The notes beneath the pieces are model-generated. The model was not told where the DNA came from. It ran no database searches and was given only the letters and a program-made list of their open reading frames with translations. Source: Melioribacteraceae bacterium (GTDB taxonomy: Bacteria; Bacteroidota; Ignavibacteria; Ignavibacteriales; Melioribacteraceae). From it: a DNA stretch of 64,000 nucleotides. Shown here one piece after another: positions 1 through 64,000 of the stretch (position 1 is its first letter; the number at the start of each line of letters is the position of its first letter). The position numbers and the translations under genes are program-made. The DNA is taken from NCBI GenBank assembly GCA_021740785.1, contig JAIOZI010000001.1, positions 1 through 64,000 of the forward strand, read 5' to 3'.

Positions 1-93
1 CGAATGAGAAAAATAAACAATTACCAAAAACTAGATTTATTAAGAATTGCTATTAAAAAAGAATTGAAATTAGAGCAATCTAAAGTTGCATGA
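1..93 (+). CDS. Possible 3' end of an unidentified ORF
   Basis: An open frame enters from the left edge and stops at TGA 91-93, giving about 30 lysine- and leucine-rich residues that end in EQSKVA. It is too short to assign to a family and could be chance in AT-rich DNA. No other gene is apparent before the tRNA at 519. Confidence 0.2.
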   Translation, partial: RMRKINNYQKLDLLRIAIKKELKLEQSKVA

Positions 94-518
94 TTATTTT
101 GGGGTCTCATAATTTCAACTAAGTTTGACTTTTGTTCCTTTGCCATTTTTTTGAGGTGGTATAAGAGAATAAAGAAGTGATTAATTCCATTTTATTAAAA
201 AAAGTCTGGTTGTATCTGAGAGCTTTGTAAGGGGAGAAGACTTCAAATCTTTTCCCCAATTTATTTTACCCATATTTAGCTAAGGTTTTTGTTTTAGAAA
301 AAATTCTATCTCCAAAATTTCAAACCTCTTGCTTGATTTATGATATAATACTATATTTGTAGTTCATTTTATGTAAAGTATAGATCGTTTTTACATGAAA
401 TATTTGAAAAATTGATGTCTACTAACCTCACTTGAATTTATTTTCAAATGGGGTTTAATATTGTTCGGCTCTACCTGTCGGTAGACAGGTTCGTCAAAAG
501 CAGACTTCGCCGGAACTT
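94..518. other. Intergenic region with hairpins and a promoter-like box
   Basis: I see no gene here. A 10-bp hairpin (231-240 with 248-257, one G-T pair) may end transcription of whatever lies to the left. TTG at 329-331 and TATATTTG at 352-359, 20 bases apart, resemble the Bacteroidota promoter (TTTG / TAnnTTTG) and could drive the tRNA genes, although the distance to tRNA-Leu is about 160 bases. A 7-bp hairpin with a GGTA loop sits at 473-490. A reverse-strand open frame here overlaps tRNA-Leu and is spurious. Confidence 0.35.
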
Positions 519-604
519 GCCGGGGTGGCGGAATTGGTAGACGCACAGGACTTAAAATCCTGTGGGAGTATTCTCCCGTGCCGGTTCGAGTCCGGCCCTC
601 GGTA
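519..604 (+). tRNA. tRNA-Leu (anticodon UAA)
   Basis: The cloverleaf is complete. The acceptor pairs 519-525 with 597-603, including two G-U pairs, and the discriminator A is at 604. The anticodon loop CTTAAAA holds UAA at 553-555. A long variable arm typical of Leu follows, then a T arm with TTCGAGT. CCA is not encoded. Confidence 0.96.
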
Positions 605-650
605 CAATAGTTTATGGTCACTGAGAACCAGCCTTGCCCGACGTAGGTGG

Positions 651-666
651 GTCCGGCGCTCGGTAC
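651..666 (+). repeat. Duplicated tRNA-Leu 3' end fragment
   Basis: These 16 bases match the last part of tRNA-Leu (590-605) at 15 of 16 positions, 61 bases downstream. Only the T-arm/acceptor 3' part is copied, so this is not a second tRNA. Such partial copies can be left by integration or excision at a tRNA gene, or by a lost tandem tRNA; nothing else here shows which. Confidence 0.6.
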
Positions 667-755
667 TTTGATTAAGGGTTAATTGAGAGATAAGAAAAAT
701 TTGATTTATCAGCAATTTTATGTTTCTTGTTTCTTAATATTATTTCTTACTCGTC

Positions 756-829
756 GGGTTCTTAGCTCAGTTGGTTAGAGTGTCTGCTTGACGTGCAGAA
801 GGTCAGAGGTTCGAATCCTCTAGAACCCA
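756..829 (+). tRNA. tRNA-Val (anticodon GAC)
   Basis: The acceptor pairs 756-762 with 822-828, and the discriminator A is at 829. The anticodon stem is 783-787/795-799 with loop TTGACGT, putting GAC at 790-792. The D and T arms (TTCGAAT) are regular. CCA is not encoded. Confidence 0.96.
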
Positions 830-836
830 CAACTTT

Positions 837-859
837 CGGAGTTAGCTCCGTTTTTTTTT
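837..859 (+). terminator. Rho-independent terminator after tRNA-Val
   Basis: CGGAG (837-841) pairs with CTCCG (846-850) around a TTAG loop, followed by nine T residues (851-859). It would separate the tRNA transcript from thrS, which begins 15 bases later. Confidence 0.8.
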
Positions 860-873
860 AAACAAAAGTCATT

Positions 874-2820
874 ATGGAAAAAATTAATATAACATTACCG
901 GACGGATCAGTAAAAGAATTTGATAAAGGTGTAAATGCTTTTCAAATTGCTGAATCAATTTCAGGAAGACTGGCAAAGGAAGCAATAGCCGCCCGCGTAG
1001 ATGGCGAAGTTAAGGATATTTATGCACCAATTAATTCTGATTCCGAAGTTGCAATACTAACATTCAATGATGAAGAGGGTAAACATACCTACTGGCATTC
1101 ATCTTCTCATTTAATGGCTCATGCCGTTAAAGAATTATTTCCTGAAGCTCAATTTGGTGTAGGTCCTGCAGTTGATACCGGATTCTATTACGACATCGAT
1201 ATCAATACTAATCTCAGTGAAGAAGATCTTCCTAAGATTGAAGAAAAAATGACTGAAATTACAGCCAAAGACGAACCTTTTATTCGACAGGAAATTTCTA
1301 AGGATGAGGCGATAAAACTCTATACTGAGAGATCTGATAATTACAAGTTGGAACTGATTGACGGTTTTAATGAAGACGAGGAGATTATCAGCATCTACAA
1401 GGAAGGTAATTTTACCGATCTGTGCACAGGTCCCCATGTTCCATCTGCAGGCAGAATAAAGTATTTTAAACTGCTGAGTGTTTCAGGATCTTACTGGCGC
1501 GGTGATGAAAAGAATAAGCAGCTTCAGAGAATTTATGGTGTATCCTTTCCGAAGAAGAAAATGCTCGATGAGTATTTAGAAGCGCTTGAAGAAGCAAAGA
1601 AGCGAGACCATCGTAAGCTCGGCAAAGAATTAGAGTTATTTCATATTACTCCAAAAGTCGGAACAGGGTTACCTTTATGGCTTCCGAAAGGGACTATTTT
1701 AAGAGAAACTCTTGAAAACTTTTTAAGGGAAGAGCAAGTAAAACGGGGATATCAACCGGTTGTTACTCCTCATATAGGAAATATTGAACTCTATAAAACG
1801 AGCGGTCATTACCCATATTACAGCGATAGTCAATTTCCGCCGATTAAATTGGGTGAAGGGCAGGAAGAGTACTTGCTTAGACCAATGAATTGTCCGCATC
1901 ATTTTCAGATATACTCTTCGAAGCCAAGGAGTTATAAAGACCTGCCGATTAGGTTATCCGAATTTGGAATGGTCTACCGTTATGAGCAGTCGGGTGAATT
2001 AAACGGTTTAACACGTGTTCGCTCGTTTGCGGTTGATGATTCGCATATGTTCGTCCGTCAAGATCAGTTGAAAGATGAATTATGCAGCGTAATTGATTTA
2101 ATTCAACATGTCTTTACAGTTATGGGATTTGAAGATTTTACAACCGAGCTTTCTTTCAGAGATGACAATGATGAGAAGTTCGGCGGAGATATAGCTTTAT
2201 GGGAAAGGGCTCAAATAGAGTTAAAAGAAGCAGCCGATGAAATGAATTTGAATTATATCATCCGTGAAGGTGAAGCTGCATTTTACGGACCAAAAATTGA
2301 TTTCATGGTTCGAGATGTACTGCAGAGAAAATGGCAGCTCGGTACTGTTCAGATTGATTATGTGATGCCGGAAAGATTTGATCTTCTTTACACAGGCAGT
2401 GACGGTGAAAAACATCGCCCGGTAGTTATTCATCGAGCTCCGTTCGGATCACTGGAGCGGTTCATCGGAATCTTAATTGAACACTTCGGCGGTTATTTCC
2501 CGACATGGTTAGCGCCAATTCAAACGGTAGTTATACCAATATCTCAGAATTATTTTGAATATTCGGAAAAAGTATTCAATGAATTAAAAGAAGCCGGGTT
2601 CAGAGTCGAGATTGATAAAAGAAATGAAAAAGTTGGATATAAAATTCGTGAATGGGAAAATCAGAAAGTCCCTTATATGTTAATTCTAGGAGAGAAAGAA
2701 CAAAATTCGGAAAATCTTTCGGTACGTCAGCATAAAATTGGTGATCTTGGAAATATGCAACTTTCAGAATTTTCTGATAAATTACGTGCTGAAATAAAAA
2801 ACAAAGTCATTAATAAATAA
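874..2820 (+). CDS. thrS: Threonyl-tRNA synthetase
   Basis: Charges tRNA-Thr with threonine in the cytoplasm. The 648 residues are the usual length. A TGS domain spans roughly 1-62, followed by the editing-type second domain containing HSSSHLMAHA, which removes mischarged serine. The class II catalytic core has zinc ligands Cys340 (in RPMNCPHH), His391 (DDSHMF) and His520 (VIHRAPFGS), and motif 3 is GSLERFIGILIEHFGG. A C-terminal anticodon-binding domain completes it. It heads the classic thrS-infC-rpmI-rplT cluster and follows the tRNA-Val terminator. The ribosome-binding site before ATG 874 is weak. Confidence 0.98.
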   Translation: MEKINITLPDGSVKEFDKGVNAFQIAESISGRLAKEAIAARVDGEVKDIYAPINSDSEVAILTFNDEEGKHTYWHSSSHLMAHAVKELFPEAQFGVGPAVDTGFYYDIDINTNLSEEDLPKIEEKMTEITAKDEPFIRQEISKDEAIKLYTERSDNYKLELIDGFNEDEEIISIYKEGNFTDLCTGPHVPSAGRIKYFKLLSVSGSYWRGDEKNKQLQRIYGVSFPKKKMLDEYLEALEEAKKRDHRKLGKELELFHITPKVGTGLPLWLPKGTILRETLENFLREEQVKRGYQPVVTPHIGNIELYKTSGHYPYYSDSQFPPIKLGEGQEEYLLRPMNCPHHFQIYSSKPRSYKDLPIRLSEFGMVYRYEQSGELNGLTRVRSFAVDDSHMFVRQDQLKDELCSVIDLIQHVFTVMGFEDFTTELSFRDDNDEKFGGDIALWERAQIELKEAADEMNLNYIIREGEAAFYGPKIDFMVRDVLQRKWQLGTVQIDYVMPERFDLLYTGSDGEKHRPVVIHRAPFGSLERFIGILIEHFGGYFPTWLAPIQTVVIPISQNYFEYSEKVFNELKEAGFRVEIDKRNEKVGYKIREWENQKVPYMLILGEKEQNSENLSVRQHKIGDLGNMQLSEFSDKLRAEIKNKVINK

Positions 2821-2832
2821 TAGAGGTACTAT

Positions 2833-3360
2833 ATCGTTCCGCAAAAATACCGTGTGAATGAGGAAATTAAAGTTCCCAAAGTAAGATTGATAGATGCCGA
2901 AGGTCAACAGGTCGGTATCGTATCAGTAAACGATGCAATTAAAAAAGCTCGCGAAGCAGAAATGGATGTGGTTGAAATTGCACCGCAGGCAAAACCCCCT
3001 GTATGCAAATTAATTGATTACGGGAAGTTTTTATACGAGCAGCAGAAAAAAGAAAAGATTCAAAAGAAAAAACAGCATGTCACTATTTTAAAAGAAATTC
3101 GTTTGCACCCGAATACTGATACACATGATGTTGATTTCAAATGCAGGCATGCTGAAAATTTTCTGAATGATGGGAATAAAGTTAAAGTCGCCGTTATTTT
3201 TAAAGGCAGGGAATTAGCTTACAAGGAACAAGGTGAAGTACTTCTTCAAAAATTTATTGATCGTCTTGAAGAGGAAGCCAGAGTTGAACAGGAAATAAAA
3301 TTTGAAGGAAGAACAATGTTCACAATTTTAGCTCCGAAGAAATCAAAGAAAAATAAATAA
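2833..3360 (+). CDS. infC: Translation initiation factor IF-3, ATC start codon
   Basis: IF-3 binds the 30S subunit and checks start codons. The conserved IF-3 region is present ([47 protein letters not shown]). The first canonical start in frame is GTG 2854, but it would cut off conserved N-terminal residues: the frame reads [14 protein letters not shown] from 2836. The best start is ATC at 2833, six bases after the AGAGG at 2822-2826, giving 175 residues. There is no ATG, GTG or TTG between the in-frame TAG at 2821 and 2854. Rare AUU/AUC/AUA starts are known for infC and allow IF-3 to repress its own translation, so autoregulation is inferred here. Confidence 0.93.
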
Positions 3361-3374
3361 AGGTAGGTATTGTT

Positions 3375-3569
3375 ATGCCAAAAATGAAAAGCAATAGAGG
3401 AGCGGCAAAAACATTCAAGGTTACAGGCTCCGGGAAAGTTAAGAGAAATAAAGCATATAAAGCTCACATTCTCACTTCAAAGTCTACAAAAAGAAAAAGA
3501 AACTTGAGGAAAGCTACTTTAGTTTCTGATGCTGATTTGAAAAGAGTAAAAATAATGATACAAAAGTAA
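3375..3569 (+). CDS. rpmI: 50S ribosomal protein L35
   Basis: This 64-residue, strongly basic protein starts [15 protein letters not shown] and contains the L35 signature [16 protein letters not shown] with KRKRNLRK. It binds 23S rRNA in the large subunit. The start is preceded by AGGTAGG. It lies 14 bases after infC and 14 before rplT in the conserved infC-rpmI-rplT order, which supports coupled translation. Confidence 0.97.
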
Positions 3570-3583
3570 AGAGGTAATAAAAC

Positions 3584-3931
3584 ATGCCACGAGCAAAAAA
3601 CAATGTTGCTTCGAGAGAGAGAAGACGTAAAGTTCTTAAAATGGCGAGAGGCTATTGGGGATCGAGAAGTAATGTTTATACTATCGCAAAAAATCATGTT
3701 GAAAAAGGTCTAACTCATGCCTATAGAGATAGAAAACTTAAAAAACGTGAGTTCAGAAGTCTTTGGATCGTAAGAATAAATGCAGCCGCAAGAGAAAATG
3801 GTACGACTTATTCTAGGTTAATTGATGCACTCAATAAAAAGGGTGTTGATATTAACAGGAAGGTGTTAGCCAGTATGGCTGTTGAGAATCCAAAAGCTTT
3901 CACTGATGTTGTTAATTTTGTTATGAATTAA
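3584..3931 (+). CDS. rplT: 50S ribosomal protein L20
   Basis: This 115-residue assembly protein of the large subunit has a basic, helical N-terminal tail ([16 protein letters not shown]) and the globular RNA-binding half ([19 protein letters not shown]). Length and sequence are standard. An AGAGGT motif precedes ATG 3584. In other bacteria L20 can repress this operon through an infC-rpmI leader structure; I did not identify such a site here. Confidence 0.97.
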
Positions 3932-3937
3932 TTTTAT

Positions 3938-3979
3938 ATACCCTCCCGGAGTTTTTATGTTGTATTTCGGCGAGGGTAT
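3938..3979 (+). terminator. Hairpin between rplT and pheS, possible attenuator
   Basis: ATACCCTC (3938-3945) pairs perfectly with GAGGGTAT (3972-3979). Three more G-C pairs (3946-3948 with 3968-3970) extend the stem past a one-base bulge. The sequence after it is AT-rich but has no clean T run, so it may be a partial terminator or an attenuator between the ribosomal protein genes and pheST. Confidence 0.5.
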
Positions 3980-4007
3980 TTATTTAAATATTTGCGAGTG
4001 ATTTCTT

Positions 4008-4997
4008 ATGTTGGATAAAATTAAACAAATCGGAGAAGAATTTTCAGAGGCGATACAAAAGGTAACAGATTCTAAAGAACTCGAAGAAATTAGATTAAAG
4101 TATCTTAGCCGTAAAGGCATCTTTCCTCAATTATTTGAAGATTTCAAAGCGCTGCCGAAAGAAGAAAAACCTGCAGTGGGTCAACTGCTAAATCAAGTAA
4201 AAAATCAGACTCAAAATTTATTTGATGAAATAAAAACTAAAGTTGAACTAGCCGGTTCACATTCCGATTCTTATATCGATTTAACCCTTCCCGGAAGATC
4301 AAAACAATTGGGCAGCAAGCATCTTTTGATTCAATCAATGAATGAAATTAAGAAGATATTTATTGGTTTAGGATTTTCTGTTTATGAAGGTCCGGAATTA
4401 GAATCGGATTATAATAATTTCGAAGCGTTGAATTTTCCCCCAGATCACCCGGCACGCGATATGCAGGATACATTTTTCATAAATGATGATTTCCTGTTGC
4501 GGACTCATACCTCGCCCGTACAAATAAGATTAATGAAAAATACCAAACCGCCGATCCGCGCAATTATGCCCGGCAAAGTGTATAGAAACGAAGCAATAAG
4601 TGCGAAGAGCTACTGTTTATTTCATCAAGTGGAAGGTTTATATATTGATACGGATGTTACATTCGCTGAATTGAAAGGTACACTTGTATCATTCGTAAAA
4701 AGATACTTTGGTGATGATGTAAAATATAGATTCCGTGCAAGTTTTTTCCCATTTACCGAACCTAGCGCTGAGCTTGATATCTGGTGGCAGCCGAAAGATA
4801 AACCCGGTCAATGGATGGAAATTCTTGGGTGCGGAATGGTTGATCCGAATGTACTTGAAAATGTTGGAATAGATCCTGAAAAATATGTCGGTTATGCTTT
4901 CGGTATGGGAGTTGAAAGAAGCACTCTGCGGAAATATAAAATAAATGATATTAGAAATTTCTTCGATAACGATAAAAGATTTTTAGAGCAATTTTAA
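4008..4997 (+). CDS. pheS: Phenylalanyl-tRNA synthetase alpha subunit
   Basis: Catalytic subunit of the (alpha-beta)2 enzyme that charges tRNA-Phe. It has 329 residues. The N-terminal helical arm (about 1-90) would contact the tRNA. The class II core includes LLRTHTSPVQIR, motif 2 (GKVYRNEAISAKSYCLFHQV) and motif 3 (GMGVERSTLRKYKINDIR) near the C terminus. It is directly followed by pheT with a 15-base gap. Confidence 0.97.
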   Translation: MLDKIKQIGEEFSEAIQKVTDSKELEEIRLKYLSRKGIFPQLFEDFKALPKEEKPAVGQLLNQVKNQTQNLFDEIKTKVELAGSHSDSYIDLTLPGRSKQLGSKHLLIQSMNEIKKIFIGLGFSVYEGPELESDYNNFEALNFPPDHPARDMQDTFFINDDFLLRTHTSPVQIRLMKNTKPPIRAIMPGKVYRNEAISAKSYCLFHQVEGLYIDTDVTFAELKGTLVSFVKRYFGDDVKYRFRASFFPFTEPSAELDIWWQPKDKPGQWMEILGCGMVDPNVLENVGIDPEKYVGYAFGMGVERSTLRKYKINDIRNFFDNDKRFLEQF

Positions 4998-5012
4998 TTT
5001 GAGGTGTAATAA

Positions 5013-7412
5013 TTGATTATTTCTCTTAATTGGTTGAATGAATATGTGGATATCAGTGACTTCTCAGTCGATGATATAGTTGACAAACTTACGTATGCCG
5101 GATTGGAAGTTGAGGATATTAAAGACTATAAAAAACAGTTCGAAAATTTTGTAGTCGGTTACGTTAAAGAGAAAAAGAAACATCCTAATGCTGATAAACT
5201 ATCTTTATGTATAGTTAATAACGGCAATGAGGATATTAATGTAATATGCGGCGCACCGAATGTTGAAGAAGGACAAAAAATTGCATTCGCAAAAGTTGGT
5301 GCGGTAATACCTGAAAATGGTTTCAAACTTTCAAAAGTGAAGATTCGCGGAGAATATTCATCCGGTATGATCTGCTCGGAGAAGGAATTGAATATTAGTG
5401 AAAATCATGATGGCATAATGGTTTTAGATCCTTCATTAAAAGAAGGTACAGAGCTTGCATCTGCATTGGGTATGGATGATACAATTTTAGATATCGCCAT
5501 TACACCAAACAGGCAGGATGCTTTAAGCCATGTTGGTATTGCACGGGATTTGGCTGCGATGTATGATCGCGAATTGAAAATGCCGAAGTTCGAATTTGCC
5601 GAAGACCAAAGAAAAGCCGATGACTTTGCTTCCGTAGCAATTGAGAATTCTGAAGATTGCCCGCGCTATGCAGCCAAAGTTGTTCTTGAAGTTGAAGTTA
5701 AAGATTCTCCCGGTTGGTTAAAGCAAAAGTTGATAAGTATTGGTTCACGCCCAATAAATAATATTGTTGATGTAACAAATTTTGTTCTGCACGAGCTTGG
5801 TCAACCGCTCCATGCATTTGATCTGGATAAACTTGCCGATCAGAAGATTGTTGTGAAAAGTGCGGGAGAGCAGACATCATTTATGACTCTCGACAGTAAA
5901 GAGAGAAAATTGCTCCCGACTGATTTAATGATTTGCGACGGTCAAAAATCAGTAGCCATTGCCGGTGTAATGGGCGGGGAGAACTCGGAAGTTACAACTG
6001 AAACAAAAAATATATTGATTGAAAGCGCTTTCTTCAATCCTGCATCGATAAGAAAAACAGCAAAACATTTAGGATTATCAACAGATGCTTCATACAGATT
6101 TGAACGCGGTACTGATCCTGAAATAGTTGTTTTAGCGGCAGAAAGAGCTGCGCAGTTGATTGCTGAATTATCCGGCGGTAAAATTCTAAATGGTACAATC
6201 GATCAATACCCGGATAAAATTCAGCATAGAAAAGTTAAACTAAGATACTTACGTATAACGAAAATCTTAGGTTATGAAATCCCGAATGAAGAGGTAAAAC
6301 GAATACTTTCAAATTTATCTCTAGAGATAATCGATGGTGATGAAAATGAAATTATGGTTGATGTTCCGCCCTTTAGACATGATATTGAAAGAGAGATAGA
6401 TCTTATTGAAGAAGTTGCAAGAATTTACGGATATGAAAATATTCCTGATGTACAAAAAATATCGATCACGCTCGATAAAACAATTGATCAGTCACAGTAT
6501 AAAGATGAATTGAGAAATCATCTTACAGGTATGGGGTTTTATGAAATTATAACCAATTCATTATTGTCTGAAGAGACCGCACAAAAATTTGGAAGCGCTA
6601 TCACAATATTAAATCCACAGAGCACTGAAATGGCGAATACACGTCCGTCTCTCTTGCCCGGTACTCTCGGCACTATAGCGCGCAACCTAAATGTTAAGCA
6701 GCCGAATCTTTCTCTATTTGAAATCGGCAACACATTTATAAAGAAAAATGAAGTAATAAAATCATTTGATGATATTGAAGAATCAACTCATCTCCTTTTA
6801 TCAATCACGGGAAAAGTTAATGTGGATCAGTGGTATACGAGTGAAAGAGAAGTGGACTTTTTTGATCTGAAGGGTTTTGTAAATGAACTGCTTCGAAAAA
6901 TATCCCTTGACAATGTTCTTGTAGATTCATATTATCATAACAATAGTTTGTATCTCGATTATTCACTTACCAAAAGTTATGATGGGAACGTCATTGCCGA
7001 AGGCGGTAAGGTAAAAAAAGAAGTTCTGCAGTTATTTGATATCGATCAGGATGTATTTGTATTTGATATTAATATTGATTTATTGAAAAAAATTCCGACA
7101 ACTCAGAAGGTTTATTCTGAACCGTTAAAATACCCAAAAGTTGTTCGGGATTTAGCATTTATAATTGATAATAATATCGACAGCGCAAAGGTAATTGAAG
7201 TCGTTACAAAGAGCAGTTCTAAATTATTGAAAAATATAAAGTTATTCGATATCTTTGAAAGCGACAGTTTAGGTAAAGGGAAAAAGAGTCTTGCTTTTGA
7301 ACTCGAATATTATGATGAAAGCAAAACACTAACTGAAGAAGAAGTAGAAAAAGAATTTTGGAAAAGTATCAAAGCAGTTGAATCAGAATTAAAAGCTAAG
7401 TTAAGAGGATAA
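5013..7412 (+). CDS. pheT: Phenylalanyl-tRNA synthetase beta subunit
   Basis: The 799-residue beta subunit starts at TTG 5013 after a GAGGTG site. In order: the N-terminal MIISLNWLNEYV segment, a tRNA-binding OB fold (about 40-150), the B3/B4 editing domain (including RPINNIVDVTNFV and GVMGGENSEV), the B5 domain (about 400-480), and a C-terminal FDX-ACB anticodon-binding domain (about 705-799, starting YPKVVRDLAFII). Length and architecture are standard. Confidence 0.97.
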   Translation: MIISLNWLNEYVDISDFSVDDIVDKLTYAGLEVEDIKDYKKQFENFVVGYVKEKKKHPNADKLSLCIVNNGNEDINVICGAPNVEEGQKIAFAKVGAVIPENGFKLSKVKIRGEYSSGMICSEKELNISENHDGIMVLDPSLKEGTELASALGMDDTILDIAITPNRQDALSHVGIARDLAAMYDRELKMPKFEFAEDQRKADDFASVAIENSEDCPRYAAKVVLEVEVKDSPGWLKQKLISIGSRPINNIVDVTNFVLHELGQPLHAFDLDKLADQKIVVKSAGEQTSFMTLDSKERKLLPTDLMICDGQKSVAIAGVMGGENSEVTTETKNILIESAFFNPASIRKTAKHLGLSTDASYRFERGTDPEIVVLAAERAAQLIAELSGGKILNGTIDQYPDKIQHRKVKLRYLRITKILGYEIPNEEVKRILSNLSLEIIDGDENEIMVDVPPFRHDIEREIDLIEEVARIYGYENIPDVQKISITLDKTIDQSQYKDELRNHLTGMGFYEIITNSLLSEETAQKFGSAITILNPQSTEMANTRPSLLPGTLGTIARNLNVKQPNLSLFEIGNTFIKKNEVIKSFDDIEESTHLLLSITGKVNVDQWYTSEREVDFFDLKGFVNELLRKISLDNVLVDSYYHNNSLYLDYSLTKSYDGNVIAEGGKVKKEVLQLFDIDQDVFVFDINIDLLKKIPTTQKVYSEPLKYPKVVRDLAFIIDNNIDSAKVIEVVTKSSSKLLKNIKLFDIFESDSLGKGKKSLAFELEYYDESKTLTEEEVEKEFWKSIKAVESELKAKLRG

Positions 7413-7413
7413 T

Positions 7414-7731
7414 TTGCCGGACATTACAAAGAAGTACGATTTTTTTATGACTGAAATTTCATCTTTGGAAAAGCAAATTTATGTTCATCTTCAGAAGTTT
7501 GAAGAAATTAAGGAAACAAACAAAAAATTAAAAGCAACAGTTGACCAACTTAGAAAAGAAAATGAGGCGCTGTTACTTAAACAAGAAGAATTAGAAAGCA
7601 AGTTAAAAGAAAAATTTTTGGATCTGGAAGATATTAACGCAATTAATTCTTTGGATCCGGGAGAGAAGGAAAAAATAAAAAGTAAGATAAACGATTTTAT
7701 TTCTAGAATCGATTATCATTTAGGTTCTTAA
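7414..7731 (+). CDS. Coiled-coil protein, ZapB-like
   Basis: A 105-residue, mostly helical protein starting at TTG 7414, one base after the pheT stop, with AAGAGGA as ribosome-binding site. Residues about 15-75 form a charged heptad-like coiled coil (KETNKKLKATVDQLRKENEA). The position just before zapA suggests a partner of ZapA at the division ring, like ZapB. Sequence alone cannot prove this because coiled coils look alike. Confidence 0.7.
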   Translation: MPDITKKYDFFMTEISSLEKQIYVHLQKFEEIKETNKKLKATVDQLRKENEALLLKQEELESKLKEKFLDLEDINAINSLDPGEKEKIKSKINDFISRIDYHLGS

Positions 7732-7762
7732 TTTAATGAAGGTATGTTGAAGTAGACACAAA

Positions 7763-8062
7763 ATGACTGAAAAAAAGAAGCTGAAAATTAAAATTTTTGA
7801 TAAAGAATATTCCCTTCTAGTAGAAGATGAAGAAATAGCTGCGGAATTGGCGAAGTACGTGAACAGTATAATGGAAGATACTAGGGATGAACTGCCGGAT
7901 CAACCATACGAAACAGTGGCAATAATAGCTGCATTAAACGTAGCATATGATCTTTTTGTTGAAAAAAATAATTTCCGGGAATTTAGTATTCAAGCCACAG
8001 ATAAAATCAAAAAAATAAAGCTTCTTCTTAACGACCCAGAATCAGTGTCCGCTTCTTCATAA
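7763..8062 (+). CDS. zapA: Cell division protein ZapA
   Basis: This 99-residue protein has the ZapA pattern: a short beta segment (LKIKIFDKEYSLLVEDEE), then a helix with AAELAKYVNSIMEDTR, and a second helix (VAIIAALNVAYDLF) that would form the dimer coiled coil. ZapA bundles FtsZ filaments at midcell. It sits upstream of a structured RNA candidate and rny. Confidence 0.88.
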   Translation: MTEKKKLKIKIFDKEYSLLVEDEEIAAELAKYVNSIMEDTRDELPDQPYETVAIIAALNVAYDLFVEKNNFREFSIQATDKIKKIKLLLNDPESVSASS

Positions 8063-8069
8063 GGTTTAG

Positions 8070-8267
8070 CCGCTCGGTCAATTCTTTACTCTAATTGAAG
8101 AACTATAGTAAAACAAGCCAGGGTTATCGACTTACAGCGTGTATTACAGGCCTCAACCCGCGCAAACGGGAGTCAATATTATTTTGACCGGTGGACGTAA
8201 AAAGCGTTGGGCGGTTTCCCGCACTGTCAGAGGAGGTTCTTCATGACAGGCGAATTGACCGGTGCGG
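8070..8267 (+). ncRNA. Structured RNA candidate between zapA and rny, possibly 6S RNA
   Basis: About 198 bases are closed by a long-range stem: 8070-8084 pairs with 8252-8267 almost perfectly (CGGTCAATTC against GAATTGACCG plus CCGC/GCGG). Several short hairpins lie inside: TTTACT/AGTAAA, TACA/TGTA, CCCG/CGGG, GTCAA/TTGAC, GCGG/CCGC and CTGTCA/TGACAG. Size, terminal closing stem and the place after zapA agree with 6S RNA, which binds RNA polymerase. The many internal hairpins are less typical, so an rny leader element is also possible. A short open frame across it is not convincing. Confidence 0.5.
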
Positions 8268-8300
8268 ATTATATATATTTATTGCTTATATGGAGGAAAA

Positions 8301-9863
8301 ATGGACATTGTGCTAATTGTCCCGATTGCTTTAGGTTTATCCGTAGTGATGTTCTTTTTAGGCTGGTTAATAAATTCCAAAATGGGAAGTTCAAGTATTG
8401 CACGGGCTAAAGAGGAGTCTTCGCGTATTATTGAAAATGCTGAAAAAGAAGCAAAAAGTATCAAGAGAGAAAAACTGCTCGAAGTAAAGGATGAATGGTT
8501 TAAGAAGAAACAAGATTTTGATGGTGAAGTAAATAGTAAGCGGCAGAAATTACAAAACTACGAGAAACAGCTAGAATCCCGGGAAGAGAACATCGAGAAA
8601 AAGTATGACCTTGTTCTTCAAAAAGAAAAAGAGAACAAGATTTCGGAAAAACAGATTCAGATTGAACAGGAAGACATCAAAAAGAAACAAACCGAGTTAG
8701 AAAGATTAATCTATGAGCAGAATGTAAGACTTGAGAAAACAGCCGCTTTAACTGCCGAAGAAGCTAAAAATATGCTTATGGAAAACATGACACACAAAGC
8801 TAAATCGGATGCTGCACAATACATTAAAGAAATAAGAGATAAAGCTAAAGTTGAAGCCAAGAAAGAAGCTCAGAAAATTATTGTTCAGTCCATTCAAAAA
8901 ACTGCTGTTGATCACTCTGTCGAAACAACAGTTTCAGTGGTTCAAATTCAGAATGACGAAATGAAAGGTCGTATTATTGGACGCGAAGGTCGCAACATAC
9001 GTGCATTCGAAGCCGCTACAGGTGTTGACGTAATTGTTGATGATACTCCTGAAGCTGTAATTTTATCAGCATTCGATCAATTTAGAAGAGAAGTTGCCAG
9101 GCTGGCTCTCGAACGATTGATTGCAGACGGTAGAATTCACCCAGCTCGTATTGAAGAAGTTGTTCAGAAAGTTCAGGAAGAGGTTGAAGAAGAAATTATA
9201 AAAGAAGGTGAAAATGCAGTTATTCAACTCGGGCTTCATGGAATTCACCCTGAATTAATTAAAGGTATCGGTAAAATGAAATACCGATCAAGCTATGGGC
9301 AAAATTTGCTTCAGCACAGCATAGAAGTTGCATATATGACCGGGTTTATGGCAGGTGAATTAGGTTTTGATGTGAATATTGCAAAAAAAGCCGGATTAAT
9401 GCACGATATCGGTAAGACGGTAGATAAAAATATTGAAGGTCCGCATGCACTTTTAGGATATGATTTAGCAAAGAAATATAATGAAAATCCGATTGTTGTT
9501 AATGCCATCGGAAGTCACCACGAAGATATTGAAATGGAACATCCGATATCAGCTTTAGTTCAAGCGGCTGATGCCATAAGCGGAGCACGACCCGGAGCAC
9601 GACGCGAGCCGCTCGAAAGTTATGTTAAACGTCTTGAAAATTTAGAAAATCTTGCAAAATCTTTTGAAGGAGTTGCTAAAACTTATGCCATTCAAGCCGG
9701 AAGAGAAATTCGTGTAGTGGTTGAACCGGATAAAATTGATGATAATTATTCGGATCAACTTGCTTTTGATATTGCTCAAAAAATCCAGGAAGAAATGGAA
9801 TACCCGGGGCAGGTTAAAGTTATGGTGATCAGGGAAGTCCGTAAAATAGCTTATGCAAAATAA
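8301..9863 (+). CDS. rny: Ribonuclease Y
   Basis: A membrane-anchored endoribonuclease that starts decay of many mRNAs. From ATG 8301, after GGAGG at 8292-8296, the protein has 520 residues, matching the family. The order is an N-terminal membrane helix (about 3-23), a long charged coiled coil (about 30-190), a KH RNA-binding domain (MKGRIIGREGRNIRAFEAAT), and an HD hydrolase domain (HSIEVAYMTGF, then GLMHDIGK). The frame opens further upstream (8262), but that extension lies in the RNA element and has no good ribosome-binding site. Confidence 0.96.
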   Translation: MDIVLIVPIALGLSVVMFFLGWLINSKMGSSSIARAKEESSRIIENAEKEAKSIKREKLLEVKDEWFKKKQDFDGEVNSKRQKLQNYEKQLESREENIEKKYDLVLQKEKENKISEKQIQIEQEDIKKKQTELERLIYEQNVRLEKTAALTAEEAKNMLMENMTHKAKSDAAQYIKEIRDKAKVEAKKEAQKIIVQSIQKTAVDHSVETTVSVVQIQNDEMKGRIIGREGRNIRAFEAATGVDVIVDDTPEAVILSAFDQFRREVARLALERLIADGRIHPARIEEVVQKVQEEVEEEIIKEGENAVIQLGLHGIHPELIKGIGKMKYRSSYGQNLLQHSIEVAYMTGFMAGELGFDVNIAKKAGLMHDIGKTVDKNIEGPHALLGYDLAKKYNENPIVVNAIGSHHEDIEMEHPISALVQAADAISGARPGARREPLESYVKRLENLENLAKSFEGVAKTYAIQAGREIRVVVEPDKIDDNYSDQLAFDIAQKIQEEMEYPGQVKVMVIREVRKIAYAK

Positions 9864-9899
9864 TCTTAGGAAAAATTTGTAATATATTAAATCACAATT

Positions 9900-9928
9900 A
9901 CCCGGTTCTTTGCCGGGTTTTTGTTTTT
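9900..9928 (+). terminator. Rho-independent terminator after rny
   Basis: ACCCGG (9900-9905) pairs with CCGGGT (9913-9918) around a seven-base loop, followed by a T-rich run to 9928. It ends the rny transcript 37 bases after the stop codon. Confidence 0.85.
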
Positions 9929-9933
9929 ACCCC

Positions 9934-10143
9934 AAAAATTCATTTGAAATGAATTTTTTGCCGTAGACCGCTAATAAAATGTTTCGATAAAACATTTTAT
10001 GTTGCGGGGTTAACCCCGACAATTTGTAAGAGAAATATTTTACATTAATAACGAATTTCAAAATTTTAAAATGGCTAAGTATCTGATATTTATTAACTTA
10101 CAAATTGTCGGCACGAAGGGCAGATTTTCCAATGGAAAATCTG
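9934..10143. repeat. Cluster of nested palindromes between rny and coaE
   Basis: Five inverted repeats are packed into 210 bases. (1) 9934-9945 with 9947-9958, a 12-bp hairpin followed by T. (2) 9974-9984 with 9990-10000, 11 bp. (3) 10005-10018, a 14-base perfect palindrome of CGGGG/CCCCG around TTAA. (4) 10016-10030 with 10097-10111, 15 bp perfect, enclosing 66 AT-rich bases. (5) 10121-10130 with 10134-10143, 10 bp with a 3-base loop. The 15-bp arms look like the ends of a small non-coding mobile element (MITE-like), but no target duplication was confirmed. Confidence 0.65.
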
Positions 10144-10163
10144 GGTTTAAATTAAGGTAAAAA

Positions 10164-10763
10164 ATGAAAAAGTTGAAAATTGCTGTTACCGGCGGTATCG
10201 GATCCGGGAAGAGTGAAGTTTGTAAAATATTTGAAAATGAGAATATTCCCACTTTGCAAGCCGATGATCTAGCGAAGCAGCTTTATATTACCAATGATAA
10301 TCTCAAGAAAGAAATCATAAAGGAATTTGGAGATGAAGCATATTCCGGAAATGAGATTAATAGAAAGTATTTGAGCGAACACGTATTTAATGATCCGGAT
10401 AAACTTGAAATGATAAACGGTATCGTACATCCGTTTGTTATTGATGAAATATTTAAATGGATGGATAAAGAATTGATATCAGAAAATATGGTTGTAGTTG
10501 AAGCAGCCCTCATTTTTGAAGCCGGTATGGCTAAAATGTTTGATTTCATCATAACACTAACGGCAAACGATAAAAATAAAATAGAAAGGATAAAACGAAG
10601 AAGCGGTCTGCCGGAAGTGGAAATAATTAAGAGGATGGATAGTCAGATGCCGGACGAAGTGAAATCAAAACACTCGGATTTTACAATTACCAACGATGAT
10701 TCATTGGAGGAACTAAAGTCAAAAACACTTTTTATTATCAACTTATTAAAGCAATATATTTAA
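10164..10763 (+). CDS. coaE: Dephospho-CoA kinase
   Basis: Catalyses the last step of coenzyme A synthesis, ATP-dependent phosphorylation of dephospho-CoA. The 199 residues include the P-loop VTGGIGSGKS at 8-17, the substrate-binding segment QADDLAKQLY, IVHPFV, and the lid region RRSGLPEVEIIKRMDSQMP. Length is standard. A ribosome-binding site AAGG lies upstream. It appears to be transcribed alone: the palindrome cluster precedes it and a 300-base gap follows. Confidence 0.96.
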   Translation: MKKLKIAVTGGIGSGKSEVCKIFENENIPTLQADDLAKQLYITNDNLKKEIIKEFGDEAYSGNEINRKYLSEHVFNDPDKLEMINGIVHPFVIDEIFKWMDKELISENMVVVEAALIFEAGMAKMFDFIITLTANDKNKIERIKRRSGLPEVEIIKRMDSQMPDEVKSKHSDFTITNDDSLEELKSKTLFIINLLKQYI

Positions 10764-10998
10764 CCCAAATTTCAAATGAGAAAACTAACCTCCGAGCTAA
10801 CTATTTGAAAGTCGATTAAGATCAGACAACAGCCTTATAATTATTTTGGAATTCATTATTTGAGTTATATGATTTTCTCACAAATTACCCGGGTTAACCT
10901 TAATACATAAAAATATTTCTCCGAACATTTTGTTAATTGATTGCTGTAAAAATTCATTACCGCATAATATTTTGGGTAATAAAATGATTTCGATTTTG
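10764..10998. other. Intergenic region without a gene
   Basis: I see no coding region here. ATTACC and GGTAAT form an inverted repeat around 10957-10980. The rest is AT-rich and leads into the promoter-like box and palindrome in front of the proline dehydrogenase gene. Confidence 0.5.
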
Positions 10999-11026
10999 TA
11001 TTTTTGTTTGATAGACATTAATGTCT
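10999..11026 (+). promoter_or_regulatory. Putative promoter -7 box with overlapping operator-like palindrome
   Basis: TATTTTTG at 10999-11006 fits the Bacteroidota -7 consensus TAnnTTTG. A perfect 14-base palindrome, AGACATTAATGTCT, follows at 11013-11026, where a repressor would cover the transcription start. I could not find a well-spaced -33 box. A proline-responsive repressor site is a guess from position only. Confidence 0.4.
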
Positions 11027-11070
11027 TGTCTACAGTTGTTTTTTGAACAGGATAAAGATTGAGGTGTGTT

Positions 11071-11970
11071 GTGAATGCTGTTAATAATATTATTGTAAGT
11101 TTTGTGAAATTATTACCAAGGTCTATTGTTCATATTTTTGCAAAGAAATATGTAGCAGGTGAAACATTAGAAGAAGCGGTAAATGTAGTGAAAGATCTGA
11201 ATGCGAAAGGAATAGTTGCTACGATGGATGTATTGGGTGAATCGATAACTACCAAAGAGGAAGCGGAAAAAAGTAAAATTGAGGGACTTAGAGTACTTAA
11301 TGCGATCAATGAGCACAGCTTGGATGCAAATTTATCAATTAAGCCGACTTCACTTGGTTTGGCAATTGATAAGAACTTTTGTTACGATCAAGTATTGGAG
11401 TTGGTAAAAAAAGCTAAAGAGTATAATAATTTTGTAAGAATTGATATGGAAGATTCACCATACACCGATCTTACAATTGAGCTTTACAAAAGAATTCGTG
11501 AATCCTATGACAATGTTGGAATTGTGGTACAGTCATATCTTAGAAGAACATACGATGATGTTACGGAACTTAATAAAATGAACGCCAACTACAGGTTATG
11601 CAAAGGGATTTATATCGAACCCGAGAAAATTGCATACAAGGATAAACAAGAAGTTCGAGACAGTTATATGAAATCATTATCGAAAATGCTGGATGACGGT
11701 AATTACGTTGGGATTGCAACTCATGATAAATATTTGATCGATGAATCATATAAGTTAATTGAAGAAAAAAATATTCCCAAAAACAAATATGAATTTCAGA
11801 TGCTGTACGGCGTTACCGAACATTTGAGAGATCAGATTAATAGTGATGGACATAAAATTAGAATTTACGTTCCATACGGGGAACAATGGTATGCTTACTC
11901 GATGCGAAGACTGCAGGAGAACCCGGATATCGCTTGGTACATAACAAAAAGTATTTTTACCGGTAAATGA
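11071..11970 (+). CDS. Proline dehydrogenase
   Basis: An FAD-dependent enzyme that oxidises proline to pyrroline-5-carboxylate and feeds electrons to quinone. About 299 residues match the stand-alone PutA/PRODH barrel. Motifs seen are SIKPTSLG, RIDMEDS, VVQSYLRRTYDD, RLCKGIY, ATHDK, FQMLYGV and, near the end, YVPYGEQWYAYSMRRLQE. I chose GTG 11071, which has GAGGTG four bases upstream; TTG 11059 in the same frame is an alternative that adds four residues. No pyrroline-5-carboxylate dehydrogenase lies nearby. It overlaps tsaD by four bases. Confidence 0.92.
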   Translation: MNAVNNIIVSFVKLLPRSIVHIFAKKYVAGETLEEAVNVVKDLNAKGIVATMDVLGESITTKEEAEKSKIEGLRVLNAINEHSLDANLSIKPTSLGLAIDKNFCYDQVLELVKKAKEYNNFVRIDMEDSPYTDLTIELYKRIRESYDNVGIVVQSYLRRTYDDVTELNKMNANYRLCKGIYIEPEKIAYKDKQEVRDSYMKSLSKMLDDGNYVGIATHDKYLIDESYKLIEEKNIPKNKYEFQMLYGVTEHLRDQINSDGHKIRIYVPYGEQWYAYSMRRLQENPDIAWYITKSIFTGK

Positions 11971-12995
11971 TGAATGTATTAGGAATAGAAACTTCTTGTG
12001 ACGAAACATCAGTCGCAGTTATCAATAACGGAAAGTTATCTTCAAATATAATTGCATCGCAGGATTTTCATAAAGATTTTGGCGGTGTTGTGCCTGAACT
12101 CTCGAGCCGGGCACATCTTCAGTTAATCGTTCCGTTATTAAAGCAGGCGATAGCAGAGGCTGAATTAAATCTGAAAGATATTGATGTTATATCAGCAACG
12201 GCAGGTCCAGGGTTGATCGGGGCTTTGCTAGTTGGATTAACATTTGCGAAAGGACTTTCACTTTCAATCGGCAAACCATTTATACCGGTTAATCATATTG
12301 AAGGTCATATTTATTCGGGTTTTCTGATGGATGATAAACCTGAATTTCCATATCTGTGTTTGGTTGTTTCAGGCGGGCACACACTTCTTCTGTATGTTGA
12401 GAGTGATGTTAAGTTTTACAAACTTGGAACAACAATAGATGATGCAGCCGGCGAAGCTTTCGACAAAGTGTCAAAAATGATTGGCTTGGGTTACCCGGGC
12501 GGTCCTTTGATTCAAAAGAATGCTGAGATTGGTGATGAAAATAAAATCGATTTCCCAATTGCAAAATTAAAAACAGATTATGACTTCTCTTTCAGCGGAG
12601 TTAAAACATCCGTACTCCGTTATATAGAAAAAACATATAACAATCAGCCGGTTCCAAAAGAAGATTTACAAGATATTGCGGCTTCATTTCAAAAATCTGT
12701 GATTGGAGCTTTAGTAAAAAACGTTGAGAAGGCATTACAAAATTATAAAGTTAAATCCATTTCGGTTGTCGGCGGAGTTGCTGCGAATAAATATCTTGGT
12801 GAAAAACTCAAAACAATTTCAAAAAAATATAATAAAAAATTGATTATTCCCGGTATTCAATTTTGCGGAGACAATGCAGCAATGATTGCTTACCGCGGCA
12901 GTAAACTCTATGAACAAGGTTTAAGATACGAACTTACATACAATGCATTCCCAAGATTTCATTCGGAGTTTATTGCTACAGAGATGAACATTTGA
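11967..12995 (+). CDS. tsaD: tRNA N6-threonylcarbamoyladenosine transferase TsaD
   Basis: Transfers the threonylcarbamoyl group to A37 of ANN-decoding tRNAs. The 342-residue protein has the family signatures: LGIETSCDETSVAV at the N terminus, the metal-binding HIEGHIYSG, VVSGGHTLLLYV, DDAAGEAFDKVSKM, GLGYPGGP, SFSGVKTSVLRY, GGVAANKYL and FCGDNAAMIAYRG. The start overlaps the proline dehydrogenase stop (ATGA), suggesting coupled translation; a second ATG at 11970 is also possible. Confidence 0.97.
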   Translation: MMNVLGIETSCDETSVAVINNGKLSSNIIASQDFHKDFGGVVPELSSRAHLQLIVPLLKQAIAEAELNLKDIDVISATAGPGLIGALLVGLTFAKGLSLSIGKPFIPVNHIEGHIYSGFLMDDKPEFPYLCLVVSGGHTLLLYVESDVKFYKLGTTIDDAAGEAFDKVSKMIGLGYPGGPLIQKNAEIGDENKIDFPIAKLKTDYDFSFSGVKTSVLRYIEKTYNNQPVPKEDLQDIAASFQKSVIGALVKNVEKALQNYKVKSISVVGGVAANKYLGEKLKTISKKYNKKLIIPGIQFCGDNAAMIAYRGSKLYEQGLRYELTYNAFPRFHSEFIATEMNI

Positions 12996-13062
12996 AAAAA
13001 AACTATCGGACTAATTTTCTATATTTATTCCTTCAAATTCTTGAAAAAAAATATAAATCAGA

Positions 13063-14118
13063 TTGAATACATCTAAAGAAAATCCTATAACTTTTACAAG
13101 CGTGTTATTTTCTAAAAACGAACTTTACTTAATAGGTACGTTTTTTGGATTCATGCTTGGTATTTTTTTATTTACATTTTTTACGCCGAATTATTTTGAT
13201 AGTGACGAGGCTAAAACTATAGAAATATCACGAGGAAAAAGCCTCAACGAAATAATTGACACTTTGTATGTAGAGAAAGTTATACCCAGTAAAACCAATA
13301 TGAAAATTGCCGCTTTTCTTTACGGAGCGGAAAGAAAAATTAAAGCCGGAAGCTACAGAATTCCAAACGGACTTAGTTATCTTGACCTTATCGAGTTACT
13401 TCTTAAAGGTACGGTCGATGAACAGATTTTGGTAACAATACCCGAAGGAATTTGGCAGTTTAAACTTGCTTCCTTGTTGAAAAAAGAACTTAAAATAGAT
13501 TCAACAAAATTTATGGAGCTTAGCAAGAATAAATCATTTTTACAAAGCCTTGGAATTGATAAGCCGACCATTGAGGGCTATCTTTTACCGGAAACATATT
13601 ACTTTTACAAAAACACATCTGCTGAAGAAGTTTTACGTAAATTGAAAAAGGAAATGGATGCATTATTTACGGACAAAGAATTAGCCCGGATGAAAAAACT
13701 TGGGCGATCAAAACATGATATATTAATTATTGCATCTATTGTGGAAGGGGAATCAAATATTCACGAGGAATTCGCAAAAATTGCAGGCGTTTATTATAAC
13801 CGTCTTGAAAAAGGAATTGCATTGCAAGCTGATCCGACAATTCAATATTTGATCAGAGAAAGAAAAAGATACAATAGAATTTTATTCAAGGATTTGGAGA
13901 TTAAATCAAAATATAATACGTACATGTTTCCGGGTTTACCGCCGACTCCAATTAATAACCCGGGGAAGGATGCTATAATGGCTGCACTCTACCCGGAAGA
14001 GCATGATTTTTATTATTTTGTTGCCGACGGAAACGGGGGACATGTTTTCGCAAAAACTTATTCCGAACATGTTCGGAATGTAAACGAGTACAGAAGATGG
14101 CGGGATTCACAAAGATAA
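13063..14118 (+). CDS. mltG: Endolytic murein transglycosylase MltG
   Basis: An inner-membrane lytic transglycosylase that cuts nascent glycan strands. The 351 residues start at TTG 13063. A membrane helix spans about 22-42 (GTFFGFMLGIFLFTFF), followed by a LysM-like part and the YceG/MltG catalytic domain. That domain has YLLPETYYF, ASIVEGES with the likely catalytic Glu, LQADPTIQY, YNTYMFPGLPPTPI and ALYPEEHDFYYFVA. The 3' end overlaps the next gene by 22 bases. Confidence 0.94.
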   Translation: MNTSKENPITFTSVLFSKNELYLIGTFFGFMLGIFLFTFFTPNYFDSDEAKTIEISRGKSLNEIIDTLYVEKVIPSKTNMKIAAFLYGAERKIKAGSYRIPNGLSYLDLIELLLKGTVDEQILVTIPEGIWQFKLASLLKKELKIDSTKFMELSKNKSFLQSLGIDKPTIEGYLLPETYYFYKNTSAEEVLRKLKKEMDALFTDKELARMKKLGRSKHDILIIASIVEGESNIHEEFAKIAGVYYNRLEKGIALQADPTIQYLIRERKRYNRILFKDLEIKSKYNTYMFPGLPPTPINNPGKDAIMAALYPEEHDFYYFVADGNGGHVFAKTYSEHVRNVNEYRRWRDSQR

Positions 14119-15791
14119 ATATTGCTAAAGCGCTTACGGTTTTGTTAATAACTCTGGTGATGATTAAGTGTGCAAACCAGTTACCACCTGGCGGAGGCGA
14201 GATAGATAAAATTCCACCCGAAGTATTGGAAATTTTACCAACCAATGGAACCACAAATTTTTCCGGAGAATATTTCGAGATAACTTTTTCCGAATACGTT
14301 GATAAGCGAAGCGTACAGGATGCTATTTTTATTTCACCGGCAATCGAAGGCTCGATGGAATATGATTGGAGCGGCACTTCTGTTGAAGTCTATTTCGTTG
14401 ATACATTAAAAGAAAATACAACTTATTCTATTTCTATAGGAACGGACGTAAAGGATATAAAAAACGGCAACCGGATGGCGGAAGCTTTTAACTTTGCTTT
14501 TTCAACCGGGGATAAAATTGATAGCTACGAAATCCACGGAAAGGTTTATGATAAGGATCCTTCAGGTATTATGATTTATGCATATAAAAAAGATACTACC
14601 GAATATAATCCGCTTGAAATTAAACCTGATTACATTTCACAAGTAGGGAATAACGGGAAATACAAACTTCTGGGATTAAGTGAAGGAATTTACCGTGTAT
14701 TTGCCGTCTATGATGATTTTATGGATTTTATTTATGCGGTGGGGGAAGATAGATATGGTGCGCCTTATAAAGAAGTGTTTTTGAATAAAAGTGACAGTCT
14801 TTTTTCTACCCTCGATTTTCAAATGACAAAAGAAGATACATCCCGCCCGCATCTGCAAAATGTTACTATGACTGACATCAATCATTTTTTCCTTGAATTC
14901 AGCGAGGCGCTGGACAGCACAAAATTATCAACACAGAATTTCTATCTCTACGATTCAACCGCAGATAAAAGGATTGATGTTAGGCAAGTCTTCAAAGGTA
15001 AAGCAAAGAAAAATGAACTCTTTGTAACAATCACCGATTCACTTTCAGATGAAAATTTAATTTATTTGGCTGCTGAAAATTTTTATGACAAGTTCGGAAA
15101 TATGCAGTTGAATGAGCAGTTGGGAATTACAGTCAATACTAAACCCGATACGATAAAACCATTTATTTTCATTATTAACACTGAGTTTCCAAAATACCAG
15201 GTAGATTTTGATAATCCATATATTGATATAACATTCGATGACGGTGTTGATACGGCTTTGGCTAAAACAGGTATTTTAATTGAAGATGTTAAAGAAATTC
15301 CGGTCGAAAAAGAAATTAACTTTATTGATAACTCATCATTCCGAATAAAAATTATTCAGAAATTAAAACCGAAGCGTGAGTTTAAACTCAAGATAGATAT
15401 GAACAAAGTGATAGATGCTGCTGGTAACAAATTAGACTCTGTAATTGTTTATCAATTCAAAACCGTAAATGATTTGGATTTCACCGGCGTATCCGGAAAA
15501 CTGATTAATATCGATGAAGTCAATAATCCCAAAATTGTTTTAGAGAACATCGATCCGAAATTAAAAATAAAATATGTTACCGATCCTCAACAGGACGGAG
15601 TTTATGAATTTGATCGCGTTGTTCCGGGCAAATATTTTGTCTGGAGTTTTGAAGATGTAAACGAGAATCGGCAATTTGATTTTGGTGAAATTTATCCCTA
15701 CCAAACATCAGAAAGATTTACATTTTATTCAGATACTTTGAATATAAGACCCCGCTGGCCTTACGGAGATGTCTTTATTGAGTACAAGTAA
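14097..15791 (+). CDS. Ig-like domain lipoprotein (SbsA-type Big_5)
   Basis: 564 residues. The N terminus (AKALTVLLITLVMIKC) is a lipoprotein signal with Cys at about 25, so the protein is probably anchored in the outer membrane facing the periplasm or surface. Residues about 38-130 look like the SbsA/Big_5 Ig-like fold common in Bacteroidota (IPPEVLEILPTNGTTN, EITFSEYVDK, LKENTTYSISIG). Similar repeats follow (DTSRPHLQNVTMTDINHFFL, then DTIKPFIFII). The C-terminal part (GVYEFDRVVPGKYFVWSFED) resembles a carboxypeptidase-regulatory-like domain. Its role is unknown. It ends exactly where the convergent hutI gene ends. Confidence 0.75.
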   Translation: MAGFTKINIAKALTVLLITLVMIKCANQLPPGGGEIDKIPPEVLEILPTNGTTNFSGEYFEITFSEYVDKRSVQDAIFISPAIEGSMEYDWSGTSVEVYFVDTLKENTTYSISIGTDVKDIKNGNRMAEAFNFAFSTGDKIDSYEIHGKVYDKDPSGIMIYAYKKDTTEYNPLEIKPDYISQVGNNGKYKLLGLSEGIYRVFAVYDDFMDFIYAVGEDRYGAPYKEVFLNKSDSLFSTLDFQMTKEDTSRPHLQNVTMTDINHFFLEFSEALDSTKLSTQNFYLYDSTADKRIDVRQVFKGKAKKNELFVTITDSLSDENLIYLAAENFYDKFGNMQLNEQLGITVNTKPDTIKPFIFIINTEFPKYQVDFDNPYIDITFDDGVDTALAKTGILIEDVKEIPVEKEINFIDNSSFRIKIIQKLKPKREFKLKIDMNKVIDAAGNKLDSVIVYQFKTVNDLDFTGVSGKLINIDEVNNPKIVLENIDPKLKIKYVTDPQQDGVYEFDRVVPGKYFVWSFEDVNENRQFDFGEIYPYQTSERFTFYSDTLNIRPRWPYGDVFIEYK

Positions 15792-17042
15792 TTAGTTTGC
15801 TGCGGAATTGTATATTACTTTGCCGTTTTTAATCGTAATTACGTTTAAGTTTTTCCCAACACTGTAAACAAGATCGGCATACTCGGTTGTATTGAATATT
15901 GCCAGGTCAGCATTTTTACCTGGCTCAATACTGCCTGATACCTTCTCCAAATCGAGAGCTTTTGCAGCATTAATTGTTACGGAATTTATTGTCTCTTCGA
16001 TACTCATTCTCATTTTTAATGCAGCTAAACTCATAATTAAATTCATATTTGCAATATGAGATGAACCCGGGTTATAATCAGTGGAGAGTGCGACAATTCC
16101 GCCGCTGTCGATTATTTTTCTTGCCGGGGCATAACCGTAATCTAAAAAGAAAGAAACTCCCGGAAGCATCACAACAACGGTCTCACTTGTGCTGAGTTTT
16201 TTTATATCATCTTCGGAAATTACCTCAAGATGATCAACACTGACCGCCTTATGTTTTAATGCTACATCTAATCCGCCGATATTGTTGAACTGCTCTGTAT
16301 GGAGTTTTAATTTGAAACCATGTTTTTCAGCTTCAAGGAAAATCTGTTCAGTCTGATCTGCAGAAAAAGCAGTACTCTCGCAAAATACATCAACAAAATG
16401 TGCAAGCTTATTTTCGGCAATGAACGGTATCAATTCTTCAACAATTATTTTGATATACTTCAGCGGATCATTTTTATACTCTGGCGGAAATGTATGCGCG
16501 CCCAAAAAAGTTGAAATGATATCAATTTCATATTCGCTGTTTAACTTTTGGATTACCTGAAGCAGTTTTATTTCATCATAGTAACTAAGTCCGTAACCTG
16601 TTTTTATTTCAAGAGAGGTCACACCTTGAGAAATGAAATAATCAATACGAGGTCGTGTTACATTCAAAATTTCCTCATACGAAGAATTTCTTACTGCTTT
16701 TACCGTGGCATTTATTCCGCCGCCTTTTTTTGCTATTTCTTCATAATCTAATCCGCTTAGTCGTTGTCGAAATTCATCGGCGCGTGAACCGGCAAATGCT
16801 GTGTGAGTGTGGCAGTCAATTAAACCTGGCAGAATGATTTTACCGGTGCAGTCAATTGAATTATTATAATTTATTTGCGATAAATTTTCGTTTGCAATAA
16901 CATTTTTAATTTTTTCGTCTTCTAAAAGTAGGGAGTGTTCGGTCAGAATTCCGACATCATTCAGCTCTTTTCCTCTTTTATAATTTTTTTTATTTGTATT
17001 GCAAGTAACAATTTGTGCAGGATTTTTAAGAAGAGTTAGCAT
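15792..17042 (-). CDS. hutI: Imidazolonepropionase
   Basis: Hydrolyses imidazolone-5-propionate to formiminoglutamate in histidine breakdown. The 416 residues carry the amidohydrolase metal motif HTHTAFAGSRADEF, KTGYGLSYYDE, HTEQFNNIGG, VDHLE and STDYNPGSS, all expected in HutI. No other hut gene is in the window. It is convergent with the Ig-like lipoprotein gene, with the two stop codons directly adjacent, and divergent from glgA over a 140-base AT-rich gap. Confidence 0.96.
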   Translation of the reverse strand: MLTLLKNPAQIVTCNTNKKNYKRGKELNDVGILTEHSLLLEDEKIKNVIANENLSQINYNNSIDCTGKIILPGLIDCHTHTAFAGSRADEFRQRLSGLDYEEIAKKGGGINATVKAVRNSSYEEILNVTRPRIDYFISQGVTSLEIKTGYGLSYYDEIKLLQVIQKLNSEYEIDIISTFLGAHTFPPEYKNDPLKYIKIIVEELIPFIAENKLAHFVDVFCESTAFSADQTEQIFLEAEKHGFKLKLHTEQFNNIGGLDVALKHKAVSVDHLEVISEDDIKKLSTSETVVVMLPGVSFFLDYGYAPARKIIDSGGIVALSTDYNPGSSHIANMNLIMSLAALKMRMSIEETINSVTINAAKALDLEKVSGSIEPGKNADLAIFNTTEYADLVYSVGKNLNVITIKNGKVIYNSAAN

Positions 17043-17182
17043 TATTATTCGTTTTTGTTAAAAAATGACAGAAAAACTATGACTTGTTTCAAGAAGACGC
17101 ACAAACATGAAATATGCAAAAATTTTTGTTAATAAGTCAACATTTTATTAAATTTCAATGTTAAAAAATAAGGGAAAATCAA

Positions 17183-18676
17183 ATGCCTCCTTCCAAAAAA
17201 TTAAAAATATTATTCGTTACATCTGAAGTTGTTCCATTCATCAAAACGGGCGGACTTGCTGATGTTTCTTCTGCGCTGCCTCAAAAACTTCAGGAGCAAG
17301 GGCACCAGGTTCGTATTGTTGTACCGAAATATGGCGCCATAGATGAAAGAAAATATAAAATTCATGAAGTTGTTCGTCTAAAAGATTTAACAACAACTAT
17401 CGGTAAGAAAGAAGTGGTTTTTTCTCTCAGGTCTTCTTTTCTTGTTGGACAAAAAGCCAGGGTGCAGCTTTATTTCTTAGACAATGAAGAGTACTTTGGA
17501 AGCAGACACAGTCTGTATGCAGATCCTCTCACAGGAAAGGATTTTCCTGATAACGACGAAAGATTTATCCTGTTGGCGCGTTCTGTTTTCGAATTAATTA
17601 TTAAATTAGGATGGGTACCGGATGTTATTCACTGCAACGATTGGCAGTGCGGTTTAGTGCCTGCTTACTTAAAAACTTTGTTTAAGGATACTCCGTTATT
17701 TCAACCCGTTAAAACTCTTTTTACTATTCATAATCTTTCTTATCAAGGCGAATTCCCGAAAACTACATTCGCAAAAACCGGTCTGCCTGATGAGCTGAAT
17801 AACACTAAAGGAATTATCCACAACAACAAAGTGAATTACCTTAAGGCTGCTCTGAATTTTGCTGACGTAATTAATACTGTTAGTGAAACTTATGCTAATG
17901 AGATTTGCAAGGACAAGGAGATTAGCGGAGGACTGAATACGGTACTGTGTAAACGTCAAGATGATCTCTTCGGAATTGTCAATGGAATTGATTCGTTGAT
18001 TTGGAATCCCGAAAAGGATAAGAAGATTGCAAAGAAATATTCGATCAAAAGCCTTGATGACAAAACGGAGAATAAAATTGCACTGGCTGAGAAATTCGGA
18101 TTTGATTATAAAGAAAATGTCCCGGTGATCGGATTGATTTCGAGATTGTATGATTCAAAAGGATTGGATCTAATTCAAAAAGCATTTAAAGATTTGATGA
18201 AATTGGATATCCGCCTGGTACTGCTGGGTACAGGTGAGAAGAAATTTCATAAGTTCTTTGAAGAAGCTTTAATGAAATACAGCGATAAATTCTCTTGTTA
18301 TCTCGGATTCGACGATGAACTTGCACACTTAATCGAAGCCGGCGCCGATATGTATTTGATGCCGTCCAAATATGAACCGTGCGGTCTTAATCAAATGTAC
18401 AGCCTGGTTTACGGAACAGTTCCTATCGTCCGGGAAACCGGCGGGTTAGCCGATACTGTTGAAAACTTTGATGAAAAAGAACAGACCGGTAATGGATTCG
18501 TATTCAAAAAATATGATCAGAAGGATATGATTAAAGAAATTAAAAGAGCAATAAAAATATATACTAACGACAAGAAGACCTGGCAGAAAATACAAAAGAG
18601 CGGAATGAAATCTAATTTTACATGGATGAATTCTGCGAAGAATTATGTTGATCTATATAAAACGATTTTAAGTTAA
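17183..18676 (+). CDS. glgA: Glycogen synthase (ADP-glucose type)
   Basis: A GT5 glucosyltransferase that elongates alpha-1,4-glucan. The 497 residues are standard. The N terminus has the ADP-glucose-binding KTGGLADVSSALP, then HCNDWQCGL and TIHNLSYQGEFP, and the C-terminal Rossmann half has ISRLYDSKGLDL and SKYEPCGLNQMYSLVYGTVP. No other glycogen gene is adjacent. Downstream lie gmhB and three cell-envelope genes; a lipoprotein gene behind glgA is a recurring arrangement in Bacteroidota. Confidence 0.95.
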   Translation: MPPSKKLKILFVTSEVVPFIKTGGLADVSSALPQKLQEQGHQVRIVVPKYGAIDERKYKIHEVVRLKDLTTTIGKKEVVFSLRSSFLVGQKARVQLYFLDNEEYFGSRHSLYADPLTGKDFPDNDERFILLARSVFELIIKLGWVPDVIHCNDWQCGLVPAYLKTLFKDTPLFQPVKTLFTIHNLSYQGEFPKTTFAKTGLPDELNNTKGIIHNNKVNYLKAALNFADVINTVSETYANEICKDKEISGGLNTVLCKRQDDLFGIVNGIDSLIWNPEKDKKIAKKYSIKSLDDKTENKIALAEKFGFDYKENVPVIGLISRLYDSKGLDLIQKAFKDLMKLDIRLVLLGTGEKKFHKFFEEALMKYSDKFSCYLGFDDELAHLIEAGADMYLMPSKYEPCGLNQMYSLVYGTVPIVRETGGLADTVENFDEKEQTGNGFVFKKYDQKDMIKEIKRAIKIYTNDKKTWQKIQKSGMKSNFTWMNSAKNYVDLYKTILS

Positions 18677-18682
18677 TTCCGT

Positions 18683-19258
18683 ATGAAAAATAGGGCTGTA
18701 TTTCTGGATAGAGACGGAACAATAAATTATGATTCCGGCTATATTGGAGACCCCGGTAAAGTTGAGTTATTAGATGGAGTAAAAAAAGGAATTTACAAAC
18801 TTAAAAATGATTATCATTTCAAGATTGTTGTTATTTCAAATCAAGCCGGTGTTGCACGAGGAATTATTACCGAGGATAATGTTAGAGCGGTCAACAGTAG
18901 AATTAATGATTTGTTAGGGGAAGAGTCCTCGGTTGATAGGTTTTATTATTGTCTGTATCATCCGGAACATAGTGACCCCGAAGATGTTAAATGCAGAAAA
19001 CCATCACCCAAAATGATATTTGATGCATGCAGAGATTTAGAAATTGATATTAACACATCATATTTGGTTGGTGACAGACATTCGGATATTGAATGTGCGC
19101 AGAATGCAGGATTGAAATCCATATTATTGACATCTGATGTCTATCGTGACGAAATAAATATCTTGCATCAGGCTGGAATTTCTGCCAATTTTGTAGCCGA
19201 AAATTTTTTAGAAGCGACTGATTTTATTATTAATGATTTTTCCGGAGGAAATAGTTGA
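18683..19258 (+). CDS. gmhB: D-glycero-D-manno-heptose 1,7-bisphosphate phosphatase-like HAD hydrolase
   Basis: A HAD-superfamily phosphatase of 191 residues with FLDRDGTIN (nucleophile Asp), VISNQAGVARG, CRKPSPKM and LVGDRHSDIECAQNAG. This pattern matches GmhB of the lipopolysaccharide heptose pathway. The zinc loop looks incomplete: a Cys and a His are present in YYCLYHPEH, but only one Cys precedes RKP where two are usual. Histidinol-phosphatase is the main alternative. It starts six bases after glgA and overlaps the next gene by four bases. Confidence 0.85.
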   Translation: MKNRAVFLDRDGTINYDSGYIGDPGKVELLDGVKKGIYKLKNDYHFKIVVISNQAGVARGIITEDNVRAVNSRINDLLGEESSVDRFYYCLYHPEHSDPEDVKCRKPSPKMIFDACRDLEIDINTSYLVGDRHSDIECAQNAGLKSILLTSDVYRDEINILHQAGISANFVAENFLEATDFIINDFSGGNS

Positions 19259-20448
19259 GATATAGTTTGTTGAAATCTATTGTTTTAGTTTTTATGATCG
19301 GTTTTATTGTTTCATGTAAGAGTGATGAGCCCGGTCCGTTAGGATCAGATCTCATCCCGGGTGAGGATGAAATTATTATTACTGAAATAAGCAGTTTAGA
19401 TGATTCGCTTTCACAAAAATCATCCGATTATCACTACGATATTGATCTTGGTGATGCCGGTACGATTTTTCTCGGAAGAGAAAGTTCCGGGTATGAAGCT
19501 TCACTCTTACTGAGATTTTTTATCGTCATGTCTGATTCGATCCGTGAAGCAGTAGATTCTGATGAAATTACTGTTCTTAATTCTTGGATAGAGCTGCATC
19601 CTACATATACATTAGGTGATAAGTCTTCCACTTTCAATTTTTCAGTTCACAACATAAACGGAAGCTGGAGTTCCCGAAATTTTAATTCGGATTCGCTCAG
19701 TGTTCTCGATTATGATAGTGAGAATATTTTAGGTTCCCTTAAAGAGAACACGGATACATTAGTTTCCTTTTATTTTTCAAATGATAGAGCATTGCTGTGG
19801 CTTCAGAAAGTTTATAATGATGATTTGCCTGATAACAACGGATTGCTTTTACTCCCTGATGCAGCCACAAATAAAATTATGGGTTTCGGTGCTTTATCAT
19901 CTCTACGTTTACTTAATGAACCGCAGCTATTTATTGAAGTTGAAAAAGCCGGTTCTTTTGTTGATACCGTGGTTGCAGCTATTTCGGGAGATGTAAGTGT
20001 GGTTGGTTCTGAATACCCGGTATCTTCAGGTAACATTTACGTAGAGGGAGGAACTTCAGTAAGATCAAAAGTTTGGTTTGATTTATCTGCAATTGAAAAA
20101 AATACAGTCATAAATAAAGCCGAGTTATCTTTGTTTATTGATTCAACGAATTCGTTTATCGGCTCAAGATCATCCGATTCACTGGATATTAGTTTTTCCG
20201 AAGATTCTGTAGAAAACGTTATTTCGGAAAGTTACTTATCAAAACTTTTTATCCGTGAAGGGAATAAGTATAAAGCCGATATTACAAATTATGTTCAGCA
20301 TTGGATAAACGGTGTAGATAATGACGGTATTATTATTAACGTAAATAGTGAGAAAAATACTCTGAATAAAATTGCATTTCATTCGAGTTCAGCAGGCAAT
20401 GGTGCATTAAGACCTAGATTAGATATTGTATTAACCAGGAAAAGGTAA
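19255..20448 (+). CDS. Lipoprotein, DUF4270/DNRLRE-like
   Basis: 397 residues from TTG 19255. The N terminus ends in a lipobox (GFIVSC, Cys at about 21), so it is exported and lipidated. GPLGSDLIPGEDEI right after the Cys resembles the start of DUF4270 proteins, which often follow glgA in Bacteroidota. The C-terminal third resembles a DNRLRE beta domain (VWFDLSAIEKNTVINKAELS, ITNYVQHWINGVDNDGI). Function is unknown. The adjacent barrel protein gene begins at the next base. Confidence 0.65.
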   Translation: MRYSLLKSIVLVFMIGFIVSCKSDEPGPLGSDLIPGEDEIIITEISSLDDSLSQKSSDYHYDIDLGDAGTIFLGRESSGYEASLLLRFFIVMSDSIREAVDSDEITVLNSWIELHPTYTLGDKSSTFNFSVHNINGSWSSRNFNSDSLSVLDYDSENILGSLKENTDTLVSFYFSNDRALLWLQKVYNDDLPDNNGLLLLPDAATNKIMGFGALSSLRLLNEPQLFIEVEKAGSFVDTVVAAISGDVSVVGSEYPVSSGNIYVEGGTSVRSKVWFDLSAIEKNTVINKAELSLFIDSTNSFIGSRSSDSLDISFSEDSVENVISESYLSKLFIREGNKYKADITNYVQHWINGVDNDGIIINVNSEKNTLNKIAFHSSSAGNGALRPRLDIVLTRKR

Positions 20449-21693
20449 ATGATAACAACCAAGAAAATATTATTGTTCGTATTTTTATTAAGTTCAATTC
20501 TAAGCGCGCAAAGCGGTTCAGTTTATTCAAGATTCGGCGTCGGTGATATTCATCATTCGTTTTCTGCAAGAAGAGCATCGATGGGCGGATTGGGATATGC
20601 GGTTAAGGATAATAACCACCTGAATTTTCTGAATCCAGCCGCATGGTATGGATTGAAAATGACTAGGTTGGAAGTCGGAGTTAATTATTTCGGCACACAG
20701 ACATCAAATAATAATTTAATCAATTACTTCGGTGAATTTGATTTTGGCGGATTCTTGTTGGGTTTTCCCATTGAGAGGGATTTGGGAATTTCTGTTGTTG
20801 CCGGGCTAGTTCCCGTTACTAGCGTTGGTTATGAAATTGAAGATAATACCAAAGTATACAACTCCGAAAGATATACGGAAGCTTTCAGTGGTTCGGGCGG
20901 AATATCAAAATTATTTTTTGGTTCATCATATGAAACTCCGTTAGGTATAGTGATCGGCGCTTCTTTTGATTATTATACCGGTGAAATTGAATATAATTCA
21001 TTTCTGGATTTTCAGGAATCATCATCTTACCGAGATGCAAAATTACAAAAGAGTCTGAGTTATAAAGGAATCGGATTTAATTTAGGTCTAATTTCTCCTG
21101 ATCTCTCCGAATTATTAGGCTCTGCTAGCATTACTGAATTGAAAATTGGATTAGGATACAGAAACTCACCTACATTATCAACTGATTCAACACTAATAAA
21201 TGCTTCATTAGTGGGTAGTGTGCCGGTTATTTCAGGAATAACCGAAACCGTTTTACCTGGTCAACTTGGAATCGGTTTAAGTTTTCAATTAAAAGATAAT
21301 TGGCTATTTGCGATCGATTATGCCATTCTTCCTTGGTCAAAATATAAATTTAATAATAAATTTAAGAGTGAACTTAGAGATTTACAAAAAATATCTTTAG
21401 GTTTCGAATATAAGCAAACTGATGCTAGGTTTGCTTCGTTCTGGGAACAGATGCTTTTTCGCGGTGGTCTAACTTATGAACAAACACAGTTAGAAATTAA
21501 TGGTTACGGTATTGATCAGTTATCTGTAAGCGGCGGTTTTTCAATACCTCTATCATCCGACAGCGCAATTGATCTTGGTCTGCTCTATGGAATGAGAGGA
21601 ACTAAAGAAAATAATTTAATACAAGAAAATATTTTCCAGGCTTTTGTAACTTTAAGTTTTGGAGAACTTTGGTTTGTAAGACAAGACAGATAA
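20449..21693 (+). CDS. Outer-membrane beta-barrel protein, FadL/PorV-like
   Basis: 414 residues with a signal peptide (KKILLFVFLLSSILSAQS). The mature part begins SVYSRFGVGD, then ARRASMGGLGYAV, a pattern typical of OmpP1/FadL-type barrels in Bacteroidota and Ignavibacteria. Alternating beta-strand residues run throughout and the protein ends in a phenylalanine-rich strand (FQAFVTLSFGELWFV). It probably forms an outer-membrane channel; the substrate is unknown. It is contiguous with the lipoprotein gene upstream. Confidence 0.7.
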   Translation: MITTKKILLFVFLLSSILSAQSGSVYSRFGVGDIHHSFSARRASMGGLGYAVKDNNHLNFLNPAAWYGLKMTRLEVGVNYFGTQTSNNNLINYFGEFDFGGFLLGFPIERDLGISVVAGLVPVTSVGYEIEDNTKVYNSERYTEAFSGSGGISKLFFGSSYETPLGIVIGASFDYYTGEIEYNSFLDFQESSSYRDAKLQKSLSYKGIGFNLGLISPDLSELLGSASITELKIGLGYRNSPTLSTDSTLINASLVGSVPVISGITETVLPGQLGIGLSFQLKDNWLFAIDYAILPWSKYKFNNKFKSELRDLQKISLGFEYKQTDARFASFWEQMLFRGGLTYEQTQLEINGYGIDQLSVSGGFSIPLSSDSAIDLGLLYGMRGTKENNLIQENIFQAFVTLSFGELWFVRQDR

Positions 21694-21720
21694 TACAAAT
21701 AAAATATTGGAGTAGAAAAA

Positions 21721-23004
21721 TTGAAAACGGCAAAATTTTATATCGCATCACTGATGCTTTTATTTTTGACTGCTAATCTTAATGCGAAAAGCATTTCATT
21801 TAAAACTAATGTTGAGCTAGATAGTGTTAATTTATTAGCGGAATTTAGTCTTTTCTATGAGTACTACAAAAACAACGATTACAAAAGTGCTATTAATCAT
21901 GGATGGATAGTTTTAAACACCGATCCCAGTAATTTCCTTCAGTATAAACCTTTTAAAAAAATGGAAGAAATTCTTTGGGCTATGCATGACAGTGTAGCTG
22001 AAAATGAAGATCAAAAAAAGGCGTTTGCCGATACAACTCTCTACCTGTATGATCTCGCTCTTAAATATCAAACAGATAAAAAGGGTTACTTTCTTTCACG
22101 CAAAGCTTACATAGAAGAAATATGGTTCGATTATGAACCTGAAATTCCAATTAAAACTTATGAGGAAGCTATTGAAACCGATAATGGACTATCAACATTT
22201 TATAAAGATAGATTAGGTCAGCTCTATGCAAAAAATGCTACTGAAGAGAATGATTACAAATTAAAAGCATTGACGTTATACTCAAAGCTGCAGGAAGAAG
22301 AGCCGAATAATGAAACTTGGATTTCGAGGATTGAATCATTGGCTGAAGATTTATCAGAACTGGTTGATATAACTAAAAAAGCATGGGACCTTGATAAAGA
22401 AAACACCGAAAAAGCTTGGAAATACGCATCGTTATGCTTACGGGCTCAAGAACTTGAAAAAGCGATCGGACCCCTCGAATGGCTTGTTTCTAAATCGCCT
22501 GAAGTTATAAATTATCACCGGCAATTAGCAACAACATACGATAAACTTGAGCAATCGGATAAGGCAATTGAATCATATAAAACTCTAATCGAATTGGAAC
22601 CTGAGAATAGAGAAAATTATATCAACATTGCATTAATCTACAAGAGAAATAATCAATTGTCTGTTTCGAGATCATATTTGCAAAAAGCAAGGGATGTTGA
22701 TTCATCTTGGGAATACCCGGTGTTTATTGAAGCCCAACTTTATGAACAAGCAGGAAGAAATTGTGTAGGTGCAAAATTTGAATTTATGGATAAATGCGTT
22801 TACCAATTAGCAGTTAATACTTATAGAAAAGCTGCAAGTATGGGCGGACCTTATTCAAGCGCTGCAGCTGAAAGAGTAAACTTACTTTCAAACTCAGTTC
22901 CCTCACAGGAAGATTATTTTTTCCGAAAGATGAAATCGGGTCAAGAAATAAAAATTGAAGGAGAATGCTACAGCTGGATTAATCGAAGTATAATTGTTCC
23001 TTAA
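21721..23004 (+). CDS. Exported tetratricopeptide-repeat protein
   Basis: 427 residues from TTG 21721 after a GGAG site. A signal peptide (FYIASLMLLFLTANLNAKS) is followed by helical repeats. The clearest TPR units are around residues 245-330 (QLATTYDKLEQSDKAIESYK, then NYINIALIYKRNNQLSVSRS). It is probably a periplasmic scaffold. It ends a likely operon with glgA, gmhB, the lipoprotein and the barrel protein. Partner unknown. Confidence 0.75.
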   Translation: MKTAKFYIASLMLLFLTANLNAKSISFKTNVELDSVNLLAEFSLFYEYYKNNDYKSAINHGWIVLNTDPSNFLQYKPFKKMEEILWAMHDSVAENEDQKKAFADTTLYLYDLALKYQTDKKGYFLSRKAYIEEIWFDYEPEIPIKTYEEAIETDNGLSTFYKDRLGQLYAKNATEENDYKLKALTLYSKLQEEEPNNETWISRIESLAEDLSELVDITKKAWDLDKENTEKAWKYASLCLRAQELEKAIGPLEWLVSKSPEVINYHRQLATTYDKLEQSDKAIESYKTLIELEPENRENYINIALIYKRNNQLSVSRSYLQKARDVDSSWEYPVFIEAQLYEQAGRNCVGAKFEFMDKCVYQLAVNTYRKAASMGGPYSSAAAERVNLLSNSVPSQEDYFFRKMKSGQEIKIEGECYSWINRSIIVP

Positions 23005-23024
23005 AATAAAAACGAGTCTTTCGT

Positions 23025-24323
23025 ATGTTACAGTATCTTAATAGTGATCCGGAAGTTTTGGAAATTGCAAAACAGGAAATTAAACGTCAGCAAAATTATT
23101 TAGAGTTAATTGCTTCTGAGAATTTTGTCAGTATGCCCGTCTTAGCTGCTACCGGTTCGGTATTGACAAACAAATATGCCGAGGGTTATCCCGGGAAAAG
23201 ATATTACGGCGGTTGTGAATATGTTGATATGGCTGAAGATTTGGCAAGAGAGCGGTTAAAAGAATTATTTGATGCAGAGTATGTGAATGTTCAACCGCAC
23301 AGCGGTTCTCAAGCTAATATGGCTGTTTATATGGCGTTGCTTAATCCGGGAGATACGATTCTTGGGTTAAGTCTCGATCACGGCGGACATTTAACGCACG
23401 GATCATTCGTAAATTTTTCGGGTAAAATTTATAGATCTGTAGGATACACTTTAAACGAGGAAACAAAACTTCTAGATTATAATATTATTGAAGACCTGGC
23501 AAAGAAAGAGAAACCAAAATTAATAGTTGCAGGCGCCAGTGCATATTCAAGAGATTGGGATTACGCAAAATTCCGTGAAATTGCAGATAGTGTCGGCGCT
23601 TTGCTAATGACAGATATGGCTCATCCTTCAGGTTTGATAGCAAAAGGATTGTTAACGAATCCTTTACCTTATTGTGATGTTGTTACATCAACTACCCACA
23701 AAACTTTACGCGGACCACGCGGCGGAATAATTTTAGTTGGCAAGGATAAAGAAAATCCTATCGGCATTAAAACATTTAAAGGCGACAGGCTAAAACTGAT
23801 GTCGGAAGTATTAGACAGCATCGTAATGCCCGGAATCCAGGGCGGACCTCTCATGCATGTTATTATGGCAAAAGCTTTAGCGTTTGGTGAAGCTTTGCAG
23901 GATTCATTCGGTGATTATGCAAAACAAGTAATTTCAAATGCACATACACTCTCAGCTAAATTGATCAATTATGATTTTGAAGTTATATCCGGAGGAACCG
24001 ATAACCATCTTATGCTCATTGATTTAACAAATAAAAATATCAGCGGTAAGAAAGCAGAGAAAGCGCTTGAACTTGCAGGCGTTACTGTTAACAAAAATAT
24101 GATTCCGTTTGATACTAAAAGTCCGTTCGTCACAAGTGGAATTAGAGTTGGTACGGCTGCAGTTACTACAAGGGGAATGAAAGAGACGGAGATGGAAAAA
24201 ATAGCAGATTTTATAAATAGTGCGATTATTAATTACGAAGATGAATCTAAATTATCAGAAATAAAAAGCACAGTCGAATCACTTTGCAGTCAATTCCCGC
24301 TGTATCCTGAACTTGTATCATAA
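23025..24323 (+). CDS. glyA: Serine hydroxymethyltransferase
   Basis: A PLP enzyme interconverting serine and glycine with tetrahydrofolate. The 432 residues include [52 protein letters not shown], the PLP lysine at about 226 in [13 protein letters not shown], and the C-terminal [14 protein letters not shown]. Length is standard. It lies 20 bases after the TPR gene and 14 before tatC. Confidence 0.98.
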
Positions 24324-24337
24324 GATAAATATTATTT

Positions 24338-25096
24338 GTGAGTAAAAAAGATACCAACCCCGCTGAAGAGACATTGAACGAAGAAAATGAAATGTCTTTT
24401 CTTGATCATCTCGAGGAATTAAGATGGCGTGTATTATACGCCTTGATAGGAATTGTAATAGGTACAGTTGTTTCATGGATTTTCATAGATTTTCTAGTAG
24501 ATCATATCCTCCTAATTCCTGCAAAAACTGCGAATATTAAACTCCAGAATCTAAAACCTTTCGGTCAATTATTTTTATTTATTCAGATAGCAATTATCGG
24601 CGGAGTTATTCTAAGCATACCGAATATATTTTTCCAGGTTTGGAAATTTATTTCTCCTGCATTACGCGAAAGTGAAAAGAAATACATCACGGTAATAGTT
24701 TTTTTCTCATCAGTATGTTTTTTAAGCGGGATTGTGTTCGCTTATTTTGTTATGCTTCCGCTCACTCTTAAATTTGCCGGTGAATTTGGTTCAGCCACTA
24801 TTGAAAACAATTTCGCAATTACAGAATACTTTTCGATTATTATAAGTGTGATGCTGGGCGCCGCATTAGTTTTTGAACTCCCAATGCTATCGTTCTTCCT
24901 TTCAAAATTAGGAATTATTACCCCGGCATTTATGAGAAAGTATAGGAGACATGCAATAATCGGGATATTGATTTTTGCTGCAATTCTAACACCGGGGACA
25001 GATCCTGTTGCCCAGGTACTGCTTGCAATCCCGTTGGTTTTCTTATACGAAATAAGTATATTCGTCTCAAAATATTCGATGAAGAAAAAGTCTTGA
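24338..25096 (+). CDS. tatC: Sec-independent protein translocase TatC
   Basis: The membrane receptor for twin-arginine signals. The 252-residue protein starts at GTG 24338. FLDHLEELRWRVLYALIG is the conserved first helix entry. Six membrane helices follow, with FQVWKFISPALRESEK and the Glu-containing VFELPMLSF. It could serve the Tat signals seen on ActB and the small protein of the Act cluster. tatA/B is not in this window. It overlaps the next gene by four bases. Confidence 0.97.
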   Translation: MSKKDTNPAEETLNEENEMSFLDHLEELRWRVLYALIGIVIGTVVSWIFIDFLVDHILLIPAKTANIKLQNLKPFGQLFLFIQIAIIGGVILSIPNIFFQVWKFISPALRESEKKYITVIVFFSSVCFLSGIVFAYFVMLPLTLKFAGEFGSATIENNFAITEYFSIIISVMLGAALVFELPMLSFFLSKLGIITPAFMRKYRRHAIIGILIFAAILTPGTDPVAQVLLAIPLVFLYEISIFVSKYSMKKKS

Positions 25097-26073
25097 ATAA
25101 ACTAAATCTTACCGAAATACGAAAACCCATCAAGGATGAACTTCAGAAATTCAATGAATTATTTAACAAATCACTAAAGTCGAAAGTTGGACTTGTTGAT
25201 CTAGTTACAAAATATATTCTGAAGCAGAAAGGGAAGAAAATTCGTCCGCTTCTTGTTTTACTCTCAGCAAAAGTTGCCGGAGGAGTAAATCCAAGAAGTT
25301 ATACCGGGGCAACATTAGTCGAATTACTTCACACAGCAACCCTTGTTCATGATGATGTAGTTGATCACGCAGAAAAGCGAAGAGGATTTCCCTCAATAAA
25401 TGCAGTATGGAAAAACAAAATTGCCGTTTTAATGGGGGATTATCTATTAGCACGCGGTTTGATGATTGCGGTTGAAAATGATGAGTTTGATTTTCTAAAA
25501 GTTATTACAAAGACCGTAAAGAGAATGTCGGAAGGGGAATTGCTGCAGATAAGTAAAACAAAAAAATTGAATAATAATGAAGAAACTTACTTCAGAATTA
25601 TCAGCGATAAAACGGCATCCTTAATCTCTACATGCTGTGAGATCGGTGCATTAAGTTCTACTAAAGATGAAAATCAGATAAATGCACTGAAGCAGTTTGG
25701 TGAGAATTTGGGAATTGCTTTTCAGATTAGGGATGATATTTTAGATTATGTCGGTTCAACTGGTTTGATCGGCAAACCACTCGGCGCAGATATAAAAGAA
25801 AAAAAATTAACGTTGCCCTTGATATATGCGTTATCAAAAACAGATAGTTCAAAAGCATCAAAAATTTTGAAGCTTGTAAAAATCAGCAGTAAGAAAGGTG
25901 AGATAAAAGAAATCATCGATTTCGTTAAAGAGAATAATGGAATTGATTACGCATACGAAACTGCACATAAATTTTCACTTGAAGCAAAGAAGAATCTATC
26001 GATTTTCCCGAATTCAGAAAGTAAGTTGGCTTTAGAGGCTTTGGTCGATTTTGTAATTGACAGAAATAATTAA
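25093..26073 (+). CDS. Polyprenyl (isoprenyl) diphosphate synthase
   Basis: An all-trans prenyl chain-elongating enzyme, probably for the quinone side chain. The 326 residues from TTG 25093 have both aspartate-rich motifs: LLHTATLVHDDVVD with DDVVD, and FQIRDDILDYVG with DDILD. KGKKIRPLLVLLS and KPLGADIKEKKLTLPLIYAL are also typical. Chain length cannot be read reliably; octaprenyl- or heptaprenyl-type is most likely. Confidence 0.92.
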   Translation: MNKLNLTEIRKPIKDELQKFNELFNKSLKSKVGLVDLVTKYILKQKGKKIRPLLVLLSAKVAGGVNPRSYTGATLVELLHTATLVHDDVVDHAEKRRGFPSINAVWKNKIAVLMGDYLLARGLMIAVENDEFDFLKVITKTVKRMSEGELLQISKTKKLNNNEETYFRIISDKTASLISTCCEIGALSSTKDENQINALKQFGENLGIAFQIRDDILDYVGSTGLIGKPLGADIKEKKLTLPLIYALSKTDSSKASKILKLVKISSKKGEIKEIIDFVKENNGIDYAYETAHKFSLEAKKNLSIFPNSESKLALEALVDFVIDRNN

Positions 26074-26111
26074 AATTATCTGTCTTTTTTATCGATTTTC
26101 ATTTTTAAAAC

Positions 26112-26139
26112 AATTATTCCGAAATAATTTTTCTTTTTT
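26112..26139 (+). terminator. AT-rich terminator candidate after the prenyl synthase gene
   Basis: AATTATT (26112-26118) pairs with AATAATT (26123-26129), followed by a T-rich stretch. The stem has no G-C pairs, so the call is weak, but it fits the 258-base gap that separates the housekeeping run from the Act cluster. Confidence 0.4.
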
Positions 26140-26277
26140 AATCATATTTTGTAATTTAGCCAGGTTATTTTGATAAATATATATCTTATCTTAATTTATT
26201 TTTATAATACATCATACCAATAAAAAATTAGTGAATTACCAAGAAAAAATAGTTGATATTAATCCACTGATATTAAA

Positions 26278-26305
26278 ATTCCAAAAATCGATTGGATGTT
26301 GGAAT
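26278..26305. promoter_or_regulatory. Inverted repeat upstream of actA
   Basis: ATTCCA (26278-26283) and TGGAAT (26300-26305) form a 6-bp inverted repeat with 16 bases between. A second nested pair, CCA/TGG, lies around ATCGAT. It is 27 bases before the actA start, in the leader of the respiratory cluster. It could be a regulator site or a hairpin near the ribosome-binding site; no known consensus was matched. Confidence 0.25.
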
Positions 26306-26331
26306 ATTATTCCTAATTTTATAGGATATTT

Positions 26332-26901
26332 ATGAAGAAGAGTGCTCTAGATTATATTCTTAAAGTTCGCCTTCCTATTACACTTTTCGTAATAGCTTTA
26401 ACATTTGTAATTACCTTTTATGTCTCACGACAGGAAAGAGACAGTGTTGGTTATGCACCGATCCAACCAATTAATTATTCGCATAAACTTCATGCAGGGG
26501 ATATGGGAATTGACTGCGAATATTGTCATACCGGGGTATCTGAAGGACGTTATGCACTTGTACCTTCGGTAAATATTTGTATGAACTGTCACACAATTTC
26601 CAGGAAAGACAGACCCGAAATAATAAAGCTGACAAAATATTACGAATCAGGCGAGCCGGTTCCATGGAAGAGAATACATAAAGTTCCCGAATATGCTTAC
26701 TTTAATCACAGCGTGCATGTTAATACCGGGATTCAATGTGAAACATGTCATGGTAACATATCAAAAATGGAAGTCGTTTCCCAAGTTAGAAGTTTTACAA
26801 TGACTGCGTGTTTGGATTGCCATCGTGATCCTGAAAAACAATTGCCTTATCTAAAGAAAGTAAATAAGGGACCAGAAAATTGCGCAGCTTGTCATAGATA
26901 A
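26332..26901 (+). CDS. actA: Alternative complex III subunit ActA, pentaheme cytochrome c
   Basis: The 189-residue protein has one N-terminal membrane helix (about 13-31) and five CXXCH heme c sites at 62-66, 83-87, 136-140, 160-164 and 184-188. Five hemes on a short anchored protein heading an actB-actC run is the ActA signature. ActA passes electrons in the quinol:cytochrome c oxidoreductase on the periplasmic side. A GATATTT stretch separates an AGGA ribosome-binding site from the ATG. Confidence 0.95.
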   Translation: MKKSALDYILKVRLPITLFVIALTFVITFYVSRQERDSVGYAPIQPINYSHKLHAGDMGIDCEYCHTGVSEGRYALVPSVNICMNCHTISRKDRPEIIKLTKYYESGEPVPWKRIHKVPEYAYFNHSVHVNTGIQCETCHGNISKMEVVSQVRSFTMTACLDCHRDPEKQLPYLKKVNKGPENCAACHR

Positions 26902-26912
26902 GCGGAGACTAT

Positions 26913-27089
26913 ATGATTAATAAGAAAAATAACAGAAGAAAATTTTTACAAGTACTTACCGGAAGCGCTATTGGAATTATTGCGGTTAAAGCTCTGCCAT
27001 CAGGAATTTTTAACAGACCAAAAGTTCATAAAGGCAAATTTAATATTAAAATTCATTCCTCGGCAATTCCAAGAAATTCTAAGGTTTAG
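26913..27089 (+). CDS. Small twin-arginine signal protein in the Act cluster
   Basis: A 58-residue frame from ATG 26913 to TAG 27087-27089, between actA and actB, with GGAG as ribosome-binding site and four bases before actB. The N terminus NNRRKFLQVLTGS is a twin-arginine motif followed by a hydrophobic stretch (AIGIIAV). The remaining 25-30 residues are rich in Lys, His and Ile (VHKGKFNIKIHSSAIP) with no Cys. Spacing and signal argue that it is a real gene, perhaps a small accessory subunit or assembly factor of the complex. I know of no named family. Confidence 0.7.
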   Translation: MINKKNNRRKFLQVLTGSAIGIIAVKALPSGIFNRPKVHKGKFNIKIHSSAIPRNSKV

Positions 27090-27093
27090 ATAA

Positions 27094-30000
27094 ATGAAGA
27101 ACGGTGAAAATAAAAAAACGAATAATCCGGAGTTTTGGAAAAGCTTAAAAGAATACTACAACGATCCGGAAGTTTTAAAAGCAAAGGCAAATGAATTTGC
27201 GGATGGAGTTACCGATGATTTTGATCCTTCCGAAATGAGCAGGGTATCGAGAAGAAAATTTTTAGCTCTGCTCTCTGCTTCGGCAGCATTTACTGCAACT
27301 GCATGTTCTGATTACCGGGATAAAGGCGATGTTGTTCCTTATAATGTTAGACCTGAAGGTGTATTACCGGGTAAAGCTAATTATTATGCATCAACTTGCA
27401 GCGGCTGCAGTCAATCATGCGGAATATTAGTAAAGACACGGGAAGGCAGACCAATAAAAATTGACGGCAATTCTGATCATCCGGTAAATAAAGGAAAAAC
27501 ATGTGCAATAGGGCAGGCAAGCATCTTAAATCTATATGATCCGGAAAGATTACAACAGCCGATTATTGATAAGAGAAAATCTTCATGGAAGAAAGCAGAT
27601 ACTGAGATAATTTCTGCACTAAAAGAATCGATGGCAGAGAAAAAAGAAATTGCATTGATCACTCATCAAACCGATTCTCAAACGGAAAAGAAAGTACTTG
27701 ATGATTTTGTCGCCGCCTATCCCAACACAAAAATTTATACTTATGAATTATTTGATTCCGGCAACCGTTACGATGGCTGGAAGAAAGCTTATGGCGTAAC
27801 ACCGCTTCCTTCGATTATGTGGGATAAGGCAAATGTTATTCTATCTCTTGATGCGGACTTTTTAGGAAACGAGGGCAATTATATTGAGGCAATGCGTAAG
27901 TATTCAAGCAGGAGAGATGCTGTTAATAATGCTTCATTCAACAGGTTTTATATTGCTGAAGCAGGCTTAAGCTTAACAGGGATGAGCGCTGATTATCGGT
28001 TCCGATTGAGTCCGGATCTGCAGTTGGAATTTATACTTTCGCTGCTGAATGAAATAGTTTCAAATGATCCTGCGATGAGGACTAAATTAAACTCTGCCGC
28101 TTTCGATTTGATATTCAGAAACTCTTTAGAAAAATTTGCAGAAAAATCGGGACTCGATTACGGGAAGCTTGTTAATCTAGTAATAGATTTTAAGAATAAC
28201 GCCGGTAAATCTATTGTATATGCGGGGGATAAATTAAGTCCGGATGTACATTATGCTGTTAACTTATTCAATTATGTTCTCGGCAACAACAATTTGTATG
28301 ATTATAAATCTGTATTTACTAATCGCCTAGAATTAAGTGACAACAAGGATTTAAAGAATTTAGTTGAATCAATGAACAACGGCATGGTTGGTGCGGTAAT
28401 TCATTATGATACAAATCCTGTTTATCATTTTCCTCCGGAATTAGATTATGCCGCAGCATTGAAGAATGTTAAAACGAGTATTACATTATCCGAATTACCG
28501 AATGAATCAATTGCAGCAAGTTATTATGCGGTACCCATAAATCATTATCTCGAATCTTGGGGCGATTCAAATCCAAGAGTTGGAATTTATAGTTTAAAAC
28601 AGCCGGTGGTTGCGCCGATTTTCGGTACACGGCAAAAAGAATCGATTCTGCTAACATGGATTATCGGTAAAACAGAAGCATATTCAGAAGATATCTATCA
28701 CAGTTATCTTATGGAAAATTTCAAAGACTCAGTTTATGATAAGACCGATTCCGCAGCTACATTTAATCATTTTTGGAATACAGCATTACATGACGGGATA
28801 ATCTCAATTGATGAATCCGCCCGCCCTCCTGTTGATTTTGACATGGCTAATATAAATTTATTGAAACCAAGTACTGCTTCCGGAGGATTCACAGTAATTC
28901 TAAATAAAAATTATTATTTGGGTGACGGCAGATTTTCGAATAATGGCTGGCTTCAGGAAACACCACATCCCGTAACAAAGGTTGCGTGGGATAATTATGC
29001 TTCAATTGCACCTAATACGGCAAAAACACTTGGAGTTGAATTTGGTGATTTTGTACGAATTAAAGTCGATGAAAGAAATGTGGATTTACCTGTAGTTGTC
29101 CAGCCGGGTTTAATTGAGAATTTTGTATCCGTTGAATTGGGTTATGGACGTGAAAACTCGGGCGAGGTTGCAAATGGTGTTGGATTTAATGTGAATGTAC
29201 TGCTTCAGTTTAACGGAAAATCCAAATGGATTATTAATAATGCCGAGGTTGCGAAAACCGGTGAGTCATACGAATTAGTATCTACACAAGAACATCATGC
29301 GCTTGATGACGAGTCTGTGAAAGATTTTCATAAAATTCGCGGAATTATAAAAGAAGGCACTGTTTCTGAATACAAAAAAAATCCTGGATTTATTAAAGAG
29401 CACGATCATGAATTATTCGGAATTACACGCGGACATGAATACAATGATGTAAAATGGGCAATGTCAATTGATTTGAATAAATGTACAAGCTGCAGCGCCT
29501 GCATTACCGCATGTAATGTTGAAAATAATATCCCGGTTGTGGGAAAAGACCAAGTTGGCAGAGGAAGGGAAATGCATTGGATACGGTTGGATCGGTATTA
29601 TTCCGGTACGCCTGAAGAACCAAAAGTAAGTAATCAGCCAATGCTTTGCCAGCACTGTGATAATGCGCCCTGTGAGAATGTTTGTCCGGTTAATGCAACA
29701 AACCACAGCCCGGATGGTTTGAATCAAATGGTTTACAATCGTTGCGTAGGAACTAGGTATTGTGCAAATAACTGTCCGTATAAAGTGCGAAGGTTTAATT
29801 TTTACGATTTCCGTGATCATTTTGCAGATGCATATTATCAGAATGATTTAACTGATTTGACCAACAATCCGGAAGTAACGGTTAGATCGCGCGGAGTTAT
29901 GGAAAAATGTACTTTCTGCGTTCAGAGAATTATGGAAGCCAGATCCGAATCAATTAAAGATGGTAGAAAATTAAAAGGCAGTGATGTACAAACAGCCTGC

Positions 30001-30177
30001 CAGCAAGTTTGTCCTGCAGATGCAATTGTATTCGGTGATGTAAATGAAGAAGGTTCGGAAATTCAAAAGTATAGAGAACACGAACTTGGTTATCATGTAT
30101 TAGAAGAACTTTATGTAAAACCGAATGTAACCTATATTGCAAAATTAAGAAATACCCATTCTTCGGAGGATGTATAG
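27094..30177 (+). CDS. actB: Alternative complex III subunit ActB, iron-sulfur molybdopterin-family protein
   Basis: 1027 residues, a fusion of a molybdopterin-oxidoreductase-like half and an iron-sulfur half, as usual for ActB. The N terminus has [12 protein letters not shown] and a Tat signal ([11 protein letters not shown], arginines 53-54). Cys 102, 105, 109 and 137 form a cluster site at the start of the first half, which in known ActB carries no molybdenum cofactor. From residue 797, four ferredoxin-type Cys groups follow ([47 protein letters not shown] with CQQVCP). It faces the periplasm and overlaps actC by one base. Confidence 0.95.
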
Positions 30178-31544
30178 TGAGTGGTCTTGATTATACACAA
30201 GAAATTTCGGTTGTAGAAGGTCAACCGTCATTACGTGAGATTGAAGATTTAATATCAAAACCGTTAGACAGCAAGCCGGATAAAAAATATTACATTGCAC
30301 TGGCAATTACAATGACCATGCTGGGAATCGGTGTAATTGCCCTTGGCTTATCTTTTTATTATGGTACCGGTCTTTGGGGAAATAATAACCCGGTTGGATG
30401 GGGATTCCCGATTGTCAACTTTGTTTTTTGGGTTGGTATTGGTCATGCTGGTACTCTTATTTCAGCTATCTTATTTTTATTCAGACAAAAATGGAGAAAT
30501 GGTATTGCCCGTTTTGCCGAGGGTATGACAATTTTTGCTGTAATGACAGCAGGAATTTTTCCCTTAATTCATGTCGGAAGACCTTGGCTTGCCGGATATT
30601 TAATCCCGTATCCTAATCAACATTCTCTCTGGGTTAATTTTACATCACCATTGCTCTGGGATGTTTTTGCTGTAAGTACATATTTAACTGTCTCATTTAT
30701 TTTTTGGTATGTTGGACTAATCCCGGATTTTGCAACTCTTCGAGACCGAACAACTAACAAACTTAAAAAAATCATCTATTCTACTTTTAGTTTGGGCTGG
30801 AGGCATTCAAACCGTCACTGGCAGCATTATGAAATGGTTTACTTAATACTTGCCGGTTTTGCCACGCCGCTGGTATTATCCGTTCACACAATTGTAAGTT
30901 TCGATTTTGCAGTATCAATTTTACCCGGATGGCATACAACAATTTTCCCTCCGTATTTTGTGGCTGGGGCAGTATTCTCCGGATTTGCAATGGTGCAAAA
31001 TGTCTTGATCTTCATCAGGAAAATATTCAATTATGAACATATTATAACCGTCGATACTCTCGAAAAGATGAATAAAATAATTTTGCTAACGGGCAGTATG
31101 GTTGGTTATGCTTATGCTATGGAATTTTTTATTGCATGGTACAGCGGTGTTCAACCGGAACAATTTACATTTATAAACAGAGCATTCGGACCATACACTT
31201 GGGCTTACTGGATTATGGTTTCGTGTAATGTGATATTCCCTCAGCTATTCTGGTTTAAGAAAATCCGAACGACTATTCCAGTAATGTTTGTTATCGGCGT
31301 TCTTGTAAACGTTGGAATGTGGTTTGAAAGATTTGTAATTACTGTCACTTCTCTGTCAAGAGATTATCTGCCTTCAAGCTGGGCTTATTATGCTCCGACT
31401 CTAACAGATGCCGGAATATTAATCGGCAGTTTCGGTCTATTTTTCACTTTACTTTTATTATTCACAAAAACATTACCTGTTGTATCAATTGCCGAAGTTA
31501 AAGCAGTTGTCAAAGGTTCTCAACCATCTCATGGGGATCATTAA
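30177..31544 (+). CDS. actC: Alternative complex III subunit ActC, NrfD/PsrC-type membrane protein
   Basis: 455 residues with about ten membrane helices of the NrfD/PsrC family. This subunit would hold the quinol-binding site next to ActB. Typical stretches are [52 protein letters not shown] and [13 protein letters not shown]. It starts at GTG 30177, overlapping the last base of the actB stop (TAGTG), so translation is likely coupled. Confidence 0.95.
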
Positions 31545-31546
31545 TA

Positions 31547-32686
31547 ATGAGTGATAAAGTTTTATTTTCTTACACAGGAATTTTTGATAAAGTTGATGAT
31601 ATTATACATGCTGCGGAAAAGGTTGCAGATGCAGGCTACACTAAATATGATGTAAATACGCCTTACCCGGTACATGGAATGGACGGCGCAATGAAGTTGA
31701 AACCGTCCAAGCTTGGATATGCCGCACTTGTTTTTGGGCTCTCCGGTCTTCTTGCCGCTTTGTTAACTATGTATTGGATGGTGGTTGCTGATTATCCCAT
31801 TGTTATAGGCGGTAAACCGTTTTTTGCTTTCCCGGCATTTGTCCCGATTATTTTTGAAGTAACTGTACTTGCAGCATCAATCGGAACTGTTATGACGATG
31901 TTATTTCTTTTCTTCAAATTCCCGAATAATAAGCATCCTCTGCATGATACCGATTATATGAAACATGTTTCCAGTGATAAATACGGTATTTCAATTCAAG
32001 CCGATGATCCGGCGTTTAATGAAAATGAAGTAAAATCATTTCTTGAAAGTATCGGTGCTCAAGAAATTACCCCAATTTATTTTGAAGAAAATGAATATGG
32101 ATATTCTGCCAAGATATTCGAACCCAAATTTATCGGGTTCTTAATTATTACCGCGTTTCTTGTTTCCGGTGCAACATATTTCTCATTAAATAAATTAATG
32201 TTTATGACCCCATTTAACTGGATGATGGAACAGGGGAAAGCCGTACCTCAGGAATACAACGAAATATTTGCAAATGCTAGATCGATGCAGCAGCCTGTTA
32301 AAGGCACAATATCAAGAGGAAATCTGCCTTATGAATTTAAAGGTAAACCGGAAGAGGCTGAAAGAGTTTTGTTAAATCCGCTGCAATTAAATGAAAAGAA
32401 TCTTACGATGGGAAAAGCAAACTTTAACATTTACTGCAGTCCGTGTCATGGTTATTTCGGTGAAGGCGACAGCCGTATGCGCGGTCAATTTCCTAACCCG
32501 CCAAGTCTTCATTCTGAAAAAGCTAGAAATTGGAGCGACGGTAGAATATACCATATTATTTCGGATGGTCAGAATATAATGCCTTCTTATTCATCACAAT
32601 TAACCAGGCAGGAAAGATGGGCAACCGTACTATATATTCGAGCATTACAACGTTCTTTAAATGCCAAGGAGTCTGACTTAAAATGA
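31547..32686 (+). CDS. ActD-ActE fusion: DUF3341 membrane domain plus monoheme cytochrome c
   Basis: 379 residues join two subunits that are usually separate. Residues 1-about 180 are ActD (DUF3341): LFSYTGIFDKVDDIIHAAEK, TPYPVHGMD, and two membrane helices (about 57-80 and 98-123). From about 190 there is a third helix (195-215) and then an ActE-like monoheme cytochrome c with CSPCH at 297-301 and a likely Met ligand in QNIMPSYSSQL. No stop or start signal interrupts the join. It overlaps actF by four bases. ActD is structural in known complexes; ActE carries electrons onward. Confidence 0.9.
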   Translation: MSDKVLFSYTGIFDKVDDIIHAAEKVADAGYTKYDVNTPYPVHGMDGAMKLKPSKLGYAALVFGLSGLLAALLTMYWMVVADYPIVIGGKPFFAFPAFVPIIFEVTVLAASIGTVMTMLFLFFKFPNNKHPLHDTDYMKHVSSDKYGISIQADDPAFNENEVKSFLESIGAQEITPIYFEENEYGYSAKIFEPKFIGFLIITAFLVSGATYFSLNKLMFMTPFNWMMEQGKAVPQEYNEIFANARSMQQPVKGTISRGNLPYEFKGKPEEAERVLLNPLQLNEKNLTMGKANFNIYCSPCHGYFGEGDSRMRGQFPNPPSLHSEKARNWSDGRIYHIISDGQNIMPSYSSQLTRQERWATVLYIRALQRSLNAKESDLK

Positions 32687-33867
32687 GTTCAACATCAATA
32701 GAATACACAAAGAAAGATTTACCCTCTAATGTTACAAAACTTGGTGCAGCGCTGGTTGTAATAGGATTAGTTATAACTATCTTAGCATATTTTATTGATC
32801 ACACAAGAAGCGCTTTCAATAATTTGATTTTGTTAATGTTCCTAAGCAGCGTGGGTGTTGGATCGCTATTTTTAGTTGTAATCGAATATCTCGGGGGAGC
32901 CGTTTGGAGTGTCCCGTTTAGAAGAATCAGTGAATTTTTCGGAGCGGTATTACTTATTCTTCCTATTATCGCAATACCGGTGTATTTTAATTTACATGAT
33001 CTATTCCATTGGACGCATATTGAAAGTGTAGCAGGTGATAAGCTTCTCGAAGAAAAATCACCTTATTTGAATGAGATGTTTTTTACAATACGGGTATTAG
33101 CTTACTTTTTGATCTGGATAATGTTTTATCTAGTGATAACTAGAAACTCTAGAAAACAGGATGTTTCCGGTGATCAAAAATTAACCAAAAAGAATATTCG
33201 GTATTCGGCAATTTTCATACCTGTATTCGCTATTACTCTTACCTTTGCCTCTATTGATTGGCTTATGAGTTTGGAACCACATTGGTTTTCAACTATTTTC
33301 GGTATTTATTATTTCTCAGGTACCGTATTAACAGCCCTCGCAATCGCTACTTTTGCGATTGTATCATTAAACGAAAAAGGTCTTTTGGTAAAAGGCATTA
33401 CAAAAGATCACTATTACAGTTTGGGTGCTTTGATGTTTGCGTTTACCAACTTTTGGGCATACATTGCTTTCAGTCAATATTTATTGATTTGGTATGCAAA
33501 CCTTCCTGAAGAAACATTTTGGTTTTTAGCTAGATGGGAAGGGAGCTGGATGTATTTTTCAATCGGGTTGATAATTGTTAGATTTTTAGTTCCATATATT
33601 GGATTACTTTCCCAGCCATCGAAAATGAATCCGAAGCGGCTTAAAATAATGTCAGTCTGGATTTTATTCGCCCATATTTATGATCTTTACTGGTTAATCA
33701 TGCCTACATATAGTAAGGATGGAATTGTTTTCGGCTGGATTGAATTTGGTTTTCCGTTATTAGCCGGGGGAATTTTAATCTTAGTATTTAACATGAGAGC
33801 AAAAAATCAGAATTTGGTTCCTATTGGTGATCCCAAACTGAAACGGGGATTGAATTTTAGACTTTAA
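32683..33867 (+). CDS. actF: Alternative complex III subunit ActF, membrane protein
   Basis: 394 residues with about ten membrane helices and no heme motif, related in overall plan to ActC. Typical stretches are FNNLILLMFLSSVGVGSLF, EYLGGAVWSVPFRRISEFFG, FASIDWLMSLEPHWFSTIFG and YYFSGTVLTALAI. The ATG start overlaps the actDE stop, and the next cytochrome gene begins seven bases after its stop. Confidence 0.93.
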   Translation: MSSTSIEYTKKDLPSNVTKLGAALVVIGLVITILAYFIDHTRSAFNNLILLMFLSSVGVGSLFLVVIEYLGGAVWSVPFRRISEFFGAVLLILPIIAIPVYFNLHDLFHWTHIESVAGDKLLEEKSPYLNEMFFTIRVLAYFLIWIMFYLVITRNSRKQDVSGDQKLTKKNIRYSAIFIPVFAITLTFASIDWLMSLEPHWFSTIFGIYYFSGTVLTALAIATFAIVSLNEKGLLVKGITKDHYYSLGALMFAFTNFWAYIAFSQYLLIWYANLPEETFWFLARWEGSWMYFSIGLIIVRFLVPYIGLLSQPSKMNPKRLKIMSVWILFAHIYDLYWLIMPTYSKDGIVFGWIEFGFPLLAGGILILVFNMRAKNQNLVPIGDPKLKRGLNFRL

Positions 33868-33874
33868 CAGGAAT

Positions 33875-34816
33875 ATGGGAATGAATAAAAATAAATATGA
33901 ATATGAATTAGATTTTAAATCACTGTTAAAAAATCCCGAAAGATTATTTGGCTGGATTTTTCCATATTTTTTAGTTGTAATAATTATACTCGGTGTGTTT
34001 TATCTAAAAAATCTCAATTACTTTACTATTAATGATAGCTCACCTGCAATTACAGATTCAACCTTCATGATTATTGATAGAGACATTCCTATGAAGAAGG
34101 GTGGAATTAGACCAGCCGTTGATCTATCAACAATCCAGAATCCATCTGGTGAAATGATTGAGAAAGGGAAAGAATTATATTCTGCAAACTGTGCATCTTG
34201 CCATGGCGATAATGGATTAGGCGATGGAGCTGCCGGAGTTGCATTAAATCCCAAACCCAGGAATTTTGAAACCAAAGAAGGGTGGACTAACGGAAGAACG
34301 TTCAGCGACATGTATAAAACCTTACAGGAAGGAATACTACAAAATGGAATGGCAGCTTATGAATATATTCCACCTGAAGATAGAGTTGCGATGATAAATT
34401 ATGTCAGAACGTTTTCGGATTTCCCGGAAATAACTGATGAAGAAGTTGATAATCTTGATTTGACATATCAATTATCGGAAGGAACAGAAATACCAAATCA
34501 AATACCGGTAAAGCTTGCAATCGAAAAAATTCTAAATGAAAAAGGTATCTCGGAACCAAAATTGAAATCAATTATTATCGACATATTTAGTTCCAACGAT
34601 GTTGAAATTACCGGATTGATAAAAGATGTTGCCGACGATTCAAAGCGGCTAATTTATAATTTTGCAGCTGACCGAGCGCCTGCTGATTTCGAATCTTTTA
34701 AAGAGTCGGTATTTTCTGATCCATTAAAGTGGGGATTTAACAGTAAAGTAGTTTTGCTGTCAAATGATGATTTGGAATTGATATTTAATTATTTGAACGA
34801 AAAGACAAAAGCGTAA
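33875..34816 (+). CDS. Membrane-anchored monoheme cytochrome c
   Basis: 313 residues. One membrane helix (about 26-44) anchors a periplasmic cytochrome c domain with CASCH at 106-110, GLGDGAAG after it and a possible Met ligand in QNGMAAYEYIP. The C-terminal 110 residues (from about 200) are helical, carry no heme motif and I do not recognise them. Its place between actF and the oxidase genes suggests a shuttle between complex III and the oxidase, which is an inference. ATG 33881 is an alternative start. Confidence 0.82.
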   Translation: MGMNKNKYEYELDFKSLLKNPERLFGWIFPYFLVVIIILGVFYLKNLNYFTINDSSPAITDSTFMIIDRDIPMKKGGIRPAVDLSTIQNPSGEMIEKGKELYSANCASCHGDNGLGDGAAGVALNPKPRNFETKEGWTNGRTFSDMYKTLQEGILQNGMAAYEYIPPEDRVAMINYVRTFSDFPEITDEEVDNLDLTYQLSEGTEIPNQIPVKLAIEKILNEKGISEPKLKSIIIDIFSSNDVEITGLIKDVADDSKRLIYNFAADRAPADFESFKESVFSDPLKWGFNSKVVLLSNDDLELIFNYLNEKTKA

Positions 34817-34830
34817 GATGAAGGTTGATT

Positions 34831-35622
34831 ATGTTAAGACTAGGAAGACTGGTAATAATATTACTGGTAGTATTTTTATCGAGCATGACAGCTCAGGATT
34901 CGGAAATTGAAATTGGAATTGATGAAAAGTTAGGCGATTACATACCACTGGATGTAGAATTTATTAATTCCGAAGGTGATACAGTTTCATTTGCCGAACT
35001 CATTGATAAACCTGTTCTTTTAGCATTAGTGTATTATGAATGCCCGGATATCTGCAGTCCTTTGTTAGCGGAATTAGCTTGGGTTGTTGAAAAAGTTGAT
35101 TTGGTTCCAAACGAAGATTTTGAAGTGATCACACTTAGCTTTGATCACAGGGAAACGACCAAACTTGCTGAGAAGTGGAAAAGAACTTACTTTCAATCAT
35201 TCAAGAAACCTTTTCCTGAAGATGCTTGGTCTTTTCTAACCGGTGACAGCACAACAATAAAGCGCGTTACCGATGCGGTTGGTTTTTACTTCAAACCAAC
35301 GAGCGACAGCATGTATCTTCATGCGGGAGCTTTGATAACTTTGTCGCCAAAAGGAAAAATATCACGTTATATTTTTGGTTCGCAGTATAATCAGTTTGAT
35401 ATTAAAATGGCTTTGTTGGATGCCGAAGCCGGAAAAACTAATCCGACAATTTCAAAAGTTCTTCAATTTTGTTTTAGTTATGATCCGGAAGGAAGAGCAT
35501 ATACACTTAATATTACTAGAATAATCGGTACCATTATGCTTTTAGCTGTAGGAATATTTTTAACGGTACTTATAGTTAAAAAGAAGAAAGAAGAAAAAAA
35601 CGAAGATAAGGAGTTTGAATAA
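34831..35622 (+). CDS. SCO1/SenC-family copper chaperone
   Basis: A thioredoxin-fold protein that helps load the CuA site of cytochrome oxidase. ATG 34831 is preferred because AAGG lies six bases upstream; TTG 34825 in frame has no room for a ribosome-binding site. A signal peptide (LVIILLVVFLSSMTAQ) precedes the copper motif YYECPDICSPLL (CPDIC), with the partner His in MYLHAGAL. A C-terminal membrane helix (GTIMLLAVGIFLTVLIV) is followed by a Lys/Glu-rich tail, so it is probably anchored at its C terminus. It abuts the oxidase subunit I gene. Confidence 0.92.
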   Translation: MLRLGRLVIILLVVFLSSMTAQDSEIEIGIDEKLGDYIPLDVEFINSEGDTVSFAELIDKPVLLALVYYECPDICSPLLAELAWVVEKVDLVPNEDFEVITLSFDHRETTKLAEKWKRTYFQSFKKPFPEDAWSFLTGDSTTIKRVTDAVGFYFKPTSDSMYLHAGALITLSPKGKISRYIFGSQYNQFDIKMALLDAEAGKTNPTISKVLQFCFSYDPEGRAYTLNITRIIGTIMLLAVGIFLTVLIVKKKKEEKNEDKEFE

Positions 35623-37266
35623 ATGTCGAACGGAACCGTTGCAGCAACGGAAAAGAATTTTTATGAAGAAGGAACGAGCCGGCATAAAGGAATACTTGGA
35701 TGGTTATTAAGTACGGATCATAAAAGAATAGGGTTGATGTACTTAGTAACGATTGCATCTTTTTTTATTGTCGGTGTAATTATCGGTGTATTTATGCGCT
35801 TAGAATTAATTGCTCCCGGTCCTACAATTATGGAAGCGCAGACATATAATACATTATTTACTCTTCACGGCGTAATAATGATTTTCCTATTTATCATACC
35901 CGGGCTTCCGGCAATTTTTGGTAATTTCTTTTTACCGTTACAACTCGGGGCAAAAGATGTTGCATTCCCGAGACTTAATTTATTATCGTACTGGATTTAT
36001 TTAATCGGCGCTTTTTTAGTATTGCTTTCGTTAGTGTTACCGGGCGGTCCAATTGATACCGGATGGACATTTTATATCCCTTACAGTGTACGTTCAACAA
36101 CAAATGTTTCACTTGCAATTTTTGCAGCGTTCGTTCTTGGTTTTTCATCTATTTTAACCGGACTAAATTTTATCACCACTGTTCACAGGCTGCGTGCACC
36201 GGGAATGACGTTTTTCAGAATGCCGTTATTCGTGTGGTCAACTTATGCCACAGCGTGGATTCAGGTTATTGCCACACCTGTAATCGGTATTACTATTTTA
36301 CTCGTAATAATTGAACGTGCGTTCGGTGTTGGTATTTTTGATCCGGCTTTAGGCGGTGACCCGATCTTATTTCAGCATTTATTTTGGATTTATTCACATC
36401 CGGCTGTTTATATAATGATTTTACCAGCTATGGGTGTAGTTTCTGAAATAATTCCAACCTTTGCCAGAAGAACCATCTTCGGATATAAAGCAATCGCGAT
36501 GTCGAGCTTAGCAATTGCATTTGTCGGATATCTTGTCTGGGCTCATCACATGTTTACAAGTGGAATCAGTGATACTGCAAGATGGATATTTTCACTGCTT
36601 ACTTTTATCGTCGCACTTCCGAGTGGAGTAAAAGTTTTTAATTGGGTCGCAACTCTCTACAAAGGTTCTATTGATCCCAAACCGCCATTTTTGTGGGTGA
36701 TGAATTTTATCGTTCTTTTTTCTATCGGCGGTTTAACCGGTTTAGTTGTCGGATCATTATCTACTGATATTCATCTGCACGACACATACTTTGTTGTTGC
36801 TCATTTTCATTATGTTATGTTTGGTGGAACAGGTACAATATTTTTTGCGGCACTCTATTATTGGTTTCCGAAAATGTTTGGTAAATCATATAATATTAAA
36901 TTGGCAAATGTTGGAGTAGCATTATTTTTTATTGCATTCAACATGCTCTATTTCCCGAAATTTATTCTCGGTTATATGGGAATGCCCCGTAGATATTTTG
37001 ATTATTTACCTGAATTTCAATCTTTACAGTTAGTTTCAACCATCGGTTCATGGCTGATGTTAATAACTATGATTATTGTTTTTGGAAATTTGATTCATAG
37101 TCTTTTCAAAGGGAAAAAGTCACACTCAAATCCCTGGGGTGGAGTAACATTAGAATGGCATACAAGTTCACCTCCGCCGCTTGAAAACTTTCATGAAATT
37201 CCAACAGTTAATCATGAACCTTACGATTTTAGTCAATTAAAGGAGATGGATTATGAGTCAAAATGA
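35623..37266 (+). CDS. ctaD: Cytochrome c oxidase subunit I, A2 type
   Basis: The catalytic subunit reducing oxygen, with 547 residues and about 12 membrane helices. Heme a ligands are His82 (TLHGVIM) and His396 (AHFHYVM), the heme a3 ligand is His394, and CuB ligands are His259, His308 and His309 (WAHHMFTSG). Tyr263 is the crosslink residue. WIYSHPAVY at 256-263 lacks the Glu of HPEVY and has the Tyr-Ser pair that defines A2 oxidases such as the Rhodothermus caa3 enzyme. It overlaps subunit III by 14 bases. Confidence 0.97.
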   Translation: MSNGTVAATEKNFYEEGTSRHKGILGWLLSTDHKRIGLMYLVTIASFFIVGVIIGVFMRLELIAPGPTIMEAQTYNTLFTLHGVIMIFLFIIPGLPAIFGNFFLPLQLGAKDVAFPRLNLLSYWIYLIGAFLVLLSLVLPGGPIDTGWTFYIPYSVRSTTNVSLAIFAAFVLGFSSILTGLNFITTVHRLRAPGMTFFRMPLFVWSTYATAWIQVIATPVIGITILLVIIERAFGVGIFDPALGGDPILFQHLFWIYSHPAVYIMILPAMGVVSEIIPTFARRTIFGYKAIAMSSLAIAFVGYLVWAHHMFTSGISDTARWIFSLLTFIVALPSGVKVFNWVATLYKGSIDPKPPFLWVMNFIVLFSIGGLTGLVVGSLSTDIHLHDTYFVVAHFHYVMFGGTGTIFFAALYYWFPKMFGKSYNIKLANVGVALFFIAFNMLYFPKFILGYMGMPRRYFDYLPEFQSLQLVSTIGSWLMLITMIIVFGNLIHSLFKGKKSHSNPWGGVTLEWHTSSPPPLENFHEIPTVNHEPYDFSQLKEMDYESK

Positions 37267-37885
37267 TCACGCTGTGACTGCGAACGATCAGCATGTTCAT
37301 AGAGATGACATCGGCTCGAAGATGGGAATGTGGTTGTTCCTGTTTACGGAGTTATTGTTATTCGGCGGGATGTTCTTGATTTATGCAGTGTATCGATTCC
37401 AGCACACGGAATTGTTTAAGCTTGCTGCCCTTGAACTTGATACCGCCGTGGGAACGCTTAATACTATTATTTTATTGACGAGCAGTTTGACTGTAGCATT
37501 GGCAATAACTGCACTTCAGAAAGGTAATAAATTTTTATCGATTCTAAATCTGGTTATTACCATCGTGTTTGCACTTACGTTCATGGTAAATAAATTTTTT
37601 GAGTGGAGTGTTAAGTTTTCTCATGGTATTTATCCGGGTTCTGAAGATTTGACAAGTAAGCAAAATGGCGAGATTTTATTTTTCGGACTTTATTATGTGA
37701 TGACAGGTCTGCATGGTTTACACGTTGTTATCGGTGTTGCATTGTTAACCTATGTGCTTGTTCTTATTATAAAAAACAAAATTACTTCTGAAAACTTTAT
37801 AAAATTAGAAAACTCGGGACTCTATTGGCACCTTGTAGATTTAATCTGGATATTCCTTTTCCCGTTGTTCTATTTAATACATTGA
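37253..37885 (+). CDS. ctaE: Cytochrome c oxidase subunit III
   Basis: 210 residues with five membrane helices, the short bacterial form. Signatures are KMGMWLFLFTELLLFGGMF near the N terminus, YYVMTGLHGLHVVIG, and YWHLVDLIWIFLFPLFYL at the C terminus. It stabilises subunit I and its proton uptake. The ATG lies inside the end of ctaD. Confidence 0.95.
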   Translation: MSQNDHAVTANDQHVHRDDIGSKMGMWLFLFTELLLFGGMFLIYAVYRFQHTELFKLAALELDTAVGTLNTIILLTSSLTVALAITALQKGNKFLSILNLVITIVFALTFMVNKFFEWSVKFSHGIYPGSEDLTSKQNGEILFFGLYYVMTGLHGLHVVIGVALLTYVLVLIIKNKITSENFIKLENSGLYWHLVDLIWIFLFPLFYLIH

Positions 37886-37895
37886 GGAAATCATA

Positions 37896-38192
37896 ATGCA
37901 AAATGATAATTCAAAACATGAACATCATGTTACCGGTTATGGGACATACATATTAGTTTGGTTAGCGCTGATCGCATTAACTTCCATCACTGTTACAGTT
38001 TCCGGAATTGATTTTGGGATGGCGGCTTTAGGAATTGCCTTATTTATTGCAGCAATAAAATCAGCGCTGGTAATTAACATTTTCATGCATATAAAATTTG
38101 ATGAAGCGATTTTTAAAGTGTTTTTACTTGTTAGTCTTTTTACTCTTCTTGTAATATTTATTCTAACGTTTTTCGACGTTGTTAATAGGTGA
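37896..38192 (+). CDS. ctaF: Cytochrome c oxidase subunit IV (CtaF/CyoD-like)
   Basis: 98 residues with three membrane helices. GYGTYILVWLALIALTSITV and AIKSALVINIFMHIKFDE match the prokaryotic subunit IV family. It is a small structural subunit beside subunit III. It follows ctaE by ten bases with GAGG as ribosome-binding site. Confidence 0.9.
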   Translation: MQNDNSKHEHHVTGYGTYILVWLALIALTSITVTVSGIDFGMAALGIALFIAAIKSALVINIFMHIKFDEAIFKVFLLVSLFTLLVIFILTFFDVVNR

Positions 38193-38200
38193 GGTAATAA

Positions 38201-38908
38201 ATGTTAGCTTTACTCTCGGGACAAGCGGCTGCCCGATCTACTGATACTGTAGATAATGTAATGATTTACATAGTAGTGATTTCTGTTATTCTATTACTTG
38301 GAGTAACAGCAGCAATGGTTTACTTCGTATTTAAGTACCATAGAAAGAAAGGTCATAAACCGAAAGATATTCACGGCAGCGTTATTTTAGAAGCTATATG
38401 GATTGGAATTCCTACTCTGCTGGTACTTTCTATGTTCTATTACGGATATACAGGTTACAAAACAATTCGTGCAATACCCGATGATGCATTTGAAATTAAT
38501 GTAAAAGCCCGTATGTGGGAATGGGAATTTAATTATGAAAACGGCAAGAAGACAGATACACTATTTGTTCCGGCAAAACAAAACATCAAATTGAATTTAG
38601 AGTCTTATGATGTAAACCATTCGCTATATATTCCGGCGTTTAGAATTAAAGAAGATGTTATAGCCGGCAGGATTAATTATTTGGTTTTTAATGCCGAGCA
38701 AACCGGGACTTATGATATTGCATGTGCCGAGTATTGCGGATTAAATCATTCAATGATGTACACTGCTGTTGTTGCGATGCCGCAAAGTGAGTTTGATGTT
38801 TGGTATAATACAAAGGATGTATCAGCGGAACCGGAAAATATTGAAGACACTTCGGCAGATAGCAGCGCAGTTACTGATTCAACCTTGATCGGAGGTGGGA
38901 ATCAATAG
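38201..38908 (+). CDS. ctaC: Cytochrome c oxidase subunit II, no cytochrome domain
   Basis: 235 residues. Two membrane helices (about 20-43 and 64-84) lead to the cupredoxin domain with all CuA ligands: His140, Cys175, Glu177, Cys179, His183 and Met186 (CAEYCGLNHSMM). MWEWEFNYENG is the aromatic electron-entry region. There is no fused CXXCH domain, unlike true caa3 oxidases, so electrons must arrive from a separate cytochrome c. The C terminus is Ser/Thr/Asp-rich and low complexity. Its place after subunit IV is unusual. Confidence 0.94.
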   Translation: MLALLSGQAAARSTDTVDNVMIYIVVISVILLLGVTAAMVYFVFKYHRKKGHKPKDIHGSVILEAIWIGIPTLLVLSMFYYGYTGYKTIRAIPDDAFEINVKARMWEWEFNYENGKKTDTLFVPAKQNIKLNLESYDVNHSLYIPAFRIKEDVIAGRINYLVFNAEQTGTYDIACAEYCGLNHSMMYTAVVAMPQSEFDVWYNTKDVSAEPENIEDTSADSSAVTDSTLIGGGNQ

Positions 38909-38910
38909 GT

Positions 38911-39801
38911 TTGAAAAATAATTTAGGTATACCAGAATTTATAAATATTTTACTCGAACTTGGTAAAGTTAGAATTACGTTCTTTGTAGCTTTTTCGACA
39001 GCAATTGGTTTTATTCTTTATTCAGGCAATATTACCGTCGGAATCTTAATACCGGTTATTGGCGTATTTTTTCTTGCAAGCGGCGCATCTGCGCTAAATC
39101 ATTTTCAAGAAAGAATTACAGATGGATTGATGGAGCGAACAAGAAATCGTCCTATACCTTCCGGAAAGATTACGAAGACTTTTGCTTTAATCGTTTCTAT
39201 TATTTGGATTATTCTCGGCTCTTTGATATTATTTTTTGAAGCAAGTTTTGAAGCCGGTATTTTGGGCTGGATTGCATTGATCTGGTATAATATTATTTAT
39301 ACACCGTTGAAAATGAAATATGCGATGGCAGTTGTTCCGGGTTCATTGATTGGTGCAATTCCACCGGTCATCGGTTGGGTAGCTGCCGGGGGATTGATTT
39401 ACAATCCCCAGATTTTAGCACTTGCACTCTTTTTCTTTATTTGGCAGATTCCGCATTTTTGGCTTTTGCTGTTAATTTATGGAAAAGATTATGAAAAGGC
39501 TGGCTTTCCAACATTGACGAAAATATTTAACGATCATCAACTGAGCAGAATAACTTTTGTTTGGATTTTCGCCCTTGCTATCAGTTGCTTATTGATTCCG
39601 TTGTTCAGCATTAGTTCTAATTTTATTACGATTGCAGCACTTATTGTATTAGGACTTTGGCTGATTATTTCATCATTGAAAATAATTGATGATATTATAA
39701 ACAGAATTGTATACAAAAAAGCTTTTATGAATATAAATATTTACGTACTTATGGTTGTCTTGGTTTTATCGTTAGACAAATTAGTTCTTACAGAAATTTA
39801 A
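38911..39801 (+). CDS. ctaB: Heme O synthase (protoheme IX farnesyltransferase)
   Basis: A UbiA-family membrane enzyme that adds farnesyl to heme b, needed for the heme a of the oxidase. The 296 residues from TTG 38911 have about eight helices. The first polar motif is NHFQERITDGLMERTRNRP, and YTPLKMKYAMAVVPGSLIGA contains the second region. Heme A synthase (ctaA) is not in this window. It follows ctaC by two bases. Confidence 0.95.
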   Translation: MKNNLGIPEFINILLELGKVRITFFVAFSTAIGFILYSGNITVGILIPVIGVFFLASGASALNHFQERITDGLMERTRNRPIPSGKITKTFALIVSIIWIILGSLILFFEASFEAGILGWIALIWYNIIYTPLKMKYAMAVVPGSLIGAIPPVIGWVAAGGLIYNPQILALALFFFIWQIPHFWLLLLIYGKDYEKAGFPTLTKIFNDHQLSRITFVWIFALAISCLLIPLFSISSNFITIAALIVLGLWLIISSLKIIDDIINRIVYKKAFMNINIYVLMVVLVLSLDKLVLTEI

Positions 39802-39814
39802 GGATTTTTACAGC

Positions 39815-41176
39815 ATGGAATTTTTAGATAAACTGGTTCTTCCGCAGTCGGAACATCATCTGCACTTGTTGGAATATATTCTGATGTTAACTTTAATATT
39901 ATTTCTTCCGTATTTAAGTGCGTTAACCGGATCAACTTTATTATCTGTCTGGTTTAACAAAAAGGGGAGAAGATCAGGCGATGCTAAATATTTGAGATTT
40001 TCCAAATCACTAATCGATTTGGTTACGTTTAACAAAAGTATAACATTCGGATTGGGCATAATTCCGATTTTAAGCGCTATGTTCTGCTATGCACAATTAT
40101 TACATCTTGGTGAAACCAGTGTTTCGCTGTCTCTTCTATTTTCGTTAATCACTTTTATTATTTCGGTAATTGCTGTTTATGCCTATAAACATTCATTCCA
40201 TCTACAAGATTTATTATCTCTCCTCAAAAATGAAAATAAAGATGAGAACATTGACGAATCAACAAAAAGCGAAATTGATAATTATCGATGGAAGAATGCC
40301 AATTTAAATAAAAGATCCGGGTTGTATGGAATAATCTTCTTATTCATTACAGCTTACTTGTTTATTGGCGCAATGGAATTAGCTTCAGAATCAAATAGAT
40401 GGGGAAGTGATTATCCTTTTCTCAATATCATATTTTCACTTAGCACATTTACGTATTTTCTTTACTTTATTCTATTGTCGATCGCTGTTACAAGCGCAAT
40501 TGTACTTTATACTTTTTTTAGACCTAATGCCGATCACAATATCTTCGATCAAGATTACCTGGGATTCGTAAAAAATTACGCGCTTAAGTCAGGTTTGATT
40601 TCAACTATAACCTTACCCTTGTTTATTTTATTAAATATAATTTCTACAGACGGGAATTCGCTTTCATTCGGTATTTATTTAATAGCGGTTTTAGCTTTCT
40701 TATTATTGATGTTGATCAGTATTTTTTATTATATAATGATCAAAGAATCTTCAGCAAAATATAGCAGTTCGGTCGTTTTTATGCTTTTAATTTTCTTTTC
40801 ATTTATGGTAATAAAGGATCATTCGGCATTTAATACTTCTTACAGCCAACACATTAATGTTCTGGCAAAGGAATACACCAAATATGAAACTGAATTTAAA
40901 TCACAGTTTGGCGGCGCAGCGGTTGAAATTAGTGGAGCGGATATTTATAACGGCAGGTGTATTGCTTGTCATCAATTCGATCGAAAGGTTGTAGGTCCGC
41001 CGTATAATGAAACACTGCCGAAATACGAAGGTAAAATTGAAGATTTAGTTAAGTATATTCTTAATCCAAAAAAGATAAATCCCGAATATCCGGCAATGCC
41101 AAATCAAGGATTGAAACCTAGTGAAGCAAAAGCCGTTGCAGAATATATAATGCAGACTTATCAATCCGGTAAATAA
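39815..41176 (+). CDS. Polytopic membrane protein with C-terminal cytochrome c domain
   Basis: 453 residues. About eight to nine membrane helices (near 21-45, 75-95, 105-124, 170-188, 203-232, 262-277, 285-308, 320-334) are followed by a periplasmic monoheme cytochrome c with CIACH at 382-386 and a likely Met ligand at 428 (YPAMPNQGL). The membrane part is not recognised with certainty. It closes the oxidase cluster, so it may dock as an electron donor or act in another quinol or heme step. This assignment is open. Confidence 0.75.
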   Translation: MEFLDKLVLPQSEHHLHLLEYILMLTLILFLPYLSALTGSTLLSVWFNKKGRRSGDAKYLRFSKSLIDLVTFNKSITFGLGIIPILSAMFCYAQLLHLGETSVSLSLLFSLITFIISVIAVYAYKHSFHLQDLLSLLKNENKDENIDESTKSEIDNYRWKNANLNKRSGLYGIIFLFITAYLFIGAMELASESNRWGSDYPFLNIIFSLSTFTYFLYFILLSIAVTSAIVLYTFFRPNADHNIFDQDYLGFVKNYALKSGLISTITLPLFILLNIISTDGNSLSFGIYLIAVLAFLLLMLISIFYYIMIKESSAKYSSSVVFMLLIFFSFMVIKDHSAFNTSYSQHINVLAKEYTKYETEFKSQFGGAAVEISGADIYNGRCIACHQFDRKVVGPPYNETLPKYEGKIEDLVKYILNPKKINPEYPAMPNQGLKPSEAKAVAEYIMQTYQSGK

Positions 41177-41229
41177 ATTTTTAAGTTGGGAATAGAATTC
41201 CCCGCTAATAAATAATTAGATAGTATCCA

Positions 41230-42084
41230 ATGCTCACTGTTCTTGAAGCAATCACATTATCCACCGATTATTTGGAGAAAAAAGGTGTAGAATCTGCACG
41301 AATGAATGCAGAACTTCTCCTTGCAGAAATACTTCATTGTAAAAGATTAGAACTATACCTGGCTTTTGACCGACCGGTTACTGAAGATGAAAAAATTAAA
41401 TATCGTGAGTTTATTTCCAGGCGCGGGAAATTTGAGCCATTACAATATATCATTGGGAATGTTGAATTTTATGGATACCCATTTGAAGTAAATCCTTCAG
41501 TTTTAATCCCCAGACCTGAGACTGAGATATTAGTCGAAAAAATAATAGAAAATCATAATAATAATTCCCGGTTAAGAATTCTCGATATCGGAACCGGCAG
41601 CGGAAATATTCCAGTTGTTCTTGCAAAAGAATTGTCCGAACCGGTTATTATAAGCGTTGACATCTCAGAAAATGCTTTGAAATTGGCAGCACAAAACGCA
41701 TCAAAAAATAATGTAACACATTCTATAGTTTTTATTCAATCAGATATTTTAAAAAATGATTTGAAAGATTATGGGAATTTTGATATAATAGTTTCAAATC
41801 CACCTTATGTAAATATTTCTGATTATAAAAATTTGCAGAAAGAAATTTTGATTCATGAACCGATGGAAGCATTGACCGATTCAAAAGATGGATTTACCTA
41901 TTATAATAGAATAATTGAATTATCTGATTCATTGTTGAAAAACGGAGGTTCAATTTATTTTGAAAATGCAGAGGGACAGGCACAAAATATAATGGAAATT
42001 ATGAATAATCATAAATTCAAAGAGATCGGAACAATCAAAGATTACCAGGAAATTGATCGAATAGTTTTTGGAAGAAAAATATGA
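41230..42084 (+). CDS. prmC: Peptide chain release factor glutamine methyltransferase
   Basis: Methylates the GGQ glutamine of release factors RF1 and RF2. The 284 residues have the helical N-terminal domain (AITLSTDYLEKKGVESARMN), PLQYIIGNVEFYG, VLIPRPETE, the SAM motif LDIGTGSGNIPVVLA and the catalytic SNPPYV. It overlaps dtd by four bases. Confidence 0.95.
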   Translation: MLTVLEAITLSTDYLEKKGVESARMNAELLLAEILHCKRLELYLAFDRPVTEDEKIKYREFISRRGKFEPLQYIIGNVEFYGYPFEVNPSVLIPRPETEILVEKIIENHNNNSRLRILDIGTGSGNIPVVLAKELSEPVIISVDISENALKLAAQNASKNNVTHSIVFIQSDILKNDLKDYGNFDIIVSNPPYVNISDYKNLQKEILIHEPMEALTDSKDGFTYYNRIIELSDSLLKNGGSIYFENAEGQAQNIMEIMNNHKFKEIGTIKDYQEIDRIVFGRKI

Positions 42085-42530
42085 GAGCACTGGTTCAAAG
42101 AGTTTCAAGAGGTTCTGTTTATTTACGTGATTTGAACGAGACCAGGAATATCGGGAAAGGTTTTGTTATCCTTTTAGGAATTTCAATTGAAGATTCTGAG
42201 AAGGAAATGATATTTGTCGCCGATAAATGCTCAAACTTGCGTGTGTTTGAAGATGACGATGAAAAAATGAATCTATCAATAAGAGATGTTGATGGGGAAG
42301 TACTTATTGTTTCACAATTTACATTATACGGTGATACAAGAAAAGGCAACAGACCGAATTTTACTGCTGCAGCAAAACCCGATACTGCAATACCGCTGTA
42401 CGAAAAATTTATTAAACGAATTAAAGAAAATTTAGGGGATCAGAAAGTTAAATCCGGCGAGTTTGGCGCTATGATGGATGTCCACATCGATAACGACGGA
42501 CCGGTTACATTATTAATTGAATCAAAATAA
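42081..42530 (+). CDS. dtd: D-aminoacyl-tRNA deacylase
   Basis: Removes D-amino acids from mischarged tRNA. This 149-residue protein matches DTD from end to end: MRALVQRVSRGSVYL, SQFTLYGDTRKGNRPNF with the SQFTLY motif, and NDGPVTLLIES with the cross-subunit Gly-Pro motif. The start overlaps the prmC stop (ATGA). Confidence 0.96.
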   Translation: MRALVQRVSRGSVYLRDLNETRNIGKGFVILLGISIEDSEKEMIFVADKCSNLRVFEDDDEKMNLSIRDVDGEVLIVSQFTLYGDTRKGNRPNFTAAAKPDTAIPLYEKFIKRIKENLGDQKVKSGEFGAMMDVHIDNDGPVTLLIESK

Positions 42531-42538
42531 AAGTTGAT

Positions 42539-43441
42539 TTGGATAAAGTAATACTAATATTTCTCGATGGAGTTGGTATAGGGAAAAATGATCCATCAAT
42601 AAATCCATTCTTTAAAACCAAATTTAGAATTTTTGAAAATCTCTTCGGTAAAACTCCGCATCTCGATGACCGGAAACTTGAAAAAAATAATCTTTATATT
42701 TTCCCATCCGATGCTTGTTTGGGAATCGACGGCATTCCACAAAGCGGAACAGGTCAAGTTTCAATTTATGCTGGAATTAACGCTCCCAAAATATTAGGCA
42801 GACATATTGGACCTTTCCCGCACACAACTCATTTAAAATATTTAGCCGAAACCAGCATAATAAGTGAATTAAAAAAACGTGATAAGAAGTTTACATTTGT
42901 GAACGCATATCCGAAACTCTTCTTTGAATATATAAATTCAGGCAAACAGCGGTTAAGCGCAACCTCAAAAATGTTTTTGTTGAATAATCAAAAACTGAAC
43001 GACGAAAATGATTTGTTAAATGGAAATGCATTGACTGCTGAAATTGATAATTCAAGATGGAATGAAAGACTCGGATATAATCTGCCATTGTTTTCACCTG
43101 AGTATGCGGCAGAGAGGCTTCTGAAAATTTCACGTAATAATGATTTCACTCTCTATGAATATTATTTAACCGATCATTTGGGGCATGGCAGGAACAAGGA
43201 AATATTTGCATCCGCTATGGATACACTTGATAGGTTTTTATTTCATACGATTTCTAATATTGATGAAGAAACAACCTTACTTATTTGTTCCGATCATGGA
43301 AATCTTGAAGATATTTCCATTAAGATGCATACTCGTAACCAGGCATTAACAATAAGCGCCGGGAAATATGCGAAAAAGTTATCAGAAAGTATTATCGACT
43401 TAACCGGTATTAAGAAAGTATTATTGGAGATTATAAATTGA
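42539..43441 (+). CDS. Alkaline-phosphatase-superfamily metalloenzyme, phosphomutase-like
   Basis: 300 residues from TTG 42539. Metal-site motifs are IFLDGVGIGKNDP (first Asp), QSGTGQVSIYAG (probable Thr nucleophile), DHLGHGRN and SDHGNLEDIS with a later His in MHTRNQAL. This order fits the phosphopentomutase / cofactor-independent phosphoglycerate mutase group, but the protein is shorter than iPGM (about 510), so it is a compact relative of unknown substrate. It overlaps comEC by four bases. Confidence 0.75.
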   Translation: MDKVILIFLDGVGIGKNDPSINPFFKTKFRIFENLFGKTPHLDDRKLEKNNLYIFPSDACLGIDGIPQSGTGQVSIYAGINAPKILGRHIGPFPHTTHLKYLAETSIISELKKRDKKFTFVNAYPKLFFEYINSGKQRLSATSKMFLLNNQKLNDENDLLNGNALTAEIDNSRWNERLGYNLPLFSPEYAAERLLKISRNNDFTLYEYYLTDHLGHGRNKEIFASAMDTLDRFLFHTISNIDEETTLLICSDHGNLEDISIKMHTRNQALTISAGKYAKKLSESIIDLTGIKKVLLEIIN

Positions 43442-45831
43442 AAAACTATCCTTTAATAAAGTTTGTACTGCTCTTTATTATTGGATTTATGCTTGATATT
43501 ATTTTTAACTTTTCCACAAACATTCTTCTCATCATTACAGCGGCAATAATTATTTTTTCAATTCTCTTATATTTTGTCAAAATTAATGACTCACAAATAT
43601 TTCTCTTAAATCTATTTGTTCCTCTATCAGTTATACTTTCCGGCGCTTTATTGTTTTCAATTAATTATGATGAATTACCCGGTTATCCTTTCGAAGTCTT
43701 GAAGATCAAAAAAGCTGTCGTCTATGGAGAGGTTGTTGATATTGATTTGAAGCAGGATCCTAAAATTTCTTTTGTAATTTCAGCCGATTCACTTCATACA
43801 GAAGATACTGGTTATAAATTTAACGGTAATATTAAAGCCAGCATTTATGATGATAACGGAAAACTGGCAGCATTATATGAAAATCTGGAAATAGGAAATT
43901 ACATATCATTGGATGGAAATTTACAGAGAGGCAGAAAAACTAGAAATCCCGGTGAGTTTGATTATTATGAATATTTACAGAGAGAAAATATTATTGCGGT
44001 TTTTACTTCTTATGATATTTACGATTTACAGTTAATTACGAAAAATACTGAGTTCATTAAAAACACAGTTTTTCAAATCAGAAAATCAATCGATAATCAA
44101 ATTAGAAGTATTCATAACGATCAAACATATTCATTATTGAGAGGGTTGATTTTAGCCGACAGAAGCGAGATCGATTATGAAACAAGAACTCAATTCGTTA
44201 ACTCGGGAGTAATTCATGTACTGGCTGTATCGGGGCTTCATGTTGGTTATATCGTTCTTATTTTTATTTTTTTATTTAACCGAACCAATGTGATAATGAG
44301 ATATGTTCTTACTATAATTGGACTAATATTCTTTGTCGTCATTACAGGTTCACCGCCTTCAGTTGTGCGTGCTTCAATAATGGCTATCATTTTGATTTTA
44401 GCATTTTTAAGCAACAGAAGTTACAACCCGGTAAATTCCTTATCTCTTGCTGCATTAATAATTCTTGTATTAAACCCAATTGAAATAACAAACCCGGGTT
44501 TTCAATTATCATTTTCAGCGGTTTTATCAATTGTGATATTTTATCCCAGATTTCAAAAAATCATAAATTGTTATTCATTACCGGTACTGATTGAAAAGCT
44601 ATTGCTGTTTATGTCGGTTTCATTAGCCGCACAAATAGGAACACTGCCGTTTACATTATTCTATTTTCATAAATTATCAATCATAGCTTTATTTGCAAAC
44701 TTGCTCGTAATTCCTTTGATCGGCATAATTGTTAGTATCGGAATACTTACTCTTACGGTATCAACCGTTTCAATGTGGCTTGCTTCAATTTACGGAAGCG
44801 CAAATATGTTATTTTCCAAATTATTATTTGCATTTGTTGGTCTAACCGGCGCTTCGGAGTTTTCTTATTTGTATTTCCCTAATTTCACTACATACGATAC
44901 TCTTATATATTATATATTCCTCACGATGCTTGTGGCGTTAATTCCCTTAATTAAAAAGAGAAATTTAAAAATAATTCTCTCTATGTTAATCATTATATCT
45001 TTTTCCTTTACTATTCAGTTTGACGATCAGAAATTACTGCCTGATGGAAAATTGTCAATCTTAATAATCGATGTGGGGCAGGGGGACGGAATCTTAATCA
45101 AATTCCCGGATGGAAAAACTGCTCTAATCGATGCCGGGAATGCCACGGAATATTTTGATGTCGGCGAAAGAACAATTAAACCAATTCTTAAGAATCTATC
45201 AATAGATAAGGTTGATTACGGTTTTGTTTCTCATTTAGATGCTGATCATTACAAGGGATTTGAATCGCTTATAAAATCAAATTTAATTGATACGATTTAT
45301 AAACCCATGTTAGATACTGCAATGAAAAAGGATATCAAATTCGAAAATTTGATAAAGGAAAACAATATCCCGATTAAGTATTACAGCAAAATGAAATTCA
45401 AAAGAGGGAATTGTAACATATACTGCTTAAATGATACCACGGATTATGAGACAAAAGAATTTGACCCCAACAATAACAGTGGAATTTTAAAACTAGTGCA
45501 TGGTGAAAACACATACTTATTCATTGGTGATGTTGAACATGAAGCGGAAAAATGGCTTGTTTCGGTTTACGGAAATTTCTTGAAAGCAGGTATATTAAAA
45601 GTGGGTCATCACGGAAGTAAGACAAGTTCGGGTGATCGGTTTTTAAAGTTAGTAAACCCCAACTATGCTTTGATCAGCGCCGGAATTGCAAATAAGTTTA
45701 ATCATCCATCGGAAAGTGTTGTTGAGAAATTTATTAATCATGATGTGAAAATTATGCGGACGGATAAGCAGGGTGCATTACTTTTTATTTCAGACGGTAT
45801 TTCTTTAATCGAAAAATCATGGTTAAATTAA
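43438..45831 (+). CDS. comEC: DNA internalization protein ComEC/Rec2
   Basis: The inner-membrane channel for transforming DNA. The 797 residues from TTG 43438 contain an N-terminal hydrophobic part with an OB-like soluble segment (about 85-200), the Competence domain (LLRGLILADRSEID, VIHVLAVSGLHVGYI, TGSPPSVVRASIMA), and a C-terminal metallo-beta-lactamase domain (IIDVGQGDGILIKFPDGKTA, SHLDADHYKG, VGHHGSKTSS). All three parts are intact. No other competence gene is in the window. Confidence 0.93.
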   Translation: MKNYPLIKFVLLFIIGFMLDIIFNFSTNILLIITAAIIIFSILLYFVKINDSQIFLLNLFVPLSVILSGALLFSINYDELPGYPFEVLKIKKAVVYGEVVDIDLKQDPKISFVISADSLHTEDTGYKFNGNIKASIYDDNGKLAALYENLEIGNYISLDGNLQRGRKTRNPGEFDYYEYLQRENIIAVFTSYDIYDLQLITKNTEFIKNTVFQIRKSIDNQIRSIHNDQTYSLLRGLILADRSEIDYETRTQFVNSGVIHVLAVSGLHVGYIVLIFIFLFNRTNVIMRYVLTIIGLIFFVVITGSPPSVVRASIMAIILILAFLSNRSYNPVNSLSLAALIILVLNPIEITNPGFQLSFSAVLSIVIFYPRFQKIINCYSLPVLIEKLLLFMSVSLAAQIGTLPFTLFYFHKLSIIALFANLLVIPLIGIIVSIGILTLTVSTVSMWLASIYGSANMLFSKLLFAFVGLTGASEFSYLYFPNFTTYDTLIYYIFLTMLVALIPLIKKRNLKIILSMLIIISFSFTIQFDDQKLLPDGKLSILIIDVGQGDGILIKFPDGKTALIDAGNATEYFDVGERTIKPILKNLSIDKVDYGFVSHLDADHYKGFESLIKSNLIDTIYKPMLDTAMKKDIKFENLIKENNIPIKYYSKMKFKRGNCNIYCLNDTTDYETKEFDPNNNSGILKLVHGENTYLFIGDVEHEAEKWLVSVYGNFLKAGILKVGHHGSKTSSGDRFLKLVNPNYALISAGIANKFNHPSESVVEKFINHDVKIMRTDKQGALLFISDGISLIEKSWLN

Positions 45832-45834
45832 TAC

Positions 45835-46848
45835 ATGAAAATATTTGAAGATTATTCTCTGAAAAAACTTAATACATTTCATGTCTCTGCTAAAGCCAAA
45901 TATTTTACGGAGCTAAATTCCATTGATGAACTGAAAGGTTTACTCGATAGTAATTTATTCAAAACTAATAAAATATTATTTCTCGGAGGCGGCAGTAATA
46001 TATTGTTCACAAAAGATTTTAATGGATTAGTGATAAGAAATAATCTAAAAGGAAAAAATGTGATACTTGAGAATGATTCGGTTTATATCGAGTCAATGTC
46101 AGGTGAAATATGGGATGAACTTGTTGAATATTGCGTAAACCTTAATTACGGCGGGATTGAAAACTTATCATTAATTCCAGGAACAGTTGGCGCTGCGCCG
46201 ATACAAAATATCGGAGCTTATGGAGTTGAATTAGCGGATGTTTTTGAATCATTAAATGCGGTAAATCTCGAAACCGGGGAGTGGAGAAAATTTAATAAAG
46301 AGGATTGTAAATTTGGTTATCGAAAGAGTGTTTTCAAAAATACATTGAGAGATAAATATTTCATTGTATCAGTCAAACTAAAATTAAATAATGATTCGAG
46401 AATAAACTTATCATACCAATCATTAAAAAGTGAAATCGAAAAACTTGGCAAAAGTGATATTTCAATTTCCGTGGTTAGAGAACTTGTAATAAAAATTCGT
46501 GAAAGCAAATTACCTGATCCGGCAAAAGTTGGTAACGCCGGAAGTTTCTTTAAGAATCCGGAAGTTACGGTAGAAGCCTATCAAAATTTAGCAAATAAAT
46601 TTGAGCAAGTTCCATTTTTTCGAATAGATGAAAACAAAATAAAAATTCCGGCTGGATGGTTAATTGAAAAATGCGGAATGAAAGGTGTTGTGAATGATGG
46701 AGCAGGTACTTTCGATAAACAAGCGCTGGTAATTGTAAATTATAATGCAGATAATGGGAAGAAAATTTTTGAGTTATCAACATTGATTCAAACCAAAGTA
46801 AAGGATAAATTCAACATTGAATTAGAAGCAGAGGTAAATATTATTTAA
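45835..46848 (+). CDS. murB: UDP-N-acetylenolpyruvoylglucosamine reductase
   Basis: Forms UDP-MurNAc for peptidoglycan with FAD and NADPH. The 337 residues include FLGGGSNILF, LIPGTVGAAPIQNIGAYG, FGYRKSVFK, GNAGSFFKNP with the catalytic Ser, and AGWLIEKCG. Length is in the range of the E. coli-type enzyme (about 340). It follows comEC by three bases. Confidence 0.95.
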   Translation: MKIFEDYSLKKLNTFHVSAKAKYFTELNSIDELKGLLDSNLFKTNKILFLGGGSNILFTKDFNGLVIRNNLKGKNVILENDSVYIESMSGEIWDELVEYCVNLNYGGIENLSLIPGTVGAAPIQNIGAYGVELADVFESLNAVNLETGEWRKFNKEDCKFGYRKSVFKNTLRDKYFIVSVKLKLNNDSRINLSYQSLKSEIEKLGKSDISISVVRELVIKIRESKLPDPAKVGNAGSFFKNPEVTVEAYQNLANKFEQVPFFRIDENKIKIPAGWLIEKCGMKGVVNDGAGTFDKQALVIVNYNADNGKKIFELSTLIQTKVKDKFNIELEAEVNII

Positions 46849-46869
46849 TTCCAAATCTCTAGAGGTATT

Positions 46870-48483
46870 ATGTCTAATCAAAAATCAGAAGAAGTGAAAG
46901 AAAAAAAAGCATTCGGCGATGTATTGAAAGATGCTTTGAAAGAATTAAAGGAAACATTTATTGCTTTTATTAAAGCTCCGAAAGCTCTTTGGGGAGTTAA
47001 TGTTCCTTATGTATTAGAAGGATTAGTTTATTTCGGTATCCTGACAATACTCGGTAAATATGCATCCGAGAATGTCGGTCTTTTAGATAGTCAGTCATCA
47101 CTTATTTACAGTTTAGTTACCGGCGGAATAACATTTTTTATGCTCGTACTCGGTGGTTACTCTGATAAATTAGGAGTTCGTTCATCATTAAAAATTGCTT
47201 TTATTGCATTCGTTGTCGGAAGAGTATTCATAGCGCTTTCCGGCACAATGAGTTTGGAAAACGGGTTGTGGTCTCCAATGTTTTTTATGATGAACTTCGG
47301 ATTAATTTTAATGGTAGTTGGTTATGGGTTATATCAACCGGCTGCGTATGCTGGAGTTAAAAGATATACAACACCGAAAACTGCGGCAATGGGTTATGCT
47401 GCTATTTACGGCTTTATGAATTTAGGCGCTTTTTTCTCCGGATTTATTTCATCTTTTTCCAGGCCAATATTCGAAGATACATTTCCGCCAAACGGACTTA
47501 CGGGAGTGTTCTGGATTTATGTAGGAATAACCGCTCTGGCGTTATTTGCATCAATGTTTCTGCTTACAAAAAAATCCGATGCAGATGCTCGTAAAAAAGT
47601 TAAAGAGCAAATGCAAAAGGAAGACCTTCAATTCGATGGCGATGATTATGATGATGAGTCAATTGTTAGGGAGAAAGTTGACAGCAGATTATTAATAGTT
47701 TGGGGAGTATTGGCTGTAACATTCTTCGTCTTATCTGATTTTATACTTAGTGTATCTGCTAATTTTATAATTGATCTCGGGCTGTTGACAATTGATTTCT
47801 TTTTCGTCGTTAGTATTTTCTTCATGGCGCTTGTAGTATATGAATATCTTAGAAAACGTCCCAAACATCCATTCCGCGATCCGAGGTTTACATTTTTCAT
47901 ATTTATTTTAATTCCCGTACAAACCTTATTTGCACATAACTGGCTTACTCTCCCGTATTATTTGGATAGAGCTTTTGCAGGCTCTTTGGTCAGTGAATAT
48001 TTCGAAATATTTTCAAATCTAAATCCTATTTTAATTTTCTTCCTAGCTCCAATTGTTGCGGGTTTAACAGCAAAAGCAAATGTATATAGGATGATGATTT
48101 ACGGAACGATGGTAATGGCACTGCCTACTTTTTTGCTTACAATCGGTCCAAATATGATTCTATTGCTTCTTTACATTTTACTTATGACAATTGGTGAATC
48201 AATGTGGCAGCCGCGGTTTCTACAATGGATTGCGGAAGTTGCACCGAAAGGAATGACCGGGTTGTATATGGGTGTCGGACAATTTCCATGGTTCCTTACT
48301 AAAGTTGTAACAGGATTTTATTCAGGTTGGTTTATTATGAATTATGTTCCGTTGGATACTCTTCCTGAAGATATGAATACAGGAATGATGTGGTTTATTT
48401 ATGGGTTGATTGCAATTATTAGTCCGATTGGTTTAATTTTAGCAAAGAAATGGATGGTGAAAGGCTTTAAAGAAAAACACTAA
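46870..48483 (+). CDS. Major facilitator superfamily transporter
   Basis: 537 residues with a charged N-terminal tail (about 1-40) and 12 to 14 membrane helices. GGYSDKLGVRSSLKIAF fits the MFS loop 2-3 pattern. An acidic cytoplasmic loop (near 240-265) separates the halves. Substrate unknown; peptide/POT-like or sugar transport are possible. RBS AGAGG precedes the ATG. Confidence 0.8.
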   Translation: MSNQKSEEVKEKKAFGDVLKDALKELKETFIAFIKAPKALWGVNVPYVLEGLVYFGILTILGKYASENVGLLDSQSSLIYSLVTGGITFFMLVLGGYSDKLGVRSSLKIAFIAFVVGRVFIALSGTMSLENGLWSPMFFMMNFGLILMVVGYGLYQPAAYAGVKRYTTPKTAAMGYAAIYGFMNLGAFFSGFISSFSRPIFEDTFPPNGLTGVFWIYVGITALALFASMFLLTKKSDADARKKVKEQMQKEDLQFDGDDYDDESIVREKVDSRLLIVWGVLAVTFFVLSDFILSVSANFIIDLGLLTIDFFFVVSIFFMALVVYEYLRKRPKHPFRDPRFTFFIFILIPVQTLFAHNWLTLPYYLDRAFAGSLVSEYFEIFSNLNPILIFFLAPIVAGLTAKANVYRMMIYGTMVMALPTFLLTIGPNMILLLLYILLMTIGESMWQPRFLQWIAEVAPKGMTGLYMGVGQFPWFLTKVVTGFYSGWFIMNYVPLDTLPEDMNTGMMWFIYGLIAIISPIGLILAKKWMVKGFKEKH

Positions 48484-48506
48484 TAATAAATTAGAAAGGG
48501 AACAGT

Positions 48507-49460
48507 ATGAGAGTAATATTTTGGGGAGCGAGAGGATCGCTTCCTACATCGATAACTGCCGAAACAATTCGTCAGAAAATCATTCAAGCATTTTTAGAAG
48601 CACAGAAAACTCAACTGGAAACACGAGAAGAAATCGAGCAATTTGTAAATGGGCTGCCGATGTCAGTACGCGGCAGTTTCGGCTCAAATACACCGTGTGT
48701 TCAAGTTGATTGCGGGGATGAATACATATTACTCGATGCAGGAACAGGTATCCGTGATTTCAGTAATCATATTATGAAATCGGGTCAGGTTTCAGGCAAT
48801 ACATTCAATATTATTTTATCCCATCTACACTGGGATCACATACAGGGTTTCCCTTTCTTTGTCCCTTCTTATATCAAAGGAAATAAAATTAATTTTTACG
48901 GCTGGCATAAAGATTTGGAAATGGCTTTCAGAAGGCAGCAGCAGTCTCCAAGTTTTCCCGTTGACTTTTCCGATCTGGGCGCCGAGATTAATTTCCACAC
49001 TGTTGAATATCCCAAAAAAATAATGATCAATGATATAGAAGTTTCACCATTTAAACAATTTCATCCCGGTGATTCATACGGAATCAGGATTGATGATGGT
49101 ATGAAAACTGTCGTTTATTCAACTGATGCCGAACATAAAAAAGATGCAGAAGGTGAAGATGATTATGGATTCGTTCAATTTTTTCAAGATGCAAACCTTC
49201 TAATTTTTGATGCTCAGTATAAATATATCGAATCTATTGACACGAAAGAAAACTGGGGACATTCCAGCAACGTTATCGGAGTGGAATTAGCAGTTAGATC
49301 AAAAGTCGATAAATTATGTCTCTTTCATAATGAGCATACTTTTAATGATTATGAATTGGAACAATCATTAATAGATGCAAAAAATTATGCAAAGATTTAT
49401 GACCCGGATTATGAATTAAATATTGAAATGGCTTATGACGGACTTGAAATAGAAATTTGA
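48507..49460 (+). CDS. Metallo-beta-lactamase-fold hydrolase
   Basis: 317 residues. The metal motif HXHXDH is LSHLHWDHIQGFPFF, with further ligands likely in FKQFHPGDS, STDAEHKK and LFHNEHTFND. LLDAGTGIRDFS is also typical of the RNase Z / PhnP-like group. It resembles cyclic-phosphodiesterase-type MBL proteins in Bacteroidota. The substrate is unknown. An HD-domain gene follows after 49 bases. Confidence 0.8.
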   Translation: MRVIFWGARGSLPTSITAETIRQKIIQAFLEAQKTQLETREEIEQFVNGLPMSVRGSFGSNTPCVQVDCGDEYILLDAGTGIRDFSNHIMKSGQVSGNTFNIILSHLHWDHIQGFPFFVPSYIKGNKINFYGWHKDLEMAFRRQQQSPSFPVDFSDLGAEINFHTVEYPKKIMINDIEVSPFKQFHPGDSYGIRIDDGMKTVVYSTDAEHKKDAEGEDDYGFVQFFQDANLLIFDAQYKYIESIDTKENWGHSSNVIGVELAVRSKVDKLCLFHNEHTFNDYELEQSLIDAKNYAKIYDPDYELNIEMAYDGLEIEI

Positions 49461-49509
49461 CTTTTTTCAATTTTATAATAATATTGTTTTTGAATTAAGG
49501 GGATACCAA

Positions 49510-50361
49510 ATGTTCAAAACCAATCACTATATTATTAAGCCTTTCATTACGAGGCTCAGCAAGCAATACGAACAAAATTATGGTACACTTGAACCTCAGT
49601 ATGGAAGTATTATATCCTGGGCAGGAAGCCTTGCTCTTGAAATAATTTCTAATTCCGATGCTCTCTACCATAACGTTGAACACACAATGATGGTTACACT
49701 CGCCGGTCAAGATATTATAAGGGGAAAACATCTAAAACAGGGCGGTGTTACACCGGAGGACTGGCTGCATTACATTTTAGCTTTATTATGTCATGACATT
49801 GGATATGTCAGGGGAATTTGCAGAAACGATACTGAAGACAAATTCTCTACCGGGAAAGATGGCGAGCTGGTTAAATTAACCTATTGCAACACTGATGCAA
49901 TTTTAACTGAGTATCATGTAGACCGGGGTAAACAATTTGTTTTTGAAAGATTTTCAAAACAGCGGTTAATTGATCCCGAGAGAATCGCGTACTTAATCGA
50001 ATATACAAGATTCCCGCCACCGAAGGATGAAGAATATAGTGAGACAGATACCTTGAGAGGATTAACCAGAGCCGCCGATTTTATTGGTCAACTTGGTGAT
50101 CCAAATTATTTACGAAAAACTCCGGCATTATTTTATGAATTTGAGGAAACCGGGTTAAATGAAAAGATTGGATATAAAAATCCGGGTGACCTAAGACATA
50201 ATTATGCTAAGTTTTACTGGAAGGAAGTAAGTCCTTATATACAAGATGCAATAAAATATCTTAAGCTTACACAGGATGGTAAGCAATGGATAGCAAGTCT
50301 GCATTCACATGTTTTTGAAATTGAGCATTTGGAACAGAATAATACGTGTATAGAAAAATGA
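49510..50361 (+). CDS. HD-domain hydrolase
   Basis: 283 residues with an HD metal motif: YHNVEHTMMVTLAGQDI supplies the first His and LLCHDIGYVRGICR supplies the His-Asp pair. A later DTLRGLTRAADFIGQLGD contains the last Asp. This pattern occurs in small metal-dependent phosphohydrolases acting on nucleotides; the substrate is unknown. It is convergent with the ybjQ-like gene. Confidence 0.78.
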   Translation: MFKTNHYIIKPFITRLSKQYEQNYGTLEPQYGSIISWAGSLALEIISNSDALYHNVEHTMMVTLAGQDIIRGKHLKQGGVTPEDWLHYILALLCHDIGYVRGICRNDTEDKFSTGKDGELVKLTYCNTDAILTEYHVDRGKQFVFERFSKQRLIDPERIAYLIEYTRFPPPKDEEYSETDTLRGLTRAADFIGQLGDPNYLRKTPALFYEFEETGLNEKIGYKNPGDLRHNYAKFYWKEVSPYIQDAIKYLKLTQDGKQWIASLHSHVFEIEHLEQNNTCIEK

Positions 50362-50463
50362 TGGGGATGCCGAAAATGTAATGATTTTTCATAGTGTGAT
50401 TGGATTACTATTTCATGAAATCTTGAAGATAGCAAGTACAGAATCAACATCCCTCAAATGATT

Positions 50464-50784
50464 TTATTCTACTACAACAGCAGTACCGTTAGCTGATACC
50501 ATCAACATACTTCCGCCTTGCCCGACTGTTTCATAATCAAGATCAACGGCAATAACAGCATTTCCGCCTAATGCTCTCGCATGATCACTCATCTCTTGAA
50601 TTGCTATATCTTTTGCTTTCCTTAATTCCTTTTCATAGGCAGATGATCGACCGCCGACAATATCTCGAATGCCTGCAAAAAAATCTCGAAAAATATTTGC
50701 ACCCATAATCGCTTCACCCGATACGAGTCCGAGATATTTCACAATCTTTTTTCCTTCCAGGTTATTTGTGGTTGTTACTAACAT
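50464..50784 (-). CDS. YbjQ-family (DUF74) protein
   Basis: 106 residues on the reverse strand, matching the YbjQ/UPF0145 family along its length: [38 protein letters not shown] and [18 protein letters not shown]. The family forms pentamers and has been called heavy-metal binding, but its function is not settled. AGGAGG precedes the start. Confidence 0.9.
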
Positions 50785-50983
50785 ATTATTCCTCCTTTAT
50801 TAAAGTGATTTAGAATAAACTTATTAATATTGCTTTTCTATCCAATATTACCATGAAAATTCTTAAATTGGAACCGTGTTATTAGACGCATGAAGTAAAA
50901 AAATGGAGCAAATTAATTATCTATTCAATGAAAGATTTCAAATTTTTTGAAAGAGATGTTTACTTAGTTCGTAAAAGACAATT
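50785..50983. other. Divergent intergenic region
   Basis: 199 AT-rich bases lie between the reverse ybjQ-like gene and the forward gene at 50984. A 19-codon frame (50928-50987) overlaps the next start in ATGA fashion, but nothing supports it as a real gene. No clear promoter consensus was found. Confidence 0.4.
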
Positions 50984-51895
50984 ATGAATCTTATTAGACA
51001 ATACGTTTTACAGAGCATCACAAATGCAGCAAATCATCTTCGTTTGAGTTCAATGAAGATTGAGGTTATATCAATAATTAAAGAGCACATCGCCAAGTGT
51101 GATGATCTTACGGCAGAAATTCAGAAGATGAAAAAAGTTACCGAACTTTCGAAGTTTGCAATTAAACTAGGCGAAATTAATAATTATATATCAAATTCAA
51201 ATGTCGATTTCAATAAGATATCGGAAATATTTAAGATTCAGAGTCATGAACTTGTGCGCTCAATGAGCAATTTACTCGATATCCTAACGCCAGAAAGATT
51301 AAATGAATTATTGGATGAACTTTCAAAAAAGGATCAACCAATTAAAGTAGAATTGAATAAAACAGAGGAAACATTTACTGAGCAGATAGATCAAAATGTT
51401 ACAAAAGAGAATGATGAAGAATTACCGCAGACGATAAAAGAACCGGCTGAGGAAAAAAAATCGCTGCTGATGGAAAGAGATGAACTTAAAAAACAGATCA
51501 TACTTGATGATGTAAATGAGGACGAGGATTTTGATTTTGAAAGCTATGAAGAGACAATTCTAAAACCAATAAGAAGATTGGATGATTTTCTGAACAATGT
51601 TTCTGAAAATGACTTTTCTAATGAAGAAGTGGAACGTTTTATAATTCTAATAGACAAAAACTTTAGATTTTCTAAGGAAGTTGGTTTTAATTTAATTGCT
51701 GAAATGCACAAAATATTTTTGAATGGTTTAAAAGTTATAAGAGAAAATAATAATTATGATAGGGAATTATTGGTAGAAAGCATGAGAGCGTGCTTGATTG
51801 TAATAGCAGCTATTCTGAAAGGAAAAGAAGTTGATATAACCGATTACTTAAATAAAGCTGAAGAATTCGGCAAATATTTATTAATAAAAAAATAA
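50984..51895 (+). CDS. Unknown acidic helical protein
   Basis: 303 residues with no family that I recognise. There is no signal peptide, membrane helix or Cys cluster. Residues 1-110 are mostly helical and include a coiled-coil-like stretch. Residues about 120-195 are a Glu/Asp/Lys-rich low-complexity linker. Residues about 200-303 form a second helical domain (YEETILKPIRRLDDFLNNVS, FIILIDKNFRFSKEVGFNL, MRACLIVIAAILKGKEVDI). This two-domain plus linker layout suggests a cytoplasmic adaptor. It lies ten bases before manC, so the two are probably co-transcribed. Confidence 0.75.
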   Translation: MNLIRQYVLQSITNAANHLRLSSMKIEVISIIKEHIAKCDDLTAEIQKMKKVTELSKFAIKLGEINNYISNSNVDFNKISEIFKIQSHELVRSMSNLLDILTPERLNELLDELSKKDQPIKVELNKTEETFTEQIDQNVTKENDEELPQTIKEPAEEKKSLLMERDELKKQIILDDVNEDEDFDFESYEETILKPIRRLDDFLNNVSENDFSNEEVERFIILIDKNFRFSKEVGFNLIAEMHKIFLNGLKVIRENNNYDRELLVESMRACLIVIAAILKGKEVDITDYLNKAEEFGKYLLIKK

Positions 51896-51905
51896 GGAAG
51901 ATTCG

Positions 51906-52973
51906 ATGGATATTTATGCAGTGATTATGGCAGGGGGTGTAGGATCTAGATTTTGGCCGCGAAGCAGACATCACAAACCAAAACAATTGATTAGAATATT
52001 CGGCAATAATACAATGATTCAGGATACCGTAAATCGTCTCGATGGTATTATTCCGAAAGATAATATTTTAGTAATTACAAATAGAGTACAAAAGCCGCGA
52101 ATATTAGAACAACTTCCTCAGCTCAAAGAGGAAAATATAATTGATGAACCTTTTGGGAAAAATACTGCCGCTTGTATCGGATTGGCATCCGTAATAATTG
52201 AAAGCAAAAGCAAAGATGCAGTTTTTATAACGCTTCCGGCAGATCATTTAATTAAGGATGAAAAAGAGTTTCAAGATACAATTATGAAAGCTGTGGATTT
52301 TGCTTATGAATCCAAAGGACTTGTGACAATTGGGATCAAACCAACCAGACCTGAAACAGGTTACGGCTATATTCAGCGTAAAGATTCAAAAGAAACAGAC
52401 GGGATTTATAAGGTGAATACATTCGCGGAAAAACCCAACCTGGGAACTGCAAAAAGATTTATTACCAGCGGAGATTTCCTCTGGAATTCCGGTATGTTTA
52501 TTTGGCGTGTTGATGCAATTATGGATGAAATTAGAAAGTACATGCCTGAGCTTTCAGAAGGATTAAAATCGTTAAGCGAGCATCTAGGAAGCCATGATTT
52601 TCAAAAAACATTAATCAATGTTTATGGTCAGCTAAAGAGTGTTTCAATTGATTACGGAGTTATGGAAAAATCCAAAATGGTTTATGTTACAGAGGGTAAT
52701 TTTGATTGGAATGACGTCGGGAGCTGGGAGGCGGTGTACTTGATTTCGGATAAAGATGAAGATGGAAATGCAAAAATTGGCGATGTATATACTGAAAATA
52801 CATTTAATTCTTATGTGTTTTCACCGAGGAAATTCGCTGCATTAATCGGTGTACAGAATTTAATTGTAATTGAAACATCTCACTCACTATTGGTCTGCAG
52901 CAGAGATCATGCACAAGATGTAAAGCATGTAGTTGATCACTTAAAAATGAACAATAAAACAGACTTGTTATAA
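51906..52973 (+). CDS. manC: Mannose-1-phosphate guanylyltransferase
   Basis: Makes GDP-mannose from GTP and mannose-1-phosphate for glycan synthesis. The 355 residues include MAGGVGSRFWPRSRHHKPKQ (nucleotide-binding), FGKNTAACIG, TLPADHLI, FAEKPN, WNSGMFIWR and NFDWNDVGSWEA. It is the short form without a phosphomannose isomerase domain. A ribosome-binding site AAGGAAG precedes ATG 51906. Confidence 0.92.
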   Translation: MDIYAVIMAGGVGSRFWPRSRHHKPKQLIRIFGNNTMIQDTVNRLDGIIPKDNILVITNRVQKPRILEQLPQLKEENIIDEPFGKNTAACIGLASVIIESKSKDAVFITLPADHLIKDEKEFQDTIMKAVDFAYESKGLVTIGIKPTRPETGYGYIQRKDSKETDGIYKVNTFAEKPNLGTAKRFITSGDFLWNSGMFIWRVDAIMDEIRKYMPELSEGLKSLSEHLGSHDFQKTLINVYGQLKSVSIDYGVMEKSKMVYVTEGNFDWNDVGSWEAVYLISDKDEDGNAKIGDVYTENTFNSYVFSPRKFAALIGVQNLIVIETSHSLLVCSRDHAQDVKHVVDHLKMNNKTDLL

Positions 52974-52974
52974 A

Positions 52975-53622
52975 ATGAAAAGACTCATAACTGAATCCGA
53001 TATTTTAGAGTTGATTAAATACGGCGGCACTGTCCTAACAATCAGCGATGATTCAATTATAACTCCTCTTGCACAAGATAGAATTTTACACAATAAAATT
53101 TTAGTTGAAAGAGGAAAAGAAAAAATAATCACTAATGATGAAATTATTTCCGTCCCGGATTCCAATAACAGAATAATTGCAATTGGAGGAGATCACACAG
53201 GATTCGAGATAAAAAGTGAAGTTATAAAATACCTTAATGAGAAGGGCTATGATCCGGTTGACTGCGGAACCTATTCAAACGAATCATGTGATTACCCCGA
53301 TTTTGCATTTGCAGTTGCAAAAAAAGTTGTCCTCAATGAAGCAGGTGCGGGAATGGTTTTAGATGCGACTGGAATACCATCGGTTATAACAGCCAATAAA
53401 ATTCCCGGTATTAGAGCGGTGACCTGTTACAACGAATTTTCCGCAAGGAGTTCAAGAGAACATAACGATGCGAATGTTTTGGGTCTGGGCTGCAAAACAC
53501 TTGGAATCGAAACAATAAAATCAATTTTAGATGTTTGGCTCAGCACCGCATTTGCAGGCGGGAGGCATCAGAGAAGATTGGACAAAATTGCGGAAATAGA
53601 AAAAATCTTTCTTAAGTTCTGA
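52975..53622 (+). CDS. RpiB/LacAB-like isomerase with N-terminal extension and altered active site
   Basis: 215 residues. Residues 66-210 have the RpiB fold signature: AIGGDHTGFEIKSEV, DYPDFAFAVAKKV, ITANKIPGIRAVTCYNEFSA and SREHNDANVLGLG with His163. The usual catalytic Cys in CGTGIGM is replaced by Asp130 (LDATGIPSV). Residues 1-60 are an extra domain (LLEL-type helix, then SIITPLAQD) not found in plain RpiB but seen in RpiB-like proteins of some sugar pathways. Ribose-5-phosphate isomerase activity is therefore uncertain. It begins two bases after manC. Confidence 0.8.
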   Translation: MKRLITESDILELIKYGGTVLTISDDSIITPLAQDRILHNKILVERGKEKIITNDEIISVPDSNNRIIAIGGDHTGFEIKSEVIKYLNEKGYDPVDCGTYSNESCDYPDFAFAVAKKVVLNEAGAGMVLDATGIPSVITANKIPGIRAVTCYNEFSARSSREHNDANVLGLGCKTLGIETIKSILDVWLSTAFAGGRHQRRLDKIAEIEKIFLKF

Positions 53623-53678
53623 CTACCGTTTTGAATTAATGGCAGTAACTCCTAAATTTCATTTGTAAAATTTAACTT

Positions 53679-54452
53679 TTGGAATCAAGATTGATTATTG
53701 AAAATGCTGTTGTTGAATCAATTAAACAGCTTGAAGAAAAAACATATCTAATTAAAGCACGTTCCGAAACATTAGCTAATTCACTCAAACCCGGTCAATT
53801 CTGCAATATTAAAGTGAATAATTCTACGTTCCCTTTACTCAGAAGACCATTTAGTATTTGCGATGTTGAAAATGATTCAATCTTTTTCATGTTTGATGTA
53901 CACGGCGAAGGAACTGAAATATTATCGCGTAAAATGTTCGGTGATGTGATTGATGTATTAGGTCCGCTCGGAAATGGTTTTAATCTGGATGATAATTTTG
54001 ATACTGCTGTTATTGCTGCAGGCGGAATCGGTGTCGCACCTTTTCCTTATTTGATTCGTAAACTCGGCGGTAAGAAAAAAATGATTTCCTTTTTAGGCGG
54101 CAAATCAAAAGAAAATATTATTGAGTACGGACTGAAAAATTTATCTATATCGACAGATGACGGATCTGTAGGATTTCATGGAAATGTAATCGATTTGATG
54201 GAAAGTAATATTGAGAGATTTAGAAATGAGGACGTTAAAATATTCGGCTGCGGTCCTAATCCGATGCTGAGAGCCTTGAAGGATTTTAGTATCAAGTATA
54301 ATTTCAACTGTGAAGTTTCTACGGAATGCGCGATGGCTTGCGGTTTTGGAATATGTCAAGGCTGCCCGATAGAAAAAACGGATGCCGATGATAAATATTT
54401 GTTAGTTTGTAAAGATGGTCCTGTCTTTAATGTTAAGGATGTTGTGTTATGA
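53679..54452 (+). CDS. pyrK: Dihydroorotate dehydrogenase electron-transfer subunit
   Basis: Carries electrons from PyrD to NAD through FAD and a 2Fe-2S cluster. The 257 residues from TTG 53679 include an FAD-binding part (LLRRPFSICDVE), NAD-binding AAGGIGVAPFPYLIRKLGG and FGCGPNPMLRAL. The C-terminal cluster Cys residues are in CAMACGFGICQGCPIE and LVCKDGPVF. It overlaps pyrD by four bases, matching the 1B enzyme. Confidence 0.94.
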   Translation: MESRLIIENAVVESIKQLEEKTYLIKARSETLANSLKPGQFCNIKVNNSTFPLLRRPFSICDVENDSIFFMFDVHGEGTEILSRKMFGDVIDVLGPLGNGFNLDDNFDTAVIAAGGIGVAPFPYLIRKLGGKKKMISFLGGKSKENIIEYGLKNLSISTDDGSVGFHGNVIDLMESNIERFRNEDVKIFGCGPNPMLRALKDFSIKYNFNCEVSTECAMACGFGICQGCPIEKTDADDKYLLVCKDGPVFNVKDVVL

Positions 54453-55366
54453 GTAAATTGGATCTATCGGTTAAAATTGGAAACCTTACTTTAAAAAATC
54501 CAATTATGCTCGCTTCAGGTACAGTTGGCTATGGGAACGAAATTTCTAATTTCACTGATCTTAGTAAGATAGGTGCTATCGTAACAAAATCAGTATCGTT
54601 AAAACCGCGCAAAGGAAATCCACCTCAGCGTATTGTTGAAACTCCTTCCGGAATGTTAAATGCAATTGGTTTGGCAAACGTAGGTGTTGAATCTTTTATT
54701 GAAGACAAAATACCTTTTCTTGAAGAAGTTAACTCGACGGTAATTTGTAACATTGCTGCAAGTTCAATTGATGAGTACGTTGAATGCACTAAACTACTCA
54801 CGGATCAAAAGGTAATAAAGGGATTTGAAATAAATGTATCGTGTCCCAATGTAAAAGAAGGCGGATTAATTTTCGGAAATGATCTGAATTCAGTTGGCAG
54901 AATTACTGAAAAAGTAAGAGCGGTTACAAATAAACCGGTAATCATCAAGTTATCGCCGAATGTTTCTGATATACATTCATTTGCAGAAGCAGCAAAGAAG
55001 GAAGGCGCTGATGCAGTATCGGCAATAAACACATTGGTTGGAACTTCATTCGATATAAATACTAGACGACCGAAAATATTTAATATTACCGGCGGTTTGT
55101 CTGGACCGGCAATTAAACCGGTAGCATTAGCAAAAGTTTTGGAAATAAGCAGGAAGGTTGATATTCCTATTATCGGTATCGGTGGAATAATGAATTGGAA
55201 AGATGTAATTGAATTTATGATTGTCGGAGCTTCAGCTGTGCAGATAGGAACTGTAAATTTTATAAATCCGAATGCAGGAATCGAGATGCTGGAGGGAATT
55301 AGTAATTATTGTGAAAAGAATCAAATAAAATCAATTTCGGAATTAACTGCATCTTATCAAATTTAA
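54449..55366 (+). CDS. pyrD: Dihydroorotate dehydrogenase, class 1B catalytic subunit
   Basis: Oxidises dihydroorotate to orotate in pyrimidine synthesis. The 305-residue TIM barrel binds FMN. Motifs are NPIMLASGTVGYGNE, INVSCPNVKEGG with the catalytic Cys of class 1B, VIIKLSPNVSD, and IIGIGGIMNWKDVIEF. The ATG overlaps the pyrK stop. Confidence 0.96.
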   Translation: MSKLDLSVKIGNLTLKNPIMLASGTVGYGNEISNFTDLSKIGAIVTKSVSLKPRKGNPPQRIVETPSGMLNAIGLANVGVESFIEDKIPFLEEVNSTVICNIAASSIDEYVECTKLLTDQKVIKGFEINVSCPNVKEGGLIFGNDLNSVGRITEKVRAVTNKPVIIKLSPNVSDIHSFAEAAKKEGADAVSAINTLVGTSFDINTRRPKIFNITGGLSGPAIKPVALAKVLEISRKVDIPIIGIGGIMNWKDVIEFMIVGASAVQIGTVNFINPNAGIEMLEGISNYCEKNQIKSISELTASYQI

Positions 55367-55367
55367 T

Positions 55368-56618
55368 ATGACAATTCAAGAAGCGCTCAATAAATTATAT
55401 TCACTCCACATATTCGGAGTTAAGCTCGGTCTGAACAACACACTTGATTTAATGAATCACCTTGGAAATCCTCAAAAAAAATTAAAGTGTATTCATATTG
55501 CAGGTTCAAACGGGAAGGGGAGTACGGCTTCTTTAATTGCATCAATGTTGATGGAAATGGGTTACAAAGTTGGATTATATACATCGCCGCATTTTGTTAA
55601 ATTCAATGAGAGAGTTAGAATAAACAATGTGATGATTGAAGATGAATACATCACCAAATTTATCACTGATCTTGAATCATATATCGATGAAAATAAACCA
55701 ACCTATTTCGAAGTAACTACGGCTCTGGCATTTAAGTATTTTTCTGAAAATGAAATTGATTATGCGGTTATCGAAACCGGGTTAGGCGGTAGATTGGATT
55801 CGACAAATGTAATTGATCCGCTGGCTTCTGTTATAACAAATATATTTTTGGAACACACAAATATTTTAGGAAATGAAATTGCGGGTATTGCTCGTGAAAA
55901 AGGTGGAATTATAAAAGATGACAAGATTACTGTTCTCGGTAAAATGAATTTCGAAGCCGAATCAATTCTTTCAAGCTTAGCTGTCGAAAAGAATTCTAAA
56001 TTGATTTTATTGAGTAAGTTACTATCCGAATGCGGAGATGAAATTAAATTGGCTTTAGGAAATGAAAATATTCATCTTTATGAATCAGTTTTACCCGGCA
56101 GGCATCAAATAATAAACGCAGCGTTAGCTTTGTTGACAGTAAAAACAATTTTTGAGGATGCTGATACCAATTTACTCTTAGACGGCATCAAAAAAGTAAA
56201 AATCAACTCCGGCATCGAAGGTCGCTATGAAATATATAACCATAATCCAAAAATAATTTTTGATTCCGCACACAACAAAGACGGATTGAATTCTTTCTTG
56301 GAGCAGTTTAATCTTGAGAAAGATAACTACAAAAAAACTTGCATTATTTTTGGAGCGATGTGCGATAAGGATCTCCGGGGAATGTTAATTTTATTGAAAC
56401 AAAATATCGATACAATTTTTATAACAGAAATCGATTATGAGAGATCAGCAAAAATTGATGAACTCATTCAAATTTGCAGCGAATTGGAAATAGAAGCACA
56501 TCCGCTTATTGATCCGGTATCATTTTTAAACGAAGTAAAGACAAATAGGAATTATGATTGTGTAATTTGCACAGGAAGTATGTATTTGCTAGGCGATATT
56601 AAATCTAGAATTAAATAA
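55368..56618 (+). CDS. folC: Folylpolyglutamate / dihydrofolate synthase
   Basis: Adds glutamate to folate. The 416 residues are in the family range. HIAGSNGKGSTASLIASML is the P-loop and YTSPHFVKFNERVRIN the substrate loop. VIETGLGGRLDSTNV, FLEHTNILGNEIAGIAREK and FDSAHNKDG follow as in Mur-ligase relatives. It follows pyrD by one base. Confidence 0.95.
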   Translation: MTIQEALNKLYSLHIFGVKLGLNNTLDLMNHLGNPQKKLKCIHIAGSNGKGSTASLIASMLMEMGYKVGLYTSPHFVKFNERVRINNVMIEDEYITKFITDLESYIDENKPTYFEVTTALAFKYFSENEIDYAVIETGLGGRLDSTNVIDPLASVITNIFLEHTNILGNEIAGIAREKGGIIKDDKITVLGKMNFEAESILSSLAVEKNSKLILLSKLLSECGDEIKLALGNENIHLYESVLPGRHQIINAALALLTVKTIFEDADTNLLLDGIKKVKINSGIEGRYEIYNHNPKIIFDSAHNKDGLNSFLEQFNLEKDNYKKTCIIFGAMCDKDLRGMLILLKQNIDTIFITEIDYERSAKIDELIQICSELEIEAHPLIDPVSFLNEVKTNRNYDCVICTGSMYLLGDIKSRIK

Positions 56619-56625
56619 AATTAAC

Positions 56626-56654
56626 TTGACAATTTAGTCGAATAGAACTAATTT
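56626..56654 (+). promoter_or_regulatory. Sigma-70-like promoter upstream of rho
   Basis: TTGACA at 56626-56631 and TAATTT at 56649-56654 are 17 bases apart, a near-ideal E. coli-style promoter. It lies about 134 bases upstream of the rho start. A hairpin AAGTC/GACTT at 56716-56731 lies in the leader. Confidence 0.55.
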
Positions 56655-56787
56655 TTCATATACCTCGTGTTCCTTTCTAAGGATTCTAATATCGACAGTA
56701 AACAAATTAAATATTAAGTCCCCGTAGACTTATCAAAAATCAATCTTACAAAAGGAAATATTTCTCACAATTTTTAGGAATTAAGTT

Positions 56788-58041
56788 ATGCCCATGGACA
56801 TTTCAGAATTACAATCAAAGAAAATAGTTGATTTGTACAGTATTGCAAAAGAACTTGATCTTAACGGATTTAGTGATCTTCGCAAACAAGATCTAATATT
56901 CAAAATCCTCGAAGCTCAGACGAAAAAAGACGGGTTGACCTTTTCGAAGGGAGTTTTGGAAGTACTTGCAGACGGATATGGATTTTTAAGATCTGCCGAT
57001 TATAATTATCTTCCTTCACCGGATGATATATATGTATCGCCTTCTCAAATAAAACGGTTCAGTTTAAGAACCGGAGATTTTGTAAGCGGACAAGTTAGAC
57101 CGCCGAAGGAAGGTGAAAGATTTTTTGCGCTATTAAGAGTTGAAGCTGTAAACGGTAAAAATCCCGAATCAATTAGAGGTCGAACTCTATTTGATAATCT
57201 TACCCCGCTGCACCCGACGAAACGATTCAAATTAGAAACCGCACCCGGTGAATATTCCATGCGCGTAATGGATTTGTTATCACCGATTGGTAAGGGACAA
57301 AGAGGATTAATCGTATCTCCGCCTAAGAGTGGTAAAACGATACTACTGCAGAAACTCGCAAATTCAATTATCCGGAACCATCCAGAAACAAAATTAATTA
57401 TGCTTCTAATTGATGAGCGACCGGAAGAAGTTACTGATATGCAGCGCTCTGTTCAGGCTGAGGTTATTTCATCTACTTTCGATGAACCCGCTGAAAGACA
57501 TGTTCAAGTTGCAAACATGGTTAGTGAAAAAGCAAAACGAATGGTTGAAGCCGGTGATGATGTTGTAATATTACTTGATAGTATCACACGATTGGCTAGA
57601 GCTCATAATACGGTTATCCCGCATAGCGGTCGTATTCTCTCGGGCGGTGTTGATTCAAATGCACTGCATAAACCAAAGAGATTTTTTGGTTCTGCACGAA
57701 ATACGGAAGACGGCGGAAGTTTAACAATTATTGCTACTGCGCTAATTGAAACCGGCAGCAGGATGGATGAAGTAATCTTTGAAGAGTTCAAAGGTACGGG
57801 CAACATGGAATTAGTTCTTGATAGAGATCTTGCCGATAGAAGAATTTTCCCTGCAATCGATGTTAATAAATCCGGAACGAGAAAAGAAGAATTACTTATG
57901 AAAGATGAAGAGTTGAGCTTAGTCTGGATTCTTAGAAAAATCTTAAGTGATTTTGATTCCGTTGAAGCGATGGATTTCTTGATTGATAAAATGAGAGGGA
58001 CAAAGAATAATAAAGAATTTCTCAATAGTATGAATAGCTGA
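56788..58041 (+). CDS. rho: Transcription termination factor Rho
   Basis: A hexameric RNA helicase that ends transcription. The 417 residues contain an N-terminal helical part, the cold-shock-like RNA-binding domain ([20 protein letters not shown]), Walker A ([13 protein letters not shown]), [17 protein letters not shown], Walker B-like [16 protein letters not shown] and the C-terminal SGTRKEELL. The Q-loop region [20 protein letters not shown] is intact. Length is standard, without a large insert. Confidence 0.97.
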
Positions 58042-58134
58042 TTCGGTTAATTATATTCTATAATGAAACGTCTCGGCTTGTTGATTGTATAACCATCAGC
58101 TTTTGAGAAATGAAGATATTGTAAAGGATTAAAT

Positions 58135-59379
58135 GTGAAACATGCTATTTTTCTTTTTCTTATTCTGCCCGGTATCATTTTTGGTCAAAGACTTTCCAAA
58201 CCAATCTATATCGAACTTAATGATTTAGTTTCTGAGAACGAAACCGAACTTGCAATTTCATTTAAGATTCCATTTTCCAATATGGTCTTTGTTAAAGATG
58301 TGGATTCATACAGTTCTCAGATTGAATTGAATATTGAAGTGTGGCAGGAAGATGTTGTTATTCATCGACAATCGACAAACGAAACTGTTATTACAAGAGA
58401 TTATAACTTAACTACCTCTTTGGAGTATTTTGTTGAGGGATTATTAAAAATCCCACTTCAACCGGGAAGTTATTCGATAATTCCGACTGTTAATCTAAGC
58501 AACACGGATAAAGAAGTTAGATTGGCTCCAATCAAACATACTGTACCGGAAATATCTAAAGAAACAATTCTTAAGCCGATTGTTGTGTATGATAAATTGG
58601 CGTTGTGTAATGATGAAGAAGTGTTCAATCTATCAAATTTCGGCGGCAGTATTCCTTTCAGCAAGTTTCCGTTTGATCTATTAATTCCCGTAACCGATAC
58701 ATCAATTACAAATTTGAAAATTGATTTTATTCAAGATGATTCGCTGTTATTCTCAATAAAATCTGATGAGTATTTTACTGAGTCATTAACCATTACCGAA
58801 TGTGAAAATCAAATAATTCTCCGACACGATAACAGCGCACAAACCAACAATTACTTTTTGTTAAGAAGTATTAATTATAGTTTATCCGAAGGTGAAATTA
58901 GTGTAAAAATTTCAAATGATTCAAGCACAATGACTTCCGAATTTAATGTTGAATGGATTGATAAACCTAATGTTTTGAATAATTCGGAAATGGCGATTGA
59001 ACTTCTTGAAGTAATTGAAGGTCGAGATTTTGTTTTTGATATGTTGAATAATGATTCGGATTACTATTATGAGAACCTGATTGAGTACTGGAAACAGAAA
59101 GACCCGGTGAAAGAAACTAAATTCAATGAATTGATGAATGAATTTTATACCAGAGCCGATTATGCAGTGAGAACCTTTTCGAGTTTAGGCAGAAAGAAGA
59201 ATAGAATTGTTAATGATAGAGTTAAGATTTATGTTAAATTTGGTGAGCCGGATGAGATGAAGCGTACTTCTACAATAAACAATCAGGTTGCTGAGATTTG
59301 GATTTATCCGAAAATAAAAAAAGAATTTTTGTTTGTTGATGAAAACGGCACAGGTGAATTTAATTTAAAAAGCGAATAG
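58135..59379 (+). CDS. GWxTD-domain-family exported protein (divergent)
   Basis: 414 residues from GTG 58135 with a signal peptide (AIFLFLILPGIIFGQ). The C-terminal region has the layout of GWxTD proteins of Bacteroidota and Ignavibacteria: KFNELMNEFYTRADYAVRTF, then IVNDRVKIYVKFGEPDEMKR. The GWxTD sequence itself is not conserved. The middle is beta-rich and unassigned. Function unknown; probably periplasmic or surface. Confidence 0.7.
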   Translation: MKHAIFLFLILPGIIFGQRLSKPIYIELNDLVSENETELAISFKIPFSNMVFVKDVDSYSSQIELNIEVWQEDVVIHRQSTNETVITRDYNLTTSLEYFVEGLLKIPLQPGSYSIIPTVNLSNTDKEVRLAPIKHTVPEISKETILKPIVVYDKLALCNDEEVFNLSNFGGSIPFSKFPFDLLIPVTDTSITNLKIDFIQDDSLLFSIKSDEYFTESLTITECENQIILRHDNSAQTNNYFLLRSINYSLSEGEISVKISNDSSTMTSEFNVEWIDKPNVLNNSEMAIELLEVIEGRDFVFDMLNNDSDYYYENLIEYWKQKDPVKETKFNELMNEFYTRADYAVRTFSSLGRKKNRIVNDRVKIYVKFGEPDEMKRTSTINNQVAEIWIYPKIKKEFLFVDENGTGEFNLKSE

Positions 59380-59385
59380 ATAGTG

Positions 59386-60372
59386 ATGAGTACTTTCGTT
59401 GTAACATGCGGAGATATAAACGGAGTAGGACCTGAAATATATTTAAAATCCATTCATGAATTATCTCAAAAAACGAACCATAATTTTATTCTAATTAGCC
59501 CCGAAAATGTTATTCAAAAAGCAATTGTTGCAACCGGAATAGATGTTCATTTTAATACCGTTAATTCAATGAGCGAAATTAATAGTGTTCAGAAAAATGT
59601 TACACTATTTAATTTGGGTAAAGTCACAATTAATCCGGGCACTGCAACAAAAGAATCCGGATTAACAGCATTCGAAGCAATTAAAACCGGGTATGAAATT
59701 GTATCGTCCGGAAAAGGAGATGCATTAATTACAGCTCCGATATCCAAAAGCGCATTCGAATTGGCTGAAGTAAATTATCCGGGTCATACCGAAATGCTCG
59801 CTGAATTTGAAAACACTGATGATTATTTAATGACATTTCATTCCGAAAAATTATTATGCGGGTTAGCAACTATTCATGAACCGATAAAAAACGTTCCATC
59901 ATTAATAAATCAAGAATTACTATTGCGGGCAATAACAACCGCGAGGAAGATGCTTGAGAATGATCTGGGATATGTTGATTGGTCAATAGGTGTGTTGGGA
60001 TTAAATCCGCACGCCGGAGAAAACGGAAGAATCGGTTCGGAGGAAATTGATTTCATTAAACCTGCGGTCGATAGTTTCGAGGACGAAAGAATTAAAGGTC
60101 CATTTGTACCCGATGCATATTTTGGAAATAAACTTCATGAAAAATTTAAATTCACATTGGGAATGTATCACGATCAAGTTCTTATTCCTTTCAAACTAAT
60201 GAATTTTGATAGCGGGGTAAATTACACTGCTGGATTAAAAATAATCCGCACCTCACCAGATCATGGAACGGCATTCGATATTGCTTACCGGAATCTTGCA
60301 AATCATCGATCGATTACAAACGCCGTATTGCTGGCTGAGAGAATTATTTCGAACAGGAAGGTTCAAAAATAA
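59386..60372 (+). CDS. pdxA: 4-hydroxythreonine-4-phosphate dehydrogenase
   Basis: An NAD-dependent step of pyridoxal phosphate synthesis. Motifs are CGDINGVGPEIYLKS, NYPGHTEMLAEF (metal His), GLNPHAGENGRIGSEE, GMYHDQVLIPFKLMNF and RTSPDHGTAFDIAYR. About 328 residues is standard. ATG 59386 is chosen; GTG 59383 is one codon earlier. Confidence 0.95.
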   Translation: MSTFVVTCGDINGVGPEIYLKSIHELSQKTNHNFILISPENVIQKAIVATGIDVHFNTVNSMSEINSVQKNVTLFNLGKVTINPGTATKESGLTAFEAIKTGYEIVSSGKGDALITAPISKSAFELAEVNYPGHTEMLAEFENTDDYLMTFHSEKLLCGLATIHEPIKNVPSLINQELLLRAITTARKMLENDLGYVDWSIGVLGLNPHAGENGRIGSEEIDFIKPAVDSFEDERIKGPFVPDAYFGNKLHEKFKFTLGMYHDQVLIPFKLMNFDSGVNYTAGLKIIRTSPDHGTAFDIAYRNLANHRSITNAVLLAERIISNRKVQK

Positions 60373-61101
60373 ATGAATCGTGATCCTTATAAATACGTAT
60401 CACAGATTTATCAGCATTTAATGCGTTCGATAAACTATGCGGACTGGGCGCGTTACCTTTACACAATCTTTTCCAATTATAATATTAAAGATGATACCGC
60501 GTTGGAACTAAGTTCCGGTAACTGCATGCTTGCAAATCAAATGAATAAATTTTTTGGTAAAATTTTCGTGAGTGATTTATCAATTAAAATGCTTAAGCAG
60601 AAATCTTGTGACGGAATTGATAAAATTTGCTGCGATATGAATTACCTTCCTTTCAAAAGGAAATTTTCGTTTATATACTCAACATTCGACAGTATAAATT
60701 ATTTAGATGATTTGGAAAAGTTATTCCAATTCTTTAAATCGATGAAATCCGTTATTGATAAAAAAGGAGTATTTGTATTCGATGTAAGTCTGGAAAATAA
60801 TTCGCTGAAACATGTTCGTGAATTAAACCGCAAAGGTATAGCAAATGGAATCAAGTATTCACAGCACAGTGATTACGATAAGAAAAATAAAATTCATACA
60901 AATTTGTTCAAAATAAAACTGAGTGATAATTCAATTATAGAAGAAACGCATACACAAAAGATTTTTGAGTTTTATGATTATTTTGAAGCTATAGAAGATG
61001 CAGGTTTGTTTGTATCAGAATGTTATAATGCTTTTTCGTTTGAAGATGCAGATCCTCAATCGGAAAGAGCTCAATTTATTGTTAAACACGGAACAGGCTA
61101 A
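60373..61101 (+). CDS. Class I SAM-dependent methyltransferase
   Basis: 242 residues with a Rossmann methyltransferase core: ALELSSGNCMLANQMNKFFG as motif I (more degenerate than the usual GxGxG), then FSFIYSTFDSINYLDDLEKL and KKGVFVFDVSLENNSL. Substrate unknown. It starts directly after pdxA and overlaps the ATPase gene by one base (TAATG), so all three are likely co-transcribed. Confidence 0.8.
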   Translation: MNRDPYKYVSQIYQHLMRSINYADWARYLYTIFSNYNIKDDTALELSSGNCMLANQMNKFFGKIFVSDLSIKMLKQKSCDGIDKICCDMNYLPFKRKFSFIYSTFDSINYLDDLEKLFQFFKSMKSVIDKKGVFVFDVSLENNSLKHVRELNRKGIANGIKYSQHSDYDKKNKIHTNLFKIKLSDNSIIEETHTQKIFEFYDYFEAIEDAGLFVSECYNAFSFEDADPQSERAQFIVKHGTG

Positions 61102-61766
61102 TGTTATTATTTGACGGAGTTGTATATAATTATTCTAATCAACCGGTATTTTCGGATTTGAATTTTGAATTAAATGAAGGTGAATTTTCATTCCTAATCG
61201 GTAAAAGCGGCGCTGGGAAAACTACGTTGATGCAATTGATCTATATGAATTTATTTCCGCAAGAGGGAAATGTAAAGGTGGGAGAATTTAATTCAAAGAC
61301 TATCAAAGAAAAGGAAATTCCCTTATTAAGAAGGAAACTCGGGATCATTTTTCAGGATTTCAAATTATTATCGGATAGAAACGTTTATGAAAATTTGGCT
61401 TTTGTATTAAGGGTAACCGGTACTCCGAAAAAATTAATAAAACGAAAAGTGTTTCATGCCTTATCGGATGTTGGTTTATCCAACAAGCAAAATAATATGC
61501 CGGATGAGCTTTCAGGCGGCGAGAAACAAAGGGTAGCAATTGCACGTGCAATAATAAACGATCCGATGCTGATTTTAGCCGATGAACCAACCGGCAATCT
61601 TGACCCTGAAACTTCTTCCGAGATATTGGATATATTGATAAAAATTAATCAGAGAGGTACAACACTTTTACTTGCAACTCACAACTATGATCTGGTAAAA
61701 AAAATCGATGCAAAAATAATTAAAATTGCTGACGGTAAAGCCGTTAAAGTGAAACTGAAACGTTAA
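61101..61766 (+). CDS. ABC transporter ATPase, FtsE/LolD type
   Basis: 221 residues with Walker [14 protein letters not shown]-loop IIFQDFKLL, signature [15 protein letters not shown], Walker [13 protein letters not shown] and the switch His in LATHNYDL. The [16 protein letters not shown] pattern fits FtsE (division) best, LolD-like export second. No membrane partner such as FtsX is adjacent because the next gene is convergent. Confidence 0.88.
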
Positions 61767-62419
61767 TCATTTCTGCAGTCGGATAGTTTTGTCAAAACTT
61801 CTTCAGCTACATTTTCAATTGACTGTGCACCATCAACTTCAAGTAAATTAGCTTTATCTTGGTAATAATCAAACATAGTTTCAGTTGTTTCGTGATAAAC
61901 AACCAATCTCTTTTTTATTACTTCTTCGGTATCATCTTTTCTTTTAACGAAGCTGTCAACCGCACCGCAATGGGGACATTTATTTTTATCATCCAATTCT
62001 TTCAGGTTAATAATATTATTACAAACATTGCATGTTCTGCGGGAAGTCAATCTATCAATGATGATTGAGTCGTCAGCCTCTAACTTAACCAAGCATGGTT
62101 TCTCACGATCTAAATTCATAAGAATTCCGTCCAATATTTTTGCTTGATCGGTAGTCCTCGGGAAACCGTCGAGAATGAATCCGTTTTTACATCGTTCACT
62201 CTCAAGAACTTCTTTAACAATTTCACCCATTATTTGATCAGGCACAAGTTCGCCTCTTTCAACAATCTCTTTTGCTTTATTTCCAATCTCAGTTTCGTTT
62301 TTAATTGCTTCTCTTAATATATCTCCAGTCGAGATATGAGGAATGTCTAATTTCGACGCCAATATTTTTGCCTGTGTACCTTTTCCAACGCCGGGGGAAC
62401 CGAATATTATGATCTGCAT
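61763..62419 (-). CDS. adk: Adenylate kinase
   Basis: Interconverts ATP, AMP and ADP. The 218 residues are the long form: P-loop FGSPGVGKGTQA, AMP-binding STGDILREA and GFPRTTDQA, and a zinc-type LID with CNVC and CPHC (RTCNVCNNIINL, CPHCG) plus the following Asp. It overlaps the 3' end of the convergent ATPase gene by four bases. Confidence 0.96.
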   Translation of the reverse strand: MQIIIFGSPGVGKGTQAKILASKLDIPHISTGDILREAIKNETEIGNKAKEIVERGELVPDQIMGEIVKEVLESERCKNGFILDGFPRTTDQAKILDGILMNLDREKPCLVKLEADDSIIIDRLTSRRTCNVCNNIINLKELDDKNKCPHCGAVDSFVKRKDDTEEVIKKRLVVYHETTETMFDYYQDKANLLEVDGAQSIENVAEEVLTKLSDCRND

Positions 62420-62487
62420 TAATCACCTTTTGATGAGTACAATTTGATAAACAAATTTAATTATTCCTTATTAGAATTTCTAATTTA

Positions 62488-62964
62488 TTAATCAGAACCG
62501 GTAATATTTCTCTTTTTTTCGAAGAAACTTTTCAGAAGGTGCTTGCTTTCCTCAGAATATATTCCTGAATAAATGTTGATCTTAATATTGTACGGGTTAT
62601 TCTCAATAAGATTTAATCTTGACCCGCATGCGCCGAACTTCGGCTCAAAGGCTCCGAAATAAATATCTTTTATTCTACTGGTCATTATTGCTCCCGCACA
62701 CATTATGCATGGTTCAACTGTTACATATAATTTGCATTCATCTAGGAATTTACTTTGCAGGTGATTAGATGCGGCAGTGAGAGCGATCATTTCTGCATGA
62801 GCGGTGCTGTCGTTAAGTGATTCAGTTTGATTATAACCGCGACCGATTATTCTATCATTATGAACAATTACAGCGCCGATCGGAACTTCGTCTTCATCCA
62901 AAGCTTTTTCAGCTTCAGATAAAGCCGCATACATAAATTGATAATCTTTTTCGGAGAAAAGCAT
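62488..62964 (-). CDS. tadA: tRNA-specific adenosine deaminase TadA
   Basis: Deaminates A34 to inosine in the anticodon of tRNA-Arg(ACG). From ATG 62964 it has 158 residues, with the zinc motif HAEMIAL (catalytic Glu) and EPCIMCAGAI. The frame stays open upstream but runs through tRNA-Arg, so the longer start is not real. It lies 25 bases after the 3' end of tRNA-Arg(UCG), and one tRNA gene further is its expected substrate, tRNA-Arg(ACG), on the same strand. Confidence 0.95.
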   Translation of the reverse strand: MLFSEKDYQFMYAALSEAEKALDEDEVPIGAVIVHNDRIIGRGYNQTESLNDSTAHAEMIALTAASNHLQSKFLDECKLYVTVEPCIMCAGAIMTSRIKDIYFGAFEPKFGACGSRLNLIENNPYNIKINIYSGIYSEESKHLLKSFFEKKRNITGSD

Positions 62965-62989
62965 AGGTAGATAAGTAAAAATGAGTTTG

Positions 62990-63063
62990 TACACCCGGGA
63001 GGATTCGAACCCCCAACCCTCTGATCCGAAGTCAGATGCTCTGTCCAATTGAGCTACGGGTGC
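62990..63063 (-). tRNA. tRNA-Arg (anticodon UCG)
   Basis: On the reverse strand the acceptor pairs 63057-63063 with 62991-62997 and the discriminator A is at 62990. The anticodon loop CTTCGGA gives UCG at 63027-63029. D and T arms are regular and CCA is not encoded. Confidence 0.94.
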
Positions 63064-63087
63064 ATTTAATAATCAGTCAATAATATT

Positions 63088-63257
63088 CAGCTTACAATAC
63101 ATAGCGTAATCCCGGCGTAGTTGTTTTTACGAAGCCGGATAGCACTCAGCTTGTAATACATAGCGTAATCCCGGCGTAGTTGTTTTTACGAAGCCGGATA
63201 GCACTCAGTTTACAATACATAGCGTAATCCCGGCGTAGTTGCTTTTACGAAGCCGGA
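63088..63257. repeat. Three tandem 59-bp repeats
   Basis: Units start at 63088, 63147 and 63206. Units 1 and 2 differ at two positions. Unit 3 is cut after 52 bases and has two changes. Each unit holds an inverted repeat, CCGGC/GCCGG, around a T-rich loop. The units touch directly, so this is not a CRISPR array. It lies between the two tRNA-Arg genes. Confidence 0.9.
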
Positions 63258-63258
63258 A

Positions 63259-63274
63259 TGAGCTACGGGTGCAT
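63259..63274 (-). repeat. tRNA-Arg 5'-end fragment
   Basis: These 16 bases are identical to 63050-63065 and 63478-63493, the 5' ends of the two tRNA-Arg genes. No cloverleaf follows, so this is a relic of a lost tRNA copy or an integration scar directly after the third tandem unit. Confidence 0.7.
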
Positions 63275-63417
63275 GGAAATAATAAGAAATAAGAGTTAAG
63301 AAGTAAGATATAAGTAAAAACAGGAGTTTAATAAATACAATCAAGAGAGGCAAATCATTTCAATCAAACTTTCGCCTTCATTCTCATCTCTTCTGTCTTA
63401 TGTCTTAAAAGAACAAG

Positions 63418-63491
<74 letters not shown>

Positions 63492-63742
63492 ATGCATTTC
63501 AGTTTTATGCAGCAATTATGATCAATAAAGTACTGATTATTATTGATAATTTTCTGATTGCCGCTTCGCAAAACTGATTGGATTTTCAATAAATTTATGA
63601 ACAAAATTGGATACCAAAAATAGTACTTATAGCAAAATTAAACAAGCTTTATAATTTGACTTCCTACCATTTTGTATATAGTTGAAATGTTATTATATTT
63701 AAGGCAATACACAAACTTATTATTGGGATTTTAATCTCTTAT
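63492..63742. other. Intergenic region before the restriction gene
   Basis: No coding region is apparent. An 8-bp inverted repeat (63521-63528 with 63540-63547) is the only clear structure. A TTGACT-like box lies around 63657-63662, but no well-spaced -10 box was confirmed. Confidence 0.35.
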
Positions 63743-64000
63743 ATGAAGACTCTTTCCGAACGCGATATTTGCACACAATTCATTACACCATCCATCCAAA
63801 AAGCAGGTTGGGATTTCCAATCACAGGTTCGTGAAGAAGTTACTTTTACAGCCGGAAGAATAATTGTTAGAGGAAAACTATACAAAAGAGGTAAATGTAA
63901 ACGAGCAGACTACATTCTTTATTACAAACCAAATTTACCTATTGCAATAGTAGAGGCAAAAGATAATAAGCATTCAATCGGTGATGGAATGCAGCAAGCC
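63743..64000 (+). CDS. hsdR: Type I restriction endonuclease subunit R, N-terminal part (cut by window edge)
   Basis: The 86 visible codons from ATG 63743 match the HsdR N-terminal nuclease domain: RDICTQFITPSIQKAGWDF, FTAGRIIVRGKLYKRGKCKR, ADYILYYKPNLPIAIVEAKD with the PD-(D/E)xK residues Asp and Glu-x-Lys, and SIGDGMQQA. The full protein, with its helicase motor, would be far longer. HsdM and HsdS should lie beyond the window. The gene sits right beside a tRNA-Arg gene, a common entry point for accessory DNA. Confidence 0.9.
   Translation, partial: MKTLSERDICTQFITPSIQKAGWDFQSQVREEVTFTAGRIIVRGKLYKRGKCKRADYILYYKPNLPIAIVEAKDNKHSIGDGMQQA

What the first reader, a model, noticed from the sequence alone, without database searches (positions are those of the whole stretch)
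8070..8267. Structured RNA between zapA and rny
A near-perfect 15-base closing stem joins the two ends of a 198-base stretch, with several internal hairpins. It may be 6S RNA, which would place a global RNA polymerase regulator beside the RNase that could degrade it, or a leader that controls rny. I cannot decide by eye.
Basis: partly seen in the sequence, partly recalled or inferred. Interest (0 to 1): 0.55.

Follow-up and report, generated by a model that had tools for sequence, protein, structure and literature searches.

The report
Divergent 6S RNA between zapA and rny
The stretch between two genes of this environmental bacterium most likely encodes a diverged copy of 6S RNA, a well-known RNA that holds RNA polymerase in check, which the standard RNA library misses here; it looks like an ordinary but unlisted member of a known family.

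Summary
Window 8070-8267 (+) is a compact structured RNA in the 238-bp zapA-rny gap. Fourteen closing pairs join its ends, and 0 of 200 shuffles fold as well. The family model R1 finds it in 75 of 75 family loci, and 11 of 12 closing-stem pairs show changes on both sides.

It is most likely 6S RNA. Rfam's 6S model does not see the window copy (E>10). But in 57 family genomes its only four hits, full length and below cut-off, all lie in this gap. In the phylum 61 of 296 genomes have sub-cut-off 6S hits; all 30 loci returned are zapA-RNA-rny, and R1 finds the same spot in all 30. E. coli ssrS also directly follows zapA. No other strong candidate exists in the genome.

An rny leader is unlikely: in 4 of 40 phylum loci the RNA follows zapA without rny.

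Two features stand out: a 3' central-bubble hairpin competing with the AAGAAC:GUUCUU helix, as in E. coli-type 6S release, and a forked tip. Polymerase binding, pRNAs and transcript ends are inferred. Known kind, modest interest.

The parts
7763..8062 (+). zapA, the gene directly upstream
   Evidence: Pfam PF05164 ZapA, E 2.2e-13
8070..8267 (+). 6S RNA homologue, closing stem to closing stem
   Evidence: R1 hit 155.2 bits, E 5.8e-36 in the own genome (R1 was built with this sequence); covariation; 6S identity through relatives
8070..8084 (+). closing stem, 5' strand (P1)
   Evidence: 11 of 12 modelled pairs with changes on both sides in 64 sequences
8252..8267 (+). closing stem, 3' strand (P1)
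   Evidence: as above
8098..8103 (+). AAGAAC, 5' strand of the helix beside the central bubble (P2); predicted pRNA template region
   Evidence: conserved in the alignment; aligned to the 6S helix CuGAgCC/GGuUCaA by RF00013 in relatives; pRNA role inferred
8236..8241 (+). GUUCUU, 3' strand of P2, shared with the alternative hairpin
   Evidence: P2 fully paired in 53 of 63 sequences; G-C to A-U in 3 of 64; not formed in the window's own minimum-energy fold
8104..8120 (+). 5' side of the central bubble
   Evidence: unpaired in the consensus; position by RF00013 alignments of relatives
8121..8220 (+). apical arm, GGG 8121-8123 with CCC 8218-8220, with conserved cores 8139-8154 and 8191-8205
   Evidence: helices 4-7, 90-100% of cells paired
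8157..8188 (+). forked tip: two adjacent hairpins 8157-8170 and 8172-8188
   Evidence: two hairpins in 61 of 63 sequences
8224..8249 (+). hairpin of the 3' central bubble that competes with P2 for the CUU of GUUCUU
   Evidence: -12.4 kcal/mol in the window; arm-swap test 0 of 200; 0 of 500
8292..8296 (+). GGAGG ribosome-binding site of rny, 24 nt beyond the closing stem
   Evidence: sequence; an in-frame start with GGAG before it in 73 of 73 family loci
8301..9863 (+). rny (RNase Y), downstream neighbour
   Evidence: Pfam RNase_Y_N, KH_1, HD

Best explanation
The stretch encodes the 6S RNA of an Ignavibacteriales bacterium (probably Melioribacteraceae), too diverged for Rfam's 6S model. Shown here: a conserved, covarying RNA on the + strand, one strong copy in this genome, with a closing stem, an AAGAAC:GUUCUU helix, a central bubble and an apical arm in 6S order, placed directly after zapA. 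Inferred from the 6S family: it mimics an open promoter and binds RNA polymerase with its housekeeping sigma factor; when nutrients return the polymerase copies a short pRNA off the strand that holds AAGAAC; this frees GUUCUU, whose CUU end joins the 3' central-bubble hairpin, and the RNA is released. It is probably cut or terminated out of a zapA-6S-rny transcript; no transcript data were available.
For: RF00013 over 57 family genomes: 4 hits at E<=1, all four in the zapA-rny gap over the full model. Phylum: 61 of 296 genomes hit at E<=0.1, three of them among 11 genomes of the same order outside the family; 30 of 30 returned loci are zapA-RNA-rny on one strand; best scores 42.3, 40.8, 40.8, with RF00013 the only family at that place among 4227. 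Reverse test: R1, built from the window's family, hits the same place in 30 of 30. R1 strand bias: 155 bits on + for the window; the best opposite-strand match among 95 loci is 30.6 bits. Covariation. zapA linkage in E. coli and in beta/gamma-proteobacteria (passages of PMC7641849). No other 6S candidate in the genome: RF00013 none at E<=10, R1 next best 20.4 bits. 3' bubble hairpin.
Against: RF00013 does not detect the window copy at E<=10, and no relative in 296 genomes passes the cut-off. Only 3 of 10 family loci scanned one more time show RF00013. R1 does not detect E. coli ssrS. Weak RF00013 hits can be chance: at E<=10 the control set rings in an archaeon. The window's minimum-energy fold has the 3' hairpin, not the AAGAAC:GUUCUU helix. 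No promoter or terminator was recognised. Swap and shuffle tests do not correct for relatedness.
Confidence: 0.92

Rival explanations
1. A cis-acting leader of rny (attenuator, riboswitch or RNase Y autoregulatory site) rather than a free RNA.
For: In 73 of 73 family loci with both genes the gap to rny is 208-264 bp, and 35 of 40 phylum loci have rny next.
Against: In 4 of 40 phylum loci the RNA follows zapA but the next gene is CcmF (twice), a YmdB-like gene or a SnoaL-like gene. The ribosome-binding site is outside the fold. The architecture is that of 6S. It does not exclude an added effect on rny.
Confidence: 0.04
2. A structured RNA of an unknown class that only resembles 6S.
For: No Rfam family reaches its cut-off, and the window copy does not match 6S at all; strongly conserved unpaired blocks and a forked tip.
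Against: The 6S model, run genome-wide, lands only in this gap in the family (4 of 4 hits) and here in 30 of 30 returned phylum loci, full length; zapA linkage as in E. coli.
Confidence: 0.03
3. An Ms1-like RNA that binds the RNA polymerase core enzyme instead of the sigma-bound enzyme.
For: Ms1 is described as structurally related to 6S (abstract and passages of PMC9130861).
Against: Ms1 is described there for Actinobacteria with other neighbours; the Rfam hits of the relatives are to 6S alone; zapA linkage is a 6S trait. Binding was not tested.
Confidence: 0.01

Closest known systems
6S / SsrS RNA, Rfam RF00013 (E. coli ssrS)
   Same: Order of closing stem, P2 helix, central bubble, apical arm; conserved GCC...GGAAG and CCCAC blocks in the alignments of relatives; gene directly after zapA on the same strand; a 3' bubble hairpin using the 3' strand of P2, as described for E. 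coli in passages of PMC8876501.
   Different: Below the model's cut-off in all 296 phylum genomes searched and undetected in the window; forked tip with two hairpins in 61 of 63; followed by rny, whereas fau follows in E. coli.
6S-Flavo RNA, Rfam RF01685
   Same: A 6S type reported for Bacteroidetes (passages of PMC2864571).
   Different: Its 108-position model finds only one weak place in this genome, on another contig (24 bits, cut-off 85, E 0.97); no match at the window locus.
Bacillus subtilis 6S-1 / Aquifex 6S release type
   Same: A 3' bubble hairpin may exist already in the free RNA, as described for B. subtilis 6S-1 (passages of PMC8876501); the window's fold has it.
   Different: Those use a central-bubble collapse helix (same passages); I did not test for one here.
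Ms1 RNA of Actinobacteria
   Same: 6S-like structure and an RNA polymerase partner (abstract and passages of PMC9130861).
   Different: Other phylum and other neighbours; binds the core enzyme.

Membership tests
6S RNA (RF00013) | Score at or above Rfam's gathering cut-off (46.4 bits) | tested here: not met
   Window: no match at E<=10. Family best 29.2 bits, phylum best 42.3 bits, 0 of 296 over cut-off. This is a score limit of one model, not a biological feature; I therefore call it a homologue, not an Rfam-grade member.
6S RNA (RF00013) | Full-length alignment to the 6S architecture in orthologues at the same locus | tested here: met
   Model positions 1-187 in 4 of 4 family hits and in the four phylum loci aligned; some weaker phylum hits cover only 37-150
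6S RNA (RF00013) | Long closing stem joining the RNA's two ends | tested here: met
   11 of 12 pairs with changes on both sides, 64 sequences
6S RNA (RF00013) | Central bubble flanked by P2 helix and apical arm | tested here: met
   P2 fully paired in 53 of 63, apical helices 90-100% of cells paired; but only one of six P2 pairs covaries, and P2 is absent from the window's minimum-energy fold
6S RNA (RF00013) | Binds RNA polymerase with the housekeeping sigma factor | not testable with these tools
   needs pull-down
6S RNA (RF00013) | Template for short pRNAs that release it | not testable with these tools
   needs in vitro transcription or small-RNA sequencing; the competing 3' hairpin is consistent
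6S RNA (RF00013) | Discrete stable transcript near 200 nt | not testable with these tools
   no RNA-seq available; no terminator-like site, promoter-like sites near the chance number
6S RNA (RF00013) | Gene next to zapA, as in beta/gamma-proteobacteria (a lineage trait, not universal) | tested here: met
   75 of 75 family loci, 39 of 40 phylum loci, E. coli
6S-Flavo (RF01685) | Match to its covariance model at this locus | tested here: not met
   one weak place elsewhere in the genome only (24 bits)
rny leader | Found only upstream of rny | tested here: not met
   4 of 40 phylum loci have the RNA after zapA and another gene next

The most novel reading that the evidence does not exclude
The zapA-6S-rny order is a working unit: RNase Y cuts the shared transcript to free 6S RNA, so the amounts of 6S RNA and RNase Y are tied in a loop, and 6S abundance reports RNase Y activity. 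In addition this lineage uses an E. coli-type release hairpin outside the gamma-proteobacteria and a forked tip on the 6S RNA.
Probability: 0.15. Interest if true: 0.55.

Novelty: new member of a known kind. Interest (0 to 1): 0.35.

Why it matters
It points to a phylum-scale blind spot: none of 296 phylum genomes passes Rfam's 6S cut-off, while R1 finds a copy in 84 of 296 (by handles apparently the same sample). A 6S gene directly after zapA both in E. coli and in this phylum suggests an old gene pair. The family alignment gives a concrete, testable prediction of the pRNA template strand and the release hairpin; named relatives in the pattern search include Melioribacter and Ignavibacterium, some of which are in culture (recalled).

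Tried and rejected
Direct Rfam scans of the window gave nothing for 6S; weak matches to other families there (HgcE, mcrA, RCNMV_TE_DR1, GlsR6; 9.7-12.5 bits, E 4-6.1) were dropped as chance. R1 against the E. coli zapA-ssrS locus failed, so the link to E. coli rests on RF00013 and on synteny. I first read AAGAAC and GUUCUU as a kissing pair of loops; the RF00013 alignments place them as the nested helix beside the central bubble, with the hairpin as its alternative. Promoter-like sites in 7700-8400 (3 found, 2.3 expected) and terminator-like sites (0 found) gave nothing.

A first split of the sequences by pattern failed for 71 of 73; the corrected one failed for one, L038, so the arm and tip tests used 63 of the 64 non-redundant sequences. 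MAFFT shifts the GUUCUU columns in several rows of A1, so P2 counts are slightly off; one search counts P2 by anchor instead. Not examined: the 4 of 79 family genomes without a ZapA hit; the 31 of 61 phylum RF00013 hits for which no locus was returned; 45 of the 84 R1 phylum hits (I took 39 of them plus one RF00013 hit, chosen over many families, for the 40 loci L140-L179; three of the 40, L155, L156 and L162, are the same places as L088, L089 and L082); whether rny lies elsewhere in the four genomes without it next door; and whether phylum genomes without an R1 hit lack 6S. In the 15 genomes that stand in both tables, the coordinates overlap in 15 of 15 by my reading. Some zapA calls rest on weak scores: E 0.15-0.55 in L091, L098 and L100, 0.17 in L172, 0.025 in L177, accepted for their place and strand. 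Wehner et al. 2014, a survey of 6S RNA, is not held; I know it only through citations.

Full report
Setting. The window lies on contig C34 of a 4.85-Mb, 115-contig assembly. A search for the RNA core in named genomes returned 66 stretches; by my reading their titles are Ignavibacteriales or Ignavibacteria/-ae, Ignavibacterium, Melioribacter, Melioribacteraceae, Stygiobacter, or unplaced 'Bacteroidetes bacterium' and 'bacterium' records. The family is thus probably Melioribacteraceae. The RNA sits between zapA (7763-8062; Pfam ZapA) and rny (8301-9863; RNase_Y_N, KH, HD), all on the + strand.

Observation. The two ends pair through 14 pairs around a small internal loop, and 0 of 200 shuffles of the 198-nt stretch fold as well (z -3.98). 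Rfam lists nothing over cut-off here; its only hits in the whole window are four tRNAs.

Conservation. Of 79 family genomes 75 have a ZapA hit. In 73 of these 75 loci rny follows; L005 and L036 run into a contig end. The gap from zapA stop to rny start is 208-264 bp, median 234, in 73 of 73. The family model R1 finds the RNA in 75 of 75 loci, two of them cut by the contig end; 64 of the 75 were used to build it. Conserved blocks are AAGAACUA, GGGUUAUUGACU, GCGUGUAUUACAGGCCUC, GUGGAAGUAAAAAGCG, GUUCUU and the closing stem. On 64 non-redundant sequences a 35-pair structure has 93.0% of cells paired and 22 pairs with changes on both sides (shuffles 10.9 +/- 1.6, 0 of 500; slid controls 7-14); 11 of the 12 closing-stem pairs have such changes. 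The shuffles do not correct for relatedness; the slid controls keep it. In AAGAAC:GUUCUU only the third pair changes on both sides (G-C to A-U in 3 sequences); the other five hardly vary and say little by themselves. The + strand is meant: the window scores 155.2 bits on +, and the best opposite-strand match among 95 loci is 30.6 bits.

Identity. Rfam's 6S model, run over 57 family genomes, gave four hits at E<=1 (29.2, 26, 21.9 and 19.5 bits; cut-off 46.4), each over the full model and each in the zapA-rny gap. A scan of those four loci against all 4227 families listed three matches at E<=1, all RF00013 at that place. Over 296 phylum genomes 61 had a hit at E<=0.1, none over cut-off. Loci were returned for 30 of the 61; all 30 are zapA-RNA-rny on one strand, judged by HMMs from the window's family, with three zapA scores weak (E 0.15-0.55). 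The reverse test agrees: R1 finds the same place in 30 of 30. Run over 296 phylum genomes, R1 hits 84, including 16 of 16 of the family (own genome counted) and 11 of 11 others of the order. In its own genome R1 gives 155.2 bits here and at most 20.4 elsewhere; RF00013 finds no candidate at all at E<=10. E. coli ssrS lies 41 bp after zapA on the same strand, and a 6S gene after zapA is described for beta- and gamma-proteobacteria (passages of PMC7641849).

Results against. RF00013 does not see the window copy at E<=10 even when given only 213 bases. R1 does not see E. coli ssrS. Of 10 family loci scanned separately only 3 show RF00013. At E<=10 the 6S model also rings in an archaeon of the control set, so a single weak hit would prove nothing; it is the recurrence at one syntenic place that counts. 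Membership therefore rests on a chain: from the window's family to relatives in the order and class (R1, 48.6-143.3 bits for the 20 such loci), and from relatives in order and phylum to 6S (36.9-42.3 bits for the best).

Not an rny leader. Of 40 phylum loci (39 from R1's hits, one from RF00013's), 39 have zapA upstream, 35 have zapA and rny, and 4 have zapA but another gene next: CcmF twice, a YmdB-like gene and a SnoaL-like gene; one partial R1 hit, L147, has neither. The RNA thus tracks zapA more closely than rny. The rny ribosome-binding site lies 24 nt beyond the fold. An added effect on rny is not excluded.

Mechanism. Passages of PMC8876501 say that in E. coli 6S RNA, pRNA synthesis opens the helix beside the central bubble and its 3' strand then forms an extended hairpin with the 3' bubble, whereas B. 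subtilis 6S-1 and A. aeolicus 6S use a 'collapse' helix. Here the 3' bubble and the CUU of GUUCUU form a hairpin (8224-8249 in the window, -12.4 kcal/mol). Of 63 sequences 50 have a fold of -3 kcal/mol or better in this segment, and in 43 the CUU lies in the 3' arm. Swapping left arms among sequences weakens the mean from -7.37 to -4.07 +/- 0.26 kcal/mol (0 of 200); a plain count of pairs shows a smaller effect in the same direction (6.68 vs 6.03 +/- 0.10 of 9; 0 of 500). P2 is fully paired in 53 of 63. The two compete for CUU, which fits an E. coli-type switch. The hairpin may already exist in the free RNA: the window's minimum-energy fold has it and lacks P2. The tip is forked, with two hairpins in 61 of 63, where the RF00013 alignments of relatives show a long insertion. 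Binding to RNA polymerase, pRNA synthesis, its start near 8104 and release from a longer transcript are inferred.

What is in print. '6S RNA' with 'Ignavibacteri' found no paper; '6S RNA' with 'zapA' and 'Bacteroidetes' found one, PMC7641849, whose 6S-zapA passages concern beta- and gamma-proteobacteria. In the listings of searches with 'RNase Y', 'Chlorobi' and 'ssrS/ygfA' (20, 15 and 10 papers listed of more found) I saw no title or abstract start on this arrangement. The library holds open-licence papers only. 6S RNA and pRNAs are reported for Bacteroides thetaiotaomicron (passages of PMC7366714), 6S RNA for a flavobacterium (one passage of PMC9723704) and the 6S-Flavo motif for Bacteroidetes (passages of PMC2864571).

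Verdict. Most likely a diverged but ordinary 6S RNA. What is worth noting is how completely the standard model misses it in this phylum and how firmly it stays with zapA.

Noticed in passing
window 7414-7731: A 105-aa coiled-coil-like frame just before zapA, with no Pfam family above its cut-off; by place it could be a ZapB-like partner (my reading). Similar small frames stand before zapA in L157, L159, L161 and L178.
   Followed up: partly
L157 and L178 (downstream of the RNA): In two phylum loci a CcmF-type cytochrome c assembly gene stands where rny usually is, after zapA and the RNA.
   Followed up: partly
L159:1182-2054 (-): A YmdB-like phosphoesterase gene stands where rny usually is; whether rny is lost or elsewhere in that genome was not tested.
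   Followed up: no
phylum search: Rfam's 6S model passes its cut-off in 0 of 296 phylum genomes, though 61 have sub-cut-off hits; genome annotations that use the cut-off would list no 6S RNA for them.
   Followed up: partly
L147: A partial R1 hit (model positions 25-172, 23.6 bits) with no zapA or rny found nearby: chance or a displaced gene.
   Followed up: no
window 5013-7412: The long frame before these genes reads like the beta subunit of phenylalanyl-tRNA synthetase (my reading of the translation, no family search); a similar frame stands upstream in L157, L159, L161 and L178, so the order may be pheT, small frame, zapA, 6S.
   Followed up: no

What the first reader, a model, noticed from the sequence alone, without database searches (positions are those of the whole stretch)
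26902..27093. 58-residue twin-arginine protein between actA and actB
A short frame fills the gap between two alternative complex III genes, with its own ribosome-binding site, an NRRKFLQ Tat motif and a Lys/His-rich tail of about 28 residues without Cys. ActB has its own Tat signal, so this is not a broken start of actB. It may be an unnamed small subunit or a piece that helps ActB fold or be exported.
Basis: partly seen in the sequence, partly recalled or inferred. Interest (0 to 1): 0.6.

Follow-up and report, generated by a model that had tools for sequence, protein, structure and literature searches.

The report
Overlooked small subunit of alternative complex III
A 58-residue membrane-anchored protein, encoded between two genes of a bacterial respiratory enzyme (alternative complex III) and absent from Pfam and NCBIfam, is conserved in at least three phyla and occurs only where two other subunits of that enzyme are fused, so it is probably an unrecognised small subunit of that version of the enzyme.

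Summary
The frame at 26913-27089 (58 aa) lies between actA and actB with an RBS. It is not chance: 49 of 50 ActA-ActB gaps in the order hold the same short frame, and across the class 124 of 141 Ignavibacteria-type ActB genes have a profile match just upstream. It evolves under purifying selection (17/17 pairs, pN/pS 0.06-0.62), and invariant residues use many synonymous codons. It has no match in Pfam, NCBIfam or the PDB.

The "twin-arginine" label is only half right. The motif is R-x-x-F-F; the second Arg is Arg in 44, Lys in 45 and neither in 9 of 98 sequences. The most distinctive conserved feature is a basic C-terminal tail, [HN]-P-x-[AS]-V-x-R, behind one membrane helix.

New finding: the gene occurs only where actD and actE are fused (33 fused loci with it, 7 without; 0 of 53 unfused), including a second ActB clade in Elusimicrobiota and loci in Riflebacteria. 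Three Elusimicrobiota genomes with two ACIII operons carry it only in the fused one.

Best reading: a single-span supernumerary subunit of ActDE-type ACIII whose periplasmic tail packs on ActA/ActB/ActDE. A more specific idea, that it replaces the lost N-terminal arm of ActE, fits the genetics but has no significant sequence support. Docking and function are inferred.

The parts
26913..27089 (+). small ORF, 58 aa, single-span protein with basic periplasmic tail (candidate supernumerary ACIII subunit)
26904..26907 (+). ribosome-binding site GGAG, 5 nt before the ATG
   Evidence: sequence
26934..26948 (+). signal-anchor motif R8-R-K-F-L (family: R-[RK]-x-F-[FL])
26934..26993 (+). predicted membrane helix, residues 8-27
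   Evidence: AlphaFold2 helix 8-27, pLDDT above 90; mean hydropathy 1.60 over 19 residues
27048..27074 (+). conserved C-terminal motif, here KIHSSAIPR (family: [IV]-[HN]-P-x-[AS]-V-x-R)
26332..26901 (+). actA, multiheme cytochrome c
27094..30177 (+). actB, molybdopterin-like plus Fe-S subunit with its own Tat-type signal
   Evidence: PDB relatives 6lod, 6f0k, 8k9e, 6btm
30177..31544 (+). actC, NrfD-like membrane subunit
31547..32686 (+). actDE fusion (ActD domain PF11821 plus cytochrome c domain), the feature with which the small ORF co-occurs
32683..33867 (+). probable actF (no Pfam/NCBIfam hit; by position and hydrophobicity)

Best explanation
The ORF encodes a small single-span supernumerary subunit of the ActDE-fused form of alternative complex III. 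The N-terminal R-[RK]-x-F-F segment and hydrophobic helix act as an uncleaved signal-anchor (inserted by Tat or by Sec/YidC) with the N-terminus in the cytoplasm. The roughly 28-residue basic tail lies in the periplasm, and its conserved [HN]-P-x-[AS]-V-x-R motif packs on the ActA/ActB/ActDE electron-transfer module, fastening the periplasmic module to the membrane where the free, membrane-anchored N-terminus of a separate ActE would otherwise lie. Shown: conservation, selection, operon position, a single membrane helix by prediction, co-occurrence with ACIII and specifically with the ActD-ActE fusion. Inferred: topology, presence in the complex, docking site and stabilising role.
For: 49/50 order-level gaps hold it; 124/141 class-level ActB places have an adjacent match, most of the other 17 being contig ends or low-scoring frames that are present by eye, and 5 real absences. 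Of 135 profile hits at E about 1e-5 or better, 124 are adjacent to a listed ActB and only two belong to long unrelated proteins. G028 and G281 lack both ActB and the ORF. Purifying selection in all pairs, synonymous codon diversity. Stop of the ORF and start of actB overlap or lie within 30 nt in 92 of 93 loci. ActD-ActE fusion: 33 fused loci with the ORF, 7 without; 0 of 53 unfused loci with it. Within-genome contrasts: G714, G728 and G700 each carry one fused operon with and one unfused operon without. [quoted passage not shown] marinus structure (PMC5928083).
Against: No peptide, purification or structure shows the protein in a complex. Some fused operons lack it (G298, G240, G215, G054, G288, L177, L184), so it is dispensable at least there. 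The fusion and the ORF may be linked by descent only: the ActB tree gives two fused clades, but one clade is not firmly rejected (AU p 0.056) and independent pairs number only 1-2. AlphaFold2 gave no docking (shallow alignment).
Confidence: 0.6

Rival explanations
1. An assembly or export factor rather than a stable subunit: the membrane-anchored tail transiently binds folded ActB (or the haem-loaded ActA/ActDE) and helps it dock, then leaves.
For: Gene placed directly before actB with overlapping stop/start; Tat-like signal; comparable short Tat proteins sit in formate dehydrogenase regions (TIGR02811; two members match weakly, E 0.0034).
Against: ActB is made without it in all 53 unfused operons; presence follows the ActDE fusion, not ActB features; Tat motif only half conserved.
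Confidence: 0.22
2. The ORF is the detached N-terminal arm of ActE: when the cytochrome domain of ActE was joined to ActD, its own membrane anchor and first stretch were replaced by a third helix, and a separate gene supplies the anchor plus strand that runs along ActB.
For: Unfused ActE often has an anchor plus [KE]PPIQ[IV]R[YH]DM before the shared arm; fused ActDE lacks that stretch and goes from helix 3 straight into the arm. Small-ORF tails (HPxAVKRN, PPHSVKRD) look alike by eye.
Against: The tail/arm similarity is not significant (813/1000 column-permuted profiles as good for Ignavibacteria tails, 177/1000 for the Elusimicrobia/Riflebacteria set; hhalign aligns only the helix, probability 11%). 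Some unfused ActE also lack the stretch (L189) without needing the gene.
Confidence: 0.12
3. A leader ORF whose translation only couples actA to actB (regulatory), its protein having no function.
For: Overlap or near-contact with the actB start in nearly all loci.
Against: pN/pS well below 1 and residue-level conservation with varied codons over three phyla; a leader needs no [HN]PxAVxR tail.
Confidence: 0.04
4. A chance frame or a decayed piece of actB.
For: Short, no database match.
Against: All of the conservation evidence above; actB intact with its own start and N-terminal extension.
Confidence: 0.01

Closest known systems
ActG and ActH of Rhodothermus marinus ACIII (PMC5928083)
   Same: Extra, non-universal ACIII subunits; ActG is predicted to have one TMH and its gene is missing from some clusters; [quoted passage not shown]
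   Different: ActH is a helical-bundle protein reported without homologues outside R. marinus relatives, and ActG was reported absent from M. roseus (PMC3534657). No PDB chain, including the ACIII entries, matches the small-ORF profile.
TIGR02811 'formate dehydrogenase region TAT target' small proteins
   Same: Short protein with a Tat-like signal, encoded beside a molybdoenzyme-type gene.
   Different: Only 2 of 44 members match, E 0.0034 at best, as expected from a shared signal; other complex, and the C-terminal motif does not place it there.
Single-TM supernumerary subunits of other respiratory complexes (CydX, CcoQ, KdpF, Pet small subunits; from general knowledge)
   Same: Size, one helix, operon position, complex-specific occurrence.
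   Different: No sequence relation tested or found; here with a conserved basic C-terminal motif and linked to a subunit fusion.
N-terminal anchored arm of unfused ActE
   Same: Membrane anchor followed by an extended Pro-containing stretch at the ActB/membrane border; present where the small ORF is absent.
   Different: No significant sequence similarity.

Membership tests
Alternative complex III operon component | Gene lies inside the act cluster, next to actA/actB, in relatives | tested here: met
Alternative complex III operon component | Occurs with and is lost with ACIII | tested here: met
   (G028, G281 lack both; only two of 135 hits belong to unrelated long proteins)
Alternative complex III operon component | Protein physically part of the complex | not testable with these tools
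   needs purification, mass spectrometry or a map
ActG / ActH / other solved ACIII subunits | Sequence match to an ACIII chain in the PDB | tested here: not met
   (no ACIII chain at E up to 10); fold search empty
Tat substrates | Twin arginine followed by x-F-L and a hydrophobic region | tested here: inconclusive
   met by the window protein; family has RR 44, RK 45, neither 9 of 98. ActB in the same loci is RR 85, RK 10, so RK occurs in a likely Tat substrate here
TIGR02811 formate_TAT | Score above the NCBIfam model cut-off | tested here: not met
   window protein: no match; 2 of 44 members at E 0.0034 or weaker
Detached ActE N-terminal arm | Sequence similarity of the tail to the ActE arm beyond chance | tested here: not met
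Detached ActE N-terminal arm | Present only where ActE has been fused to ActD | tested here: met
   33 fused loci with, 7 fused without, 0 of 53 unfused with

The most novel reading that the evidence does not exclude
The small gene is a subunit in trans that replaces the lost membrane-anchored N-terminal arm of ActE: a gene fusion at one end of a respiratory subunit (ActD-ActE) is compensated by a separate micro-subunit that restores the lost anchor/strand at the ActB-membrane border. This arose or spread with the fused ACIII type across at least three phyla.
Probability: 0.15. Interest if true: 0.75.

Novelty: new variant of a known kind. Interest (0 to 1): 0.58.

Why it matters
Alternative complex III replaces cytochrome bc1 in many bacteria, and its subunit list is still open (an unassigned periplasmic density remained in the R. 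marinus map). A conserved micro-subunit missed by annotation (M. roseus locus tags run straight from actA Mros0045 to actB Mros0044, PMC3534657) and tied to one architecture of the complex gives a concrete, testable candidate, and shows that ACIII comes in at least two structural types marked by the ActD-ActE fusion.

Tried and rejected
Pfam, NCBIfam and PDB profile searches, alone and with the family: no match above signal-peptide noise. The TatB_1 model (NF038009) matched 8 of 44 members at E down to 1.4e-4; not followed further and taken as low-complexity/helix noise. Foldseek of the model: no match. AlphaFold2 of a relative (L124, labelled M. roseus) in which ORF and ActB lie in one frame, read through the stop to test docking: tail pLDDT about 30, uninformative with 34 rows. 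Homology of the tail to the ActE arm: not significant (timed out). Deltaproteobacterial L167/L206 has a short frame of a similar kind (SVAR tail, no RR) but an unfused ActD and no counterpart in the other loci read from its phylum; left as ambiguous. AU test for one origin of the fused type: not decisive. The first ActB extraction for the tree missed many rows and was redone. The Chloroflexus ACIII structure paper (PMC11635291) is not held.

Full report
The observation. The window holds an alternative complex III (ACIII) operon: actA 26332-26901, the ORF 26913-27089, actB 27094-30177, actC 30177-31544, a fused actDE 31547-32686, probable actF 32683-33867, then a cytochrome c and oxidase genes. 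The ORF has an RBS (GGAG, 5 nt before the ATG) and sits 11 nt after actA and 4 nt before actB. ActB has its own Tat-variant signal (TIGR04519), so the ORF is not a broken actB start. There is a single copy in the genome.

It is a real gene. In 50 ACIII loci of the order (L002-L051), the ActA-ActB gap holds the same short frame in 49; only L050 lacks it (gap 40 nt). The aligned set of 44 has invariant R8 and F11 and nearly invariant R54. A profile from these (A1) was searched in 294 genomes of the class, and ActB separately in the same genomes. Of 141 Ignavibacteria-type ActB places, 124 have an A1 hit from 3 nt inside to 259 nt upstream. Of the other 17, five lie at contig ends or are fragments (three of these genomes have the ORF on another contig), seven have the frame by eye below the search threshold (L083 degenerate, L086-L091), and five lack it (G298, G240, G215, G054, G288). 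G028 and G281 lack both ActB and the ORF. Of the 135 hits, only two are the N-termini of long unrelated proteins.

Selection. In 17 close pairs pN/pS runs from 0.06 to 0.62, always below 1. At the invariant Arg, Pro, Ala and Val positions most or all synonymous codons occur, so the protein, not the DNA, is conserved. ORF stop and actB start overlap or lie within 30 nt in 92 of 93 loci, which suggests coupled translation.

Anatomy. AlphaFold2 with 72 relatives gives one helix, residues 8-27 (pLDDT above 90), and a coil tail. A signal-peptidase-like A-x-A site follows the helix in only 16 of 99 unique members, so the helix is probably an uncleaved anchor; mean tail net charge is +6.6. The tail ends in [IV]-[HN]-P-x-[AS]-V-x-R. 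Caution: the 99-sequence count used a tail filter ([AST][VI]x[RY]); the first 44 were collected without it and show the same motif. The 'twin-arginine' pair is RR in 44, RK in 45 and neither in 9 of 98 sequences. ActB in the same loci is RR in 85 and RK in 10, so RK does occur in a likely Tat substrate here, but Tat routing of the small protein is not established for the family.

Beyond the class. In the phylum no full-length match lies outside the class. Reading the gaps of named loci and of other phyla, however, turned up the same kind of frame in Elusimicrobiota (L165, L181, L208, L216, L217; tails such as PPHSVKRDG) and in Riflebacteria (L278, L279, L280; tails such as KIHPTAVSR), with a tail-only variant in L166. 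On an ActB tree the Elusimicrobiota loci with the ORF form a clade apart from the Ignavibacteria clade.

The link to the ActD-ActE fusion. Checking ActD downstream of ActB shows that every locus with the ORF has actD fused to a cytochrome domain (ActDE), while unfused ACIII lacks the ORF. My tally over loci where both could be read is 33 fused with, 7 fused without (plus one degenerate, L083, and one tail-only, L166), 0 unfused with and 53 unfused without (L167/L206 ambiguous). Three Elusimicrobiota genomes carry two ACIII operons, one fused with the ORF and one unfused without it: G714 (L216/L209), G728 (L217/L212), G700 (L208/L268). Riflebacteria repeat the pattern between genomes (G939, G940, G942 versus G938). 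Because related loci are not independent, this is strong as a pattern but rests on one or two origins: an AU test of a single fused clade gives p 0.056, and independent pairs number 1-2.

How it may work. In the R. [quoted passage not shown] In many unfused ActE the anchor is followed by a stretch such as EPPIQVRYDM and then the arm shared by all (Q..AQ...FFADG..MR.PV.GTVA); in ActDE a third membrane helix runs almost straight into that shared arm and the first stretch is missing. The small protein, an anchor plus a short basic Pro-containing tail, could fill the place left at the ActB-membrane border. I tested whether tail and stretch are similar in sequence: they are not beyond chance. The substitution idea therefore rests on genetics and architecture only. 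The broader reading, a single-span accessory subunit of ActDE-type ACIII, is what I commit to (0.6); a transient assembly factor is the main rival (0.22).

What is known. ActG (one predicted TMH, not universal) and ActH are the known extra ACIII subunits, and one periplasmic density stayed unassigned in R. marinus (PMC5928083). M. roseus was reported to lack actG, and its locus tags run from actA (Mros0045) directly to actB (Mros0044), so this ORF was not annotated (PMC3534657). MAGs labelled M. roseus (L124, L126, L145) carry it. No Pfam, NCBIfam or PDB entry covers it. I found no paper that mentions it in the open library, but subscription papers, including the Chloroflexus ACIII structure, could not be read.

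Verdict. Observation confirmed. The interpretation as a small subunit is supported as the best reading; the Tat emphasis is not. New here: the family definition (tail motif), its presence in at least three phyla, and its restriction to ActD-ActE fused ACIII.

Noticed in passing
24338-25096: A tatC gene lies two genes upstream of actA (glyA - tatC - polyprenyl synthase - actA). Identified by sequence features only; conservation of the neighbourhood was not tested.
   Followed up: no
L086, L087, L088, L090, L105, L110, L111, L118 (ActB N-termini): ActB itself has RK in place of RR in its Tat-type signal (SRKQFLAL, SRKKFLAL) in several families of the class, a natural case of a relaxed Tat motif in a large Fe-S protein (10 of 95 loci).
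   Followed up: partly
L209/L216, L212/L217, L208/L268: Three Elusimicrobiota genomes carry two ACIII operons of different types, one with fused ActDE and one without.
   Followed up: partly
L167/L206 (Deltaproteobacterium), ActA-ActB gap: A short one-helix frame with a PTKSVAR tail in an unfused ACIII operon that overlaps the actB start; no counterpart seen in other loci of its phylum. Could be independent or chance.
   Followed up: partly
L166/L205 (Riflebacteria), ActA-ActB gap: A frame ending VEAPPGSVRRR with no obvious membrane helix in a fused-type ACIII operon: tail motif without the anchor.
   Followed up: no
L199: A contig filed as Melioribacter roseus carries an ActB only 36% identical to the window's that groups far from Ignavibacteria on the tree; probably a mislabelled bin.
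   Followed up: no
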